From Archaeoglobales archaeon (lineage in GTDB: Archaea > Halobacteriota > Archaeoglobi > Archaeoglobales > Archaeoglobaceae), in assembly GCA_029984855.1 (NCBI GenBank), contig JARQZL010000049.1, forward strand, positions 1 to 57,018: a DNA stretch of 57,018 nt. The letters are read 5' to 3'. A program made the translations under genes and the position numbers. Positions 1-57,018 of the stretch are shown here, piece after piece. The notes below the pieces were generated by a model. That model was not told where the DNA came from. It made no database searches and saw nothing but the letters and a program-made list of their open reading frames with translations. Position 1 is the first letter of the stretch. Every line of letters begins with the position of its first letter.

Positions 1-522
1 GTGAACGCGTTGCCCTCTATCTCGAAAATCAGGAAGTCTCCGTTTACACGGAGTTCGACGTTATAGATCGTTCTGACACAGCTCTGCCCCTCTCCAAACT
101 TCTTTGTAAAGTTCGTGAAGTCGTGGGTGCCGAGCAAAAGCTTTGCAGCCTTTCGCATCGCCGAGATGTCGTACTCTCTGGAGTAGAGGACATACACATA
201 CGTCCTGCTTGTGGCATAGCGTGGATTGAAGTCATCGGGCACCTTTGCCCACGCCCACACGATTATGTCGTCCGGGAGATTTGCATTTATGACCCTCGGC
301 AGAACCTTCTTGCAATCGCTGACGTCAAGAGCAACGACCTGACCAAATGCATGGACTCCTGCATCCGTTCTTCCGGCGCATTTGTAGTTAGCCTTCCTGA
401 CGTCAATGCCAAGGGACTCAAAAGCCTTGAACATTTCTCCTTCAACAGTCCTTTCATCCGGCTGGTACTGAAAACCGGCAAAGTTTGTACCTACGTATGC
501 GAGCTTTAAAGCGAGCCTCATT
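1..522 (-). CDS. truA: tRNA pseudouridine synthase A, 3' end cut by window edge
   Basis: This encodes the tRNA pseudouridine-38/39/40 synthase TruA, which isomerises uridines in the anticodon arm. Translating the minus strand from the ATG at 522 gives 174 codons without a stop. They start MRLALKLAYVGTNFAGFQYQ and contain the family's catalytic motif RTDAGVHAFGQ, whose Asp is the nucleophile, then the typical HDFTNFTK segment. The gene runs off base 1, so roughly the last third is missing. An ATG two codons upstream at 528 is also possible; I prefer 522 because the family normally starts MRxALKxAY. It is divergent from the XPB gene. Assignment is firm. Confidence 0.93.
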
Positions 523-576
523 GGCATGGAAAAGCAGGGCTTTTGCTATTAACTTTACGCTTCCTATCTTGCGATG

Positions 577-588
577 AACTTTTTAAGA
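577..588 (+). promoter_or_regulatory. TATA box for the XPB helicase gene
   Basis: An A/T-rich actttttaag element is centred about 30 bases before the ATG at 614. That fits an archaeal TATA box serving a nearly leaderless transcript, and supports 614 rather than the upstream GTG at 590 as the start. Confidence 0.5.
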
Positions 589-613
589 TGTGGGTAGATT
601 TCTTGCAGGAAAG

Positions 614-1960
614 ATGAAAGCTAAGCTGAGCTATGAAAGGGGCACTTTAAAAATTGAGGGTAACGTCCATGTTCCGTTTGCAAAGTACGACTCCCGCTCT
701 GGATGTTACAGGGCTTTTGCCTACAAGTACCGGGATATAGTGGATTACTTGGAGAAGTCAGGAATTGAGTATACTGATGATGTATTCGATCCAATCCCTT
801 CCCCATTCTTCGATGCTGAAATAGAGCTCAGGGGCTACCAGCAGCAGGCTGTTGAGAAATGGATGCTTGACAGAAGAGGATGTATAGTTTTGCCAACAGG
901 TAGCGGCAAGACGTATGTGGCAATGGAGGTGATTAAAACTCTATCTGTTCCGACACTTGTAGTTGTTCCAACCCTTGATCTGCTTGACCAGTGGGAGGAG
1001 AGACTTTCCGTATTCGGTGAGGAGTGGATAGGAGAATTTTCAGGAAGAGAAAAAGAAATCAAGCCAATTACCATTTCAACCTACGATTCAGCCTACATAA
1101 ACGCCGAAAAGCTTGGCAATAAATTCATGCTCCTTATTTTCGACGAAGTCCACCATCTGCCATCAGAATCTTACATTCAGATTGCAGAAATGAGTGCCGC
1201 TCCATACCGGCTTGGTCTAACGGCAACGTACGAAAGGGATGATGGCAGACATTCTTTACTTCCTGAACTGATTGGAGGCAAGATATTCGAACTGAAGCCA
1301 TCTGAACTCGCAGGAAAACATCTGGCAGAGTATGTTGTCAGGAGAATTTACGTCCCCCTGACAGATGAAGAAAGAATGAAGTACGAGTCAAAAGCCCGTA
1401 CATTCAAAGAGTACGTAAAGAAAAGAGGAGTTAAGCTCAGAAGCGTTGAAGATTTCCATAAAGTTGTGATGGCCACAGGCTACGATGCAAAAGCATACGA
1501 GGCTTTGAGGGCATGGGATGAGGCAAGAAAGATAGCCTTCAACTCCAGAAACAAGCTCGTCAGGCTGAAAGAGCTGCTTGAAAAACATAGAGGAGACAAA
1601 ATTATAATTTTCACCCGGTACAATGACCTTGTTTATGTAATATCCAGGCTTTTCCTTATTCCGGCGATAACCCACCGCACGCTGAAGGATGAGAGGCAGA
1701 CGATACTGAAGGGGTTTAAAAGAGGGGAATTTAAAGCCATTGTGAGCAGCCAGGTGCTTGATGAGGGTGTAGATGTTCCAGATGCAAACATCGGAATTAT
1801 CATGAGCGGGAGCGGGAGTGTAAGGGAGTACATCCAGCGTCTCGGTAGGATACTGAGGCCCAAGGGGAAAAAAGCAATTCTGTATGAGTTGATTTCAAGA
1901 GAGACAGGAGAAGTGCACACCGCAAGGAGGAGGGGTCATGCTGCCAAGAGAACTTCTTGA
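614..1960 (+). CDS. XPB/Rad25-family DNA helicase (SF2)
   Basis: This is archaeal XPB, an SF2 DNA helicase of nucleotide excision repair or transcription-coupled processes that works with the nuclease Bax1. The 448-residue product has an N-terminal damage-recognition-like region, then RecA domain 1 with Walker A LPTGSGKT and motif II DEVHH (the XPB variant of DEAD/DEAH), motif [14 protein letters not shown], and RecA domain 2 ending in the arginine-finger motif [12 protein letters not shown] chose the ATG at 614 over GTG 590 because caggaaag lies just upstream and the TATA box fits. It overlaps bax1 by 23 bases, implying translational coupling. Family call is strong; the precise pathway is inferred from the family. 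Confidence 0.92.
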
Positions 1961-3407
1961 AGTTAGAAAATGGAAGGGAAAGATACTCCCGAAGTTTGCC
2001 GGGGAGAAAGATTACATTCTGGCAGAAAAGATAATCGGGATATTCAAAGCCGGAAAGGGGAAAAGGTACGGTTCTCTTCTTTCAGCTCTGAGATCGCTGG
2101 AGAATGCAAGGAATTACAAGAAAGTCAGGGGGCTGGCAAGAGTCATGGAGAACTTCTGCGTCGATAAAGCCTGTATGTTTGATATTTCCTCCTCTCTCGA
2201 CCCTGTTGAGGTGAGGATGTACCTCTTTGAGAGGGGTTATGTGACAACAAAGAAGGAAAGGCAGCGAATAATTGAGTATGCTGCCAGATACTTCAATACA
2301 ACCCCCAATGAAATCGAGAAGGCTATGTTTGCCGACAGAGAGGAAGAGCTAATCCTTACCGATGTCAGGCGGATCGATAGCAGTACGCTCATCAGACTCT
2401 ACAATCTGTCCTTGCTTCAGACGACTATGTTCAACGCTTTAAGGCTGACTTTCTGGGTATCGTCAAATCACAAAGAGATATTCCGGCGAATAAAGTGGCT
2501 CGGCCTGATGTATGAGTTATATGAGGAGAACGGTCAGATTATAGCAGATATAACAGGTCCAGCATCCATCTTGAAGATGACGAGAAAGTACGGGACGGGA
2601 ATTGCGAAGCTCATTCCATCCATTGTAAAGGCAGAGAAGTGGTGGATTAAGGCCGAAATTCTTGATGAACATTCGAATAAGATATACTTCCTTGAAATAG
2701 ATGATGGAAATAAAGAACTGTTTCCAGAGTACGATGAGAAAGTGGAGTACGATTCAGCCCTTGAAGAAGAGTTTGCAAGGAAGATAAAGGCAATAAAACC
2801 GGATGTAGAAGTTATAAGGGAGCCGGGAGTTATCAGAACCGGTAGATATGCGTTCATTCCAGATTTTCTGATAAAAAAAGGTAAAAAAGAGGTTTATGTA
2901 GAGATTGCTGGCTTCTGGACTTCAGAATACATGAAACGAAAGGCTGAAAAGATAAAACAGGCCAGTATCCCTCTCATAGTTGTGGCAAGAGAGGAGTATG
3001 GCGATGAAAAACCGGAAGATGTGATTCTGTTTACAAGAAGGATACCATACAATGAGATTGTGAAGAGGATAAACTGCTATCTCAGGAGAGATTTGGGAGA
3101 AATAGAATTAGAATTTGAAGAAGATACCATCGACCTGAAGGAGCTATCAGAATCCTACGGGACCCCAATAACGGAGATTGCTTCCCTGATCCCTGAGAGT
3201 TATATCCTGGCAGGAAATCATGCGGTGAGAAAGGAGGTGTTTGAGAGGATACGCTTGGAAGTGGAAGATGCAAGGCCCGAAAAACTATCCGACGTTCTGC
3301 CAATCCTGGAGAAGTATAAGGTTGGTCACGACGTTCTGCCTGCGCTCGGGTATCGTATTGTGTGGACTGGTTTGAGTGTAGAAGATGCACTGCTGGTAAA
3401 GAGTTAA
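1938..3407 (+). CDS. bax1: Bax1 nuclease, XPB partner (DUF790 family)
   Basis: Bax1 is the structure-specific endonuclease that forms a complex with archaeal XPB and cuts bubble or fork DNA. The 489-residue protein begins [20 protein letters not shown], characteristic of the family. A C-terminal PD-(D/E)XK-like core is visible around residues 300-335 (IPDFLIKKG, then [18 protein letters not shown]). The start lies inside the XPB gene, the standard XPB-Bax1 arrangement in archaea. No truncation or missing core residue is evident. Confidence 0.9.
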
Positions 3408-3423
3408 CTTTCGTTCCACTCTC

Positions 3424-3436
3424 AAGGATTTTAAGT
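3424..3436 (+). promoter_or_regulatory. Probable TATA box for the Cas4-like gene
   Basis: ggattttaag is centred 26-27 bases before the ATG at 3456, consistent with a separate leaderless transcript starting after bax1. Confidence 0.4.
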
Positions 3437-3455
3437 TTTGAAGAGTACTCTCTTC

Positions 3456-3980
3456 ATGCGCTTCTCCGTCAGCTGGGTTCTTCACTGCATGAGGTGGAGC
3501 TACCTCAAGTGCTTTATGCCTGATCGTGAACGTTTTGACAGGAGGCTTGTAAAGAAGGGGAGAAGGGCTGAGGAACAGGCAAAAAGAGAGTTCTCCTACA
3601 TGAAAATCAGAAGAGGCAGAAATAGAGAGCTGTACTTTAAAAACTACACCCTCGTCGGCAGACCGGATTTTCTGACAAGAGAAGCAGTTCTTGAAATCAA
3701 GTCCGGTAGGCCATCTTATTCATATATACTTCCCGGTCTTATCCAGCTAAACCTTTACATGCTTATGGAGGGAAAAAGAACGGGTCTCCTGATCTTTATT
3801 GGCGAGAATACAAAAGTCATTCACGCCCGCTTCTCCACACATGCTGTAAGACAGGGTATGGCCTATTTCGATGCGCTGTGGGAGCACATACAAAAGGGAG
3901 TTATACCTGAAGGCCAGCCAGTATGCAACTCGTGCAGCTTTGCTCATGTGTGTGGTGGAAAGTATGTGGAAAGTCTTTGA
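3456..3980 (+). CDS. Cas4/RecB-like PD-(D/E)XK nuclease with Fe-S cysteines
   Basis: This 174-residue protein looks like a stand-alone Cas4-family exonuclease. Visible features are an N-terminal cysteine pair (C11, C19), the nuclease core GRPDF (D71), LEIKSG (E80, K82) and QLNLYML (Q97), and a C-terminal CNSCSFAHVC cluster (C157, C160, C166). One N-terminal plus three C-terminal cysteines is the pattern that binds a 4Fe-4S cluster in Cas4 and AddB. No cas1, cas2 or CRISPR array is in the window, so a DNA repair role is more likely than spacer acquisition. It sits behind xpb-bax1 and overlaps the methyltransferase gene by 17 bases. A TTG at 3438 would add six residues. Substrate is unknown. 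Confidence 0.75.
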   Translation: MRFSVSWVLHCMRWSYLKCFMPDRERFDRRLVKKGRRAEEQAKREFSYMKIRRGRNRELYFKNYTLVGRPDFLTREAVLEIKSGRPSYSYILPGLIQLNLYMLMEGKRTGLLIFIGENTKVIHARFSTHAVRQGMAYFDALWEHIQKGVIPEGQPVCNSCSFAHVCGGKYVESL

Positions 3981-4530
3981 AGAGAGAGCAGAGGAATACG
4001 ACAGGTGGTACGATAAAAACAGAGACATCTTTAGAGCAGAGGTCAACTGTGTTAAAAGACTTATCAAAAAACCTTGTGTCGAAATTGGAGCAGGCACGGG
4101 CAGGTTTGCATTGGAGCTGAATGCAGTCGGTCTCGACATCTCAAAGGAGATGCTTAAAATTGCAAGAAGAAGAGGTGTGGAAGTTATAAGGGGGGACGCA
4201 TCACTGCTACCCTTCAAGAGGGAATCCGTTGAGTGCTTTGTCATGATAGTCACGCTCTGTTTTCTCGGAAATCCCCAGAAAGCAATTGAAGAAGCGAGAG
4301 TTTGCCTTAAAAAGAATGGAAGCATAGTAATCTGCATAGTTCCGGCGGATTCCACACTGGGGGTAGAGTATGCCGAAAAGAAGAGAGACAGCCCTTTTTA
4401 CTCTGTAGCTCACTTTTACAGCATCAATGAACTTGTAAAGCTTCTGGATAATTTTGAGATTACAGATATGAGCGGAATGGAAATAAAGGGTGAAAACGAC
4501 TTTCTCTGTGTCAAGGCAGTGAAGAGGTGA
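3964..4530 (+). CDS. Class I SAM-dependent methyltransferase
   Basis: A 188-residue Rossmann-type methyltransferase of the UbiE/COQ5-like superfamily. Motif I VEIGAGTGRF, motif II with an acidic end (GLDISKEML) and the post-II segment RGDASLLPF are all present. The start is ATG 3964, preceded by ggtggaaag; an upstream ATG at 3946 adds six residues. It overlaps the Cas4-like gene and is followed within five bases by the eIF2B-like gene, so the three are probably one transcript. The substrate cannot be predicted. Confidence 0.8.
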   Translation: MWKVFEERAEEYDRWYDKNRDIFRAEVNCVKRLIKKPCVEIGAGTGRFALELNAVGLDISKEMLKIARRRGVEVIRGDASLLPFKRESVECFVMIVTLCFLGNPQKAIEEARVCLKKNGSIVICIVPADSTLGVEYAEKKRDSPFYSVAHFYSINELVKLLDNFEITDMSGMEIKGENDFLCVKAVKR

Positions 4531-4534
4531 CGTG

Positions 4535-5212
4535 ATGAATCCCGATATAAAGGACATTACCGAAGATAGAAGAAGTGGGTCATCGAGAATAGTTGAGAAA
4601 GCCCTCAGGTATCTCGAAAACCTCGATAGAGATGAGCAAATCGAGGCAGCGAAGCAGATAGCAATGGCACATCCAGGCATGGCAGGACTTGTCAATATAA
4701 TGAGGCTCATAGAAACACATGATGCGAGAGTAATTCAGAGGAGGATATGTGAGATGAATGAAAAAGCCGGCCAGAAGCTTGCTGAGCTCGTCAAGGGAAA
4801 GAAAGTAGTAACCATAAGCAGAAGTCATATTGTGGAGAGAGGCCTGCACACCGCCAGAAAGGTCTTTGTGCTCCGCTCCGAGCCGGGTGGAGAGGGAATT
4901 GATGCATGCGAATTTTTGAGGGAAATGGTAAAATCAGAACTTGTGTGGGATGCAGAGATGGGATATGTCGTGATGAAGAGCGATGTGGTTGCCTGCGGAG
5001 CGGATGGAATATCAAAGGATGGTTTTGTGAACAAAGTCGGAACTCTGCCTCTTGCTTTAACGGCCAGGTATCTCAACAGACCGTTCTACGTTGTAGCTCC
5101 AAGCTACAAGGCTGGAAGACTAAAGGTTGTTGAACCATTCGAGTTTATACCTGCGGAGCTGGCAACACTGGTAACCGAGGATGGAATAACGGAGTGGTCT
5201 GATGTATCCTAA
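4535..5212 (+). CDS. eIF2B-alpha/beta/delta-like protein, short form
   Basis: This 225-residue protein belongs to the translation-initiation-factor-2B/ribose-1,5-bisphosphate isomerase superfamily. The C-terminal half shows the signature order: VVTISRSHIVERGL, a VFVLRSEPGGEG segment, then SDVVACGADGISKDGFVNKVGT and PFYVVAPSYK. It is much shorter than the ~310-residue eIF2B subunits or R15P isomerase, with only a short helical N-terminal region, so it may be a regulatory or sugar-phosphate-binding paralogue. ATG 4535 is preferred over GTG 4532; gaggtg precedes it. Its TAA (5210-5212) overlaps the stop of the convergent heme gene. Confidence 0.7.
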   Translation: MNPDIKDITEDRRSGSSRIVEKALRYLENLDRDEQIEAAKQIAMAHPGMAGLVNIMRLIETHDARVIQRRICEMNEKAGQKLAELVKGKKVVTISRSHIVERGLHTARKVFVLRSEPGGEGIDACEFLREMVKSELVWDAEMGYVVMKSDVVACGADGISKDGFVNKVGTLPLALTARYLNRPFYVVAPSYKAGRLKVVEPFEFIPAELATLVTEDGITEWSDVS

Positions 5213-6141
5213 GCTTTCAAATCTGCTCTGCTGTAGAGGACTCTTACCTCTTCAGCTCCATACTTTTCGAGTCCTCTCGCAACATCCTCTATTGGATCCC
5301 TGCTGGTGGCATGCATCATGAAGTAGACTGGAAATTCCCACTCCTCTGGAACTTCTCTTTCCACAAGGTGAGTTATCTGTGGGATCTTTACAAGCTTTAG
5401 TGCCAGTTTCTCTGGATTATCTGTCTTCATTACCACCATACCGTTCTCCGAGAAGCCAATCTTCCTCTCTTTGAGGACTCCGCTGAAGTCTCTAACCACT
5501 CCTTTCTTTATCAGCTCCCCAATCAGGTCAACGAGTTCGCCTTCCGTGTATTCCTCAAACTTTGAAAAAGGTCGTTTGCAGACATCCAGACTCTCAAGTC
5601 TTCTGAGCATGGAAACTCTGAGGCCAAGCTCTTCAACCTTTGGAACCTCAAACTTCTCTAACCCCTTCTCGCTCCACGAGACTCCCTTTATAAGGTCATA
5701 CTTCACGTCCATTTTGTAAATTCTTTTCGTCGGAAGAACAACGTAGTCGTTAACCCTGCATTTTCGCATCAACTCTTTTGTCTTTGTAAAAAGTTCTTCT
5801 TTACTCCTTGCCTTGACTGTGAACCACACGGAATAGTGCTCATGTTCTCTCCAGTAGTTGTGTTTGGGGTTTGTTGCGTTTATTATCTGGGCAACTTCTC
5901 TTATTCTGTTCTCTTTAACGGCTGCTCCAACGAGTGCCGCTCTGCACTCTGAGGAGAATGCCCTGTAATTCAGATTTGCACCGTAGCGCTTTATAATTCC
6001 TTTCTCCCTGAATCTCTTCACTCTTTTGATGACAGACTCTTCATCGAACCCCTCCCGCTCTGCAAGCTCTGCAAGTGGCTCTTCGCAGAGCGGAAGTCTG
6101 TACTGAATTGCCATTAAAAGCTTCACGTCATTTTCAAGCAT
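5209..6141 (-). CDS. ahbAB: Siroheme decarboxylase, AhbA-AhbB fusion
   Basis: This 310-residue protein is built from two Lrp/AsnC-like units in tandem, matching the two subunits of siroheme decarboxylase (AhbA, AhbB). That enzyme converts siroheme to 12,18-didecarboxysiroheme in the alternative heme pathway. Unit 1 (about 1-150) has a helix-turn-helix-like segment and HNYWREHEHYSVWFTVKA; unit 2 (about 155-310) repeats the fold with VEREVPEEWEFPVYFMMHA. The start ATG has SD gaggtg five bases upstream, overlapping the stop of the siroheme synthase gene, so the two are coupled in pathway order. DNA-binding regulation is a less likely alternative. Confidence 0.82.
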   Translation of the reverse strand: MLENDVKLLMAIQYRLPLCEEPLAELAEREGFDEESVIKRVKRFREKGIIKRYGANLNYRAFSSECRAALVGAAVKENRIREVAQIINATNPKHNYWREHEHYSVWFTVKARSKEELFTKTKELMRKCRVNDYVVLPTKRIYKMDVKYDLIKGVSWSEKGLEKFEVPKVEELGLRVSMLRRLESLDVCKRPFSKFEEYTEGELVDLIGELIKKGVVRDFSGVLKERKIGFSENGMVVMKTDNPEKLALKLVKIPQITHLVEREVPEEWEFPVYFMMHATSRDPIEDVARGLEKYGAEEVRVLYSRADLKA

Positions 6142-6150
6142 TACGGCACC

Positions 6151-6852
6151 TCAGAACTGCATTTTTACGATGCTTTCGTCAATCTCTTTTTTTCCAGAAA
6201 CGTAATCTTCTACAAGCTCCTCTACGAGCTTTCTTACCCCTTTCATATCTTCTTCTCTTACAAGCCTCCTGAACTCTGGATTTGCTGCAATCACAAAGTA
6301 CAGCTTCATTCTGAGCCTCACTGGCACGTTGTTTGCCTTCATGTACTGCTTGAGATGATACATAGCTTTGAGGAAGTACAGAGTTTCCTCATCCTCTTCA
6401 AGCATCCTCCTGAACGAGTCCCTCACCCTTCTCGCTACAACACCACTCTTCCCCTCTGTTGTTACGGCAAAGCGAATTCCTTCAACCTCGCCCTCAAACG
6501 GTACAACAACTTCTGTTCGATTCGCATCATTTGCAAGATTTACGAGGGTTTTGTGCTTTTTTGCAATTTCCACAACGGTATCGTTAATTTCGAGACTTGG
6601 GATTGCAACTGTTACAAGATCGCTGCTGGCTATTAATTCTTCAAGTCTATCCCTGTCAAACGCATTGCCTTCAATCAGCTCGATTTTTCCCTTTTTTTCC
6701 AGTTCCTTCAGCTCGTCATTAAAGGCAAGGCTGAGGACCCTGACTGTAGCCCCTGCCTCCAGAAATTTCTTGGCCCTTGAGGCTCCAACTCCTCCTCCGC
6801 CTATTATAAGAATGTTTTTTCCCTCGAGTTCGAGGAACAGGGGAATTCTCAT
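6151..6852 (-). CDS. Precorrin-2 dehydrogenase / sirohydrochlorin ferrochelatase (Met8/CysG N-terminal type)
   Basis: This enzyme oxidises precorrin-2 with NAD+ to sirohydrochlorin and may insert iron to give siroheme. The 233-residue protein opens with a Rossmann motif, ILIIGGGGVGASRAKKFLEAG, cut here to its core GGGGVGASRA. It then has the family segment LVTVAIPSLEINDTV and the NRTEVVVPF and FAVTTEGKS region, and a helical C-terminal domain. No SUMT methylase domain is fused, unlike full CysG. It directly precedes ahbAB, feeding siroheme to the decarboxylase. A TATA-like run at 6873-6884 lies about 27 bases upstream, suggesting a leaderless start. Confidence 0.88.
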   Translation of the reverse strand: MRIPLFLELEGKNILIIGGGGVGASRAKKFLEAGATVRVLSLAFNDELKELEKKGKIELIEGNAFDRDRLEELIASSDLVTVAIPSLEINDTVVEIAKKHKTLVNLANDANRTEVVVPFEGEVEGIRFAVTTEGKSGVVARRVRDSFRRMLEEDEETLYFLKAMYHLKQYMKANNVPVRLRMKLYFVIAANPEFRRLVREEDMKGVRKLVEELVEDYVSGKKEIDESIVKMQF

Positions 6853-6872
6853 TAGCGTGGGGTTGGTGGGGG

Positions 6873-6885
6873 GTTAAAAAATATT
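6873..6885 (-). promoter_or_regulatory. TATA box for the siroheme synthase-ahbAB operon
   Basis: On the minus strand the element reads atattttttaacc, centred about 27 bases before ATG 6852. It separates the heme operon from the signalling operon ending at 6887. Confidence 0.5.
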
Positions 6886-6886
6886 T

Positions 6887-7477
6887 TCATTGAGGTCTGA
6901 ATACAAGCGTGCAGTAGTCGTCGCCCATGGCCATGCAAGTGGTCTGCTCACCGTAAAACCTCTGATTGAGGATACCCTCAAGCAACCCCCATACATAACC
7001 GAATATCGTCCAGCAAACCGGTTGCTTTGCCGGCTCCTTCTTCAACCTCATATAGCCATCGGCCTCGAAGGAGTTCACCATTTTTATCACTATCTCATCG
7101 CCCATCTCCGCACTGATCTTACCCCATCCGAAACCCTCTGCCCATATCGCCAGCATGTTTTTTGCTATTGCAAAGGCCTTATCCGTTGTTAGCTCACCTC
7201 TTTCCCTGTTGTATCTTCTCCTGATTCCTTTTCCTGCTCTCAGTCCACCATTCTTTGCGGCATTTAAAATCAGACCTTTGGCTGCTGGCCCCACAATCTT
7301 TGTGATCTCCTGATAAAGGCCAGCCAGGAAAGTACTGTACATAGCTGCAACCTTTACTCTCTGTATAAATATAACCTCTCCATCTGAATATTCAAGAAAA
7401 ACCTTGACTATTTCATCTCTCGTCCATCCGGTTATATCCTCACCAACAAGAACATCGAAGGGATCCAAACCACTCAC
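6887..7477 (-). CDS. V4R (4-vinyl reductase) domain sensor protein
   Basis: A 196-residue protein whose C-terminal half is a V4R domain, a small-molecule-binding fold first seen in bacteriochlorophyll BchJ and XylR-type regulators. The segment EGFGWGKISAEMGDEIVIKM and the C-terminal CMAMGDDYCTLVFRP, with two cysteines, are the recognisable parts; cysteines in this motif can bind metal or a thiol ligand in the family. It is the last gene of the KaiC/GTPase/Roadblock operon, and its GTG start overlaps the Roadblock stop (GTGA). A TTG at 7468, better spaced from the ggggg SD, is an alternative start. The ligand is unknown. Confidence 0.78.
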   Translation of the reverse strand: MSGLDPFDVLVGEDITGWTRDEIVKVFLEYSDGEVIFIQRVKVAAMYSTFLAGLYQEITKIVGPAAKGLILNAAKNGGLRAGKGIRRRYNRERGELTTDKAFAIAKNMLAIWAEGFGWGKISAEMGDEIVIKMVNSFEADGYMRLKKEPAKQPVCWTIFGYVWGLLEGILNQRFYGEQTTCMAMGDDYCTLVFRPQ

Positions 7478-7845
7478 CCCCTTAAAAGCTCCTTAACACT
7501 TTCACTCGCTCTTCCAAGCTCTAAAAGAACAAGTCCGAGATTTGCTTTGGGATTTGCCATCAGGACAAGTAAAGCCTTGCTTCCCGCACCGGTAGCGACG
7601 ATTTTTCCGTCCTTGCCTTCCACTATAACTCTATCCGGAATGCCTTTCCCAAGCTCAGATGTTGCTGTTTCAGCAGCTCCAAGCATTGTTGCCGTCATCG
7701 CTGCAAAAGCCTCTCCGTTAACGTTTTGAGGAATATCAGCCGCTATGAGTAATCCGTCCCTCGAAACTATTGCTGATGCTTCAACATCTCCAACCGATTT
7801 TAAATCTTTCAGAACCTTTTCGAGCATCTCTCTAAGGCTCGTCAT
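7474..7845 (-). CDS. Roadblock/LC7 (MglB-like) domain protein
   Basis: A single-domain, 123-residue Roadblock/LC7 protein, the fold of MglB, the GTPase-activating partner of the Ras-like MglA. Recognisable elements are ASAIVSRDGLLIAADIP, the helix around GEAFAAMTATMLGAAETA, and the strand KIVATGAGSKALLVLMANP. ATG 7845 is preferred because aggtgg lies five bases before it; GTG 7854 is possible. The 5' end overlaps the stop of the GTPase fusion by 14 bases and the 3' end overlaps the V4R start, so the order implies stoichiometric co-expression with the GTPase. A GAP or scaffold role is inferred from MglB. Confidence 0.86.
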   Translation of the reverse strand: MTSLREMLEKVLKDLKSVGDVEASAIVSRDGLLIAADIPQNVNGEAFAAMTATMLGAAETATSELGKGIPDRVIVEGKDGKIVATGAGSKALLVLMANPKANLGLVLLELGRASESVKELLRG

Positions 7846-8992
7846 ATCTACCACCTATTAAAAGCTTTAAAAGAGCTTCAAGAACGTCATAAACTCCTTC
7901 TCCGTTCTTTGCAACGGTTGGAATTATTAAAATGTCGTCTGGCAATGCCATTCTTTTTCTGATTTCCTCCGGAGAAAGAGCACCCGGCATATCCTGCTTG
8001 TTAGCAGCGATGACATAGGGAAGACCAAAACGTGTGGTTGCTTCAAGCATCTGCTTAGCCCGCGGGAAGGTTTTTGGCTGGGTGGAATCGACAACGAGTA
8101 TCACACCCAATGCTTCCCTCCCCAGAACTTTAAGAAGTGGATCGAACCTCTCCTGCCCGGGAGTGCCGAAAATGTCTATGGAGAACCCCTTATACTCCAC
8201 ATGCCCGTGGTCTAACGCAACTGTAGTACCAAGCCTGTCAACTGAAACGGCTTTGTTTGAGATTGAATGAACAAAACTCGACTTTCCGGCATTGAAAGGT
8301 CCGGTAACAAGTATTTTGGGGATATATGCTCTCACGCCTCCCGGTCTTACGAGTCTGAAGAGCACGGCAACGTTCTCCACGTCAACCCAGTCAGCCTTCA
8401 GAATGCCATAGTAGTAACCAAGCACAACTCTGTGGTGGACTCCTCCAACAGTAACAACGGCATTCGACATGTCCTTGATTCTGTTAAGAACGCTTTCAGA
8501 GTATGGCCACGCAACAAAGCTGAAAACAAGTCTTGAACCGGAGTCTCTTGCCACTCCAGTCCAGCCTTCTGCGATACCGGCAAAGTCTTCGCCACATATA
8601 TCGATCATCGCAGAAAGAGCTCCAACGACTACTAAATCGTTCTCCCGTAAGACCTTTCTTATAACCTCATCAAGCTCTGAAGGATTTGATGGATCCTTCA
8701 CCACATATCTCTCTTCAGATGTAGAACCAACAAAGCCAGAATATGCGTCGATCATAGAGAAGTTCTGGAAGTCATCGAGCTCCCATCCAAACTCCCTGAA
8801 TCTGTTTTTGACACTGGAAGAATTCATTGTAGACGTTACATAGGCACATCTATGCCCCTCTTCGAGGTTGGTGTAAAGAGTTTGCATTGCAAAGACATCT
8901 CCTTCAACCTCAGGATCTATATAGTATGTCAGAGTCTTACCCTTTGGCAGTCTTCCCAGTAACTCCTCGAGTACGGGAATTCCTATCTTCAT
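7832..8992 (-). CDS. Degenerate KaiC-like domain fused to a Ras/MglA-like GTPase
   Basis: This 386-residue fusion has an N-terminal RecA/KaiC-like domain (about 1-215) and a C-terminal small GTPase (about 225-386). In the KaiC part the P-loop position (around residues 22-36) has no GKT/S, so it is probably nucleotide-dead, though a Walker-B-like strand (NDLVVVGALSAMID) remains. The GTPase has G1 GPFNAGKSS (231-239), a G2 threonine in LGTTVA, G3 FGTPGQ (275-280) with Gly where classical Ras proteins have the DxxG Asp, and G4 NKQD (331-334). The atypical G3 resembles MglA and related prokaryotic GTPases. It overlaps both neighbours (ATGA upstream). Confidence 0.85.
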   Translation of the reverse strand: MKIGIPVLEELLGRLPKGKTLTYYIDPEVEGDVFAMQTLYTNLEEGHRCAYVTSTMNSSSVKNRFREFGWELDDFQNFSMIDAYSGFVGSTSEERYVVKDPSNPSELDEVIRKVLRENDLVVVGALSAMIDICGEDFAGIAEGWTGVARDSGSRLVFSFVAWPYSESVLNRIKDMSNAVVTVGGVHHRVVLGYYYGILKADWVDVENVAVLFRLVRPGGVRAYIPKILVTGPFNAGKSSFVHSISNKAVSVDRLGTTVALDHGHVEYKGFSIDIFGTPGQERFDPLLKVLGREALGVILVVDSTQPKTFPRAKQMLEATTRFGLPYVIAANKQDMPGALSPEEIRKRMALPDDILIIPTVAKNGEGVYDVLEALLKLLIGGRYDEP

Positions 8993-9639
8993 GGTATCAC
9001 AACCTTTCCATCTTCAATCACAAACTCTTTCCAGTCCGTTCTACTGGATGAGCTTATAAACCTGAAAAACCTCTTTTCCTCATCTTCTTTGAATTCAATA
9101 ACTCCATTAAACAGCTGTTTTAGAGTCGTTGTTGTCTTGTCGTCATGCATGCCCTCCTCCACAACATAAACTCCTACGCCTCTCGCAGCCCTCAATCTGC
9201 TTGCAAGCACATGCAGAAATCTGAAAACTGTTTGGGGATTTAGATACATCAGAAGTGCAGAAATTGTATCAAAGGCGAGCAAAATATCTCTCACACCAGA
9301 CCTCCAGTATTCCTCAAGAAACCCGTTGACCCTCACAGATATACCGGTTAAATCCATTATGGAGACCCTTTTTATCTTATCTGTGTCTGCAACATCCTCC
9401 ATCATTGCTTTGGAGACACAGTCGATTATTCTGAAGTCGTCGAGGCCAACCTTTTCAAACCACTCCATCAGGGTCTCTGCCGTATCTTTTGTGGAAACAT
9501 AAATCCCCCCGGCTCCGTTACTGACCTCTTCATTGAACAGGGTTCTGACGAAGGCAGACTTCCCAATTAAAGGTGGCCCGTACACCATCAGGTTACTGCC
9601 CTTGGGTATGTCAAGGTCAATGAAGCCAAGTTTCACCAT
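8989..9639 (-). CDS. KaiC-like RecA-superfamily ATPase
   Basis: A single-domain, 216-residue KaiC/RecA-superfamily ATPase. It has Walker A GPPLIGKSA (residues 21-29), a Walker-B-like strand ending DILLAFDTISALL, and the KaiC-type YVSTKDTAE segment. Start ATG 9639 is chosen because a TATA box sits 28 bases upstream and the longer open frame would enter tatC. It is the first gene of the four-gene operon running to 6887. Such proteins act as ATP-dependent switches in archaeal signalling; ArlH in this same window is a relative. A circadian function is not implied. Confidence 0.83.
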   Translation of the reverse strand: MVKLGFIDLDIPKGSNLMVYGPPLIGKSAFVRTLFNEEVSNGAGGIYVSTKDTAETLMEWFEKVGLDDFRIIDCVSKAMMEDVADTDKIKRVSIMDLTGISVRVNGFLEEYWRSGVRDILLAFDTISALLMYLNPQTVFRFLHVLASRLRAARGVGVYVVEEGMHDDKTTTTLKQLFNGVIEFKEDEEKRFFRFISSSSRTDWKEFVIEDGKVVIP

Positions 9640-9661
9640 AATAATTATAAGCAGAATTTGC

Positions 9662-9673
9662 ACATATTTAACC
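9662..9673 (-). promoter_or_regulatory. TATA box of the KaiC/GTPase/Roadblock/V4R operon
   Basis: The minus strand reads ggttaaatat, centred 28 bases before ATG 9639. It lies within the last codons of tatC, so the operon has its own leaderless promoter. Confidence 0.6.
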
Positions 9674-10417
9674 TTTGCCCCTGATACGCTTTCTATGAAT
9701 GACCCTTGTAGCAAGAAGACTGATCTCGAAAAACAGAATCATTGGAGAAGCAACCATAAGCTGGGTAAGAACATCGGGCGGGGTTATTGCAGCACCCAGA
9801 ACGAAAAAACCGACATAGATATGTCTTCTGTAGTAAGTCAGCGTTGAATATTCAACAATTCCATTACCTACCAGAAATGTCATGATGATTGGCATTTGAA
9901 AAACGACGCCGAACACCACGAGCATGAGAACAATGAAGTTTATGAACTCGGATATCGTGTAGTATGCAAGCACACCCTGACTCTGGGCAGTCTGGTAGAG
10001 AAATTTCATGAACAGGGGAAGCATTATCATATACCCGTAAGCAACGCCGAGAGAGAAAAGGAAGATGGATACAAGGCCATAGCGTACTGCAGCACCCTTA
10101 GTAATGCTGATGTTATCAAGTATATCTGTCCTTTCTTTCAAAGTTCTGTATACAAGATATATCAGATATGGCAGGACAGCAGCGATTCCGAGATTCAGAG
10201 ATATCTTCAGTTTAAGAATCCAGCCTTCGAGAGGTGAGGTATATATCAGGCGCGCTCCTTTCGGCAGCATGTCGGCTTTTATTTTCTCTATAAGAGGATC
10301 AGCTATGAAAGTAAAGGAGAGAGCCCATGCAATTGCAATAAGTACAAAGATTCTGACGAGCTTCCTTCTCAGAGTAAGCAGAATCTCTGCTGCATCGCTT
10401 GCAGTAAAATCTGCCAT
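9668..10417 (-). CDS. tatC: Sec-independent protein translocase TatC
   Basis: TatC is the multi-spanning receptor of the twin-arginine translocase, which exports folded proteins. The 249-residue protein has six predicted membrane segments. Recognisable parts are the cytoplasmic N-terminal segment LLTLRRKLVRIF, the first periplasmic stretch RLIYTSPLEGWILKLKIS, the GVVFQMPIIM segment and YYRRHIYVGFFVLGAAITPPD with the conserved proline pair. No tatA lies beside it. The ATG at 10417 is 26 bases after a TATA box, consistent with a leaderless message. Confidence 0.93.
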   Translation of the reverse strand: MADFTASDAAEILLTLRRKLVRIFVLIAIAWALSFTFIADPLIEKIKADMLPKGARLIYTSPLEGWILKLKISLNLGIAAVLPYLIYLVYRTLKERTDILDNISITKGAAVRYGLVSIFLFSLGVAYGYMIMLPLFMKFLYQTAQSQGVLAYYTISEFINFIVLMLVVFGVVFQMPIIMTFLVGNGIVEYSTLTYYRRHIYVGFFVLGAAITPPDVLTQLMVASPMILFFEISLLATRVIHRKRIRGKG

Positions 10418-10437
10418 TGCAGGTTGTTAGGCAGCGG

Positions 10438-10451
10438 GTATTTAAATTTGG
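10438..10451 (-). promoter_or_regulatory. TATA box of tatC
   Basis: Minus-strand ccaaatttaaatac is centred about 26 bases before the tatC ATG, a near-consensus archaeal TATA box. Confidence 0.65.
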
Positions 10452-10571
10452 TCATACCCCCAAACGTTCGCAATGAAGTGACAGCAGTGGGTTAAGAGGC
10501 CTCCATGCTGCAAGCGAATTCTGGAGCAATCTCGTGAAGAGGGCAAGATTTTACGAAAGCTTGGAAAAGAG
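10452..10571. other. Intergenic stretch between gyrB and tatC
   Basis: About 120 bases with no convincing open frame. It contains a weak inverted pair (ctcca / tggag, around 10501-10529) and is less A/T-rich than other gaps here. A small RNA or gyrB 3' UTR is possible, but nothing identifies one. Confidence 0.25.
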
Positions 10572-12437
10572 CTAAATATCTATATTTTTAGCCTCTTTTG
10601 AGTGCTCCATTATGTATTTCCTTCTTGCATCGACATCCTCTCCCATAAGAATCGTGAACAGGTGCTCTGCAAGTTCTGCATCTTCAAGTGTTACCTGAAT
10701 CAGGTAGCGGTTCTGAGGATTCATTGTTGTTTCCCAGAGCTGCTCAGGATTCATCTCACCCAGACCCTTGTATCTCTGCACTTCTGCCTCACCTAATCTG
10801 TCGAGCAGGTTATCCAGCTCTCGGTCTGAGTAGGCGTAGTAGATTTTTTTGCCCTTCTTAACCCTGTAGAGGGGTGGTTGGGCTATGTAGAGGTAGCCAT
10901 GCTCGATGAGCGGTCTCATGTACCGGTAGAAGAATGTGAGAAGAAGAGTTCTTATATGTGCTCCGTCAACATCGGCATCTGTCATAATAATAACTCTTCG
11001 ATACCTTGACTTGGTTATATCGTAATCCTTTCCGATTCCGGCTCCAATGGCAGAAGCTATGGCTTTAATTTCCTCATTTCGCAGAGCTTTCACCATTCCT
11101 GCTTTTTCAACGTTTATTATCTTGCCCCTGATAGGCAGGATCGCCTGAAAAGTTCTGTCTCTTGCCTGTTTTGCTGAACCGCCAGCAGACTCCCCTTCAA
11201 CAATGAAGAGTTCCCGCTTTGCTGAGTTTCGAGAGGAGCAATCTGCAAGCTTACCGGGGAGGGTTATTGAGATTTCGCTCTTTCTTCTTACTATTTCCCT
11301 CGCCTTTCTTGCAGCCTCTCTTGCCCTTCTTGCCACGACGCACTTCTCTATTATTTTGTTTGACTCATTTGGATGCTGCTCAAGCCACTGCAGCATTTCT
11401 GAATAAACTATTGACTCGACAACAGTCTTGACTTCGCTGTTTGTAAGCTTTGTTTTTGTCTGGCCTTCAAACTGCGGATCAGGGACTTTAACTGAAACGA
11501 TTGCGGTTAAACCTTCCCTTATGTCTGTACCGCTGAGAGGCTCGAACTTCTTCACGTTCTTCCTTCCAAACTCGTTTATCGCTCTCGTAAGACCAGCTCT
11601 GAATCCGGCAGCATGGGTTCCACCTTCAATGGTGTTTATATTGTTTGCAAAGCATAAGATGTTCTCTATTTCTGTGTCCGTAAACTGAATTGCAACTTCA
11701 GCGATTATTCCGTTTTTCTCTGCGGAAAAGTGCACAACATCATGCAGCTTCGACTTGCTCTTATTGAGCTTTTCTACATAGCCCTTGATTCCTTCCTCAG
11801 AGTAAAAATCCCTGACCTCTCCTGCTTTTTCATCAACAAGCCTTAGCTTTACCCCTCTGTTGAGATATGCAAGTTCCTTCAGCCTTTGAGCAACGATATC
11901 TTCTCTGAATACAGTTGTCTCAAATATTTCTTCATCTGGCTTGAACCTTATCGTTGTTCCCGTTTCTTCCGTTTCTCCTATCACCTGAAGAGGTGTGAGC
12001 GGTAAGCCTCTTGAGTACTTCTGGTAGTACACCTTCCCATCCCTTTTGACCCAGACCTCGAGCCACTCGGATAGAGCATTAACAACTGAAAGTCCAACGC
12101 CGTGCAGCCCCCCAGCAACTCTGTAAGCCTTTTTACTGAACTTGCCCCCTGCGTGAAGCTTTGTTAGAACAACCTCAACTGCTGGCCTGCCGAGCTCATG
12201 CATCTCTGTCGGAATTCCCCTCCCATCATCTTCAACACTTGCAGACCCATCTTCATGCAGGTTAACTGTTATATTCCTGCAGTAGCCTGCAAGAGCCTCA
12301 TCTATGGAGTTATCCACTATCTCCCAGAGCAGATGATGGAGTCCTCTAATTCCAACACCACCTATGTACATCCCCGGCCTTTTTCTTACCGCCTCGATAT
12401 CACCCAGAACTTCAATCTGCTCGGCTGTGTAGTTCAT
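10572..12437 (-). CDS. gyrB: DNA gyrase subunit B
   Basis: GyrB is the ATPase and TOPRIM subunit of bacterial-type DNA gyrase, present in Archaeoglobales and other euryarchaea. The 621-residue protein has the GHKL ATPase motifs [21 protein letters not shown] and [15 protein letters not shown]. The transducer domain follows, then TOPRIM with [15 protein letters not shown] and [13 protein letters not shown], and the C-terminal [22 protein letters not shown] 12437 gives the standard start [11 protein letters not shown]; two more in-frame starts lie up to nine bases upstream. gyrA is not adjacent and is not in the window. Length and motifs are complete. Confidence 0.96.
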
Positions 12438-12552
12438 ACCCATCACTTATTTCTTAGTTACAGTGAACCTCAAACTCTTCATACCACTCCCGGGTCCAAA
12501 AGCTGCTGAATTTTCCACACTTTGTTTTGTTTTACCCTGTAGATAAACTTTT

Positions 12553-13005
12553 CTACAAAATTAAGCCTTTTTCAGGGGCTGTAATAAGCTCTGCACGTTT
12601 TTTAGCTCCGGTATATATCATAACAGCCTCCCTCACGAGCTTTTCCATGCTTTCAAGCCCTCTGCCCAGCTTGACATTCGGGCAGTCTGTGGTGATGTAA
12701 ACGTAGAACTCCTCTCCCTCGTACTCGTAAAGAGCCTCTTCCTTGCCCTTCTTTCTTACGAGAAACGGGTATAGCTTGCAGGCTACCGGCTTCCTCTCAC
12801 CCTGTAAGGAGCAGAGATTGCCAGACTGGAATGGACATCTGTTTCCAATTCTCTTTATGTAGTATCTTCCTGTCTTCTCCTCAACCAGGCCGGTGGGTCT
12901 TAGCTTCAGATACTCGTAGAACGTCAGTTTAACTCTATATTTGTGGCAGCAAATACCGCATGCGTTGCAGTGCCATGAAGCTACACGAGTCCATGGCACA
13001 TACAT
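12553..13005 (-). CDS. YkgJ-like cysteine-cluster protein
   Basis: A 150-residue protein of the YkgJ/UPF0153 zinc- or iron-chelating family. The cysteine pattern is CNACGICC near residues 13-20, CPF and CSL at about 57-66, CKLYPF near 76 and a late TTDCPN. Function in the family is not established; a metal-bound fold with a role in protein or RNA modification has been suggested. It lies between gyrB and rpiA on the same strand with short gaps, so co-transcription is possible. Confidence 0.78.
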   Translation of the reverse strand: MYVPWTRVASWHCNACGICCHKYRVKLTFYEYLKLRPTGLVEEKTGRYYIKRIGNRCPFQSGNLCSLQGERKPVACKLYPFLVRKKGKEEALYEYEGEEFYVYITTDCPNVKLGRGLESMEKLVREAVMIYTGAKKRAELITAPEKGLIL

Positions 13006-13029
13006 GATTGTACTGCTGCGAGGAGGAGC

Positions 13030-13725
13030 TTAAATTTTATCTTTCTTCAAAACCCTCGTACCATCTTTGTATCCAACTACAACTCCATCTATCAGTTTGG
13101 AGCAGAATATTCCACATTCCACAACCCCGGGAATGCGGTTTACTGACCTTTCCAGCTCTTCAGGATCCCCTATTTCTCCGAAGTCGCAGTCGAATATAAA
13201 ATTCCCGTTATCTGTAACCACAGGCCCCAGTTTTCCAGTTCCAGTCCTTAAAGCGGGTTTTCCTATTTCAGACAGCTTTTTTTCCACAAAGCCGCATGCG
13301 AAGGGGAGAACTTCAACAGGTACACACATGCTGAGCTTTTCCACAATCTTTAATGAGTCGATGATTATGTACACCTCATTTGAGGCAGAAGCTACGATTT
13401 TTTCCCTCGTTAAAGCCCCTCCCCCTCCTTTTATACAGTTAAAATCCTTATCAACCTGATCGGCTCCATCAAAACAGACGTCGAGTTCCGGATACTGAAA
13501 GAGGTCAACCATTCTGATTCCATTTTTAAGAGCGAGAATGTGGGATTGATACGAAGATGGCACACCGTAAACAACCATCTCTTCCTCCTTTATCCGATTC
13601 CCCAGCTCTTCAAGAAAAATCTTTACAGTTGTGCCACTGCCAATCCCTATCACGGACTCGTTTTCTACCATTCTCGCTGCCTTCTTTGCAGCATTGGCTT
13701 TTCCCTTCGAGACGTCAGCATTCAT
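13030..13725 (-). CDS. rpiA: Ribose-5-phosphate isomerase A
   Basis: RpiA interconverts ribulose-5-phosphate and ribose-5-phosphate. The 231-residue protein has the phosphate-binding motif GIGSGTTV near its N-terminus, the DGADQVD catalytic segment and the GGGGALTREKI motif with the catalytic lysine. ATG 13725 is chosen because aaggtgg lies four bases before it; its 5' end overlaps the surE stop. In an archaeon using Fae-Hps (44745-45938) to make ribulose-5-phosphate, RpiA completes ribose-5-phosphate supply for nucleotides. Confidence 0.94.
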   Translation of the reverse strand: MNADVSKGKANAAKKAARMVENESVIGIGSGTTVKIFLEELGNRIKEEEMVVYGVPSSYQSHILALKNGIRMVDLFQYPELDVCFDGADQVDKDFNCIKGGGGALTREKIVASASNEVYIIIDSLKIVEKLSMCVPVEVLPFACGFVEKKLSEIGKPALRTGTGKLGPVVTDNGNFIFDCDFGEIGDPEELERSVNRIPGVVECGIFCSKLIDGVVVGYKDGTRVLKKDKI

Positions 13726-14491
13726 CAAACCACCTTTTCAGACCGTTCAGGTCTATCCTTGCCGTTGAGTCAAGGCTTAATGGAGTTACTGAAACCTTTC
13801 TGTTTCGAATAGCGTGCAAGTCCGTACCTTCCTCTGCATCTCCTGTTTCAATCCCGTCAATCCAGTAGTACCTTCTCCCTCTTGGGTCGAGCCTCTCCTC
13901 TATTCTTGTCATGTACAGTCTTCTTGCAAGCCTTGTGAATTCAATACCGCTGCATTCTGATGGTACATTTATGTTGAAGACGTCAACACCCTCGGGCATA
14001 CCCTTCGAGAGTATTGCTTCTGCCATTTTTCTGAGGATGGATTTTGCAGTCGAGAAGTCGTATGGTTTGAACACAAACTCAAATTTATCCGTGTCAGGCA
14101 CTTCAAGTGAAATCGCAATTGCAGCACTTCCCTGCGTTGCCGCTTCGAGAGCAGCGCCAACGGTTCCAGATGTGGTTACTGCCTCAGTGGATATGTTCTC
14201 CCCCATATTTATCCCGGATACAACAAGATCAGGAATTTCACCAATTATTTTGTGAATTCCGATTATTACCGCATCCGTTGGTGTTCCATCGATGGCATAA
14301 GCGGTTATGCCATTTGCACTCACGTTGGAAACCCTGATTGGCTCCATTATAGATATGCTCCTGCCAACACCGCTCTTCTGGATTGCAGGAGCGACAACGA
14401 AGACTTCACCAAGGTCTTTAAGTGCCTCATAGCTCGCCTTCAGCCCGGCAGAGTAAAGACCATCGTCATTTGTTATGAGTATCTTTGGCAT
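13715..14491 (-). CDS. surE: 5'/3'-nucleotidase SurE
   Basis: SurE is a metal-dependent phosphatase acting on nucleoside monophosphates and other phosphate esters. The 258-residue protein starts MPKILITNDDG, carrying the two metal-binding Asp residues, followed by VVAPAIQKSGVGRSI and VVSGINMGENI. ATG 14491 is chosen over an ATG 20 codons upstream because the family begins at this motif and the next gene ends at 14502. It overlaps rpiA by 11 bases, which links nucleoside-phosphate turnover to ribose-5-phosphate metabolism. Confidence 0.93.
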   Translation of the reverse strand: MPKILITNDDGLYSAGLKASYEALKDLGEVFVVAPAIQKSGVGRSISIMEPIRVSNVSANGITAYAIDGTPTDAVIIGIHKIIGEIPDLVVSGINMGENISTEAVTTSGTVGAALEAATQGSAAIAISLEVPDTDKFEFVFKPYDFSTAKSILRKMAEAILSKGMPEGVDVFNINVPSECSGIEFTRLARRLYMTRIEERLDPRGRRYYWIDGIETGDAEEGTDLHAIRNRKVSVTPLSLDSTARIDLNGLKRWFDEC

Positions 14492-14501
14492 TGCTATGAA
14501 T

Positions 14502-15254
14502 TTAACCTCGGAGGGAAAAAGGTTTTTGATTTGTAGCTGAAAGGAACTCAACGTCTGTGAACATCTTCTTCATTGCTTTAACAAGCCCCTCTATTCTCAG
14601 CCCTTCTATCCCCTCAATTTCCACATTAACCTTATCACCGGAGACTCTGACCCTCACTCTTCTCTCTCCCACGAGATCCAGAATAAGTTCTTCTGCTCTC
14701 TCCACCTTTTTAAGTGTCTTGAAGTCTATCCTGCCGGATATCCTTGTTGCAAGGCAGGAGTTCGACGGCCTGTTGTAAAAGGAGAGACCGAGATTCTTTG
14801 CAATCTGCCTTATTTCCTCCTTGGTAGAGCCCGCCTCCATCCAGGGGCTAATTATCCCCTCTTCCTTCAAAGCCCTTAGTCCCGGCCTTTGCTCGTTCAG
14901 GTCGTCTAAGTTTGTGCCATCTGCAACTACCAGAAAACCACTTCTTCTCGCCACCTCCTTAATACACTTCATTATCGCCTTTTTGCAGATGTAGCACCTT
15001 TCAGGTGTGTTCTCGAATACTTCCGGAGGCAGGTCAACTTTTATGGTTGTATGAGGTACGTTTACTTCTCTGGCAGCCCTCCTTGCATTCTTTACATCTC
15101 TTTCAGAGGTGAATGGAGTTACTGCAGTTATAGCAAGGACATCCGCCCATCTTTTGCAGAGTGCTGCAAGCGTGGCGCTATCAACCCCTCCTGAGAGAGC
15201 AATGGCTATCTTTCTGCCTGTAATTTTCTTCAGAACATCAAATTTCGAGTGCAT
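14502..15254 (-). CDS. larE: LarE-like sacrificial sulfur transferase (PP-loop ATPase)
   Basis: This 250-residue protein fits the LarE family, which adenylates a pincer-cofactor carboxylate and donates sulfur from its own cysteine. The PP-loop SGGVDS is at residues 21-26, ERCYICKK provides C87 and C90, and the LarE signature NRPSNSCLATRIS places C167 at the sacrificial-cysteine position. No larB, larC or lactate racemase lies nearby. Instead it overlaps the fdhD-like gene upstream by 17 bases, so sulfur transfer to another target is possible. Some annotations call such proteins ExsB or GMP-synthase-like. Confidence 0.84.
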   Translation of the reverse strand: MHSKFDVLKKITGRKIAIALSGGVDSATLAALCKRWADVLAITAVTPFTSERDVKNARRAAREVNVPHTTIKVDLPPEVFENTPERCYICKKAIMKCIKEVARRSGFLVVADGTNLDDLNEQRPGLRALKEEGIISPWMEAGSTKEEIRQIAKNLGLSFYNRPSNSCLATRISGRIDFKTLKKVERAEELILDLVGERRVRVRVSGDKVNVEIEGIEGLRIEGLVKAMKKMFTDVEFLSATNQKPFSLRG

Positions 15255-15897
15255 CTCCCATCACAGCTACGTTTGTGGTAAACGATACGGCTGAAAGCCC
15301 GGTTTGTTTACATATCTTTATGGCAGAGTCAAGAATTGCAGCCTTGGATGCGATGAGGGGAACTCCCGCTCTTACACACTTCATTGCTATTCCCCTCGAG
15401 ATTCTGCCTGAGAAGAGAAGGAAGGTTTTGTTGAGTTCAATTCCTTTCTTTACACACATGCCCACTGCCTTATCAACAGCATTGTGCCTTCCTATATCAT
15501 ATGCTCTCGCCTCCAGCCCTCTCTTGCTTACAATTACAGCAGTATGATAACCTCTCGTTCTTCTGTACTCTTCCGTTTCCAGATATGTCAGGGAATTTCT
15601 TACTTCATTCACGCCAAACTTCTCGCCAGCAACTACTCTGCTTAGACCTCCCTCAAATCCTACAGTTCCCGATGAGGTTACTGTTATATCTGCAAGCAAT
15701 TCCACGCTGTCCGAATCTGAAATGGAGATTCTGACATTTTCAGGGTCACCAATACCTTCAGTCACAACAAATCCGAGGACGAGTTCTTCGAGATTTACGG
15801 GCGTGCAGGCAAGGCTGAATGTTATCCCGTCTATACTAATCTTCACGTGCCTTTCTACAGCAAACTCCAACGTTTTTCCTATAGGGATGACATTCAT
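15238..15897 (-). CDS. fdhD: FdhD-like protein lacking the CxxC
   Basis: This 219-residue protein matches FdhD, the sulfurtransferase that passes sulfur from a cysteine desulfurase to the Mo/W-bisMGD cofactor of formate dehydrogenase. Family features present are ACTPVNLEELVLGFVVTEG, YDIGRHNAVDKAVG, FSGRISRGIAMKC and GVPLIASKAA. The catalytic CGVCG loop is missing: residues 73-84 read VTSSGTVGFEGG. The protein is also shorter than most FdhDs (~260-280). Cysteines elsewhere (31, and in the C-terminal half) could substitute. It overlaps larE. It is either a divergent sulfur carrier or a cofactor-binding chaperone. Confidence 0.8.
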   Translation of the reverse strand: MNVIPIGKTLEFAVERHVKISIDGITFSLACTPVNLEELVLGFVVTEGIGDPENVRISISDSDSVELLADITVTSSGTVGFEGGLSRVVAGEKFGVNEVRNSLTYLETEEYRRTRGYHTAVIVSKRGLEARAYDIGRHNAVDKAVGMCVKKGIELNKTFLLFSGRISRGIAMKCVRAGVPLIASKAAILDSAIKICKQTGLSAVSFTTNVAVMGDALEI

Positions 15898-16213
15898 CAG
15901 AGATAGTCTATTGCAATTTCTTAAGGCTTGCGGGTCATTGAAGCGTTGATTTGAGGGTATGGTAAAAAGGAATATAATCTAAAAGGATTCTTCTTTGGAG
16001 AGCTGGGCGCTGAAAGATCAATGGTTGATGAAAAACACTCAGGCAGAAATTTTCAGAGTAATTTTGAACGAGACCTGGGGAAAGGTGGATGGATACTGTT
16101 TTCTGGGTAATTATTGTTTAGAAAAACTGATGTTAATTCGTAATGTTAATTTCAGTTGCCTGTGGCCAACAAGTTTCTAACAAGTTTATTAAACTCAAAA
16201 ACAATCCATTTCT
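15898..16213. other. Divergent intergenic region, no gene seen
   Basis: About 316 bases separate the fdhD-like and THUMP genes. A TATA-like ccttaagaaatt on the minus strand (around 15917-15928) fits a leaderless fdhD-like start, and gtttattaaa (16184-16193) fits the plus-strand gene. A 61-codon frame at 15995-16180 has no family resemblance or RBS and I do not count it as a gene. Confidence 0.4.
16183..16194 (+). promoter_or_regulatory. TATA box for the THUMP-protein gene
   Basis: agtttattaaa is centred about 26 bases before the GTG at 16214, supporting a leaderless GTG start. Confidence 0.55.
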
Positions 16214-17056
16214 GTGGAAGTTGTTATAGTACGCTACGGTGAAGTTGCTCTCAAAGGAAGACTAAGAAAGCGATTTGAGGACATACTTGTCGGCAACATC
16301 AGGAGGGTAATGAAGCGGGAAAGGCTCACAGGCAAAATAGAAAGAGAGTGGGGCAGAATCTACATTCATCCTGCTAACAAAGCAAAAAAAATTGCAGAAA
16401 GAGTAGCAAAAGTGTTTGGAGTAGTATCAACGAGTCTGGCAACAAGATGCAGTGCGGACATCAACGAAATTGCGAAGCTAAGCGTTAAGGTGGTTGAAGA
16501 TATGGACTTCAACAGTTTTGCAGTGAGAGCAAGAAGGGCAGGAGAACATAATTTCACATCCATGGATGTTGCAAGGGAGGCGGGAAAAGCAATAAAAGAG
16601 ATAACCGGAGCAAAAGTCAACCTGAATAACCCGGATGTTGAAATCTATGTTGAAGTCAGGGACGAAAATGCATACATCTACACCGAAATTTTCAGAGGAT
16701 ATGGTGGTCTGCCCGTAGGAACGCAGGACAGGGTTTTTGCCATTGGTGAGCTCGCTGCGTGGTATGCATTGAGAAGGGGTTGTGACGTCGATGTTGACAG
16801 TCAGGAGGTTGCAGATGCGATTCTGCCCTACGCCTGCTATCGCAGTGTTGGCGTTCACAGCCTTCAAGGCAGATCCAAGGAGAAACTCATTTCCGCATTT
16901 GAGCTTGGTTATCCGGCCATATTCTCTCCCATAATGGCTCACGAACTTCCAGATTACCTTGAAATTCTGAAAGCAAGAAAGATGCCTGTTTTTATGCCCC
17001 TGCTCCCGTTCACGCATAGGGAAGTTGAAGAAAAAAGGAAAGAGCTATTTCCATGA
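16214..17056 (+). CDS. ThiI-like THUMP protein without PP-loop
   Basis: This 280-residue protein resembles the N-terminal ferredoxin-like plus THUMP half of ThiI, the tRNA 4-thiouridine synthase. It runs from MEVVIVRYGEVALKGRLRKR through RRAGEHNFTSMDVAREAG to the hallmark RGYGGLPVGT (161-170). Where true ThiI has the adenylation motif SGGIDSPVAAW, this protein reads VFAIGELAAW (174-183), so the PP-loop is gone, and the remaining ~95 residues are not a normal ThiI C-terminus. It probably binds RNA but cannot adenylate. The start is a leaderless GTG. It overlaps panE by four bases. A THUMP accessory or tRNA-binding partner role is inference. Confidence 0.8.
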   Translation: MEVVIVRYGEVALKGRLRKRFEDILVGNIRRVMKRERLTGKIEREWGRIYIHPANKAKKIAERVAKVFGVVSTSLATRCSADINEIAKLSVKVVEDMDFNSFAVRARRAGEHNFTSMDVAREAGKAIKEITGAKVNLNNPDVEIYVEVRDENAYIYTEIFRGYGGLPVGTQDRVFAIGELAAWYALRRGCDVDVDSQEVADAILPYACYRSVGVHSLQGRSKEKLISAFELGYPAIFSPIMAHELPDYLEILKARKMPVFMPLLPFTHREVEEKRKELFP

Positions 17057-17949
17057 AAATCCAGATATTCGGCGCTGGAGCGATCGGATGCCTCTTCGGG
17101 TATATGCTACAGAAAGCAGGTTACGATGTTATCTTCATAGCAAGAGGGAGACAGCTTGACGCCCTGAAAAAAGGGCTGAAGATTACAGGACTTGTTGATG
17201 ATGAAATCGAAATCAATGTTTGTGGTAAAGCATGTAAAGCAGACTTAACGTTTGTTACAGTGAAGAGCTACGATACTGCTGTTGCAGCCAGAGAACTCGA
17301 AGGAAGAACGGCAATTGTCTGCAGTGTTCAGAACGGAATAGGGAATGAGGACATTCTTGCAGAGAAGATAGATTGCGTTGTTGGAGGTGTCACTACTTAT
17401 GCTGCAAATATCGTTGAATACGGGAAAATATGTTATACAGGTAAGGGTGTAACCTTCCTCGGTGACTGGAAGGGAGAAGGAGAGAAAACGGTTGCAGAAA
17501 TTTTGAAAAGGGCTAAAATGAATGTGGAGATTGAAGAAAACATACGCAGAAAGAAATGGGAGAAAGCCATCGTAAATTCCGTCATAAATCCTCTAACCGC
17601 TTTATTACGAATCGAAAATGGCAAGATTGTGGAAATCGAAGAGATATGGAGTATAGCTCAGACAATAGCAAGAGAGGGGGAGAGAGTAATGAAGGCAATG
17701 GGCTACGATTTCGATGCTGTAAGTGCCGTTAGGGAGGTGGCAATAAAAACGGCAAAAAACAGGTCTTCAATGCTACAGGATGTTGAAAAGTGCAGGAAGA
17801 CAGAAATAGAGGCAATAACTGGAGAGATAGTAAGAAAGGCAGAAAAGCTGAACATCTCAACGCCTGTCAACGAGCTGATGCTGAGACTTGTGAGGGGGCT
17901 GGAACGCTCGATTGCTTTTAGCAACAGGGATTTTAATTTCGAATATTAG
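17053..17949 (+). CDS. panE: 2-dehydropantoate 2-reductase (ketopantoate reductase)
   Basis: PanE reduces ketopantoate to pantoate with NAD(P)H in coenzyme A synthesis. The 298-residue protein has the Rossmann motif FGAGAIGCLFG, the VKSYDT and SVQNGIGNED segments, and the active-site region KKWEKAIVNSVINPLTALL with the catalytic lysine. ATGA overlap with the preceding THUMP gene implies co-translation. Length is typical. Confidence 0.92.
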   Translation: MKIQIFGAGAIGCLFGYMLQKAGYDVIFIARGRQLDALKKGLKITGLVDDEIEINVCGKACKADLTFVTVKSYDTAVAARELEGRTAIVCSVQNGIGNEDILAEKIDCVVGGVTTYAANIVEYGKICYTGKGVTFLGDWKGEGEKTVAEILKRAKMNVEIEENIRRKKWEKAIVNSVINPLTALLRIENGKIVEIEEIWSIAQTIAREGERVMKAMGYDFDAVSAVREVAIKTAKNRSSMLQDVEKCRKTEIEAITGEIVRKAEKLNISTPVNELMLRLVRGLERSIAFSNRDFNFEY

Positions 17950-17990
17950 TATTAAAAAAATTCTTAATAAAGAACTGACACGTCATGGCA

Positions 17991-18005
17991 AAAAGCTTTA
18001 AAACC
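17991..18005 (+). promoter_or_regulatory. TATA box before the CBS gene pair
   Basis: aagctttaaaacc is centred about 26 bases before GTG 18025 and 35 before ATG 18034. A new transcript for the CBS/RNA-ligase group probably starts here. Confidence 0.5.
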
Positions 18006-18033
18006 TTCAGCAGATGTGATACTGGTGTTCGGG

Positions 18034-18579
18034 ATGCAGGCAGATGTTCCAGTGAAGGACATAATGACAAGAGAAGTTTGCACGGGAACTCCAGATGAAA
18101 CCATTTTGAAGGCGGCAAAGAAAATGCTTGAATTTGGAGTGGGAAGTGTTGTGGTCGTCGAAGGTACCAAGCCCGTCGGTATAGTCACCGAGAAAGACCT
18201 GCTTGAAAAAGTTGTAGCAAGAAACAGGGTCCCGTCAGAAGTTTCCCTCAAAGATATTATGAGTTATCCGATTATCACTGTTAAACCCATAACCTCTGTT
18301 AGAGAAGCCGCAGACATCATGCTCAGAAGAGGAATAAGACGTCTTCCAGTTATAGATGGTAGAGATCTGATCGGGATAGTCACGGATACTGATATCCTCA
18401 GTGTCAGTCTCGAAATAGGCGAGCTTCTTGGTCTTGTTAGAGAGCGTTCTTTTGGCTCTCTCAACTTCGTGGAGGAGTTACCTGGGAAATGCGAGAAGTG
18501 CGGGCGTATTTGTGAGAACCTGAAAGAAGTAAATGGCATGAGACTCTGTGAGGACTGTGCTGATGCCTTTGGCGATTAG
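18034..18579 (+). CDS. CBS-pair protein with C-terminal zinc ribbon
   Basis: This 181-residue protein has two CBS motifs forming one Bateman module (VPVKDIMTREVC and SLKDIMSYPIITV) and a C-terminal CxxCGxxC...CxxC zinc ribbon (CEKCGRIC, then LCEDC). CBS pairs bind adenosine nucleotides or SAM and act as sensors. In-frame starts at GTG 18016, GTG 18025 and ATG 18034 are all possible. The TATA box favours 18025 as leaderless, and I give the first ATG as the conservative choice. The next gene is a four-CBS protein, so the two are probably partners. Confidence 0.85.
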   Translation: MQADVPVKDIMTREVCTGTPDETILKAAKKMLEFGVGSVVVVEGTKPVGIVTEKDLLEKVVARNRVPSEVSLKDIMSYPIITVKPITSVREAADIMLRRGIRRLPVIDGRDLIGIVTDTDILSVSLEIGELLGLVRERSFGSLNFVEELPGKCEKCGRICENLKEVNGMRLCEDCADAFGD

Positions 18580-18594
18580 GCCAGGGGTGTGTTG

Positions 18595-19527
18595 ATGAGA
18601 AGGAAAGATGTTTTCTCAGGTGGCAAGAGGGGAGATAATTTCAGGAAAGCTAAGAGAAAACAGCTCAAGCCCGGGACTATAATGGATGTTGCAACAAAGG
18701 ACGTTGTTGCAATACCACCAACATCGACGATAATGGCTGCCGTAAAGGCAATGGATTCATATGGCTTCAGACGCTTGCCGATAGCTGATGCGGGCACGAA
18801 GAGGCTTGAAGGTATAATGACCGCAACGGATATAATAAGCTTTTTTGGTGGAGGAGACAAGCACCTTATAGTTGAGGAAAAGTATGGTAACAACCTTCTC
18901 GCTGCTGTTAACGAAGAAGTGAGGGAAGTTCTGGAGAGGAACGTTATTACTGTGGACTTCACAGCATCTCTCGAGGAAGGACTTGAAGTTATACTGAGAA
19001 GAGGGGTTGGTGGCTGTCCTGTTGTTGATAGGGAGGATAGAGTTGTTGGGATAGTCACCGAGAGAGACTATCTGGAGTATCTTGCAAGGATGAACGTGAA
19101 TGGGGAGGTTACCGGATACATGTCCCGGGCAGTTATAACAGCGAAACCTGAGAGCAGTATAAGGGATGCGATGAGAACAATGATTTCCAGAAAGATAAGG
19201 AGACTCCCTGTGATAAAGGATGGTGTGCTTGTAGGCCTGATAACTTCTTCAACTCTCGTCAGGTTCTTCAGCGGTGAAGCTTTCAGGAGCATTATTACGG
19301 GAGATGCCAGTGACGTTCTGGAAAAACCTCTCAGTTACCTGCTGTCAAACGGGAGCATTCTTGAGTACCCGGAACCTCTGACTCTTGGTCTTGATACAGC
19401 CATGAGTGAGGCTGCAAGGAAGATGATCGAGGGAAACCACGGTGCGGCGCTCATAGTCGGCAACGGAAGGCTTGAGGGAATACTGACTGAGAGAGATGTT
19501 GTCAGATTTATCTACAGAGCAAGATGA
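18595..19527 (+). CDS. Protein with four CBS motifs
   Basis: A 310-residue protein made of two Bateman modules. CBS motifs begin near PGTIMDVATKDVVAI, VREVLERNVITVD, VTGYMSRAVITAK and a fourth ending GHGAALIVGNGRLEG-like (seen as HGAALIVGNGRLEGI). Repeated GIVTERD/GIMTATD/GILTERD segments close the modules. ATG 18595 follows aggggtg by five bases; GTG 18589 lies inside that SD. The stop overlaps the RNA ligase ATG (ATGA). An adenylate-sensing regulator of the ligase or another partner is inference. Confidence 0.85.
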   Translation: MRRKDVFSGGKRGDNFRKAKRKQLKPGTIMDVATKDVVAIPPTSTIMAAVKAMDSYGFRRLPIADAGTKRLEGIMTATDIISFFGGGDKHLIVEEKYGNNLLAAVNEEVREVLERNVITVDFTASLEEGLEVILRRGVGGCPVVDREDRVVGIVTERDYLEYLARMNVNGEVTGYMSRAVITAKPESSIRDAMRTMISRKIRRLPVIKDGVLVGLITSSTLVRFFSGEAFRSIITGDASDVLEKPLSYLLSNGSILEYPEPLTLGLDTAMSEAARKMIEGNHGAALIVGNGRLEGILTERDVVRFIYRAR

Positions 19528-20663
19528 AATTTGTTGCAGAAGCTCTGGGTCTTTCAGAGTCAGCGGCAAGAAAGCTCGAAGAAAGAAGTATTCTTCGCAA
19601 AGCTGTAATCAATCATCCTTTTTTTCAGGATATAATTAACGCTTATGCTCTTGAGAAGAAGTTTGGAGGTTATGAGGATGGCACCTTTGTAGCAAAAACC
19701 GTCAACGGTCTTGAGGTTGTCAGAGGTTACCCGAAGATAAGGCGGGCTTTAACCCTGTATCCAACGCTGAAAAAGCATTTTAGCGGTGAGGTCGCTCTGG
19801 AAGAGAAGATGAATGGCTACAACGTGCGCATTCTCCAGTTCGGAAGAAGAATCTATGCAGTGACGAGAAGGGGCTTTGTCTGTCCGTATACGACCGAAAA
19901 AGCAAGAATTATATTTGATACAGATTTTTTTCGTGACAATCCTGAATTAATGCTTTGCTGCGAAGGAGTTGGCGAGGAGTCGCCCTTTGTTCCCAAACCC
20001 GTCTATGGCAAAAAAATAGATTTTTATGTTTTTGATATAAGGGAAAAAAGAACGAATAAGCCTTTGAGTATTGAAGACAAATCAAAAACGGCGGAAGAAT
20101 ATGGGTTGAAGCTCGCACCAGTTCTGCAGATAGTCGATGCAGAACATGCACACGAAGCCGTTGCCGATGAGATAAAGAAGCTGGGAAAGAAAGGAAGAGA
20201 GGGTGTTGTTGTTAAAGATGTGAACATGAAACAACCACCGGTTAAATACACTACAAGCCAGTCAAACTGCGCTGATTTAAGTTACGCATTCCGCTACTTC
20301 AACGAATACGCAAAGGATTTTATGATTTCAAGAATCGTGAGAGAGGCATTCCAGAGTCTGGAGTTTGGAGATGACAGTGAAGCTTTTAAGAATCGCTGTC
20401 TTCGCCTCGGGGAGTCAATACTCAGGTCGATGGTGGAGAGCATTGAGGATGTGAAGAGGAGGGGAAGAGTTGCCGAAAAAATGAGACTTCGATTCTATAA
20501 CCTTGACGTCTTTGAGCTCTTCAGAGAGCACATAAGGAGGATGGGGGTTGATGCAAGATTCTCTGAGCCTGTGGAGGAAGATGGATATGTCGTTTTTATG
20601 GAGAGGCCCATGATGAGTACAAGCGATAAGATTGCCAGCCTTCTCAAAGGGGGATTCTGGTGA
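19524..20663 (+). CDS. ATP-dependent RNA ligase, archaeal Rnl3 (Pab1020-like)
   Basis: This 379-residue nucleotidyltransferase matches the archaeal homodimeric RNA ligase family that joins or circularises single-stranded RNA. Motif I is KMNG with the adenylated lysine at K95; RGFVCPYTTEK and ELMLCCEGVGE correspond to motifs Ia and III, EGVVVKD to motif IV, and VKYTTSQ to motif V. A helical C-terminal domain follows. It overlaps the four-CBS gene upstream and the DUF1464 gene downstream by ATGA/GTGA junctions. The natural RNA substrate is unknown. Confidence 0.88.
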   Translation: MKFVAEALGLSESAARKLEERSILRKAVINHPFFQDIINAYALEKKFGGYEDGTFVAKTVNGLEVVRGYPKIRRALTLYPTLKKHFSGEVALEEKMNGYNVRILQFGRRIYAVTRRGFVCPYTTEKARIIFDTDFFRDNPELMLCCEGVGEESPFVPKPVYGKKIDFYVFDIREKRTNKPLSIEDKSKTAEEYGLKLAPVLQIVDAEHAHEAVADEIKKLGKKGREGVVVKDVNMKQPPVKYTTSQSNCADLSYAFRYFNEYAKDFMISRIVREAFQSLEFGDDSEAFKNRCLRLGESILRSMVESIEDVKRRGRVAEKMRLRFYNLDVFELFREHIRRMGVDARFSEPVEEDGYVVFMERPMMSTSDKIASLLKGGFW

Positions 20664-21649
20664 TCTCCGCTGGCATAGATGCTGGAACAAAGAGCTACGA
20701 AATATTCTGGCTTGATGATGACGGAGCTGATAAAATAACTTTTCCAACCGAAGAGGTCAGGGAGAATCCGGGATGCATTGTCAATGCACTTGAAGAGATC
20801 AAACCCGATGTTGCCGCTGGCCTTTCAGGTTACGGGTTGCCTGTTAAAGCATTTCAGGAGTTGAATGAAGAGGACATTTCTCTCATGACGTTGAGCTTCG
20901 ATTTACCCTCACTGGGACTCAGAGAGGTTGTGAATATCCTCAAAACAAAAAAACTCCCTGTTTATACAATTCCTGCAGTCATCCACCTGCCAACCGTCCC
21001 AGCGTGGAGGAAGATAAACAGAATTGACATGGGAACTTATGATAAGTTATGTTCTGCCATTCTTGCACTGTATGAGCTATCGCAGGACGGTATTGAAAAC
21101 TTCGTTCTGGTGGAGGCCGGCTTTGGTTTCAATGCATTCATATCCGTCAGAGGGGGAAGAATAGTTGACGGAATTGGTGGAACTTCAGGCTTCCCTGGCT
21201 ATTCCTCTTCGGGCTGTATGGATGGTGAACTGGCTTATCTTCTCAGAGAGTTTCCCAAATCCCTGCTTTTCAGAGGAGGGATCTCAGAGCTCGATGTTTC
21301 TGAAAAGGAGAAGATGGAGTGGCTTGCAGAATTTACGCTGAAGGGTGTGAGAGCTGCAGAAGTAACTGCAAGATCAAAGACAGTCGCAGTATCCGGGAGA
21401 ATGTTTGAGAACAGATACTTCTTTGAAGAATTTAACAGACTTGCCTCTGAATTCGGTTATGAGGTCAGAGGGGTGAGAGGCTTTGGAACTGCGAAGCAAT
21501 CCGCAGAGGGTGCGGCTATTGCTGCAAACGGCATAGCTGGAGGAAGGTTCAGTGGACTTGTTAAACGCACGGGGATTCTGGATGCGAAAGGGACGGTTTT
21601 TGATTATCTGACACCTGAGTTCAGAACCAGAATAGTAAGTATATTTTAG
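20660..21649 (+). CDS. DUF1464 ASKHA-fold protein (predicted kinase-like)
   Basis: A 329-residue protein of the archaeal DUF1464 family with an ASKHA (sugar kinase/hsp70/actin) fold, sometimes labelled butyrate-kinase-like. Visible phosphate-loop features are SAGIDAGTKSYEIFWLDDDG at the N-terminus, NFVLVEAGFGFNAFISVRGG, GGTSGFPGYSSSG and a C-terminal GFGTAKQSAEGAAIAANGIAGG. The start is GTG inside the RNA ligase stop codon (GTGA). Its substrate is not known; the tight link to the RNA ligase suggests a shared process. Confidence 0.78.
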   Translation: MISAGIDAGTKSYEIFWLDDDGADKITFPTEEVRENPGCIVNALEEIKPDVAAGLSGYGLPVKAFQELNEEDISLMTLSFDLPSLGLREVVNILKTKKLPVYTIPAVIHLPTVPAWRKINRIDMGTYDKLCSAILALYELSQDGIENFVLVEAGFGFNAFISVRGGRIVDGIGGTSGFPGYSSSGCMDGELAYLLREFPKSLLFRGGISELDVSEKEKMEWLAEFTLKGVRAAEVTARSKTVAVSGRMFENRYFFEEFNRLASEFGYEVRGVRGFGTAKQSAEGAAIAANGIAGGRFSGLVKRTGILDAKGTVFDYLTPEFRTRIVSIF

Positions 21650-21734
21650 CGATATTTTAGCGAAGCGGTTGGATATTTGCTATTTTATTAAAAAGTCTTT
21701 TTCATTCCAGCATTTCATCCATCAAACTCCACAA

Positions 21735-21792
21735 AGGTTAAATATATCTTTGTGCTCATTATTATTGTTGTTAGGATTACTTGTAGGTGATC
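21735..21792 (+). promoter_or_regulatory. TATA box and strong SD of the archaellum operon
   Basis: A TATA box aggttaaatatatc lies at about 21735-21748. A perfect anti-16S match, ggtgatc (21786-21792), sits four bases before the arlCE ATG. The predicted transcript has a short leader of about 25 bases. Confidence 0.65.
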
Positions 21793-21796
21793 GAAA

Positions 21797-22990
21797 ATGT
21801 TTAAGGGAGCGCTCAAGAAGCTTTCAGGCTCAACAGAGGATAAAAAGAATAAAAAGAGGAAAAAGAGTAGAAAGAAGGAGGAAGAGGAGTTTGACGAAGA
21901 GGTAGTTGAAGAAACTGAAGATATCGAAGATGAAGAGAGTTTTGGCGGGTTTGAAGGTGCAGATATCGAAGATGAGGAAGAAGATGAATTTGAAAAATCC
22001 GGGAAGATAAGTGAACTGGAAACAAGACTGAAAGACCTTGAAAATGACGTTGGTCTGTTCTCATCCAAGCTCAACACCATAAAAGCAGAAAATGAGGAAA
22101 TTGGAAACAGGCTTGCTGAAATCGAAGAAAACGTAAGAAAACTTCTCGGTATTTATGAGATGGTCACGGAGGGGATAAATCCATTTGCTACAGAGGTTAT
22201 GGGAGATGAAGACGGGTTTGGTCTTTTCAGTGCTGTAAACAAGGATAAACCAAAAGAGGACGTTCCAGAGGAACTTGTTTCGAAGGACGCTGAGAGCTTT
22301 TTTGAGGATATAGATGAAGAGGTAGAGGAACCCATTGCCGCTCCGGTGGAAGAAACTTCCAGTACTGGAGATGAAGGTGGCGAGTCTCCTGAAGAGAAAT
22401 TCATGAGGCTTAAAAAAGAGCTTGAGCAACAAAATACACAGGAAGTACAGGAAGAAGCGCCCCAGATCGACTTTGACGCTGAGCTCAATCAAGAAGAACC
22501 TAAGGATATCTACGAAGAACCCGCTCAACCCGCTTATGAAGCTTATGAGGAGCAGTCTCCTGTTCAGGTTGAGAGGAAGAGCGTCTCCGGTCCGTATCTG
22601 AAAAAACTCAGGAGGGATTATATATCGGATATACTTGTGCTGAAGTGGCTTGACTACCTTGTTACGACATTTGGGATAAAGAGGATGGCAGAACTGCTTG
22701 ATTTCTATGTTGATATAGGCTGGATAAGCAGGGAAGTGAAGGAGTTTATGATAAATTGTTCCCGTGGTTACACACTGAGAGATATGCAGTTTGGCAATGA
22801 AGATATGATGGACAGCATGCCAACTCTCAGAGACCATATGAAATCTCTGATATTCATCTCCAAACTGAGCGGGGAGGAAATCAAGATAGAAGATATAGAA
22901 AAGGCTCTCAGGGAAATTGAAGAACTTGAAAGAGAAGTAAATGACTCGATACCTGTGAGCGACCATGGGGCTCTCGACATCGGCTGCTAG
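21797..22990 (+). CDS. arlCE: Archaellum accessory protein ArlC/ArlE fusion
   Basis: A 397-residue soluble archaellum motor protein of the ArlC/D/E (FlaC/D/E) family, part of the cytoplasmic ring that links the motor to CheF. The N-terminal ~75 residues are extremely charged (Lys then Glu/Asp runs). A coiled coil around residues 75-125 corresponds to ArlC. An acidic Pro/Glu linker leads to the C-terminal ArlD/E domain, about 275-350 (GPYLKKLRRDYISDILVLKW and FYVDIGWISREVKEFM). The Euryarchaeota usually have C, D and E as separate or fused genes; here one fused gene stands. It overlaps arlF by 26 bases. Confidence 0.88.
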   Translation: MFKGALKKLSGSTEDKKNKKRKKSRKKEEEEFDEEVVEETEDIEDEESFGGFEGADIEDEEEDEFEKSGKISELETRLKDLENDVGLFSSKLNTIKAENEEIGNRLAEIEENVRKLLGIYEMVTEGINPFATEVMGDEDGFGLFSAVNKDKPKEDVPEELVSKDAESFFEDIDEEVEEPIAAPVEETSSTGDEGGESPEEKFMRLKKELEQQNTQEVQEEAPQIDFDAELNQEEPKDIYEEPAQPAYEAYEEQSPVQVERKSVSGPYLKKLRRDYISDILVLKWLDYLVTTFGIKRMAELLDFYVDIGWISREVKEFMINCSRGYTLRDMQFGNEDMMDSMPTLRDHMKSLIFISKLSGEEIKIEDIEKALREIEELEREVNDSIPVSDHGALDIGC

Positions 22991-23396
22991 TGTCATATTG
23001 CTGGTTGCGATAGTTTTTTCAGCAAGTGTTCTGTTCAACACAATCAATGCAACACAGAACATAGCCCGGCGTGCGCAGATAGAAAAAGGAGATATTGAAT
23101 ATGAGCAACTTCATACCCACATGGAAATTCTCAATGTCACTTACAACTCAACTCTAAGCATCCTGAATATAACTGCCAAAAATGACGGGAGCGAAGAAAT
23201 AGTTGTCGGTGAAATGGATGTTCTGCTGGATGGACAGATATACACCCAGAACGTCACGTCAGTTAAGGTAAATGGTGTTGTAGTTAGTGTCTGGCTCCCC
23301 GAAGAAACTGCAGTAATCAATGTGAGTGTTTCATATCAGCCATCGAGGGTGAAGATAGTGGCTCAAAACGGCGTCTCAGCATACTGGGAGGGATGA
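22965..23396 (+). CDS. arlF: Archaellum stator protein ArlF
   Basis: ArlF binds the S-layer and, with ArlG, anchors the archaellum motor. The 143-residue protein has the usual N-terminal membrane helix (about 4-24, starting MGLSTSAASVILLVAIV), then a beta-rich extracellular domain with several N-x-S/T sites (for example NVTYNST). Its ATG lies inside the arlCE 3' end and its stop is one base before the arlG start. Length and order match ArlF of other euryarchaea. Confidence 0.88.
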   Translation: MGLSTSAASVILLVAIVFSASVLFNTINATQNIARRAQIEKGDIEYEQLHTHMEILNVTYNSTLSILNITAKNDGSEEIVVGEMDVLLDGQIYTQNVTSVKVNGVVVSVWLPEETAVINVSVSYQPSRVKIVAQNGVSAYWEG

Positions 23397-23397
23397 T

Positions 23398-23835
23398 ATG
23401 GCCTCTGCATCTGCCAGTCAGATAGTGTTGTTTATTGCTGCCCTTGTTATATCCTCTGCTGTAGCTGCGGTCATGATGAACACGGTTGGCGAACTCTCTG
23501 GAGTTCTGAGCCAGAAAAACAGGGTTCTCGTTGAGAGCATCAAGGATGATATAACCATAATAAATGACCCGGGGAACATTACTACGAATCCTCTCAAGAT
23601 ATATGTGAAAAATACAGGACTTTCTACGATACCCATTGATAAAAAACTTGTTGATGTGCTTGTTGATGGTGTTTACCAGACGAACTACTCAATTTCATCT
23701 CTCTCCGGAAACACTGAGTGGGAGCCGGGAGACGTTGTTGAACTTGATATAAATGTTACTTTGAGCTCCGGCTCGCATACAGTGAGAATATATGTAAGGG
23801 GCACAGCGTGGGATGAACTCAGATTCAGGGTCTGA
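23398..23835 (+). CDS. arlG: Archaellum stator protein ArlG
   Basis: ArlG forms filaments capped by ArlF to connect the motor to the S-layer. The 145-residue protein has the N-terminal helix ASASQIVLFIAALVISSAV and a beta-sandwich outer domain (KIYVKNTGLSTIPID, then TVRIYVRGTAWDELRFRV). It follows arlF directly. A 124-base gap with its own TATA separates it from arlH. Confidence 0.88.
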   Translation: MASASASQIVLFIAALVISSAVAAVMMNTVGELSGVLSQKNRVLVESIKDDITIINDPGNITTNPLKIYVKNTGLSTIPIDKKLVDVLVDGVYQTNYSISSLSGNTEWEPGDVVELDINVTLSSGSHTVRIYVRGTAWDELRFRV

Positions 23836-23897
23836 TAAGTCGTTAATTCTCTGAAACCAAGAATATTACGCATTTTCAGTCCATCATTATGACAGAA

Positions 23898-23959
23898 ACC
23901 TTTATTAATTTAGATGATAACTATGATAATAGTGATGTTAATTATCAGGAGGTGTTGGA
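23898..23959 (+). promoter_or_regulatory. Internal TATA box and SD for arlH (TTG start)
   Basis: Between arlG and arlH are a TATA-like cctttattaattta (about 23899-23912) and an excellent SD, aggaggtg (23947-23954), five bases before a TTG. The SD decides the TTG start at 23960 and suggests arlH-I-J can be transcribed separately. Confidence 0.6.
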
Positions 23960-24676
23960 TTGTACTCTATCGATCTTGAGAATAGAGACCAGTTAAATGA
24001 GAAACTTGGGGGTGGATTGCCAGAAGGGGCAATCGTCCTTATAGAGGGCAGATACGGTGCCGGGAAAAGTGCTTTAACCCAGCGCATGACTTATGGGATT
24101 TGCGAGGCAGGATATAAAGTTACCCTCGTTTCAACGGAGTTGACAATAAGGCAGTTTCTGACTCAAATGCACTCTCTTACATACAACCGGATAGAGACGC
24201 ATTTGCTAAACGAAAGGATGCTCTTCCTCTATGCAGATCTTGGAAGATTCAGGGGAAAGCGTGAGCTCCTCAAGAGAATGATGGAAGCGAAGGTGATGTG
24301 GAAAGCAGATGTTGTGGCAATAGACACATTTGACGCAATTTTGAGGAACGATGTGACCTTTGATGATCTCGTAAAGCAGGAAAAAGGAAGAAGCGCAGCA
24401 CTTCAGATTATATCTTTCTTTAGGAACATGATAGGAAAGGGCAAGTCTATCATAATTACAATTGACCCAACAAATCTCAGCGAGGACGTCTTGAGCCCAT
24501 TCAGAGCAATCGCTGATGTTTACCTTGAGATAGAGATGATGGAGGTCGGGAATGAAATCAGGAGGAGTATAAACGTCAAAAGGTTTGCGGGGATGGGTGA
24601 GCAGGTAGGAGATAAGATCGGCTTCTCTGTCAGGAGCGGTATCGGTATCGTTATAGAAGCAAGAGCAATAGTGTAA
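23960..24676 (+). CDS. arlH: Archaellum motor ATP-binding protein ArlH
   Basis: ArlH is the KaiC-like protein that binds ATP and docks on ArlI to regulate archaellum assembly and rotation. The 238-residue protein has Walker A GRYGAGKSALT at about residues 30-40, the STELTIRQFL segment and a Walker-B-like strand ADVVAIDTFDAIL. It starts with TTG after a strong SD. It is one of four KaiC-superfamily domains in this window (also 8989-9639, 7832-8992 and 37492-38169). Confidence 0.92.
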   Translation: MYSIDLENRDQLNEKLGGGLPEGAIVLIEGRYGAGKSALTQRMTYGICEAGYKVTLVSTELTIRQFLTQMHSLTYNRIETHLLNERMLFLYADLGRFRGKRELLKRMMEAKVMWKADVVAIDTFDAILRNDVTFDDLVKQEKGRSAALQIISFFRNMIGKGKSIIITIDPTNLSEDVLSPFRAIADVYLEIEMMEVGNEIRRSINVKRFAGMGEQVGDKIGFSVRSGIGIVIEARAIV

Positions 24677-24678
24677 GA

Positions 24679-24692
24679 TTTAATTTATATAA
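24679..24692 (+). promoter_or_regulatory. TATA-like element before arlI
   Basis: ttaatttatataaa lies about 24 bases before ATG 24709 in the 32-base gap after arlH. It may add transcription of arlI-J. Confidence 0.4.
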
Positions 24693-24708
24693 AAGTGAGT
24701 TGGGGTTT

Positions 24709-26361
24709 ATGGCGGCGACAAGACTTCAGCCGGAGCTCAAGAATCTTGCTTACAGATATTCTCACTTAAAGGACCACCTCATCAGCTTCAAGAGAATTAC
24801 CGGGAAATACCCGGTTTATAAAGAAACCCTCACAGATGAAGACAAGAGAAATCGCCGCCCCAACCTCATATACCCCATAGGTGACATGCTATTTGCCCAC
24901 ATCTGGGGTGAAGGAACTCAGGAGACAAGATATTATGTTATAGAACCCCGGCTGAATGAGGAGGAAAAAAGAGGATACAATGTTGTACTTGAACTCGTGC
25001 TTGAACGGTCTGTTATGGAGGAATCTCCTGCATCGGATGAGGAATTTACAGACCTGATTGAAGAGATTTTGAGGGACTCGGTTGTGATAAAAGGAAAGAG
25101 TAGGTCGGGAATAGGATCAATACTGAACCGTTTCGTCAAGTTTAACAGGAAAATCGAAGTTACGAGAGAGACCTACGAAAAATTTCGCTACAGGTTGAAC
25201 AGGGACATCATAGGCATGGGTCCAATCGAACCTCTGATGAGAGATAAGTACTTTGAGGACGTCCATGTGATAAACAGGCAGATAACGTACGGAGTACACA
25301 AGTTTTTTGGAATGGTGAGAACAAACGTGAAGTGGGATAGTGATGAGGAATATGAGCGTTATCTCAAGTCTCTGGGTGAAAGACTTGGCAAACCGATAAG
25401 TGATGCCCATCCGATAATAGATGCAAGACTGCCAGATGGTTCACGTCTTAACCTTATCTACAGTGATGATGTTTCATACCGGGGGTCATCCTTTACAATC
25501 AGGAAATCCAAAGACGTGCCCATCTCTGTCACGCAGCTCATCAAATGGGGAACTCTAACACCGACGCTTGCAGGCTATCTCTGGCTATCGCTTGAGAATG
25601 ATATGAGCCTGATTGTAGCCGGTGAGACTGCAAGTGGTAAGACTACAACGCTTAACGCAATTCTGCCATTTATTCATCACGATGCAAAGATCTACACAGT
25701 CGAGGATACACCAGAGGTTATACCCCCTCACAATGCATGGCAGCAGATGGTTACCAGGGAGAGTGAAGAGGGCAAGGGCGGAGTTACGATGTTCGATTTG
25801 CTGAAAGCAGCACTGCGTTCGAGACCTAACTACATAATAGTTGGTGAGGTCAGAGGTGCAGAGGGTCTGATTGCCTTCCAGGCCATGCAGACAGGTCACC
25901 CAACGATGTTCACATTCCATGCCGCAACTGTTGAGTCTCTCATTCAGAGGCTATCAAGCGACCCGATCAACGTTCCACTTGCTTTCATGGGAAACTGCAA
26001 CATAGCTCTGTTTCAGAACTACATAAAGGGCAAGGGCGTCAGGAGAGTTACAAGCATTCACGAAATTGAAGGATTCTCCAAGCAGTTCAACGGTGTTGTA
26101 ACAAGAGAGGTATTTGAGTACGACTACGTTGAGGACAAAATAATCTTCAAGGGCTTTGCTAATTCGTACATTCTTGAAGAAAAGATAGCTGAAAAAATGG
26201 GACTTCCTGACAGGAGGCAAATTTACAATATACTGGAAGAAAGAGCCAGGATTCTGGAAAGAATGGTTCAGGAGAGGATATTCGACTATTACGAAGTTAA
26301 CGACTTGCTCAAGTCTTACAGGATCAATGGAATTGAGGGATTGCCGTTCAGCATATACTGA
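24709..26361 (+). CDS. arlI: Archaellum motor ATPase ArlI
   Basis: ArlI is the hexameric type II/IV secretion ATPase that drives archaellum assembly and rotation. The 550-residue protein has an N-terminal domain, then the core with RLPDGSRLNLIYSDDVS, Walker A GETASGKTT, an Asp-box/Walker B region LLKAALRSRPNYIIVGEVRG and the His-box segment MQTGHPTMFTFHA. TTG 24700 would add three residues; ATG 24709 is preferred given the TATA position. Family identity is firm. Confidence 0.94.
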   Translation: MAATRLQPELKNLAYRYSHLKDHLISFKRITGKYPVYKETLTDEDKRNRRPNLIYPIGDMLFAHIWGEGTQETRYYVIEPRLNEEEKRGYNVVLELVLERSVMEESPASDEEFTDLIEEILRDSVVIKGKSRSGIGSILNRFVKFNRKIEVTRETYEKFRYRLNRDIIGMGPIEPLMRDKYFEDVHVINRQITYGVHKFFGMVRTNVKWDSDEEYERYLKSLGERLGKPISDAHPIIDARLPDGSRLNLIYSDDVSYRGSSFTIRKSKDVPISVTQLIKWGTLTPTLAGYLWLSLENDMSLIVAGETASGKTTTLNAILPFIHHDAKIYTVEDTPEVIPPHNAWQQMVTRESEEGKGGVTMFDLLKAALRSRPNYIIVGEVRGAEGLIAFQAMQTGHPTMFTFHAATVESLIQRLSSDPINVPLAFMGNCNIALFQNYIKGKGVRRVTSIHEIEGFSKQFNGVVTREVFEYDYVEDKIIFKGFANSYILEEKIAEKMGLPDRRQIYNILEERARILERMVQERIFDYYEVNDLLKSYRINGIEGLPFSIY

Positions 26362-26370
26362 GGTGAGGAT

Positions 26371-28068
26371 ATGGAATATGCAGACATCTTCAGGATGATC
26401 GGGATAGATGCAAGGGAATACTTTACGAGATTTGCATTGCCTCTTGTTGTAATTTCTTTCATCTCAAGTTTACTGTTCTACTATCTTTTCGCTCCGTTTG
26501 TGGGCAGCATGTCTTTTATATTCACACTGCTCCCTCTTTTCGGTATTCTTCTTGCCCTACTTTATCCAAAGGTTGTTGCAGATAAGAAGAGGATAGAAAT
26601 AGACCAGAATCTTCATCTGTTTATCACGCATATCGGGGTTCTCTCAACTGCTGAGGTGGACAGAGTCGGTCTTTTCGAAAAAATAGGTGAAAAAAAAGAG
26701 TTTGAGGAGCTGGCAAATCAGGCCAGAAAAATAGCAAAGCTGGTAAGAGACTGGGGACTCAGTCTGCCAGAAGCATGCAAGTTTCAGGCAAAGCACTGCC
26801 CGAGCAAAATCTTCCGTGATTTCCTTGAGAGGTTTGCCTACAATGTTGATGCAGGTCAGCCTGTAGAGGATTTCCTCATGGCAGAGCAGGATGTAATGAT
26901 GACTGAATTTGAGACAATGTACATAAACTCTCTTAAAGATGTTGAAATATTCAAAGATCTCTTTCTCTCAATGGTTCTGTCAATAGCATTTGCAGTTGTT
27001 TTTGCCACAATTCTGCCAGCCCTGACAGGAACAGACCCGATCCTTATGCTGTCGGTGACAGTAATTCTTTTTGCACTGACTGAAACAGGCTTTCTATATG
27101 CAATGAAAACTCATATCCCTAAGGATCCACTTTGGGCAAGGTTTGAGACGAGCACCGAATCAGAGAGGAAGGTTGGCCTCTGTATTTTAATAGCGATTGT
27201 AGGTGTTGCAGTTCTCTCTGTGATAGTTGCGCTGATGTTTTTGGGCACAATCTCACCGGTGCTTCCCATAGTAAACCAGCCCATACCGATGGTAATTCGG
27301 CTTGTATTGCCCCTGACTCCGCTGCTAATTCCGGGTATCGTCACGAGAAAGATAGAAAAAACCCTGAGGGAGAGAGATAAGCACTATACAAGTTTTATTC
27401 GCTCTCTTGGAGCTGCAGAAACGGCAAAGCAGACCACAACTACTCATGCATTGAGAACTCTTCGCTTTAAGGATTTTGGCGCTCTGACTGAAGAGGTGAG
27501 AAATCTCTACAAAAGGCTGAATATGAGGATAAGTCAGGAGTATTCCTGGAAGATGTTTATGAGAGAGTGTGAGACATTTATTATTCAGAGATTTAGCGAG
27601 ATGTACATGGATGCTCGCATTAAAGGAGGGATTCCGGAGAAGGTTGGAAACCTGATAGCGAAAAATGTTGAGAGGATACATTCCCTCAGGATGTATCGTT
27701 CTCAGACGACCACAACACTTATCGGCGTTCTTTACGGTATAACCGCAAGTCTTGCCTTTGCCCTGTACGTGGGCATTATGGTGATCAAGCTGATGGCAAA
27801 ATCATTGCAGACAATAGATATGACAATGCCTGAAGGCTTGCCCTCTGCAAGCATAGTCAGCCTGCAGCATTACAATATCCCTCAGGTCACGTTTATAATA
27901 GCGCTTCTGCTTATAATCCACTCCATGCTTTCATCAATTATGATAAAGATAGTTGATGGAGGGCATCAGGTGAACGCATACTTCCACTTCGTGATAATGC
28001 TGTGGATTTCCGCTTTATCTGGTCTTGCGGCTGAAGTTGGTATAGGCTCTATGATAAAGATAGGATGA
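26371..28068 (+). CDS. arlJ: Archaellum membrane platform protein ArlJ
   Basis: ArlJ is the polytopic membrane core of the archaellum, homologous to the TadC/PilC platform of type IV pili. The 565-residue protein has N-terminal membrane segments (about 20-70), a cytoplasmic T2SSF-like domain (SLPEACKFQAKHCPSKIFRDFLERF is the first copy; only its core is cited), more membrane segments around residues 190-330, a second T2SSF domain and a C-terminal membrane bundle. It is preceded by gaggtgagg and follows arlI by nine bases. Confidence 0.92.
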   Translation: MEYADIFRMIGIDAREYFTRFALPLVVISFISSLLFYYLFAPFVGSMSFIFTLLPLFGILLALLYPKVVADKKRIEIDQNLHLFITHIGVLSTAEVDRVGLFEKIGEKKEFEELANQARKIAKLVRDWGLSLPEACKFQAKHCPSKIFRDFLERFAYNVDAGQPVEDFLMAEQDVMMTEFETMYINSLKDVEIFKDLFLSMVLSIAFAVVFATILPALTGTDPILMLSVTVILFALTETGFLYAMKTHIPKDPLWARFETSTESERKVGLCILIAIVGVAVLSVIVALMFLGTISPVLPIVNQPIPMVIRLVLPLTPLLIPGIVTRKIEKTLRERDKHYTSFIRSLGAAETAKQTTTTHALRTLRFKDFGALTEEVRNLYKRLNMRISQEYSWKMFMRECETFIIQRFSEMYMDARIKGGIPEKVGNLIAKNVERIHSLRMYRSQTTTTLIGVLYGITASLAFALYVGIMVIKLMAKSLQTIDMTMPEGLPSASIVSLQHYNIPQVTFIIALLLIIHSMLSSIMIKIVDGGHQVNAYFHFVIMLWISALSGLAAEVGIGSMIKIG

Positions 28069-28084
28069 CTTAGCAGGTGAGATC

Positions 28085-29287
28085 ATGATTAAACTTTACG
28101 AGCTTGAGAAAAAAAGGGATGTTGATACACTCATAGAAGTGCTTAGAGGCTCAAGAAGTCAGGCTGTTAGAGCGAGAGCTGCAGAAATTCTGGGGGATAT
28201 AGGTGGTGAGAAAGCATATACAGAGCTCATATCGGTTATAGTCAGTGAAGATGAGGATGAGGAGGTGAGGAATGCTGCCGCAAGATCAATTGCATGGGCA
28301 GATGAAAAGGCTCTTAGAATGCTTCTCGAGAAGCTCGAAGGAAAAAAGGTTAAAGGGGCAACGTGGGTTCTTGCTGACAAGCTTATAAAAGCGCTGGAGA
28401 GCGATGATGCATCGATAAGGGTGAACTCAGCCATTGCACTTGGAAGACTTGGTGATAGCAGGGCATTGCCATACCTCATCAACGCCCTTGAAGACAGCGT
28501 ACCGGAGGTAAGGAGAGCCGCTGCAATGGCCCTTGGCATGCTTGGAGACAGCTCTGCAGTTGACGCCCTGGTTGCGAGACTTGATGATAACAGTGTGGAG
28601 GTCAGAATTGCAGCCCTTGAATCACTCGCAGATCTCGAAATCGGTGATGAGGTTGACAGGATTGCAGAAGCATTGAAGGATGAAAATACAAGAGTCAGAG
28701 AGCTTGCGGCGATAGCCCTTGAAAAGGGGGGTGAAGCTGCCGTGGGACATCTGCTTGAAGCAATTAAGGATCCGGTAAAAGATGTGAGGGTTACGGCAAT
28801 TCAGGCTCTGATAAGTTGTATTTCGAGAGTCCCCCCTGCAAGGAGCGAAGCTGTGAGAAAAAGAATAAGCGAAAACCTCGCAGATGTAGAAGGTATTGCT
28901 GACGTGGTTATTGAAGTCTTTGAAAAAACAGAGAGTGCTGCAATAAAGAAGAACGCTATATGGCTGCTGGGACAGCTTGCCGACCAGAAAGGACTCCCAC
29001 TGCTAATCAAAGCACTTGAATCAGGGGGGCCTGAGGAGAGAAGGCTTGCAGCAACTTCGCTCGTTAAAATACCGGATGCAGTAGAACCATTGCTCGACAT
29101 CATAAGGCACAATGATGAAGAAGTGAGAAGACTTGTTTGCTGGATACTTGGAGAGATCGGAGACAGAAGGGCTAAGGAGTCATTAAATCTTGCTCTTGAA
29201 GACCCAAGCGATAGAGTCAGGAGTGTGGCCTTTCAGGCTCTTAACAAGATAGAACGTGCCGAAAAACTTAAGAGAGCAATTTCCTAA
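28085..29287 (+). CDS. PBS-lyase HEAT-repeat protein, probable taxis adaptor
   Basis: This 400-residue protein is made almost entirely of HEAT-like repeats, about ten helical pairs. Each has signatures such as RARAAEILGDIG, RVNSAIALGRLGDSRAL, RRAAAMALGMLGDSSAV and RRLVCWILGEIGDRRA. Such repeats are protein-binding scaffolds. It sits between arlJ and cheF. In Halobacterium salinarum a PBS-HEAT protein encoded beside CheF takes part in the chemotaxis-archaellum interface, so the same role is likely here. A good SD (aggtgagatc) precedes the ATG. Confidence 0.82.
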   Translation: MIKLYELEKKRDVDTLIEVLRGSRSQAVRARAAEILGDIGGEKAYTELISVIVSEDEDEEVRNAAARSIAWADEKALRMLLEKLEGKKVKGATWVLADKLIKALESDDASIRVNSAIALGRLGDSRALPYLINALEDSVPEVRRAAAMALGMLGDSSAVDALVARLDDNSVEVRIAALESLADLEIGDEVDRIAEALKDENTRVRELAAIALEKGGEAAVGHLLEAIKDPVKDVRVTAIQALISCISRVPPARSEAVRKRISENLADVEGIADVVIEVFEKTESAAIKKNAIWLLGQLADQKGLPLLIKALESGGPEERRLAATSLVKIPDAVEPLLDIIRHNDEEVRRLVCWILGEIGDRRAKESLNLALEDPSDRVRSVAFQALNKIERAEKLKRAIS

Positions 29288-29295
29288 ATAATATT

Positions 29296-30201
29296 GTGGC
29301 AATGAAGGAAGTAAAAGTTGAAGATATAATCGGGAGATTTATATCTCCAGCAGCAGCCGACGGAAAGAGGTTTAGAGATGCCAAATGGCTCCCTGGCAGG
29401 CTAATACTCTCCAACATCAACGTCTGGCTTATTGGAAAGGATAGAAAGAAAAAAATCCCTCTTACAAGCATTATTGACATAGGTGGAAGGCTTGACTTGA
29501 ACATGGAAGTTGCACACACTCCATTTTACCTGCTTATAAAGCATAGCAGCCCAAAAAATGAAAATGTTGTAAGTCTTATAACATCAAGCAAGAGACAGGA
29601 GCTTGAAAAGTTTAAGCTCTCTCTGATAGAGCTCCTCCTCAACAGAAAGATCGTGATTGTCAAGTACCCGGTAACCAAGGGAGGAGTCGTTCAAAAGAAT
29701 GTTAAGTGGGAGAAGGCTCAGATAGCGGTCAAGGATAATAAGATAAGACTTGTAACTGCATCGGGGAGGTTCATCAGAGTAGACCTCGATAAGATTCAAC
29801 TGGTCAGAAGGGAGGATAGAGACGTCAATGGCGAAATGAAGAAGGTGCTGGACATACAGTTCTCGGAGATAGAGGATGACATGGAATTCACTGTGGAGGC
29901 TTATATATTTGCCAGGGATGAGATATTGAACATCCTCCAGCAGTTTATATTTGGTGGATTTGACAAGGTTGCAGCAGACATAGAGCTTTCAGAGATGGAA
30001 AAACACATAATAATGTCCCTTTACACAGGTGTATCTCCGTTCGAGATTCCCAACTTCCTGGGTATTGACGTCGATCAGGTGGAAGAGATATATGATCGAC
30101 TGATTCAGCTTGGGGTTCTGAAAGAAGTGAGAAAGAGAAAAGAGGTTGTTCTCACAACAAGAGGTAAAAATCTGGCCAGCGAGGCTCTCGGTTCTGAGTA
30201 A
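29296..30201 (+). CDS. cheF: Archaeal taxis protein CheF (DUF439)
   Basis: CheF is the archaea-specific adaptor that receives phosphorylated CheY and contacts ArlC/D/E to change archaellum rotation. The 301-residue protein begins with the family block GRFISPAAADGKRFRDAKW and WLPGRLILSNINVWLIG. It ends in a winged-helix-like region (EMEKHIIMSLYTGVSPFEIP and DQVEEIYDRLIQLGVLKEV). GTG 29296 and ATG 29302 are both possible starts. Its stop at 30201 abuts the stop of the convergent che operon at 30202. Confidence 0.88.
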   Translation: MAMKEVKVEDIIGRFISPAAADGKRFRDAKWLPGRLILSNINVWLIGKDRKKKIPLTSIIDIGGRLDLNMEVAHTPFYLLIKHSSPKNENVVSLITSSKRQELEKFKLSLIELLLNRKIVIVKYPVTKGGVVQKNVKWEKAQIAVKDNKIRLVTASGRFIRVDLDKIQLVRREDRDVNGEMKKVLDIQFSEIEDDMEFTVEAYIFARDEILNILQQFIFGGFDKVAADIELSEMEKHIIMSLYTGVSPFEIPNFLGIDVDQVEEIYDRLIQLGVLKEVRKRKEVVLTTRGKNLASEALGSE

Positions 30202-30840
30202 CTATTTTTCTCCATCAGGGCTAAATTCTTCACCCTGAATTCTCTCTTCGTCTTCAACTCCTGCTTCTATCTGTTTTGCCCCTACCTCTTCATCCGATTC
30301 TGTCACGGTCTTCACTTCTTGTTCTTCTACCTTCTGTACATCCTTAGCCTTATCAGTGCTTTCTGCTACACCTTCTCTCAAATCGATGACATCTTTCACA
30401 ACGCCCCCAGCAACAGCAAGGACAATCAGCAAATAGCGTGTCATAACTTCAATTCCGAAGATGGATACATACATGGGAATATATATGGGAAGATATTCCA
30501 CCACTCTGACACCGTTGAAGTAGATGGACAGGTTGTTCACTGTAAGGTATATCCCATATACTGCAAATGCTGAGAGAGTGGTGAGGTGTGCATAGACAAG
30601 ATGGACATCTTTGAGTTTTGAAATATAGGGGCCGAGAAGCGTTCCGACTCCAAGAAAGAAGAGCGAAATGAGAATAATAAGTGCAAATATGGCTATTTTC
30701 ACTCCGAGCTTTATAAAGAAAAACAGAAGAAAATCTTTCCCTTCGACAATTGCGGACGTGAGGGCATCTCCTGCGACGTAGAAACACACTCCGAGAAGAA
30801 GGGCAACAACGAAGATTTTGTACTGAGTTTCAAACTCCAT
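30202..30840 (-). CDS. Four-helix membrane protein with acidic tail, che operon
   Basis: An unrecognised 212-residue protein. Hydrophobic segments lie at about residues 8-28, 37-68, 82-103 and 117-147, followed by a ~60-residue hydrophilic, Glu/Lys-rich cytoplasmic-type tail. It is the last gene of the che operon. Its ATG overlaps the cheR stop (TGATG), so it is translated with the chemotaxis proteins. It has no receptor methylation helices or known signalling motif. It may be a membrane anchor or transducer for the taxis machinery; this is inference from position. Confidence 0.7.
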   Translation of the reverse strand: MEFETQYKIFVVALLLGVCFYVAGDALTSAIVEGKDFLLFFFIKLGVKIAIFALIILISLFFLGVGTLLGPYISKLKDVHLVYAHLTTLSAFAVYGIYLTVNNLSIYFNGVRVVEYLPIYIPMYVSIFGIEVMTRYLLIVLAVAGGVVKDVIDLREGVAESTDKAKDVQKVEEQEVKTVTESDEEVGAKQIEAGVEDEERIQGEEFSPDGEK

Positions 30841-31595
30841 CAGACCCTCCTGAATATTCTGTTTACTCTATCAATGGCCTCAAAGTATCCCTCAACTGGA
30901 AGGCTCTCAGTTTTCCCGAGTACGAGAATTCCACCTCTTTTAAGGGCGAGATACAGGTTTTCTGTGACGATTGGCTTGAACTCTGGCTCTATATATATAA
31001 GGAAGTTTCTACACAGAACAAGATCAAAATCGGAGGCCGGGGGAGCGTTTTTTATTATATCGTGTTTGATAAATGTTACTTTCTTTTTTATCTGCGGCTT
31101 GATTTTAAAGACCTCTCCATCAGTTTCCACGTATCTCTCCACGTCTTCTATGAAAGACAACTCCTTCACCAGATTCGTTACACTGGATGCCCTGTAGATG
31201 CCTTTTCTTGCGATATTCAGTGCATCTTCATCTATATCTGTGGCTATAATTTTCACTTCATGGCCTGTCTCATGGCAGAGCATTGCAAGCGAATACGGCT
31301 CTCTCCCATCAGCACAGGCAGCACTCCAGGCTTTCAATGGTTCATCATTTTCCTCCAGAATCTCTTTCAGTCTCTGCCATACCTCGGGATTTCTGAAGAA
31401 GCTCGTGACGTTTATGCTCAGTGCATCTTTGAGGGCAGTAACTTCTTCTTTATCATTCTTGAGCAGTTTAAGGTACTCTTCAACACTTTTAACTCCCCTT
31501 CTGATCATCCTGGCATTGACTCTCCTCATCAGGTAGCTCTCTTTGTACGCCTTCAGTTCAAGTTCGTTCTTTATAAAGCTTAAAACATCCGTCAC
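30840..31595 (-). CDS. cheR: Chemotaxis protein methyltransferase CheR
   Basis: CheR methylates glutamates of chemoreceptors using SAM. The 251-residue protein has the N-terminal helical domain (SYLMRRVNARMIRRG), NVTSFFRNPEVW, the SAM motif WSAACADGREPYSLAM (most homologues have GCSTGEEPYS) and DLVLCRNFLIYIEPE. The start is GTG overlapping the cheD stop (GTGA). No pentapeptide-binding or extra domain is present. Confidence 0.93.
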   Translation of the reverse strand: MTDVLSFIKNELELKAYKESYLMRRVNARMIRRGVKSVEEYLKLLKNDKEEVTALKDALSINVTSFFRNPEVWQRLKEILEENDEPLKAWSAACADGREPYSLAMLCHETGHEVKIIATDIDEDALNIARKGIYRASSVTNLVKELSFIEDVERYVETDGEVFKIKPQIKKKVTFIKHDIIKNAPPASDFDLVLCRNFLIYIEPEFKPIVTENLYLALKRGGILVLGKTESLPVEGYFEAIDRVNRIFRRV

Positions 31596-32065
31596 AGCTC
31601 TTTTATCACTTTGTTTGCTCTTTTTACCACCATCTTCCCGTCGGATGTGTAGAACTCCACTGTTCTTCCATGGTTTTCTCCAACATCCTCTCCGGCAATT
31701 CGGATTCCGTACTTTCTGAGAATCCTTTTTACTGCTTCTACATTTCTGTCACCTACACTGTCAGCCCTGTTGGAGTTAAAGTTAAACATTCTTGCCCCTC
31801 CTGCTATTTTTGCTATAATTCTCTCTTTCCTTGCTTTCCTTGCCTCCATCTCTCTCAGCATTGCAGGGATTGCTGTATCAGCGTATTTTCCAGCTCCATC
31901 ACTCTTTCCCTTTGCCTCTGGCAACATTATGTGTGCTAAACCACCAACACCTGATTCCGGATCAACAAGGCCTATTGCCACACAGGAGCCTACTGTGGTT
32001 ACGAGAACACCGCCACTGTTACATACTCTGTACTCTGCCATTTTTACTCTGACTCTTTCGCCCAT
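31592..32065 (-). CDS. cheD: Chemoreceptor glutamine deamidase CheD
   Basis: CheD deamidates receptor glutamines and binds CheC in adaptation. The 157-residue protein has the catalytic Cys/His/Thr pattern: TVGSCVAIGLVD with Cys28, GGLAHIMLP with the His, and a later GGARMF segment. It overlaps cheR by four bases and follows cheC by eight. ATG 32065 and ATG 32041 are both possible; the first gives a slightly longer N-terminus. Confidence 0.92.
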   Translation of the reverse strand: MGERVRVKMAEYRVCNSGGVLVTTVGSCVAIGLVDPESGVGGLAHIMLPEAKGKSDGAGKYADTAIPAMLREMEARKARKERIIAKIAGGARMFNFNSNRADSVGDRNVEAVKRILRKYGIRIAGEDVGENHGRTVEFYTSDGKMVVKRANKVIKEL

Positions 32066-32073
32066 GGTATCTT

Positions 32074-32667
32074 TTAAACCTTCTCAAGTACCTCCACGAG
32101 CTTATTCATGTCCGGGAACACGTAGATCTGGCAGGTTATATCCTTGTCCTGTGCTATTATGCTGCTGTTAAAGACGAACGCATGATCATGTTCTTTTGCA
32201 AGTTCTACAATCACCGGGTCTACAACTGCTGAACCGATGTCATGGATAACCTGTGGTGTTGAAATATCTATCTCCGTCTTGAGGACATTTGCCCAGCCAT
32301 CTATGAATGAACTCGTGATTATGTTACCTATCTCGGCTATTGCAGACATATCAAGCTCGGAAAATTGCCCCCCATCTCCGTTCTCGCCGATTCCTGCGAG
32401 CAGCAGGTTTGCAATTTTTTTGGCGCTTGTGACAGGAAACATGATCATCAGATGCCCTGAAGGTGAGCCATAGAACATCAGGTACGCACCGATAATTTCG
32501 CTATCTCCTATCTCTTCAGGTATATCGCTGAGTGTCACAAAGTCTATTTTGGTGACTTTCATCTGTACGTCCATACCGAGCATTGCTGAAAGGTTCTCTG
32601 CTACCCTGTTCGCTCCTTCCTTTGCCATTTCGTTCATTTTTGCCAGCTTATGCAGGTCTATTTTCAT
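32074..32667 (-). CDS. cheC: CheY-P phosphatase CheC
   Basis: CheC dephosphorylates CheY-P and is stimulated by CheD. The 197-residue protein has one clear active-site helix, SELDMSAIAEIGNIITSSF, with the E-x2-N pair. The first, N-terminal site is degenerate: NEMAKEGANRV has Lys where the Asn is expected. A strong SD, aggaggtgg, lies four bases before the ATG. Position between cheA and cheD is the usual archaeal order. Confidence 0.9.
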   Translation of the reverse strand: MKIDLHKLAKMNEMAKEGANRVAENLSAMLGMDVQMKVTKIDFVTLSDIPEEIGDSEIIGAYLMFYGSPSGHLMIMFPVTSAKKIANLLLAGIGENGDGGQFSELDMSAIAEIGNIITSSFIDGWANVLKTEIDISTPQVIHDIGSAVVDPVIVELAKEHDHAFVFNSSIIAQDKDITCQIYVFPDMNKLVEVLEKV

Positions 32668-32678
32668 ACCACCACCTC

Positions 32679-34613
32679 CTAAAGAGAATTTACATCCAGA
32701 ATTGGCACGACCTCTCCCTCTCCAAGTATGGAAACCCCGGAAATGCCCCGAATACCCCTCAAAACACCTCCGAGAGATTTTACAACAACCTCCTTCTGTG
32801 AAATAACATCATCGCATACAAGAGCCACGGTTCTTTCGAATGAAGACGTCACCACCACCATTTTACCGCCGTTCGCCTGCACGCCCAGCGCATTTGAGAG
32901 ATATATTACAGGTATTGTCCCACCTCTTATAATCAGCTTGTCAGCCCCAGCAACAGTTCTGATCTCACATCTGTTAATGGGTCTTACTTCCATTATGTCC
33001 TTGAGAGGTAATCCGTACTTCTCGCTGCCAACACCGACCAGCAGGATCTGCATGATTGCCATTGTGAGTGGAAGTCGCATTCTGACAGTAGTTCCCTTAC
33101 CTTTCTCTGACTTCACTTCAACACTGCCACCAAGAGAGCGAACTGTGTTGACCACGATATCCATCCCAACACCTCTGCCTGAAACCTCTGTGATCTTCTC
33201 CTTGGTGCTGAACCCTGGCTGGAAGATGAGGTTATATGCCTCCTCATCACTCATTTCCTGGGCTCTTTCCGGGCTGATCATTCCTTTTTCAACGGCCTTT
33301 TTCTTTATCACCTCTGCGTCAAGCCCCTTTCCATCATCCGATACCTCAATTATGACATAATCCTTCATTTTCTCTGCATGTAGCTTCACCTTCCCTCTTC
33401 TTGGTTTTCCAAGCCTTTCTCTCTCTTCGGGTGCTTCTATGCCGTGATCTATTGAGTTTCTGAGTAGATGAATGAGTGGGTCTTGGATCTTGTCAAGAAC
33501 AGTTCTGTCAACCGTCACATCGGATCCTACGATTTCAAAGTCAATCTCCCTTCCAAGACTCTGGCTGAGATCTCTGACAACCCTCGGGAGCCTGTCAACG
33601 ACATGCTTCAGCGGTATAAGCCTCAAATCCATTACAGTATCCTGAAGTCTGCTTATAACTCTATCAAACACAGAAAAATCCCTTTCAATTCCTCTTCTTA
33701 GCTCAGGAGGCATGGAGTTCTCAAGCTTGAGCTTTCTAACAACGAGTTCTTCGACGAGATTCATAAGCTCGTCAAGTTTCTGAACACCTATCCTTACAGA
33801 CTGGATTTTTTCTGTCCTTATCTTTACCTCCTTCTTTGGTCTCTTCAGAGGTGGCGATGGTTTTTCTGTCTTCGCCTCTTCTTCCTTCTTTATTTTGTCT
33901 TCTTTCTCTTGTTCTTTTTCTTCACATTTTTCCTCTTCTTGTTCTTCTTTCTCACCAACTATTAGCTCTTTTACCTGAGGTAACTTCTGTAAAACCTCTC
34001 TGATTTTTGATATGTCACCTTTCAGAAGGAGGCGAAAGGATGTATCGAACTTTCCGTCCTCGATTTCTTCTCGTGATGGAGAAGTGTCCACGATCTCTGC
34101 AACCTCTTCAACATTCTTCAGGACAATCATTGCGTCTATGCCCTTCATCTGAGATGAGGGGTCTATTTTTATTTCCACACCTGTTCCTTCACCCTCAAGC
34201 CCCTTTTCTTCCGTCTCTTCTTTATCAACCTTGCCTTCCACTCTTTTCTCCAGCTCGCTTCTTATTCTGGATATCAACTCATCTGCATTTGATTGAGGTG
34301 CTCCGTTCTCCATTACCTCCTCAAGAAGATCTCCGATTGAGTCCACACCCTCAAAAATGAGGTTCATGATCTCATTGTTGAGCTGAGTCTTTCCCTGTCT
34401 TATAGCATCAAGCAGGTCTTCAACAGCGTGGGCAAGCTCCGCAAGATTGTCAAATCCCATCGCTGCACTGTTGCCCTTAAGTGTATGAGCTATGCGAAAT
34501 ATGGAGTTTATAACCTCCTCATCTCCTCCCTTCTCCAGCTCGAGCAGCAGGTTGTTCAGATCTGTTATCATGCTCTTGCTTTCCTCAACAAACGCCTCAA
34601 GGTACTCGTTCAT
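32679..34613 (-). CDS. cheA: Chemotaxis histidine kinase CheA
   Basis: CheA autophosphorylates and passes phosphate to CheY and CheB. The 644-residue protein has a P1 HPt domain with the phosphorylated His43 in IAHTLKGNSAA, and a Glu/Lys-rich linker after a probable P2 region (about 130-270). P3 dimerisation and P4 GHKL kinase domains follow (LLRNSIDHGIE, SDDGKGLD, GRGVGMDIV), then a P5 CheW-like domain (KYGLPLKDIMEV). Its ATG overlaps the cheB stop (ATGA). No cheW gene is in the window, so P5 must pair with a CheW encoded elsewhere. Confidence 0.95.
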   Translation of the reverse strand: MNEYLEAFVEESKSMITDLNNLLLELEKGGDEEVINSIFRIAHTLKGNSAAMGFDNLAELAHAVEDLLDAIRQGKTQLNNEIMNLIFEGVDSIGDLLEEVMENGAPQSNADELISRIRSELEKRVEGKVDKEETEEKGLEGEGTGVEIKIDPSSQMKGIDAMIVLKNVEEVAEIVDTSPSREEIEDGKFDTSFRLLLKGDISKIREVLQKLPQVKELIVGEKEEQEEEKCEEKEQEKEDKIKKEEEAKTEKPSPPLKRPKKEVKIRTEKIQSVRIGVQKLDELMNLVEELVVRKLKLENSMPPELRRGIERDFSVFDRVISRLQDTVMDLRLIPLKHVVDRLPRVVRDLSQSLGREIDFEIVGSDVTVDRTVLDKIQDPLIHLLRNSIDHGIEAPEERERLGKPRRGKVKLHAEKMKDYVIIEVSDDGKGLDAEVIKKKAVEKGMISPERAQEMSDEEAYNLIFQPGFSTKEKITEVSGRGVGMDIVVNTVRSLGGSVEVKSEKGKGTTVRMRLPLTMAIMQILLVGVGSEKYGLPLKDIMEVRPINRCEIRTVAGADKLIIRGGTIPVIYLSNALGVQANGGKMVVVTSSFERTVALVCDDVISQKEVVVKSLGGVLRGIRGISGVSILGEGEVVPILDVNSL

Positions 34614-35644
34614 ACTTCGGCCCCCGCAAGTTTGAGTACAGAATTAACAATATCATGAGGATCAGCAACAACATCAACGCAACCGGTCTCAATAGCCCGT
34701 TTGGGCATTCCGAAAACCACACATGACTCTCTGTTCTGGGCAATAACCTTCCCGCCAGCATCCTTAACGAACTGGACTCCAACCTGTCCGTCTTTACCCA
34801 TTCCTGTTAAAATAACTGCAATTGTATTTGGCCCATCAACACGGGCAGCAGAGATTAAAGCTGGCTCAACAGACGGTCTCACACCGTTTATCGGCTGGTC
34901 TCTGTTCAGCCGGATAACGATGTCTCCATTCTCCCTTTCAAGAACAAGGTGGTAGTCGCCGGGAGCGACGTATGCCAGACCACCCTTAAGCCTGTCACCA
35001 TCTGCTGCCTCTCTGACCTCATACTCAGAAACGGAATTGAGACGCCTTGCAAACCTTCCAGTAAAACCCCTGGGCATGTGCTGAACCACAATCACGCGAA
35101 ATCTTGCAGATAGGGGGAGAGAAGACAGTATCTCCTCCACCACAGGCGGTCCACCTGTGGATGCTCCAATAACGATGAGTTTCTCCAGAGGACTAACGTG
35201 CCTTATTGCAGGTTTTGGTTTAACAGCTCTCCTGTAAACGGGAACCTTTGCAATGGCTGCATTTTTTACCTTTTTTATGAGCTCAAATCCTTTTTTTCTC
35301 AGGTCCGGTGAAACAGTACCCGAGGGCTTTGAGATGAAGTCAACTGCACCCCTTTTGAGTGCTTCAAATGTTGCATCCGCTCCTTCCTGTGTTAAAGCGC
35401 TCAGCATAACTATTGCGGGCGGATTCTGAAGCTTCATTATCTCACTCACCGCCGTAAGGCCATCCATCCTCGGCATTTCAACATCCATCGTTACAACGTC
35501 TGGTTTTAGTTCTTTGACTTTCTCCACAGCCTCAATGCCGTCTCCAGCCTCGCCAATTACCTCTATCTCCGGATCAGAGTTGAGAGTATCTGAAATAACT
35601 GTTCGCATGAACTTGGAATCGTCAACAACAAGAACTCTTATAAT
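34610..35644 (-). CDS. cheB: Receptor methylesterase CheB, apparent ATT start
   Basis: CheB is a response-regulator methylesterase/deamidase. The N-terminal receiver has DDSKFMRT and the phosphorylated Asp in VVTMDVEMPRMDG. The C-terminal esterase has GASTGGPP (Ser), VVQHMPRGFTGRFARR (His) and LTGMGKDGQVG (Asp). The normal N-terminus is MIRVLVVDDS-like, and the matching codon here is ATT at 35644. It lies five bases after a strong SD, aggggg-tg (35650-35657). No in-frame ATG, GTG or TTG occurs between the receiver and an ATG 40 codons upstream inside cheY. That longer start would add an unrelated tail. ATT gives 344 residues, typical for CheB. Confidence 0.85.
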   Translation of the reverse strand: MIRVLVVDDSKFMRTVISDTLNSDPEIEVIGEAGDGIEAVEKVKELKPDVVTMDVEMPRMDGLTAVSEIMKLQNPPAIVMLSALTQEGADATFEALKRGAVDFISKPSGTVSPDLRKKGFELIKKVKNAAIAKVPVYRRAVKPKPAIRHVSPLEKLIVIGASTGGPPVVEEILSSLPLSARFRVIVVQHMPRGFTGRFARRLNSVSEYEVREAADGDRLKGGLAYVAPGDYHLVLERENGDIVIRLNRDQPINGVRPSVEPALISAARVDGPNTIAVILTGMGKDGQVGVQFVKDAGGKVIAQNRESCVVFGMPKRAIETGCVDVVADPHDIVNSVLKLAGAEV

Positions 35645-36003
35645 CGCAACACCCCCTGTAAAGCCTCGATTACTTTTGGCCCCTGGAAGGGTTTTGTTAT
35701 GTACCCATCCGCTCCTGCTTTTATTGCCTGTTTCATCTTTTCCTCCTGTCCCACGGATGTGCACATGACAACCTTTGCTTTCGGATTGACCTGCTTGATT
35801 TCTGCGGTTGCAGAGATTCCATCCTTTATTGGCATAACTATGTCCATCATAACCACGTCTGGCTTGAGCTCTTTAAACATCTGCACCGCTTCAACTCCAT
35901 TTTCTGCCTCTCCGACTATCGTGTAGCCAGATTGCCCTTCGAGTATTCTCCTGAGCAACTTTCTCATGAATTGAGAGTCGTCAACTATCAGTATGTTCGC
36001 CAC
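35638..36003 (-). CDS. cheY: Chemotaxis response regulator CheY
   Basis: CheY carries the taxis signal to CheF and the archaellum. The ~121-residue receiver domain has DDS near the N-terminus, the phosphorylation site VVMMDIVMP, the CTSVGQ Thr/Ser switch position and the ITKPF lysine. Two GTG codons (36006 and 36003) can start it; 36003 is six bases after ggagg and is preferred. It is the first gene of the che operon and overlaps cheB by a few bases. Confidence 0.93.
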   Translation of the reverse strand: MANILIVDDSQFMRKLLRRILEGQSGYTIVGEAENGVEAVQMFKELKPDVVMMDIVMPIKDGISATAEIKQVNPKAKVVMCTSVGQEEKMKQAIKAGADGYITKPFQGPKVIEALQGVLRL

Positions 36004-36031
36004 CACAAACCTCCCTCCTCACAATAATGAG

Positions 36032-36052
36032 TATTAAAAGAAGTATATTAAG
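36032..36052 (-). promoter_or_regulatory. Promoter region of the che operon
   Basis: Two TATA-like elements (minus strand taatata at about 36044-36050 and cttttaat at about 36033-36040) precede cheY, with SD ggagg immediately before the GTG. Which TATA is used cannot be told from sequence. Confidence 0.45.
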
Positions 36053-36104
36053 GTTATGCCGTTACATAATGAGGAGCAAAATTCTCCAGAGTAAGAAGAA
36101 GTCT

Positions 36105-37376
36105 TCAGCAGCGGGTTAGTATCATGGCCACTCCCATCCCCCCTCCCACACAGAGGGCTGAGAGACCATATTTTGCTTTTCTCCTTTGCATCTCGTAAAG
36201 GAGCGTTGTGGTTATTCTTGCTCCTGTTGCTCCTATTGGATGACCGAGGCTGATACCACTTCCATGCACGTTCGTTTTCTCCGGATTGAGGTTCAGGTCT
36301 CTCATCACGGCTATCGCCTGAGCGGCAAAAGCCTCATTCAGCTCAATGACATCTATCTCTTCCAGAGTGAGCTCTGCCCTCTTTACAGCCTTTTTTATGG
36401 CAGGGATTGGAGCAAGACCCATATAAGCCGGATCTATTGCCGCACATGCATAGCTTGCAATTTTCGCCATGGGTTTAAGATTCAGCTCATCAGCTTTCTC
36501 TTCACTCATAAGGAGTAATACCGAAGCCCCATCGTTCACACCGCTTGCGTTTCCAGCAGTTACCGTGCCATCTTTTTTGAAGACTGGAGGGAGTTTTGCA
36601 AGTTTCTCAATACTTGTATCTCTTCTTGGATGTTCGTCTGTGTCAACCATCACACTTTCTTTTTTCGTTTTTACCTCCACAGGCACGATCTCCTCTCTGA
36701 AAATACCCCTGTCTATTGCACTAACTGCTCTCATGTGGCTCTCATAAGCGAGCCTATCCTGTTCTTCCCTGCTTATTCCGTAAAGCTCTGCAATATTTTC
36801 GGCCGTTATGCCCATATGGTATCCATAAAACTTCTCCCAAAGTCCGTCGTAAACCATGAGGTCTACAATCTCGCTGTTGAACATTCTATAACCCCATCTG
36901 GCCTTTGTCAGCGCATAAGGGGCGTTACTCATTGACTCCATTCCACCTGCAATAACAACATCGCTCTCTCCAGTAATTATGCTCTGGGCTGCAAGAGCTA
37001 TAGCCTTTAAACCACTTCCACAAACCATATTCACTGTGAACGCCGGCACTTCCTCAGGTATGCCGGCAAAAATTGCCGCCTGCCTCGCAGGATTCTGTCC
37101 CTGAGCCGCCTGCAGAGCGTTGCCCATTATTACTTCATCGATGTATATCTCGTCACCATCGTAGTTGTGATATGCCCTTTCGATCCCGGCCCCTCTGTGC
37201 AGTTTTGGAGGACGGCAATCCTGCCCTGAAATCGGCTTGAGGTTAAGCTTTTTGAGCAGACCTCTAATTGCTATTGCCCCAAGTTCGTAAGCCTGAAAAT
37301 CCTTCAGTGCTCCTCCAAATTTGCCGACAGGAGTCCTTACAGCCCCTGCAATAACAACATCCATGCTCTTCGGCAT
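36105..37376 (-). CDS. Acetyl-CoA acetyltransferase (thiolase) with an N-terminal insertion
   Basis: A 423-residue thiolase that condenses or cleaves acyl-CoA at the beta-keto position, probably in beta-oxidation or acetoacetyl-CoA metabolism. Landmarks are VVIAGAVRTPVGKFGG, the nucleophile Cys119 in NMVCGSGLKA, GGMESMSNAPY, NEAFAAQAIAV, GHPIGATGARI and the second catalytic cysteine in LCVGGGMGVA. Residues about 48-76 form an insertion, rich in charged and aromatic residues and with an extra Cys54, that typical thiolases lack. ATG 37364 would give a closer-to-standard N-terminus. Confidence 0.9.
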   Translation of the reverse strand: MPKSMDVVIAGAVRTPVGKFGGALKDFQAYELGAIAIRGLLKKLNLKPISGQDCRPPKLHRGAGIERAYHNYDGDEIYIDEVIMGNALQAAQGQNPARQAAIFAGIPEEVPAFTVNMVCGSGLKAIALAAQSIITGESDVVIAGGMESMSNAPYALTKARWGYRMFNSEIVDLMVYDGLWEKFYGYHMGITAENIAELYGISREEQDRLAYESHMRAVSAIDRGIFREEIVPVEVKTKKESVMVDTDEHPRRDTSIEKLAKLPPVFKKDGTVTAGNASGVNDGASVLLLMSEEKADELNLKPMAKIASYACAAIDPAYMGLAPIPAIKKAVKRAELTLEEIDVIELNEAFAAQAIAVMRDLNLNPEKTNVHGSGISLGHPIGATGARITTTLLYEMQRRKAKYGLSALCVGGGMGVAMILTRC

Positions 37377-37491
37377 GGCGAGGGGTTAATAAAATTTTTC
37401 ACCATTATTTTGTATTGATAAGATTAAGGGGTTAAGTTCCATCATTACTGTATCGAAATCTTTAAGGAGTATTGGTGGAAGGAGAGGATGC

Positions 37492-38169
37492 ATGAGAGCC
37501 TCAATGGGAATTAGAGAGCTCGATGAAATACTCAATGGAGGTTTGCCAGTCCCTTCTGCCCTGCTAATTCTCGGAGAAGTTGGCACCGGCAAAACTGTGC
37601 TGTGCCAGCAGTTTGCATATGCGCAGGCAAAATCAGGTTCGAGATGCACGTACTTCTGCGTTGATCATTCACCCGAACACGTACGGCTGAATATGGAGAG
37701 CCTGGGCTGGAATGTAAGGATGCTTGAAGAAGAAGGTTCGATAAAGTTCGTTGATCTCTTTGTTGGGAGGGTGGAAGAATCGGATGAAAGGTATCAGGGG
37801 AATGCAAGAGACTACGATAAGCTTGTATCATCAATAAAGAAGTTCATGCACAACGATAAGTTCGTTATAGACTCCATATCAGCGATAGCTTTTCTGCATG
37901 GTGAGGCAAAGGCATACGATTTGATACAGCGTTTCCATGGATGGTTGCTGAAAACAGAGGGTGTTGGTATTATAAGTGCAGTGAAAGGGATGCACACACC
38001 GGAATTTGAGGTTGCCATGCAGCATGCTGTTGGTAATGCAATCGTGCTTGAGGGAGAGGAAGGGGGAGAGGGTGTTTATCTGCGTGTAACAAAAACAACG
38101 AGAACGTCCCACATAAAGGGCAGGTTTGGAATAGAGATAGATAGAAAAGGTGTAAAGATACTTCTGTAA
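37492..38169 (+). CDS. KaiC-like RecA-superfamily ATPase
   Basis: A 225-residue single-domain KaiC-like ATPase. It has GIRELDEILNGGLP, Walker A GEVGTGKT (28-35), the YFCVDHSPEHVRLNM segment and a Walker B-like strand DKFVIDSISAIAF. The final strand TKTTRTSHIKGRF is also typical. It is divergent from the thiolase and stands alone, with a TATA-like tctttaagg about 27 bases before the ATG. No partner gene is adjacent. Function is not predictable beyond an ATP-dependent signalling or DNA/protein switch. Confidence 0.83.
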   Translation: MRASMGIRELDEILNGGLPVPSALLILGEVGTGKTVLCQQFAYAQAKSGSRCTYFCVDHSPEHVRLNMESLGWNVRMLEEEGSIKFVDLFVGRVEESDERYQGNARDYDKLVSSIKKFMHNDKFVIDSISAIAFLHGEAKAYDLIQRFHGWLLKTEGVGIISAVKGMHTPEFEVAMQHAVGNAIVLEGEEGGEGVYLRVTKTTRTSHIKGRFGIEIDRKGVKILL

Positions 38170-38170
38170 G

Positions 38171-39637
38171 CTAAACCAGCATATTCAGTCCTTCAAGCAT
38201 CGCTTCAACAGACGCCATTATTATATCAGTTCTTGCACCTCTCGCAGTTACAGTGCGCTCTCCCCTTTTCAACTGTACCATCACATCAACGAGAGCATCA
38301 CTTCCCCCGGTTATCGCATCAACTCGATAACTGACGAGTTTAATGTCTCCGAACTCCTTTATAGCTTTCTTTATTGCGTTGATTGCTGCATCCACAGGGC
38401 CCAGCCCAACTGCGGCTTCAATTATCTCCTGCCCGTTTATCCTGAGTTTGACACTTGCTGTGGGCATTATCTTCATGCCACTCACTATAGACAGATCCTC
38501 CAGAACAACCTTCTTCTCCCTCTTTATCTGTAGAACCGTCTCTATTATCGTTCTTACGTCAGCATCTGTAACTCTTTTACCCCTATCGCCTATCTCCTTT
38601 ATCCTTTTCAGAATTTCCCTCATCTGCTCTTCTGTTGCTTTATAACCGAGTTCTTTCATTACAGCCTCAACGCTTGCCCTTCCTGCGTGTTTGCCAAGAA
38701 CCAGATGTCTCTTCCGCCCGACCATTTCAGGTGTTATTGGTTCGTAGGCAGATGAGTTCCGGAGAATTGCAGAAGTGTGAATTCCACTTTCATGGGTGAA
38801 TGCGTTCTCACCAACTATCGGTTTGTTGAGAGGTAGAACAACACCAGTGATTTTTTCAACGAGCTTTGAAGTGTTGTAGATGTTCTGCTTGTTTATCTTC
38901 GTTTTAATACCATAAAGGACTTCGAGAGCCATCACTACCTCTTCGAGTGCTGCATTGCCAGCTCTCTCCCCCAGTCCGTTCACAGTAGCGTGGAATTCTC
39001 TTGCCCCCCCTTTCACCGCATAAACTGTATTTATGTTTGCAAGCCCGAAATCGTCATGGCAGTGGATCGCAATGGGAACGCTGAATTCCTTGCAGAGCTC
39101 TTTCATCACCATCTCGCTTCGTTCTGGAGTGAGAACTCCTACAGTGTCAGCATACGTGAGTCTGTCGGCCTTTGCATCAACCGCAGCTCTAAACAGCCTT
39201 TTTATAAACTCTAAATCAGCTCTTGATGCATCCTCGCCCCCGAATTCAACAATCAGCCCCCTCTCCTTGGCATATTCTACAGCTTCTATGGCCATCTCTA
39301 CCACATCATTCTCACTCTTCTTCGGGAATTTGGTTGAGATGTGAATGGGGGATGAAGGTGCGACCATAAACACCGAATCTGCACCTGCTTCTGCAGCAGC
39401 ATCGATATCGACCTTCTTAATTCTTGCAAAGCTGCATATCTCAGCCCCGAGTCCCGCATTTGCAATCTCCTTAATTGCATTAAAATCTCCTTCCGATGCA
39501 ATGGCCGTTCCTGCTTCAATTATATCCACACCAAGCCTGTCGAGGGCTTCCGCTATCATCAGCTTCTGTTCAACGCTAAGCGATACTCCGGGTGTTTGTT
39601 CACCATCTCTCAATGTTGTATCAAGTACCATGGGCAT
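38171..39637 (-). CDS. cimA: Citramalate / 2-isopropylmalate synthase
   Basis: A DRE-TIM metallolyase that condenses acetyl-CoA with a 2-oxoacid. The ~488-residue protein has LDTTLRDGEQTPGVSLS, the metal ligands HCHDDFGLA, the GLGERAGNAALEEVV segment and the C-terminal LeuA allosteric domain, about 360-488 (MPTASVKLRINGQE). The length is close to archaeal CimA, which makes citramalate from pyruvate for isoleucine; LeuA and homocitrate synthases of archaea share this architecture, so specificity is uncertain. ATG 39637 is favoured by TATA spacing over GTG 39646. Confidence 0.85.
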   Translation of the reverse strand: MPMVLDTTLRDGEQTPGVSLSVEQKLMIAEALDRLGVDIIEAGTAIASEGDFNAIKEIANAGLGAEICSFARIKKVDIDAAAEAGADSVFMVAPSSPIHISTKFPKKSENDVVEMAIEAVEYAKERGLIVEFGGEDASRADLEFIKRLFRAAVDAKADRLTYADTVGVLTPERSEMVMKELCKEFSVPIAIHCHDDFGLANINTVYAVKGGAREFHATVNGLGERAGNAALEEVVMALEVLYGIKTKINKQNIYNTSKLVEKITGVVLPLNKPIVGENAFTHESGIHTSAILRNSSAYEPITPEMVGRKRHLVLGKHAGRASVEAVMKELGYKATEEQMREILKRIKEIGDRGKRVTDADVRTIIETVLQIKREKKVVLEDLSIVSGMKIMPTASVKLRINGQEIIEAAVGLGPVDAAINAIKKAIKEFGDIKLVSYRVDAITGGSDALVDVMVQLKRGERTVTARGARTDIIMASVEAMLEGLNMLV

Positions 39638-39714
39638 ATATACCACTGCTTAGACAAAGATAAAGAATCATTTTAAATCCTTTTTGGTAAGCTGAAGCAT
39701 ATATTAAAAGACTT

Positions 39715-41370
39715 CTAAACAATCTCAAGAACGTAAATTCCGAGAAGTGCGGTAAGAATAACCTGAAAGGCCATAATCGCCCAGAGAAGATACAGGGCTT
39801 TCTCTCCAATATCTATGAAAACTTTTTCCACTGCATCAAAAAATTTCTTCCCCATAACTCTGATCTCCACGTCCTTCCTGCTGTAGCTTACTTTGCCATC
39901 CTCAAATCTTGAAGAACTGAAGGCTCTCTCAAGAAAGCTGATGACAATCTTCTCGTCTATTTCATCACCTCCAACGGGTTTGTACCCCACTTTTGGCGAG
40001 ATTCCGGTTTTTGAATGGTCATCTGTGGAGACCACAGTAAGTTTAACTCCATAATCCAGTGCAAAATCTTCTATTTTCTGTCTGAAATTCTTTCTGATGT
40101 TATTCCCGTCGAGCATGAGTATACCGTGGGTTTCACTCTCATACTTGAGCATGAGCAGCGCAATCCACCCACATATACTGCTTGTCTCGCACTTCTCTTT
40201 AAGAAAACAGTATTTTACATGATCTTTTATCCGGGGTATGCTGCACGCCTGTCTTACCAGTTCCTCCAGCTCGTAAAAATCTTCCGCATCGATGTCAAAC
40301 CCCTCCATGTGAGCGTTGTGTGCTTCAGCGAGTACAACCTCTCCAAGGTACCTCTCAGCGATACTGTTGATCTCCGGCGGCATGTCATCTGTTGCATACT
40401 TTCCGCTGAATATCAGAAGCGTAACGCAGTCGAAGGGAAAAACTCTGAGCAGAAATTTCTCACCTTCTACCTCAAAAGGCCTGTAAGCGTTGCCTGCAGG
40501 CAGAGCCTGAGCCCTATTTATGTTTTCAACAATTTTTTCCACGTCTTTACGGGTTGCGGGGTTCAGCTCGTGTTTGGTGGCAGAATGCAGGTACATTGTA
40601 TTCGGCATCTCGAGAATTCTCCCAACAAGTCTGGCACCTCCTATATTTCTCAGCGGGCCGGGGTGGAATGAAGTGGAGATTACTCTGACCTCTCCTATTG
40701 AAAGACACTTTATCCAGCCATTTTTTAACTCTCCTGCTCTTTCAAGCCACTTCTCGAAGTAATCTGGCTTACATGTGAGCCAGAAGAGAATAAAGGACTT
40801 CAAAAGCAGTCTGGTATTGAATATCCCGTAGTCTCTGTCGAGGTACTTGATGTATACCATACCAAGAGAGATACCGGCAACGCTTGCAATTGCATAACTT
40901 GTCATTTTGTGGGGGGCGTTGAAGGAATACATCTGATTTACAGGATAAAGAGCAAAAAGAATGAAGAGAACTGCAAGAACGACTCTGTTCTCATTCGATT
41001 CTGAAGTGAAGTAAAGGACGAGGGTTAAAAGAGCTGCAATAGATGCAGGAGCAAGTACTATGAGTTCAAAGAAGCCCAGATGAATGACAATGAAGTCAAA
41101 GACTTCTGTGAATATCAGAAGGAGTAGTACCAGAAAGAAAACTCTCCTGCTGTTGAAAGCAAGCCCTATAAAGCGTGAAACTACAAGCAGTAAGATTATC
41201 ATAGCAAGACCGATAAAAAAATAGCGCTGAGCGAAAAATGTTTTACTCGTTGTGCTGTTGAGAATGGATGCAAGAAGTATGGTTACAAGGCCGAGAGATA
41301 CGGATATACGCTTTCTCGGTATGGCAAACAGCTTTGAGTAGAATTTTTCGATGAGCTTTTTGTCAATCAT
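39715..41370 (-). CDS. DUF2070 family membrane protein
   Basis: This ~551-residue protein has an N-terminal block of about seven membrane segments (residues 22-195), a large soluble domain and a C-terminal membrane helix near 525-548. The soluble part includes VRVISTSFHPGPLRNIGG, EVVLAEAHNAHMEG and VVSTDDHSKT. These His- and Asp-rich motifs fit the archaeal DUF2070 family and hint at a metal-dependent hydrolase facing one side of the membrane. Function is unknown. ATG 41376 is an alternative start, and a TATA-like gaatttaaatt lies about 27 bases upstream. Confidence 0.75.
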   Translation of the reverse strand: MIDKKLIEKFYSKLFAIPRKRISVSLGLVTILLASILNSTTSKTFFAQRYFFIGLAMIILLLVVSRFIGLAFNSRRVFFLVLLLLIFTEVFDFIVIHLGFFELIVLAPASIAALLTLVLYFTSESNENRVVLAVLFILFALYPVNQMYSFNAPHKMTSYAIASVAGISLGMVYIKYLDRDYGIFNTRLLLKSFILFWLTCKPDYFEKWLERAGELKNGWIKCLSIGEVRVISTSFHPGPLRNIGGARLVGRILEMPNTMYLHSATKHELNPATRKDVEKIVENINRAQALPAGNAYRPFEVEGEKFLLRVFPFDCVTLLIFSGKYATDDMPPEINSIAERYLGEVVLAEAHNAHMEGFDIDAEDFYELEELVRQACSIPRIKDHVKYCFLKEKCETSSICGWIALLMLKYESETHGILMLDGNNIRKNFRQKIEDFALDYGVKLTVVSTDDHSKTGISPKVGYKPVGGDEIDEKIVISFLERAFSSSRFEDGKVSYSRKDVEIRVMGKKFFDAVEKVFIDIGEKALYLLWAIMAFQVILTALLGIYVLEIV

Positions 41371-41376
41371 CTGCAT

Positions 41377-41467
41377 GCGGTTGTGAGTGAGAATTTAAAT
41401 TCATTGCGTTGCGAATGCAGAAAAATAACATGGAAGGATTTTTATTCCCAGATATACAGTTTTTGCC
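41377..41467. promoter_or_regulatory. Divergent promoter region (DUF2070 / TPR genes)
   Basis: The minus-strand TATA gaatttaaatt (about 41393-41403) and the plus-strand ggatttttatt (about 41436-41446) each sit about 27 bases from a start, so both genes appear leaderless. Confidence 0.5.
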
Positions 41468-42457
41468 ATGGACAGATATACAGCTTTAGCAGTCGTATTT
41501 GTTGCCACAATTGTTGCAGTTGCAGCAGGGATAGTACACTGCTTTGGAGCCATCGTTCTGCTTCGCATAATCCTTGGATTGGGATATGCAGCCGTTGCAG
41601 CTCTGCTTGCGGTGGTATTTGGCATTCTTACTTATGCAAGATCAAAGTATGCAATTGCAGCCCTCATCGGGCTAATCCCAGCAGTTTATGCGGCCTATCA
41701 GTCCTATACATGGAATCATCCACTTCATATTGGATACATAACCGCCGGATACATTGTAGCGGCAATAGCCGGCCTGTGGTGGCTTACAGAGCCGGATATG
41801 AGCATTACAGAAAGGTTAAGAAGTGCTCAAGCCCTTGAAAAAGCCGGAAAGTTCAGGATTGCTGCAAGGAAGTATGAGAAGAAGGGGAACTACGTAAGGG
41901 CTGCTGAATGCTACGTTAAAGCAGGAATGCTTGAATCAGCAGCGTGGTGTTACGAGAAAGCCGGAATGTATAATAAAGCTGCAGAGCTCTACGAAAAACT
42001 TGCAGAGAATAAAAAAGAAGGATACTACTGGAAAGAGGCATACGAATTCTGGAAGAAAACTGGAAATAAGGAGAAAGCTGCTGAATGCCTCGAAAAGTAT
42101 GCCGGGGAGGAACCATGGTACTGGGAGGATGTTGCGAAACTATGGGAAGAGACTGGAAACAAGGAGAAAGCAGAGAATGCATGGAAGAGGGCTTTAGAAT
42201 ACTACACAAAAGAGGCTGAAGAAGAGGGGGTCTTCTGGGAGGATGTGGCAAAGATATACGAGAAGCTTGGCGAAGAGGAGAAAGCAAAGCAGGCAATGAT
42301 GAAGTACGTAGAGTACTGCGAGAAAGAGGCAGAAAGAGACGCTGCATGGTGGAAGCATGCTGGTGAAGCTTATGAGAAGCTCGGAATGAAGGAGAAAGCA
42401 AAGCAGGCAAGGAAGAAGTATGAAGAGTACAAAGGCGGGAGAGATCAACATGCCTGA
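41468..42457 (+). CDS. TPR-repeat membrane protein
   Basis: A 329-residue protein with about four membrane segments in residues 1-110, then about 220 residues of TPR-like helical repeats. The repeats have GKFRIAARKYEKKGNYVRAAE, cut here to its core AARKYEKKGNYVRAAE, AAWCYEKAGMYNKAAELYEKL and several EKLGxxEKAKQA units. The C-terminal repeats are Trp- and Glu-rich (WYWEDVAKLWEETGNKEKA). It probably scaffolds a complex at the inner face of the membrane. Its stop overlaps the Nnr start by eight bases. Confidence 0.75.
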   Translation: MDRYTALAVVFVATIVAVAAGIVHCFGAIVLLRIILGLGYAAVAALLAVVFGILTYARSKYAIAALIGLIPAVYAAYQSYTWNHPLHIGYITAGYIVAAIAGLWWLTEPDMSITERLRSAQALEKAGKFRIAARKYEKKGNYVRAAECYVKAGMLESAAWCYEKAGMYNKAAELYEKLAENKKEGYYWKEAYEFWKKTGNKEKAAECLEKYAGEEPWYWEDVAKLWEETGNKEKAENAWKRALEYYTKEAEEEGVFWEDVAKIYEKLGEEEKAKQAMMKYVEYCEKEAERDAAWWKHAGEAYEKLGMKEKAKQARKKYEEYKGGRDQHA

Positions 42458-43886
42458 AACCATAACCACAGCCGAAATAGCTGCAATTGATTTGAACTGC
42501 GAATATCATGGTCTTTCAAGCCTCCAGCTCATGGAGAATGCCGGAAAATCTATAGCAGATGAGATAAAGAGGAGATTCGATCATGGAAGAATTGCAATCT
42601 TTGCAGGTCTTGGAAACAATGGAGGAGATGCATTCGTTGCTGCGAGGCACCTGAAGAACTACAATATTGAAGTGTTCCTTCTTGGGAGGGCTTCAGAGAT
42701 CAGGACAGAAATAGCAAAAAGGAACTTTGAGGTAATCCGGAAAGCTGGCATTCCGGTGAGGGAGATAAGAGATTCCACCTATATCGAACTTGATAGTCAG
42801 GACATCATAATTGATGCAATGCTCGGTACAGGCGTGAAAGGAAAGCTAAGACAGCCGTATGCCTGTGCTGTTGAAGCTATAAACTCCTGTAAAACTTATG
42901 TTGTAGCTGTTGATGTTCCCACAGGTCTGAACCCTGACACGGGTGAATACGAAATTGCCGTTAAAGCTGATCTGACCATCACATTTCACAGGGCAAAGCC
43001 CGGACTTCTGAAAGCAAAAGACGTTGCAGGGGAGATTGTTGTAAAGGACATAGGGATACCACCAGCATTTGAGGAGCTCGCCGGTCCCGGGGACGTCAGA
43101 ATGGTATACAGAAGACAGAGAGGGGGCCACAAGGGAACCCACGGAAGAGTACTCGTTGTCGGTGGAGGACCATATACAGGCGCTCCAGCGCTTGCAGCTC
43201 TCGCCTCATATTCTGCCGGAGCAGACCTTGTAACTGTTGCAGTCCCAGAAAAAGTTTGCAGGGTCGTTGCATCGTTCTCTCCAGATTTAATTGTCAGAGG
43301 GCTTGAGGGTGATGAACTCAGCATGAAGAACATCGGAGAGATCCGGAAGCTGGCAGCAAAGCATCATGTCGTTGTGATGGGTATGGGTGCGGATGACATC
43401 AGGGAATTTGCAGAAGAGGTTTTGAAGCTGGATGAAGTTAAAAAAGCAGTCCTCGATGCTGGAGCCCTCCTGTCAGGAGCCCCAGAAGATGTTAAATGCA
43501 TCCTTACACCTCATCAGGGAGAATTCAGGAGAGTTTTTGGCCTTGAGCCCTCGAAGCAAAACGTAAAGAAGGTTGCAAAGCCAAACGCCGTGGTTCTTCT
43601 TAAGGGCCCCGAAGATTTGATCTCAGATGGTGAAGAAGTGAGAGTAAATACGAGTGGAAATGCTGGTATGACTGTTGGTGGTACAGGAGACGTTCTTGCC
43701 GGAGTTGCCGGAGCATTTCTTGTTCACGGCAATCCTCTCTGGGCAGCAAGTGCAGCAGCTTTCATAAACGGAAGGGCTGGAGATATCTGTTTTGAGAAGT
43801 ACGGTTACAACTATCGTGCAACGGATATCATCGAGGAGATACCTGTCGCAATCAAAAGTGCCCTCGAATTCGGAAAAAACTTATAA
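42450..43886 (+). CDS. nnr: Bifunctional NAD(P)HX epimerase / ADP-dependent dehydratase
   Basis: This repairs hydrated NAD(P)H. The 478-residue protein has an N-terminal YjeF-type epimerase domain (LMENAGKSIADEI, GLGNNGGDAFVAARHL, DAMLGTGVKG, VAVDVPTGLNPDTGE) and a C-terminal ribokinase-like dehydratase domain. That domain has GGHKGTHGRVLVVGG, TPHQGEFRRVFG and NAGMTVGGTGDVLAGVAG. ATG 42450 gives the normal N-terminus; a longer frame opens at 42420 but without the family start. It is coupled to the TPR gene by overlap. Confidence 0.93.
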   Translation: MPETITTAEIAAIDLNCEYHGLSSLQLMENAGKSIADEIKRRFDHGRIAIFAGLGNNGGDAFVAARHLKNYNIEVFLLGRASEIRTEIAKRNFEVIRKAGIPVREIRDSTYIELDSQDIIIDAMLGTGVKGKLRQPYACAVEAINSCKTYVVAVDVPTGLNPDTGEYEIAVKADLTITFHRAKPGLLKAKDVAGEIVVKDIGIPPAFEELAGPGDVRMVYRRQRGGHKGTHGRVLVVGGGPYTGAPALAALASYSAGADLVTVAVPEKVCRVVASFSPDLIVRGLEGDELSMKNIGEIRKLAAKHHVVVMGMGADDIREFAEEVLKLDEVKKAVLDAGALLSGAPEDVKCILTPHQGEFRRVFGLEPSKQNVKKVAKPNAVVLLKGPEDLISDGEEVRVNTSGNAGMTVGGTGDVLAGVAGAFLVHGNPLWAASAAAFINGRAGDICFEKYGYNYRATDIIEEIPVAIKSALEFGKNL

Positions 43887-43910
43887 GCTGATTTTTTTAT
43901 AAGTATAATA

Positions 43911-44618
43911 ATGAAGTACTCTGCACTCTTTCCCGTCGTCATCATAATATCTCTGCAGGTTCTGCTTGTCCCTGTAGAAGGAGCAACAATTCACGGCGCC
44001 ATCTACAACTGGGAAAATCTCGAGCCACTGCCAAAGGCGGTAGTGATAATCAATACTACACCGGAACAGAGGCTTGTTACAGAGGATGGAACGTACTCCT
44101 TCAATCTCTCCCCGGGTAACTACCAGATAAAGGCTTATTATTATAAAGAGGGAAAGTTGAAGCTGTATGCTGAGGAAAACGTAACCATAGAAAGAGAGGG
44201 TGAGTACGTTCATGACATAATTCTGTTCCCGCCTCTTCAAATTAGCGTTGAAGAGCCAAAGGTGGAGTTTCCCACAGTCGAAAGCCCCGACCATACCGTA
44301 GAAGTTGCTGCGGTGGTTATAACTGCAGGAACCGCTGTATTATTGTTATTGTTATTGTTCCTCATAAAAAAAAGAACAAAAAAAGTAAAAGGATTGAAAG
44401 AAAAAAAAGAGTCTGAAGAAGAATTGCCCGATGACCTGATAGAAGTTATCGAAATTCTCAGAAAGGAGGAGGGGAGAATAACTCAGAAGGAACTTAGGAA
44501 GAGACTCGGGTATTCGGAGGCAAAAGTGAGTCTTATTGTGGCAGATCTCGAGAGAAGAGGAATTGTAGAAAAAGTAAAAAAAGGAAGGGGCAACATTATT
44601 TTTCTCAGAGAATTGTGA
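43911..44618 (+). CDS. Membrane-tethered winged-helix regulator with extracellular beta domain
   Basis: This 235-residue protein has an N-terminal signal peptide (about 1-25) and an extracellular carboxypeptidase-regulatory-like beta domain (about 26-105, ATIHGAIYNWENLEPLPKAV and DGTYSFNLSPGNYQIKAY). A single membrane helix follows (131-152), then a Lys/Glu-rich linker and a C-terminal winged helix (174-233, RITQKELRKRLGYSEAKVSL, DLERRGIVEKVKKGRGN). The layout suggests an outside domain signalling directly to a DNA-binding domain on the cytoplasmic side. It precedes fae-hps in the same direction. Ligand and targets are unknown. Confidence 0.78.
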   Translation: MKYSALFPVVIIISLQVLLVPVEGATIHGAIYNWENLEPLPKAVVIINTTPEQRLVTEDGTYSFNLSPGNYQIKAYYYKEGKLKLYAEENVTIEREGEYVHDIILFPPLQISVEEPKVEFPTVESPDHTVEVAAVVITAGTAVLLLLLLFLIKKRTKKVKGLKEKKESEEELPDDLIEVIEILRKEEGRITQKELRKRLGYSEAKVSLIVADLERRGIVEKVKKGRGNIIFLREL

Positions 44619-44744
44619 TTGCTGTGATTGCGGGGCAGTTCAAGATTCAGGCAGTTCAAGATTTGTCTCCATGCATGAAAAAGCGAGAAGGTAAGCATCC
44701 AAAAATTTTTATTCTTTTTTGTATTCCTATGCCCGGGGATTAAG
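44619..44744. other. fae-hps upstream region with short tandem repeats
   Basis: A 16-base unit starting ggcagttcaagattca occurs twice in tandem (44634-44649 and 44650-44663, the second short). A tgtgattgc doublet lies just before. A TATA-like aatttttatt (about 44702-44712) serves fae-hps. The repeats could be a regulator site or simple slippage. Confidence 0.45.
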
Positions 44745-45938
44745 ATGGAGTTGGAGATGAGAGTTGGAGAAGCTCTTATAGGAGAGGGTTATGAAGTCGC
44801 TCACGTGGATCTGCTAATTGGAGATAAAAACGGGCCTGTTGGCCAGGCTTTTGCAAATGCACTTTCACAGCTCTCAGCAGGACACACACCACTCCTTGCA
44901 GTTATAAGGCCAAACCTGATTACAAAACCTCCGGCAGTGATCGTGCCGAAAGTCACAGTGAAGGATTTAGAGCAGGCTGAATTAATATTCGGGCCGGCTC
45001 AGGCAGCAGTTGCAAAAGCCATTGCAGATGCGGTTGAAGAGGGCATAATCCCGAAAGAGGCTGCTGAAGATCTTGTAATCATAGTAAGTGTTTTCATACA
45101 TCCCAAGGCTAAGGATAAAAACAGAGTTTACTATTACAACTACGGTGCAACAAAGCTATCCCTGAGAAGAGCTATGAGAGGATTTCCGGATGTTGATAAA
45201 GTTCTTTACGAAAAGGACAGGAGCGCACATCCATTCGTTGGAAGAAAGCTGACCAAGCTCTGGGATCCACCCTATCTGCAGGTAGCTTTTGACCTTACAA
45301 GCCTTGATGAAGTTGTTAAGGTTCTCAAGCAGATTCCTGAAAGCGATCATATAATATTCGAGATTGGAACCCCACTTGCAAAACGTTACGGAGCAGAATC
45401 CGTCCTCAAACTGAGAGAGGTAAAACCGGATGCATTCTTTGTCCTCGATCTAAAAACGCTTGATACAGGGAATCTTGAGGCAAGAATGGCGGCAGACGCC
45501 ACAGCGAATGCCGTTGTTGTTTCGGGACTTGCACCAGTTCCAACAATTGTAAAGGCGATAAAAGAGGCAGAAAAAACTGGAATTTACAGCGTTGTGGACA
45601 TGCTCAATGTTGATGAGCCGATAAAGAGGCTGGAGAAGATAAGTGATACGGGTGTTATGCCGGATGTTGTTGAGCTCCACAGGGCTATAGACGTAGAAGG
45701 CATAGCTCCCCCACCGTGGAACTACGCAAAAGAGGTTAAGGGTAAATTCAAAGTTCTTGTCGGTGTTGCTGGTGGGTTAAGGCCGGAAAATATCGGCGAG
45801 GCGATTGCAGCGGGGGCTGACATACTTGTGGTGGGCAGGGCAATAACGAGGGCAAGAGATGTTGAAGGGGCTGCAAGAAGATTCCTTGTCGCAATGAAGC
45901 CTGATACAGATCAGTTCCGTATTATGACAGACTTCTAA
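44745..45938 (+). CDS. fae-hps: Formaldehyde-activating enzyme / 3-hexulose-6-phosphate synthase fusion
   Basis: This 397-residue bifunctional enzyme joins Fae (about 1-165), which condenses formaldehyde with tetrahydromethanopterin, to Hps (about 175-397), which interconverts ribulose-5-phosphate plus formaldehyde with hexulose-6-phosphate. Fae is marked by [21 protein letters not shown] (core [12 protein letters not shown], catalytic His) and [11 protein letters not shown]. Hps is marked by [25 protein letters not shown] and [12 protein letters not shown]. In archaea lacking the oxidative pentose pathway it makes ribulose-5-phosphate, used here with RpiA, while Fae traps the released formaldehyde. 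Confidence 0.95.
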
Positions 45939-46015
45939 TTTTTATCTTTCCTTGCAAAGGCCCTATACATAAGTGGAGTAACTCGCCTTAGTTATTCTGC
46001 CAGCTTTTTACTGCT

Positions 46016-47227
46016 TTACTCTATCAGATCGTTCAGCAAATCCAGATAATCCGATAAAAGCTTTGTGATCAGGAAGTTTCTCCTGACAACCTCTTTACCC
46101 GCTTTGCCAGTTTTTTCGGCAATCTCAGGATTCTGCAGGATACTTATAATTCTATCTGCAAAACCTCTTGTATCATAAGGGTCAACCAGAAAGCCATTTT
46201 CACCGTCTTTTATCTGAAGAGATATACCGCCAACATTTGATGCAACGACAGGTGTCCCCTTCCAGAGGGCCTCTGTTACTGTGAGGCCGAACCCCTCTTT
46301 TATCGACTTCTGGATTATAACCGCAGAGCTCCGCTGCAATGCATTCACGAGAATGTTATTTTCACTCGTTATGAGTATCACGTCTTTTTTCTCTATTAAT
46401 CGCTTTGCTTTTCGCCTCACTCTCTCATAAATTTGGTATCCCTCCGGATCATCTGCCGCCATATTTCCACATAATACCAGTCTGCAATCAATCTCCTTCC
46501 TGACAAGCTTGAATACCTCAATAACTCCTTCAGGATCCTTCCATTTATCAAATCTCGAAATCTGAGTTATAAGTGGCTTGTCCAATGGTATCCTGAACTT
46601 TTTAAGGTATTTTGAGATAATTCTGTCGGAAATCTCCATATTCTTGGGAGAGAGGGGGTCAATAGCAGGATGAATGACTCTCTGTTCCACCGGTAAATCT
46701 CTTTTTTTGAATTTTTCGCTTGAAACAACAACTACATCGTATCTGAGGGTAAAATTCTTGAGGAACTCCCATAACTCTTCATTTGGACTTGAGAGATCTA
46801 CATGGCACCTCCAGACCCATGGCTGCCTTTTCTTATAGAACTTTATAAGGGGCAGAGGCTGTGGATCGTGTATAATCACACAATCATGGTTTATGTGGCA
46901 GAAGGTGGAAAAGCACTCGTTGATTTGAAGGTACAGTTGCTTTTTAATTTCAGTAAGATTTATCTCCCCCCCTTGGAGGGCATTATGAAATTTTTTAGTT
47001 ATCATAAAGAAATCGGGGGTTCCATGGAGAATTCTCCAGTCCGCTTCCACTCCCACATCATTCATCAACGGTACAAGACAACTCAGTATCTCTGCAACCC
47101 CACCGCCATAGTAGGTAGAATTGATATGCAAAATATGCTTTCCGTACAGTTTTCTCGCTTTCCGGTGTATTTCAGCTATAACCTCATCTCCCACAATCTC
47201 TCTGTAGTTTTCCAGAGGCTGCCTCAT
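46016..47227 (-). CDS. treT: Trehalose synthase TreT-like glycosyltransferase (GT4)
   Basis: A GT-B fold retaining glycosyltransferase of 403 residues that matches archaeal TreT, which joins NDP-glucose and glucose to trehalose. Typical segments are LHINSTYYGGGVAEILSCLVP (core STYYGGGVAE), VIIHDPQPL, WRCHVDLSSPNEELW, the nucleotide-sugar motif EGFGLTVTEALWKGTPVV and NGFLVDPYD. ATG 47227 is chosen because ggaggt lies seven bases before it; TTG 47254 immediately follows the otsB stop and has no separate SD. It is downstream of otsA-otsB, giving two trehalose routes in one operon. Confidence 0.87.
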   Translation of the reverse strand: MRQPLENYREIVGDEVIAEIHRKARKLYGKHILHINSTYYGGGVAEILSCLVPLMNDVGVEADWRILHGTPDFFMITKKFHNALQGGEINLTEIKKQLYLQINECFSTFCHINHDCVIIHDPQPLPLIKFYKKRQPWVWRCHVDLSSPNEELWEFLKNFTLRYDVVVVSSEKFKKRDLPVEQRVIHPAIDPLSPKNMEISDRIISKYLKKFRIPLDKPLITQISRFDKWKDPEGVIEVFKLVRKEIDCRLVLCGNMAADDPEGYQIYERVRRKAKRLIEKKDVILITSENNILVNALQRSSAVIIQKSIKEGFGLTVTEALWKGTPVVASNVGGISLQIKDGENGFLVDPYDTRGFADRIISILQNPEIAEKTGKAGKEVVRRNFLITKLLSDYLDLLNDLIE

Positions 47228-47234
47228 ATAGTAT

Positions 47235-47240
47235 ACCTCC
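47235..47240 (-). promoter_or_regulatory. Shine-Dalgarno deciding the treT start
   Basis: A perfect ggaggt lies seven bases before ATG 47227 and downstream of the TTG at 47254 that opens the frame, so translation most likely begins at 47227. Confidence 0.65.
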
Positions 47241-47254
47241 ACAGGTTCATTCAA

Positions 47255-49297
47255 TCACCCGCTCGCAACCTTTAAAACGTTGCTTGCGAGGTCTTTTAGT
47301 AGATCTCTGACCTCGTAATGAGAAGTCAAATTGAACTCTGCCTTTGAGGGAGTTAAACCGACCTTGATGGAGAATGCTCTATCGGGTAAAGCAGCAAAAA
47401 CGTCTTCGTCAGTCCAGTCATCCCCAACAGCAAGTATGAAGCCCCACTTCTTCTTCGAAATCCACCTCAATGCAGCCCTGCCCTTATTTACGCCCACGTT
47501 TTTGATTTCAATCACTTTGCTCCCCTCAAGAACGCCGAGATTGAGGTTGGCTGTGAGTTGCAGGAGCGTCTCTTTCAACTCTCTTGCCCTCACCGATGCC
47601 AGCTCAGGGTCGACTCTCCGATAGTGCCAGACGAGGGAGAACTCCTTTTCTTCGATGAACGAACCAGGAGTCCTGTCCACGTACAGCTCAAGAATTGGCA
47701 GTATCTCTTCTTTCCAGTCGTTCCTCAACGGCTCTATTGTCTCCCAGTTTCCTCCTTTTTCTTTAATCCATGCACCATGTTCGGCAATCAATCCGACGTT
47801 TAAGCTGCCAAACCACTTCTCCAGCGTTCTCTTGTCCCTCCCACTTATAATCACCACTTCATCTCCGGCATTGCGGGCAAGAGCCTCGAGTACTTTCATC
47901 AGTTCATCGTCAGGTATTGCTTCTTCCGGTTTCTCCACAAGGGGTACAAGAGTTCCATCGTAATCTAACAGGAGAAGTCGGCTCTCACTCTCGATATAAC
48001 TTTTAATCAGCTTCTTCTTAGTTTCAGGCGTGATACGCTTTGCAATGAGTTCATGCTGAACTCTTTTGATGTACGATAATCTCTCCATAAAATCGTTTGC
48101 CCATCGTACCACATTATATCTCCCCAATCTCCTTTGCATCGCTCTGTTGCGGGCTATCTGTTCCTCTTCTGGCATGGTTAATGCCTCTCGCAATGCTTCC
48201 ACAATTTTTTCTTCATTGTTCGGGTTTACTACAATTGCCTCTCCCAGTTCTTTTGCCGCTCCAGCCATTTCGCTGAGAATCAGAACGCCTCTCCCATCGG
48301 TTTTGGTTGCAATGAACTCCTTGGCCATGAGATTCATTCCGTCCCTTAATGGAGTTATGAGAGCAACATCTGCAACATTGTACAGGGCAACGAGAGTGCG
48401 AAATGGAATATAGCGGTAGAGATACCAGACGGGCATCCAGTCAATCGTTCCGTGCTTTCCGTTGATCTCACCTACGAGCTCATCTACCTGCTTTTTCAGC
48501 AACCTATAGTGCTCTATTCCTGTGCGAGAGGGGACTGCGATGAGAACCAGCAGTACTCTTTCCCTGTATTCCGGATAGGTCTCCAGAAAAAGATCAAAAG
48601 CTTCCAGCCGCTGAGGTATGCCCTTTGTGTAATCCATTCTGTCAATTGACAGGATTACTTTTCGATTTCCTGATTTTCTGCGGATTTTTTTAATCTCCTT
48701 TTGCACTTCCGGAGTGGTCACAACTGTAGCAAATCTCTCGTAGTCTATTCCCATGGGAAATGCATCAACCTTTACAACACGATTGGACGTGGTAATCTGA
48801 CCGAGAGTATGCTCATAACCAAGCAAGCGGCGAACGCTGTCGAGAAAATGCTTGACACAGTCATATGTATGAAATCCTATGAGATCCGCCCCAAGAAGCC
48901 CTTCTACAATCTCTTCTCTCCAGGGAAGCAGACTGAACACTTCAAAAGACGGGAATGGAATGTGAAGGAAAAAGCCTATTCTTGCGTCTGGAAGTCTTTC
49001 TCTTACAAGTTCTGGAAGCAGCATCAGATGATAGTCGTGAATCCAGATTGTGTCTTCTGGTTCAGCGATTTTGACGACTGCATCGCAAAAAACTCTGTTC
49101 ACCTGTCTGTAAGCATTCCAGAAATTCTTGCTGAATACCGTGTACTGGATGAAGTAATGAAAAAGAGGCCAGATTGTCTTATTGCAGAAACCATAATAGA
49201 AATTTTCAATGTCCTGCTGGGAGAGAAAGATGGGGTGACAGCTCTCAGATTTCAGTACTTCCCTTACTTTCTCTTCGCTCCTTCTGAGAAGTGGCAC
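47255..49297 (-). CDS. otsAB: Trehalose-6-phosphate synthase / phosphatase, main frame of a disrupted gene
   Basis: This frame encodes most of OtsA (GT20) fused to OtsB (HAD phosphatase). OtsA parts include NFYYGFCNKTIWPLFHY, IWIHDYHLMLLPELVRE, LIGFHTYDCVKHFL, DRMDYTKGIPQRLEAF and RDGMNLMAKEFIA. OtsB, the last ~245 residues, has LLLLDYDGTL with the nucleophile Asp, IISGRDKRTL and AVGDDWTDEDVF. The OtsA N-terminus (SNRLPVS and GWPGI) lies in another frame at 49258-49565, shifted by a 67-base interval. GTG 49297 lies within that interval and could restart translation, but the product would lack part of the UDP-glucose/G6P site. Probably a pseudogene or a switchable gene. Confidence 0.85.
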   Translation of the reverse strand: MPLLRRSEEKVREVLKSESCHPIFLSQQDIENFYYGFCNKTIWPLFHYFIQYTVFSKNFWNAYRQVNRVFCDAVVKIAEPEDTIWIHDYHLMLLPELVRERLPDARIGFFLHIPFPSFEVFSLLPWREEIVEGLLGADLIGFHTYDCVKHFLDSVRRLLGYEHTLGQITTSNRVVKVDAFPMGIDYERFATVVTTPEVQKEIKKIRRKSGNRKVILSIDRMDYTKGIPQRLEAFDLFLETYPEYRERVLLVLIAVPSRTGIEHYRLLKKQVDELVGEINGKHGTIDWMPVWYLYRYIPFRTLVALYNVADVALITPLRDGMNLMAKEFIATKTDGRGVLILSEMAGAAKELGEAIVVNPNNEEKIVEALREALTMPEEEQIARNRAMQRRLGRYNVVRWANDFMERLSYIKRVQHELIAKRITPETKKKLIKSYIESESRLLLLDYDGTLVPLVEKPEEAIPDDELMKVLEALARNAGDEVVIISGRDKRTLEKWFGSLNVGLIAEHGAWIKEKGGNWETIEPLRNDWKEEILPILELYVDRTPGSFIEEKEFSLVWHYRRVDPELASVRARELKETLLQLTANLNLGVLEGSKVIEIKNVGVNKGRAALRWISKKKWGFILAVGDDWTDEDVFAALPDRAFSIKVGLTPSKAEFNLTSHYEVRDLLKDLASNVLKVASG

Positions 49298-49565
49298 CGA
49301 TTAGAACCTGAAGACCTCGCATCGCTTCCCTTACTTTCTCTTCGCTCCCTTTTATCTTCTCAAGTGCAATTCCGGGCCACCCCATCCACAAGCCATTATA
49401 AGACCTGTAAAAAGAGGAGAGCCCTGTGGCCAGACCGCCCGCACTGGGCAGTATGTGTATCTCTCCTCTCTTCTTTATCGTGCTAACCGGCAATCTGTTT
49501 GAGACGATCAGCAACCTGCTCAAACAATCAACTCCCGCTGGAATTATTATCATAATCTGATGCAT
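49245..49565 (-). pseudogene. otsA: OtsA N-terminal fragment, out of frame
   Basis: This frame carries the missing start of OtsA: LLIVSNRLPVS, SAGGLATGLSSF and NGLWMGWPGIALEKIKG. After GSEEKVRE it leaves the OtsA pattern and ends at a TGA at 49245. The main frame resumes with SEEKVREVLKSE at 49281-49258. Candidate starts are ATG 49565, ATG 49553 or TTG 49523; a TATA-like ttttaaataatt at 49566-49577 points to a start near 49550 or below. It overlaps the main frame by 53 bases. Confidence 0.8.
49258..49348 (-). repeat. 24-base direct repeat flanking the otsA frameshift
   Basis: The 24-base sequence at 49258-49281 recurs exactly at 49325-49348. The two starts are 67 bases apart (3n+1), so the repeat plus the 43-base spacer shifts the OtsA frame. 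Removing one 67-base unit would give an uninterrupted OtsA reading ...KGSEEKVREVLKSE.... Confidence 0.9.
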
Positions 49566-49639
49566 AATTATTTAAAAGTTGTCCGGAAGGAATACGATTT
49601 TGCAGAAAGCGTTAAATTGTATAACGGAGAAGAGAAAAT

Positions 49640-50302
49640 ATGGGAGTTGTGATACTCAATTTTAAAATCTATGAAGAGGGTTCTGGAAAAAATGCCATGA
49701 AACTTGCAAAAATCGCAGAAGATGTTGCCAGCAGGGTTGATGATTATATTGGGATTGCACCTCCAAGCATCGACCTTGCAGAGATCATAAATGCCGTCTC
49801 AATTGATGTTTATGCACAGCACGTTGATGCAGTGGAGTTTGGGAGTCATACCGGAAGGATTACTGCAGAGATGCTCAGGGAGAAGGGAGCAAAGGGCAGC
49901 CTGATAAACCACAGCGAAAGAAGGCTGAAACTTGCAGATATAGATTTCCTTGTATCGAAATTCAGGGAGCTGAGTTTGACTTCAGTTGTTTGCACAAACA
50001 ATATTGCAACTACAGCAGCCGCAGCAGCCTTAAATCCGGATTATGTTGCAGTTGAACCTCCAGAACTGATTGGTTCGGGTATACCTGTTTCGAAGGCAGA
50101 GCCTGAAACCGTGGAAAATTCTGTAAGGGCTGCGAAGGATGTCAACTCAAAAGTAAAGGTGCTTTGCGGTGCCGGAATAAGCACACATGAGGACTACGTT
50201 ACAGCCCTCGATCTTGGAGCTGAAGGTGTGCTGCTCGCAAGCGGGGTTGTCAAGGCAAAAGACCCGAAGAAAGCTCTTGAGGAGCTTGTTGGGCTGAGAT
50301 GA
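49640..50302 (+). CDS. tpiA: Triosephosphate isomerase (archaeal type)
   Basis: TpiA interconverts dihydroxyacetone phosphate and glyceraldehyde-3-phosphate. The 220-residue archaeal-type protein has NFKIY (catalytic Lys9), INHSERR (catalytic His), AVEPPELIGSG (catalytic Glu) and the phosphate-binding CGAGIST and GVLLASGVVKA. A TATA-like gttaaattg is centred about 27 bases before the ATG. Its stop overlaps the longer start of the small downstream gene. Confidence 0.94.
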   Translation: MGVVILNFKIYEEGSGKNAMKLAKIAEDVASRVDDYIGIAPPSIDLAEIINAVSIDVYAQHVDAVEFGSHTGRITAEMLREKGAKGSLINHSERRLKLADIDFLVSKFRELSLTSVVCTNNIATTAAAAALNPDYVAVEPPELIGSGIPVSKAEPETVENSVRAAKDVNSKVKVLCGAGISTHEDYVTALDLGAEGVLLASGVVKAKDPKKALEELVGLR

Positions 50303-50316
50303 CACAGGTGAAAACA

Positions 50317-50547
50317 ATGGTCTTTGACAGAAAGTCAAAACTATTACTCATGCTTGGAATGCTTAATGATGTATACGGGGATACAGCTTCAATTGTGCTG
50401 AGCCTTCAGGACTTCATATCATCCCACCCGGAGATGGAGGAAGAAGTTGGGGAGTTCAAGCTCATTTCAATCTTGAACAAGGCCAAAGAGTTCGAAGAAC
50501 TGATCCTCGATACGATGGACAGAATAAAGGTGGAGGTTTACCTTTAA
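50317..50547 (+). CDS. Small helical protein of unknown function
   Basis: A 76-residue protein, mostly alpha-helical by eye (KSKLLLMLGMLNDVYGDTA, ILNKAKEFEELILDTMDRIKVEVYL). I do not recognise a family. ATG 50317 follows aggtga by five bases; ATG 50299, which overlaps the tpiA stop, would add six residues. It is probably co-transcribed with tpiA and its stop overlaps the convergent methyltransferase stop by four bases. Coding evidence is the clear SD and placement. Confidence 0.6.
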   Translation: MVFDRKSKLLLMLGMLNDVYGDTASIVLSLQDFISSHPEMEEEVGEFKLISILNKAKEFEELILDTMDRIKVEVYL

Positions 50548-51164
50548 CTCTTCTTGAGCAGGAAGTATGTCTCCCTCTTCCGTAATTTAAAGCTATCCAG
50601 AACTTCAAGTTCTCCAAAGTCCACATGGCCTGTGCCCTTCATAACGAAAAGAATTCTTCCGTCATCCTTCAGGATGGGAAGAAACCTTTGTAGAGCCTTT
50701 AAGGAGTCTACGGGTTCAAGAGTTAAATCATGAAGGATGACATCAAGGGGTTCAAGTCTGGATAAGTCAAACGTAAAGGCGTTTGAAATGAAGACTCTCA
50801 CATTATCCCTCTTACTTTCCATGTGTCTCAGTTCATCCTCGAACTCCCTGCTGAACTCTATTCCGTAAACTCTCTTTGCCTTCTCACTGGCATAAAGCAA
50901 AAATCCGCCAGCACTGCTGCCTATGTCAAGCACGACACTGTCTCTATTTATCAGCTTCCACCTTCTATCAATCTCAGCCAGCTTCCAGTATCCTCTTGGC
51001 TTTTCCTCGGAGGTTACGACTATATCCTCATCCCCTCTCACGGAAGCAGAAGGCTTTGTTATCTTCACTCCATTAACGTAAACAAATCCCCTCTTTATCG
51101 CCTCCTTCGCCCTCTGTCTTGTGCTGAAGTAGCCCTTTGCTATAAGAAATAAATCAAGCCTCAC
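50544..51164 (-). CDS. S4-domain FtsJ-like RNA methyltransferase (TlyA family)
   Basis: This 206-residue protein has an N-terminal S4 RNA-binding domain (about 1-55, MRLDLFLIAKGYFSTRQRAK with AIKRGFVYVNG). A FtsJ-like SAM methyltransferase domain follows (VVLDIGSSAGGFLLYA, VYGIEFS, DVILHDLT, LFVMKGTG). The layout matches TlyA, an rRNA 2'-O-methyltransferase, although the S4 and catalytic parts are a little short. It starts with GTG and is divergent from the helicase gene across a 50-base spacer. Confidence 0.82.
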   Translation of the reverse strand: MRLDLFLIAKGYFSTRQRAKEAIKRGFVYVNGVKITKPSASVRGDEDIVVTSEEKPRGYWKLAEIDRRWKLINRDSVVLDIGSSAGGFLLYASEKAKRVYGIEFSREFEDELRHMESKRDNVRVFISNAFTFDLSRLEPLDVILHDLTLEPVDSLKALQRFLPILKDDGRILFVMKGTGHVDFGELEVLDSFKLRKRETYFLLKKS

Positions 51165-51214
51165 ACTTTCACATCACTCTTAAGCGGTTTAAAGCAGTTG
51201 GGTATATTGTCTGC
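51165..51214. promoter_or_regulatory. Shared divergent promoter with palindromic TATA
   Basis: The 50-base spacer contains ggtttaaagc (about 51185-51194), whose tttaaa core is palindromic and lies about 26 bases from both the GTG at 51164 and the ATG at 51215. One TATA element could serve both genes. Confidence 0.5.
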
Positions 51215-52846
51215 ATGGAATGCAACGGTGCCATATGCAGGAAGCTCAATGACCTCAAATCAATACTTCTTATGGAGAAAGAGAGAATCATTGAGAACTT
51301 TATGAAGCGTGGAACGTTCAGGGGAGAGCTTCTGGCATGCAGAAGAAATGTTGGAGTTATCGAGGCTGAAAAAATTCTGACTCCGGGCACCCTCCTTGGA
51401 TATGTGGATGAATCGGTAAATGAATCGGTAAGCGAACTTGGCTATATTATAAGTTCAGGCAGGTATATGGTTGTAAAGCTACTGAAAGTGCCAGAGAGTG
51501 AAAAGTTAAACCTCATTGAACTGGAAAATCTCATCTCTTATGATTTGCAGATAGAGGCGATAGAGAAGTGCAGCTGGTTGCCAGAAGTGACAGGCCGAGT
51601 TGTGAAAGGAGAAGTCGATGGGCTTGATGAGTGGCAGAGTTCCGCAGCTCTCTCCTCTCTTGAGCTCGAAGATGGAGAACTTTTGCTTGTTGTTGGCCCG
51701 CCGGGAACTGGAAAAACGGCTTTCATCTCAAGAGCTGCAGAGCTTGCAGCATCCACGGGTAACAGAGTTCTGATTACCTCACATACAAACAGAGCAGTTG
51801 ATAATGTTATAGAGAGGCAGAGCAGTGCAATCAGGGTGGGAAATCCGTCAAAGATCTCTCCTCAAGCTCAAAAATTTTCATTAGAGCTGCTTGCCTCAAA
51901 GAAAGTGTGCGTTGAAGAAGCGAGCAGTGCAGAAGAGCTTGTGGAGATTACGGCAGAGAGACTGAAGCTTTTGGAAAAAGAAATGCTGAATATTCTGAAC
52001 AGGGCAAGGATTGTGGGATCGACACTCATCAAATGTGCACTCTTTCCCATGTTGGAACAGAGCTTTGATATCGTTTTTGTAGATGAGGCGAGTCAGGCTC
52101 TGATTTCAGCAGTGTTGCTCGGACTTGAGAAGGGCAGACGTTTTGTGCTTGTTGGTGATCCATTTCAGCTTCCACCTGTCCTCTCAAGAGATGCTTCAAA
52201 GTACAGTGCATTCAACTTCTTCCATTCTGAAAACACAGGAAAAGTGATCTGGCTCAGGAATCACTACAGGAGTAACAGCGAAATAATCGGTTTTGTTTCG
52301 AAGTACGTTTACAGAAACAGGATAAAACCTCATAGGAGCTGCAAAAACATAAAACTCGAAATAACTCCGGAAGGAGAATTTGCGGAGGCTCTGCATCCCG
52401 ATAAACCCCTTGTCTTCGTTTCTGTCAATGGAAGGGAGGAAGGGCGGGGTTCTAAGTATAACAGGGAGGAAGCAAGAACTGCTGCTGAATTATGTGGAGA
52501 ACTCGTTAACTGCGGGTTGAATAAAGATGAAGTAGGCATAATAACACCTTACGTAAGACAGGCAAAACTTATTTCAGGGATGGTTGATGGAGTTGAGGTT
52601 AACACTGTTGACGCTTTTCAGGGGAGAGAGAAAGATGTAATAATTTTCAGTGTAACGTCAACAATTGACCTTGGCTTTGCATCAAACCCAAAAAGGTTCA
52701 ACGTCGCCATAACGAGGGCAAGAAAGAAATTCATCGCTATAGGAAACGAAAAAGCTTTCAAGATTCCTGCAAATAGAAGTACATTGCTCTACAGGCTCTA
52801 CCTCCATACGAGAAGTAAAGACTGCTTTTTCAGACTGAATTTCTAA
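51215..52846 (+). CDS. UPF1/DNA2-like SF1B helicase
   Basis: A 543-residue superfamily 1 helicase of the UPF1/Dna2/IGHMBP2 group. It has an N-terminal beta-rich region, then motif I GPPGTGKTAF, motif Ia TSHTNRAVDN, motif II VDEASQA, motif III GDPFQLPPVL, motif IV region RNHYRSN, motif V VNTVDAFQGREKDVII and motif VI NVAITRARKK. No fused nuclease or zinc domain is visible. A role in RNA or DNA processing cannot be decided. The start is a leaderless ATG. Confidence 0.9.
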   Translation: MECNGAICRKLNDLKSILLMEKERIIENFMKRGTFRGELLACRRNVGVIEAEKILTPGTLLGYVDESVNESVSELGYIISSGRYMVVKLLKVPESEKLNLIELENLISYDLQIEAIEKCSWLPEVTGRVVKGEVDGLDEWQSSAALSSLELEDGELLLVVGPPGTGKTAFISRAAELAASTGNRVLITSHTNRAVDNVIERQSSAIRVGNPSKISPQAQKFSLELLASKKVCVEEASSAEELVEITAERLKLLEKEMLNILNRARIVGSTLIKCALFPMLEQSFDIVFVDEASQALISAVLLGLEKGRRFVLVGDPFQLPPVLSRDASKYSAFNFFHSENTGKVIWLRNHYRSNSEIIGFVSKYVYRNRIKPHRSCKNIKLEITPEGEFAEALHPDKPLVFVSVNGREEGRGSKYNREEARTAAELCGELVNCGLNKDEVGIITPYVRQAKLISGMVDGVEVNTVDAFQGREKDVIIFSVTSTIDLGFASNPKRFNVAITRARKKFIAIGNEKAFKIPANRSTLLYRLYLHTRSKDCFFRLNF

Positions 52847-52852
52847 TATCTT

Positions 52853-53611
52853 CTAATATCTCAGTTTTTCTTTCACAAGCTCTGCAACTTTTCTCCCGCT
52901 GAGCAGCATCCCGCCAAATATGGGCCCCATTCTCGGCAGGCCATAGACGGCAGCAACGCTCATACCCGTGACAAACAACCCCGGATAAACCTCAGAAGTG
53001 TTCTCAACTACAGCTTCCTCAGCTTTTTCTGCCCACATGTACTTCTCGCCCGCTAAGCTCAATTTGCCTGTCTTTCTGGCAACGATGTTGCAGACAGATG
53101 CATCGTGACCTGTTGCATCAACAACGGCTTTGCATGCAACCGTCATGGGGTCAATATGCAGGTTAGATATCTCAACTGCCGTCCAGTTTATGACGAGGCC
53201 AGCCATCCTGTCATCCCTGATCATCACATCCTCCACATTTATCAGATTGAAGATGGCTGCTCCCGCCTTTATTGCATTATATGTGAGACCAGAAGCAAGT
53301 TCTATCGCATCAACAACATAATGAGTGTCATCGTACTTCTCGTATTCAATTCCAGCATCATCAAGGATTTCAAGAGCGTTACCCTGAACAACAACCCTGT
53401 TGAACATCATTCCACCGCCCCATATTCCGCCGCCAAGACTGAGCTTCTTCTCGAAGAGCGAAACATCAAAACCGTTCTTTGCAAGATAGTAAGCTGCAAC
53501 AAGACCCGAAGGCCCACCGCCAACTATGCATACATCAGATTCAACGCTTTTCAGAAGTTTCTCCATGTACTTTCCGGCTATCGCCCTCGTTATCGTCGTT
53601 TCTTCAATCAT
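52853..53611 (-). CDS. thi4: Thi4-type thiazole synthase, sulfide-using form
   Basis: Thi4 makes the ADP-thiazole precursor of thiamine from NAD, glycine and sulfur. The 252-residue flavin/NAD-type protein has the dinucleotide motif VGGGPSGLVAAYYLAK (about 30-45), GGGIWGGGMMFN and the C-terminal GLFVTGMSVAAVYGLPRMGPIFGGM (core GLFVTGMSVAA). The donor cysteine of yeast Thi4 is replaced by His152 (NLHIDPMTV), as in archaeal enzymes that use free sulfide catalytically. A ribulose-1,5-bisphosphate synthase label is sometimes given to this family, but the motif favours thiazole synthesis. Confidence 0.9.
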   Translation of the reverse strand: MIEETTITRAIAGKYMEKLLKSVESDVCIVGGGPSGLVAAYYLAKNGFDVSLFEKKLSLGGGIWGGGMMFNRVVVQGNALEILDDAGIEYEKYDDTHYVVDAIELASGLTYNAIKAGAAIFNLINVEDVMIRDDRMAGLVINWTAVEISNLHIDPMTVACKAVVDATGHDASVCNIVARKTGKLSLAGEKYMWAEKAEEAVVENTSEVYPGLFVTGMSVAAVYGLPRMGPIFGGMLLSGRKVAELVKEKLRY

Positions 53612-53682
53612 GCCCCCGCATATACATGACAGTAAAAAAGCTTAACCCTTCTCATGGAAGTTTCTCGTGGAAGGTAAAAAGC

Positions 53683-54924
53683 TCAGCAGCTCAGCCTGGC
53701 ACCGAGATTTTTAAGGGCGTCGAAATAGCCGGGAAACGAGACGGAGACAACTTCAGCATTTTTAACCGTAACGTCTGTCACAAGGCCGAGGAGTGAGAAA
53801 GCAAGAGCCATTCTGTGATCCCCAAACGAATCAACGGTTCCACTTCCAATCTTTCCACCCCTGATGATGAGGCCATCCCGCCTTTTCTCAACATCAACAC
53901 CAAGGCTTCTCAGGTTCGCATAGCAGCCTTCAATCCTGTCTATCTCCTTTATTCTGAGGTGTTCTGCATTGTAAATTGTTGTCTTGCCCTTCGCAACTGC
54001 TGCAAGAACAGCAATAGTTGGAACGAGATCGGGTATGTCAGATGCATCAACATCAACTCCTTCAAGTTCGGACTGTTCGGCGGTAATTATACCCCTGTCC
54101 CTGTCCCATCTGACTTTTCCGCCCATCTGCTTTGCTATTTCAACTATACGCTTGTCACCCTGCCTTGAATCCGACATGTTTAGAATTCTGATTTTGCCGG
54201 CAAGCAGGCCAGCAGCAATGAGATAGCTTGCCGACGAGAAGTCCGCAGGAACGCTGAAAGTTCGCAGCCTGTACTGCTGTTCACCGGGTATCCAGAACTT
54301 TTCATCTTCAACATCAACCACAATACCGCTCTCCTCAAGCACGTGAAGGGTTACGTCTATGTATGGTCTGGATTTAACCTCCTCAACCTCAATTTCAGAA
54401 TCGAGCCTTGCAAGGGGGAGAGAGAATAGTAAGGATGATATAAATTGGGAACTTTCAGCTTTAATGGATGTTTTACCTCCTTTCAGGACCCCACAAACCT
54501 CTACAGGGGCTCTAAACTGCTCATCACCCCTGATCCTTGCGCCAAGCCTGTTCAAAGCAAGGGCAAGACTTCTGTTCGGCCTTTTCCTGAGAGACTCATC
54601 GCCATCTAATACGCATAGCTGTTTTGAGTGGGAAAGGATGCCGAGAAAAAACCTCAATGTGGTTCCGGAGTTCTCCACATTTATGTAGCCTGCAGCATTT
54701 ATGTCCTCAACTCCTCTGAAGGCAATTGTTTTCCTTCTGATGACTTCAGCCCCGATAAACCTGCAGGCGTTGAGAGTTGCTATTGTGTCGTTTGATAAGA
54801 GAGGGTTTTCCACAGATGCCGAAGGTGAGAGGGATGCGGCAATAAATGCTCGATGAGTGTAGCTCTTCGATGGTGGAGGGATGGCTTCTCCATCTATCTC
54901 GCTTTTTAAAATTCTTATGTTCAT
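53683..54924 (-). CDS. aroA: 3-phosphoshikimate 1-carboxyvinyltransferase (EPSP synthase)
   Basis: AroA transfers enolpyruvate to shikimate-3-phosphate in aromatic amino acid synthesis. The 413-residue protein shows PPSKSYTHRAFIAASLS (active-site Lys), NSGTTLRFFLG, LDGDESLRKRPN, the SSQFISSLLFSLPL segment, DIPDLVPTIAVLAA and GDHRMALAFSLLG. Other shikimate genes are not nearby. The last codons end LGARLSC. Confidence 0.95.
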   Translation of the reverse strand: MNIRILKSEIDGEAIPPPSKSYTHRAFIAASLSPSASVENPLLSNDTIATLNACRFIGAEVIRRKTIAFRGVEDINAAGYINVENSGTTLRFFLGILSHSKQLCVLDGDESLRKRPNRSLALALNRLGARIRGDEQFRAPVEVCGVLKGGKTSIKAESSQFISSLLFSLPLARLDSEIEVEEVKSRPYIDVTLHVLEESGIVVDVEDEKFWIPGEQQYRLRTFSVPADFSSASYLIAAGLLAGKIRILNMSDSRQGDKRIVEIAKQMGGKVRWDRDRGIITAEQSELEGVDVDASDIPDLVPTIAVLAAVAKGKTTIYNAEHLRIKEIDRIEGCYANLRSLGVDVEKRRDGLIIRGGKIGSGTVDSFGDHRMALAFSLLGLVTDVTVKNAEVVSVSFPGYFDALKNLGARLSC

Positions 54925-55008
54925 GTAATCACCTTACTTATGTTTATGCAATATCTTTGCCGTACTCGTATTTCGTTGCAACTTTCTTATCCTGAAGATA
55001 TATTGCCA
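54925..55008. other. Short gap, nothing seen
   Basis: Eighty-four A/T-rich bases between hemD and aroA, both on the minus strand. It may hold the aroA leader and promoter; no structured element or open frame is evident. Confidence 0.3.
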
Positions 55009-55770
55009 CTATTTGGCACAGATGAATTTATTGCTTTCGCTTGATTTTAGCAGGGCGATAACCCCATCAAATGAGTATTCTTCAGGCATCAAAGCCTTTA
55101 TACCATAGCTTTCCAGTGCTTTTGCTGTTGGAGGGCCTATAGCAACAACGGTAATTCTGGAGAGAGCCATCCTGATTTTCTCAAGCAAACCCTCCTTTTC
55201 CGCAAGCTCCATAAAACTGCGCACCATCATCCTGCTTGAGAAAACGACTGCGTCAACCTCTCCGTCAGCTATTTTTTTTAATACATCCAGCTGCTCCCTG
55301 CCGTGCTCTTCCTGAATTGTGTAAAGGACTATTTCCTCTACATCCGCATATTCAGCAATTTTTAGCAGAACCGGGTCGCCTTTGTTGCTTCTCATGATGA
55401 CAACTCTACCCTCAACCTTTTCTGCGAATTCCCTCACTATGCTTTCTGAATCAAATTTTGATGGGATTTCAGCATTTATTCCAGCTTTCTCCAGCATACC
55501 TGCAGTCCTCTTACCTATCGCAATTACCCTCTTTCCATCAAGCCCGATATTTTCCAGAACTATTTTTGCTGCGGTCTGACTCGTTATGATTGCAGTCGAG
55601 AAGTCTGCTTTTTTCAGTCTCTCAATGCCCTCCTGACTTACAACCGTTTTGAGAAAGGGGACAGCAACGACGTTAAATCCCTCTTTACTGAACTTCTCGA
55701 CAGTTTCATCTATGTACTCTGCGGGTCTGAATACTGCTACACTCATTGTGCCAACTTTTTTATTTTGCAT
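55009..55770 (-). CDS. hemD: Uroporphyrinogen-III synthase
   Basis: HemD cyclises hydroxymethylbilane to uroporphyrinogen III, the first branch-point tetrapyrrole that feeds the siroheme and heme genes at 5209-6852. The ~253-residue protein has the weakly conserved two-lobe pattern: SVAVFRPAEYIDETV, STAIITSQTAAKIVLEN, GKRVIAIGKRTAGMLEKAG, VDAVVFSSRMMVRSF and ITVVAIGPPTAKALESYG. ATG 55770 follows ggaggt by seven bases and is preferred over ATG 55746, which gives the family-like MSVAVFRP start. The longer frame to 55833 would run far into the divergent gene. Confidence 0.88.
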   Translation of the reverse strand: MQNKKVGTMSVAVFRPAEYIDETVEKFSKEGFNVVAVPFLKTVVSQEGIERLKKADFSTAIITSQTAAKIVLENIGLDGKRVIAIGKRTAGMLEKAGINAEIPSKFDSESIVREFAEKVEGRVVIMRSNKGDPVLLKIAEYADVEEIVLYTIQEEHGREQLDVLKKIADGEVDAVVFSSRMMVRSFMELAEKEGLLEKIRMALSRITVVAIGPPTAKALESYGIKALMPEEYSFDGVIALLKSSESNKFICAK

Positions 55771-55783
55771 GTCTACAACCTCC

Positions 55784-56494
55784 ATGCTTCGTGGAATAAA
55801 GCTCCTTGCACGGAATCCGGCCATAATGCTCATACCGCTTGCCGGAATTGTTGTGTTCTATCTGATACTCGTTGCCGGCGTGCTGACGATAATTCCGGCA
55901 GAACAGCTTATAAATTTAGGGGATATAGAAAAGCTGAAAGAGTTTGTTACGGCCAATCCATCCAGAAGTGTAGCAGTATTCATTCTATTTGGGATTGTTG
56001 CCTTCGTTGCACTGGAATTCTTTAATGCCGCTCTCATTGGTTCATCCTTGGACGTTGCGACTAATGGAAGATTTAGACTGTCCGATAGCTGGAGCTACGG
56101 ACTGCTTTACACACCACGACTTGTAGCCCTCGACCTGCTCTGCAGCCTTGCACTACTTGCCTTTGCAATGCCGTTCACACTGCTGTACTACATAACAGAG
56201 AGCAAGATTGCTTATTTTGCCGCTTTACTCTCGGCTCTCCTCTCAACCCCTCTGCTGACCATGCCAAGATACGTTCTCATAGCGGAGAACTGTGGAATTT
56301 TTGAGGCGATATCTGAAGGGTTTGAATTTGCAATCCAGAATTATCCCAGAATTATGGTAGCAATTATTCTTGCAGCAGTAATTGCCCTGCCTTCAGCCAT
56401 CGGGCTCGCTTTTATAGCTGCTCCTGTTGCAAATTCTCTTCTCAGCATCTGGCTTAATGTTCTCTATGTGAAAGACAACACCCCGAAGATTTGA
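55784..56494 (+). CDS. Polytopic membrane protein of unknown function
   Basis: A ~236-residue protein with about five or six hydrophobic segments (for example LIPLAGIVVFYLILVAGVL, SVAVFILFGIVAFVALEFF and MVAIILAAVIALPSAIGLAF). It begins MLRGIKLLARNPAIML, typical of small archaeal/bacterial DUF-type membrane proteins that open with a conserved N-x-P segment. ATG 55784 is 27-30 bases from a run of T/A (tttttt-attttg) that may be its TATA; ATG 55769 is also possible. It is divergent from hemD with overlapping 5' regions. No function can be assigned. Confidence 0.6.
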   Translation: MLRGIKLLARNPAIMLIPLAGIVVFYLILVAGVLTIIPAEQLINLGDIEKLKEFVTANPSRSVAVFILFGIVAFVALEFFNAALIGSSLDVATNGRFRLSDSWSYGLLYTPRLVALDLLCSLALLAFAMPFTLLYYITESKIAYFAALLSALLSTPLLTMPRYVLIAENCGIFEAISEGFEFAIQNYPRIMVAIILAAVIALPSAIGLAFIAAPVANSLLSIWLNVLYVKDNTPKI

Positions 56495-56538
56495 ATAACT
56501 TCCCCGGGCTGAATGGAGAAAAACATAGAATTATAAAA

Positions 56539-56688
56539 TTATTTGCCCCTCCTCTCCTTCGACTTCGGTCTCAGACCTTTGTAACCGCATTTTCTGCATG
56601 TTTTCGCCTTTACAGGATTTCGAGCGTTACAGCGCATGCAGATTTTGACATTAAAGAGTCTTGCTTCCGCCTCCGGAAATCTTGCCAT
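56539..56688 (-). CDS. rpl40e: 50S ribosomal protein L40e
   Basis: A 49-residue zinc-ribbon ribosomal protein. The minus-strand translation is [20 protein letters not shown] then [20 protein letters not shown] and a basic tail, ending RGK. The four cysteines C17, C20, C31 and C34 form the C-x2-C-x10-C-x2-C zinc site. ATG 56694 two codons upstream (after gaggag) is an alternative start. The small gene is easily missed in gene finding. Confidence 0.93.
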
Positions 56689-56694
56689 GGACAT

Positions 56695-56877
56695 CACTCT
56701 CCTCAATTATGAAATATTACTTTCAGTTCCCCTTAGCCAAGGTAACTCTCAGCTCCCTTAACCAAGGTAAATTTTACCACAACCTTAGATTGTCGCTATT
56801 TAAGGGTTTTGCCGACGTTATGGAATTAAATGGTGGTAATGAGTATTGACTAAATAATAAAATTTAAAAAGAGAAAA
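56695..56877. other. Intergenic region between rpl40e and the right-edge gene
   Basis: About 180 A/T-rich bases holding promoter elements for both divergent genes and an imperfect direct repeat near the rpl40e side (listed separately). No open frame of note was seen. Confidence 0.4.
56724..56770. repeat. Two imperfect 21-22-base direct repeats
   Basis: cagttccccttagccaaggtaa (56724-56745; 22 bases, shown by its core ccccttagccaaggtaa) recurs as the related cagctcccttaaccaaggtaa core at 56750-56770. Both contain a cctt-nnnn-aagg inverted pair. Spacing is about 26 bases. They lie upstream of rpl40e and could be a regulator site. Confidence 0.45.
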
Positions 56878-56890
56878 ACATATATATTTC
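56878..56890 (+). promoter_or_regulatory. TATA box of the right-edge gene
   Basis: acatatatattt lies about 30 bases before ATG 56914 and matches a consensus archaeal TATA box. Confidence 0.6.
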
Positions 56891-56913
56891 ACAAATAGCT
56901 CGGGAATGAGAGT

Positions 56914-57018
56914 ATGAACTCTGGAAAGATTGCTGTAATAGCTATCAGTCTTCTTGCCGTGGGAGTGGTGGCGTTACCGCAGACAGTTTCCATGTTCGCC
57001 GGTCAGCATTACTGGTAT
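56914..57018 (+). CDS. N-terminus of a secreted or membrane-anchored protein (partial)
   Basis: Only 35 codons are in the window: MNSGKIAVIAISLLAVGVVA, then LPQTVSMFAGQHYWY. The hydrophobic stretch (about 5-22) looks like an export signal or membrane anchor, so the body is probably outside the cell. The GQHYWY end reminds me of N-termini of some archaeal multiheme c-type cytochromes, but no CxxCH is visible yet, so this is a weak guess. It is not an archaellin: the class III signal and family pattern are missing. Confidence 0.55.
   Translation, partial: MNSGKIAVIAISLLAVGVVALPQTVSMFAGQHYWY

Follow-up and report, generated by a model that had tools for sequence, protein, structure and literature searches.

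The four-gene operon at positions 6887–9639 of the analysed DNA (a stretch of 57,018 nucleotides from an Archaeoglobales archaeon, here called the window) probably encodes an archaeal G-protein relay with a swappable sensor, and in the Archaeoglobales this sensor would be a V4R-domain protein. The reading draws on the gene set, its order and conservation, the identities of the domains, the state of their motifs and the recurrent exchange of the sensor. We regard the operon as a signalling module mainly because different inputs are exchanged around a constant core, which consists of a KaiC-like protein, a GTPase fused to a presumably inactive (dead) KaiC domain, and a Roadblock protein. Two features had not been seen in the preliminary description of the operon, namely the pan-archaeal distribution of this core and the interchangeability of its sensors.

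According to the ORF calls in the window the four genes lie on the minus strand and are read from 9639 to 6887. The operon and the two genes adjoining it comprise the following features:

9664–9677, minus strand: TATA/BRE-like promoter element CAAAGGTTAAATAT, a consensus match only, 25–38 bases before the ATG of the KaiC-like gene.
8989–9639, minus strand: KaiC-like protein (DUF7504/KaiC), 216 aa (Pfam, alignment, PDB profile matches, active-site survey).
7832–8992, minus strand: dead-KaiC::MglA/Arf-like GTPase fusion, 386 aa (Pfam, alignment, PDB profiles, Foldseek, motif survey).
7474–7845, minus strand, counted from the ATG: Roadblock/LC7 protein of the MglB type (Pfam, alignment, PDB profiles, whole-genome search).
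6887–7477, minus strand: putative V4R-domain sensor protein with a GTG start (Pfam, alignment, AF2 model, Foldseek, residue comparison).
6151–6852, minus strand: adjoining gene for a protein of the CysG N-terminal (precorrin-2 dehydrogenase) type, 34 bases past the V4R gene (NCBIfam).
5209–6141, minus strand: adjoining gene for an AhbA-AhbB (siroheme decarboxylase) fusion (NCBIfam, AhbB above and AhbA slightly below the cut-off).

Successive genes of the operon overlap by 4, 14 and 4 bases, and together with the single TATA/BRE-like element this is in agreement with the overlapping genes and the one TATA box reported before. A GTG at 7854 is an alternative possible start of the Roadblock gene. 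The position of the promoter element suggests, as far as can be read from the sequence, a leaderless or nearly leaderless transcript. In 13 other Archaeoglobales genomes a similar element precedes the first ATG with comparable spacing. In the window the element covers the stop codon of tatC, and since it is also kept in genomes in which the upstream gene is not tatC, the four genes probably form a transcription unit of their own. The CysG-type and AhbA-AhbB genes, which follow the V4R gene within tens of bases, may be co-transcribed with it.

Within the Archaeoglobales the full-length fusion is present in 15 of the 57 genomes. The order KaiC, fusion, Roadblock and V4R is kept in 13 genomes besides the window's own, and in the remaining one (G021) a protoglobin gene is inserted, giving KaiC, fusion, Roadblock, protoglobin and V4R, with a V4R protein more divergent than those of the other genomes with the fusion. 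Every fusion-bearing genome has exactly one Roadblock gene, namely the copy in the operon; in the window genome this was established by a whole-genome search, which over 2.1 Mb returned no second Roadblock gene, and a total of two genes for V4R proteins. With so few Roadblock and V4R genes and the same four-gene order in 13 other genomes the grouping exceeds what is expected by chance. The preliminary description had proposed to look for the four genes together in other genomes and to give up the idea of a joint system if they did not co-occur; the set does recur.

The fusion protein matches the Pfam families KaiC (residues 2–117, E 5e-11) and Arf/Ras (residues 226–376, E 5e-15), and PDB profiles match PH0284 over residues 2–131 and Arf1/MglA over residues 228–380. 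PH0284 is also the Foldseek match of the AF2 model. The model is poor over residues 184–293 and has low confidence in the GTPase half, and thus the assignment of the GTPase fold is made from the sequence. In the KaiC domain the P-loop lysine is missing: DPEVEG or PGVEG stands in place of the P-loop, and no GK[ST] is found there among the variants listed from an alignment of 77 rows. A regular-expression search for Walker A gave 31 matches, which are false as they fall on an upstream GGIPxGK stretch and not on the P-loop. The N-terminal half is thus predicted to be a dead KaiC, that is, a pseudo-ATPase. On the other hand the GTPase motifs are complete (G1 GPFNAGKS, G2 TT, G3 FGTPGQERF, G4 NKQD). 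FGTPGQ is invariant in the alignment of the fusion and is the prevailing G3 form over 77 relatives; T256 and T257 of G2 are likewise invariant, and TT is among the G2 variants listed for the relatives. These findings bear out the earlier proposal of a Ras/MglA-like GTPase joined to an inactive KaiC domain. GTPases of the MglA Groups 2–5 are marked by GTPGQ in G3, by threonine in place of arginine in G2 and by an MglB-type Roadblock protein with an Asp-Gly pair (PMC4316618). The fusion shares the G3 and G2 residues and is coupled to a Roadblock protein with this pair, but with 386 aa it exceeds the 240 aa to which these groups are limited.

The Roadblock protein is recognized by Pfam (Robl_LC7, E 8e-18) and matches the PDB profiles of an archaeal Roadblock protein, CvnB5 and MglB. 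Its Asp-Gly pair, D30-G31, is invariant in the alignment. The pair and the matches to MglB and CvnB5 agree with the suggested MglB type, an agreement that concerns the type of the protein; it may act as a GAP and/or an exchange factor.

The KaiC-like protein was identified by Pfam (DUF7504, E 6e-26; KaiC, E 2e-9) and by PDB profile matches to KaiC. It keeps the Walker A lysine in the P-loop GPPLIGKS and the Walker B aspartate in FDT. The first catalytic glutamate is a lysine in the window and lysine or arginine in an active-site survey of 59 relatives, and the second position is aspartate or glutamate. In this survey the ANME proteins have a degenerate active site of which more is lost. The "ATP switch" of the preliminary description is therefore uncertain: the Walker residues speak for it, the lost glutamate and the decayed site in ANME against it. 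With a catalytic site that has lost some of its residues in the window and has decayed in the ANME relatives, the KaiC partner may do without ATP turnover. A precedent is the KaiC-like ArlH, for which ATP binding but no ATP hydrolysis is described (PMC8978795).

The V4R protein scores 48.9 bits against the Pfam V4R family (E 7e-13, gathering score 31). Its AF2 model has a pLDDT of 89.5, and the best Foldseek matches are the sensor domains of MopR and PoxR with a TM of 0.7. Cys155, Cys181 and Cys189 are invariant in the alignment and correspond to the PoxR/MopR metal site; their spacing of 26 and 34 is the same as in the zinc site of DmpR, formed by Cys151, Cys177 and Cys185 (PMC7264223). The V4R protein has the fold and the Cys-Glu-Cys-Cys metal site in common with PoxR, MopR and DmpR, although the fourth ligand position, glutamate in the linked V4R proteins, is glutamine in the window protein. 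Unlike these regulators it stands alone, with neither an AAA+ nor a DNA-binding domain. The phenol contacts His106 and Trp134 (MopR numbering) are L and M in the window protein and are replaced in nearly all linked V4R proteins. Phenol was discarded as a candidate ligand on this ground, and a phenol is probably not what the protein binds. The resemblance of the model to phenol-sensor domains supports the putative sensor role ascribed to this protein before.

A second relative of the V4R fold has to be considered, as Bet3/TRAPPC3 and Thor-TRAPPC3 are likewise among the structural matches of the model. In this alternative the V4R protein would be a relative of Bet3/TRAPPC3 and would provide, together with the Roadblock protein, a GEF platform for membrane-associated work of the GTPase. 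The two families have a fold in common, Asgard archaea possess GTPases, Roadblock proteins and TRAPPC3-like proteins (PMC10933270), and at one locus (L119) an extra Ras/Rab-like GTPase is encoded between Roadblock and V4R. Nevertheless, we hold this to be quite improbable, since MopR/PoxR match clearly better (TM of 0.7 against about 0.45–0.5 for the TRAPPC3 proteins), the same study favours ligand binding for archaeal V4R, and the V4R protein can be replaced by protoglobin and PAS proteins, whose function is sensing rather than GEF scaffolding. On the ranking of the fold search an assignment as TRAPPC3/Bet3 was rejected.

A further candidate is a circuit that responds to tetrapyrroles, iron or redox conditions and is tied to siroheme/heme synthesis. 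In it, V4R would detect a tetrapyrrole or the redox state, and cysG-ahbAB or some process dependent on heme would be adjusted by the relay. CysG-type and AhbAB genes directly follow the V4R gene in two genera (g1 and g12), and V4R is named for the vinyl reductase of (bacterio)chlorophyll synthesis. The window protein also weakly matches the redox regulator MsvR. Protoglobin is encoded in the sensor position in G021 and in Bathyarchaeia, and in several Methanomicrobiales FeoB/DtxR genes lie beside divergent fusions. However, the cysG-ahbAB genes are absent beside the operon in a further genus (g11), many unrelated genes adjoin the wider family, and V4R families bind diverse ligands, so that we give this circuit a modest chance at best.

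The preliminary description had thought of archaellum or pilus polarity, as motility genes are not far away. An MglAB-like regulator of polarity or motility that acts on archaella or on type IV pili would fit the role of MglA-MglB in bacterial polarity, and archaeal T4P loci often contain Roadblock (arCOG02603) and KaiC families (PMC4858521). The arl cluster (21.8–30.2 kb in the window) is 12 kb from the operon, and the archaellum marker Arch_fla_DE is found in 13 of the 15 genomes with the fusion versus 12 of the 42 without it. This correlation is confounded by ancestry and follows a few genera, and those 12 genomes have archaellum genes without having the fusion. In the complete genome of a congener (G019) about 147 kb separate the operon from arl, so that the proximity is not conserved, and in G021, a genome of 95% completeness, the operon is accompanied by no Arch_fla_DE match. 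No archaellum or pilus genes are among the annotated neighbours of the relatives, and linkage to arl or to genes for pili was not found to be conserved. Motility was ruled out as the main reading by the distance in the complete genome and the presence and absence counts, and we consider such a regulator unlikely.

A scan of named genomes that reached beyond the order yielded 80 fusion loci in ANME-2, Methanoperedens, Alkanophaga, Hydrothermarchaeota, Methanobacteria, Altiarchaeota, Nanoarchaeota, Bathyarchaeota, Undinarchaeota and other groups. At the 65 loci with enough flanking sequence the fusion has a Roadblock gene as neighbour in 60 cases, a KaiC gene in 52 and both in 48. Two arrangements prevail, KaiC-fusion-Roadblock and Roadblock-fusion-KaiC. 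At one locus (L165, 5752–7392) the dead KaiC, the GTPase and the Roadblock domain are joined in a single chain of 546 aa, and this three-domain protein implies that GTPase and Roadblock would be in direct contact. Nine Methanomicrobiales loci have a divergent fusion and KaiC with no adjacent Roadblock gene.

A V4R gene lies within 4 kb of the fusion in 22 of the 80 loci, and additionally at two Bathyarchaeia loci (L156 and L157), in several gene orders. On a tree of 97 fusion proteins the linkage to V4R has changed at least seven times. V4R stands beside the core in Archaeoglobaceae, in these two Bathyarchaeia, in a nanoarchaeon, in Methanomassiliicoccales and in ANME-2. The same seat is taken by protoglobin (L054, L111 and L156), by PAS proteins or PAS arrays devoid of a kinase domain (L159–L162, L093, L112, L115), by dCache-HAMP (L112) or by FIST (L091), as drawn from selected representatives rather than from a full census. 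V4R, protoglobin, PAS, dCache-HAMP and FIST are recognized input domains of other signalling systems. In most loci no recognized sensor lies next to the core, and among representative relatives no conserved output gene was found near the module. A Roadblock::V4R fusion (L108) was not used, as its V4R part lies in another frame in the MAG and the fusion may be an assembly artefact.

It is also conceivable that the genes are neighbours for reasons of expression and do not act in one pathway. In ANME relatives the neighbours of the module look from their sequences like housekeeping genes, YhbY, RPS19e and TruD among them, which would fit mere co-transcription. This explanation seems to us most improbable, since the association recurs in different gene orders, three domains are fused at L165, the sensors are exchanged repeatedly, and within the Archaeoglobales a close V4R relative is present in 14 of the 15 genomes with the fusion versus none of the 42 without it, counts that are not corrected for shared ancestry.

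Thus, we favour a sensor-swappable relay. We infer its physical contacts, the GAP or GEF role, the ligand, the direction of the signal and the output as follows. The V4R protein, which is probably dimeric with a metal-stabilized pocket for a small molecule or redox signal, would change its state upon ligand binding or a redox change and would then act on the Roadblock homodimer, which in turn would determine whether the MglA-type GTPase holds GTP or GDP. The dead-KaiC half may anchor the GTPase in an assembly with the partner KaiC protein, either a RecA-type ring or a hetero-oligomer, so that both KaiC folds would make up a platform for presenting the output. The partner KaiC protein would pass the state on to an effector encoded elsewhere in the genome. 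The flow from V4R through Roadblock to the GTPase is proposed by analogy to the actinobacterial conservon, whose Roadblock protein functions as a GAP and is held to convey the sensor input to the GTPase (PMC13343842). The signal-to-GTPase relay put forward in the preliminary description is supported by the conserved set, the marks of MglA Groups 2–5, the likeness of V4R to phenol sensors and the exchange of the sensors.

The module names a core, a likely switch (the GTPase), a likely regulator (the Roadblock protein) and inputs for KaiC-hub signalling, and its carriers include organisms important for methane cycling. Archaea have few two-component systems. Whether interchangeable sensors on a common core form a general archaeal signalling architecture, parallel to two-component systems and the conservon, is in our estimate an evenly balanced question. 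The same balance applies to its range as a system not described so far, which would extend over Nanoarchaeota, Altiarchaeota, Bathyarchaeia, the methane oxidizers of the ANME groups, methanogens and Archaeoglobi.

All the domains, the coupling of MglA and MglB, the conservon and the KaiC hubs are already known. Active and inactivated KaiC proteins have been regarded as archaeal signalling hubs (Makarova 2017, as quoted in PMC5847659). In the literature searched, mostly non-subscription papers, we found no description of the four-gene set; the KaiC survey of Makarova 2017 may catalogue the fusion. It appears that this is a widespread signalling system with no prior experimental study. Like the archaeal MglA of Group 4, the fusion is archaeal, coupled to MglB and has GTPGQ (PMC4316618). 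However, that classification left out GTPases of more than 240 aa, to which the fusion belongs, and reported no conserved neighbours near archaeal Group 4. The Asgard set of GTPase, Roadblock and TRAPPC3 proteins comprises the same three fold families, but in MK-D1 genes for Roadblock, longin or TRAPPC3 proteins generally do not share an operon with the GTPase genes (PMC10933270), whereas the archaeoglobal genes for GTPase, Roadblock and a V4R/TRAPPC3 fold are joined in one.

The MglA-MglB polarity module has GTPase and Roadblock proteins of the same families, as judged by the PDB profile matches. On the contrary, MglA belongs to Group 1, has TVPGQ and acts in polarity, whereas the archaeal module has GTPGQ in G3, the dead-KaiC fusion and an attached sensor gene, and no link to polarity was found for it. 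ArlH differs in that it acts in the archaellum motor, and we know of no Roadblock protein or GTPase associated with it. The closest working analogue is the conservon (CvnA-D; AGPS), likewise an operon of a sensor, an MglB-type Roadblock protein and a small MglA-family GTPase (Group 2, GTPGQ; PMC13343842). It is bacterial, its sensor CvnA is histidine-kinase-like, it has CvnC and its GTPase stands alone, whereas no kinase or DUF742 (CvnC) gene is present in the operon of the window, and the archaeal operon has V4R (or protoglobin, PAS or dCache) as putative sensor and in addition KaiC and the dead KaiC. Thus, we suggest that the module is the archaeal counterpart of the conservon.

In relatives of the window's operon, further genes are found at the core formed by the KaiC-like protein, the dead-KaiC::GTPase fusion and the Roadblock protein, and in one locus domains of the core are joined in a single chain:

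L119:6885-7436, plus strand, Ras/Rab-like GTPase gene between Roadblock and V4R (Methanomassiliicoccales)
L121:5362-6356 and L102:10619-11110, both plus strand, genes for Cys-rich proteins adjoining the core (ANME-2 and Methanobacteriaceae)
L165:5752-7392, minus strand, dead-KaiC, GTPase and Roadblock in one protein of 546 aa

The L119 cluster encodes two GTPases in total. The Cys-rich proteins have no Pfam match; possibly they are additional sensor domains. The three-domain protein carries His in place of the G3 Gln. At L108:9247-10211 (plus strand) one frame, broken within V4R, spans Roadblock and V4R, which is either a fusion or an assembly error. Roadblock and fusion genes on a very long branch are also present in a MAG labelled Proteobacteria (L106), which may reflect misbinning or gene transfer.

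In two Methanomicrobiales loci (L171, L172) the genes immediately preceding KaiC and a divergent fusion encode FeoB and an iron regulator of the DtxR/FeoA type; on the downstream side come a gene with a tetrapyrrole-methylase fold and DUF357. Two features of the window itself are:

5209-6141, minus strand, AhbA-AhbB fusion (siroheme decarboxylase subunits, one protein of 310 aa)
21797-30201, plus strand, archaellum cluster (arlCDE-type, KaiC/ArlH-type, T2SSE, T2SSF and CheF genes)

The former adjoins the CysG-type gene, and in the Archaeoglobales genera g1 and g12 this pair is located directly 3′ of the operon. Within the archaellum cluster a HEAT-repeat protein of 400 aa is encoded between the T2SSF and CheF genes.
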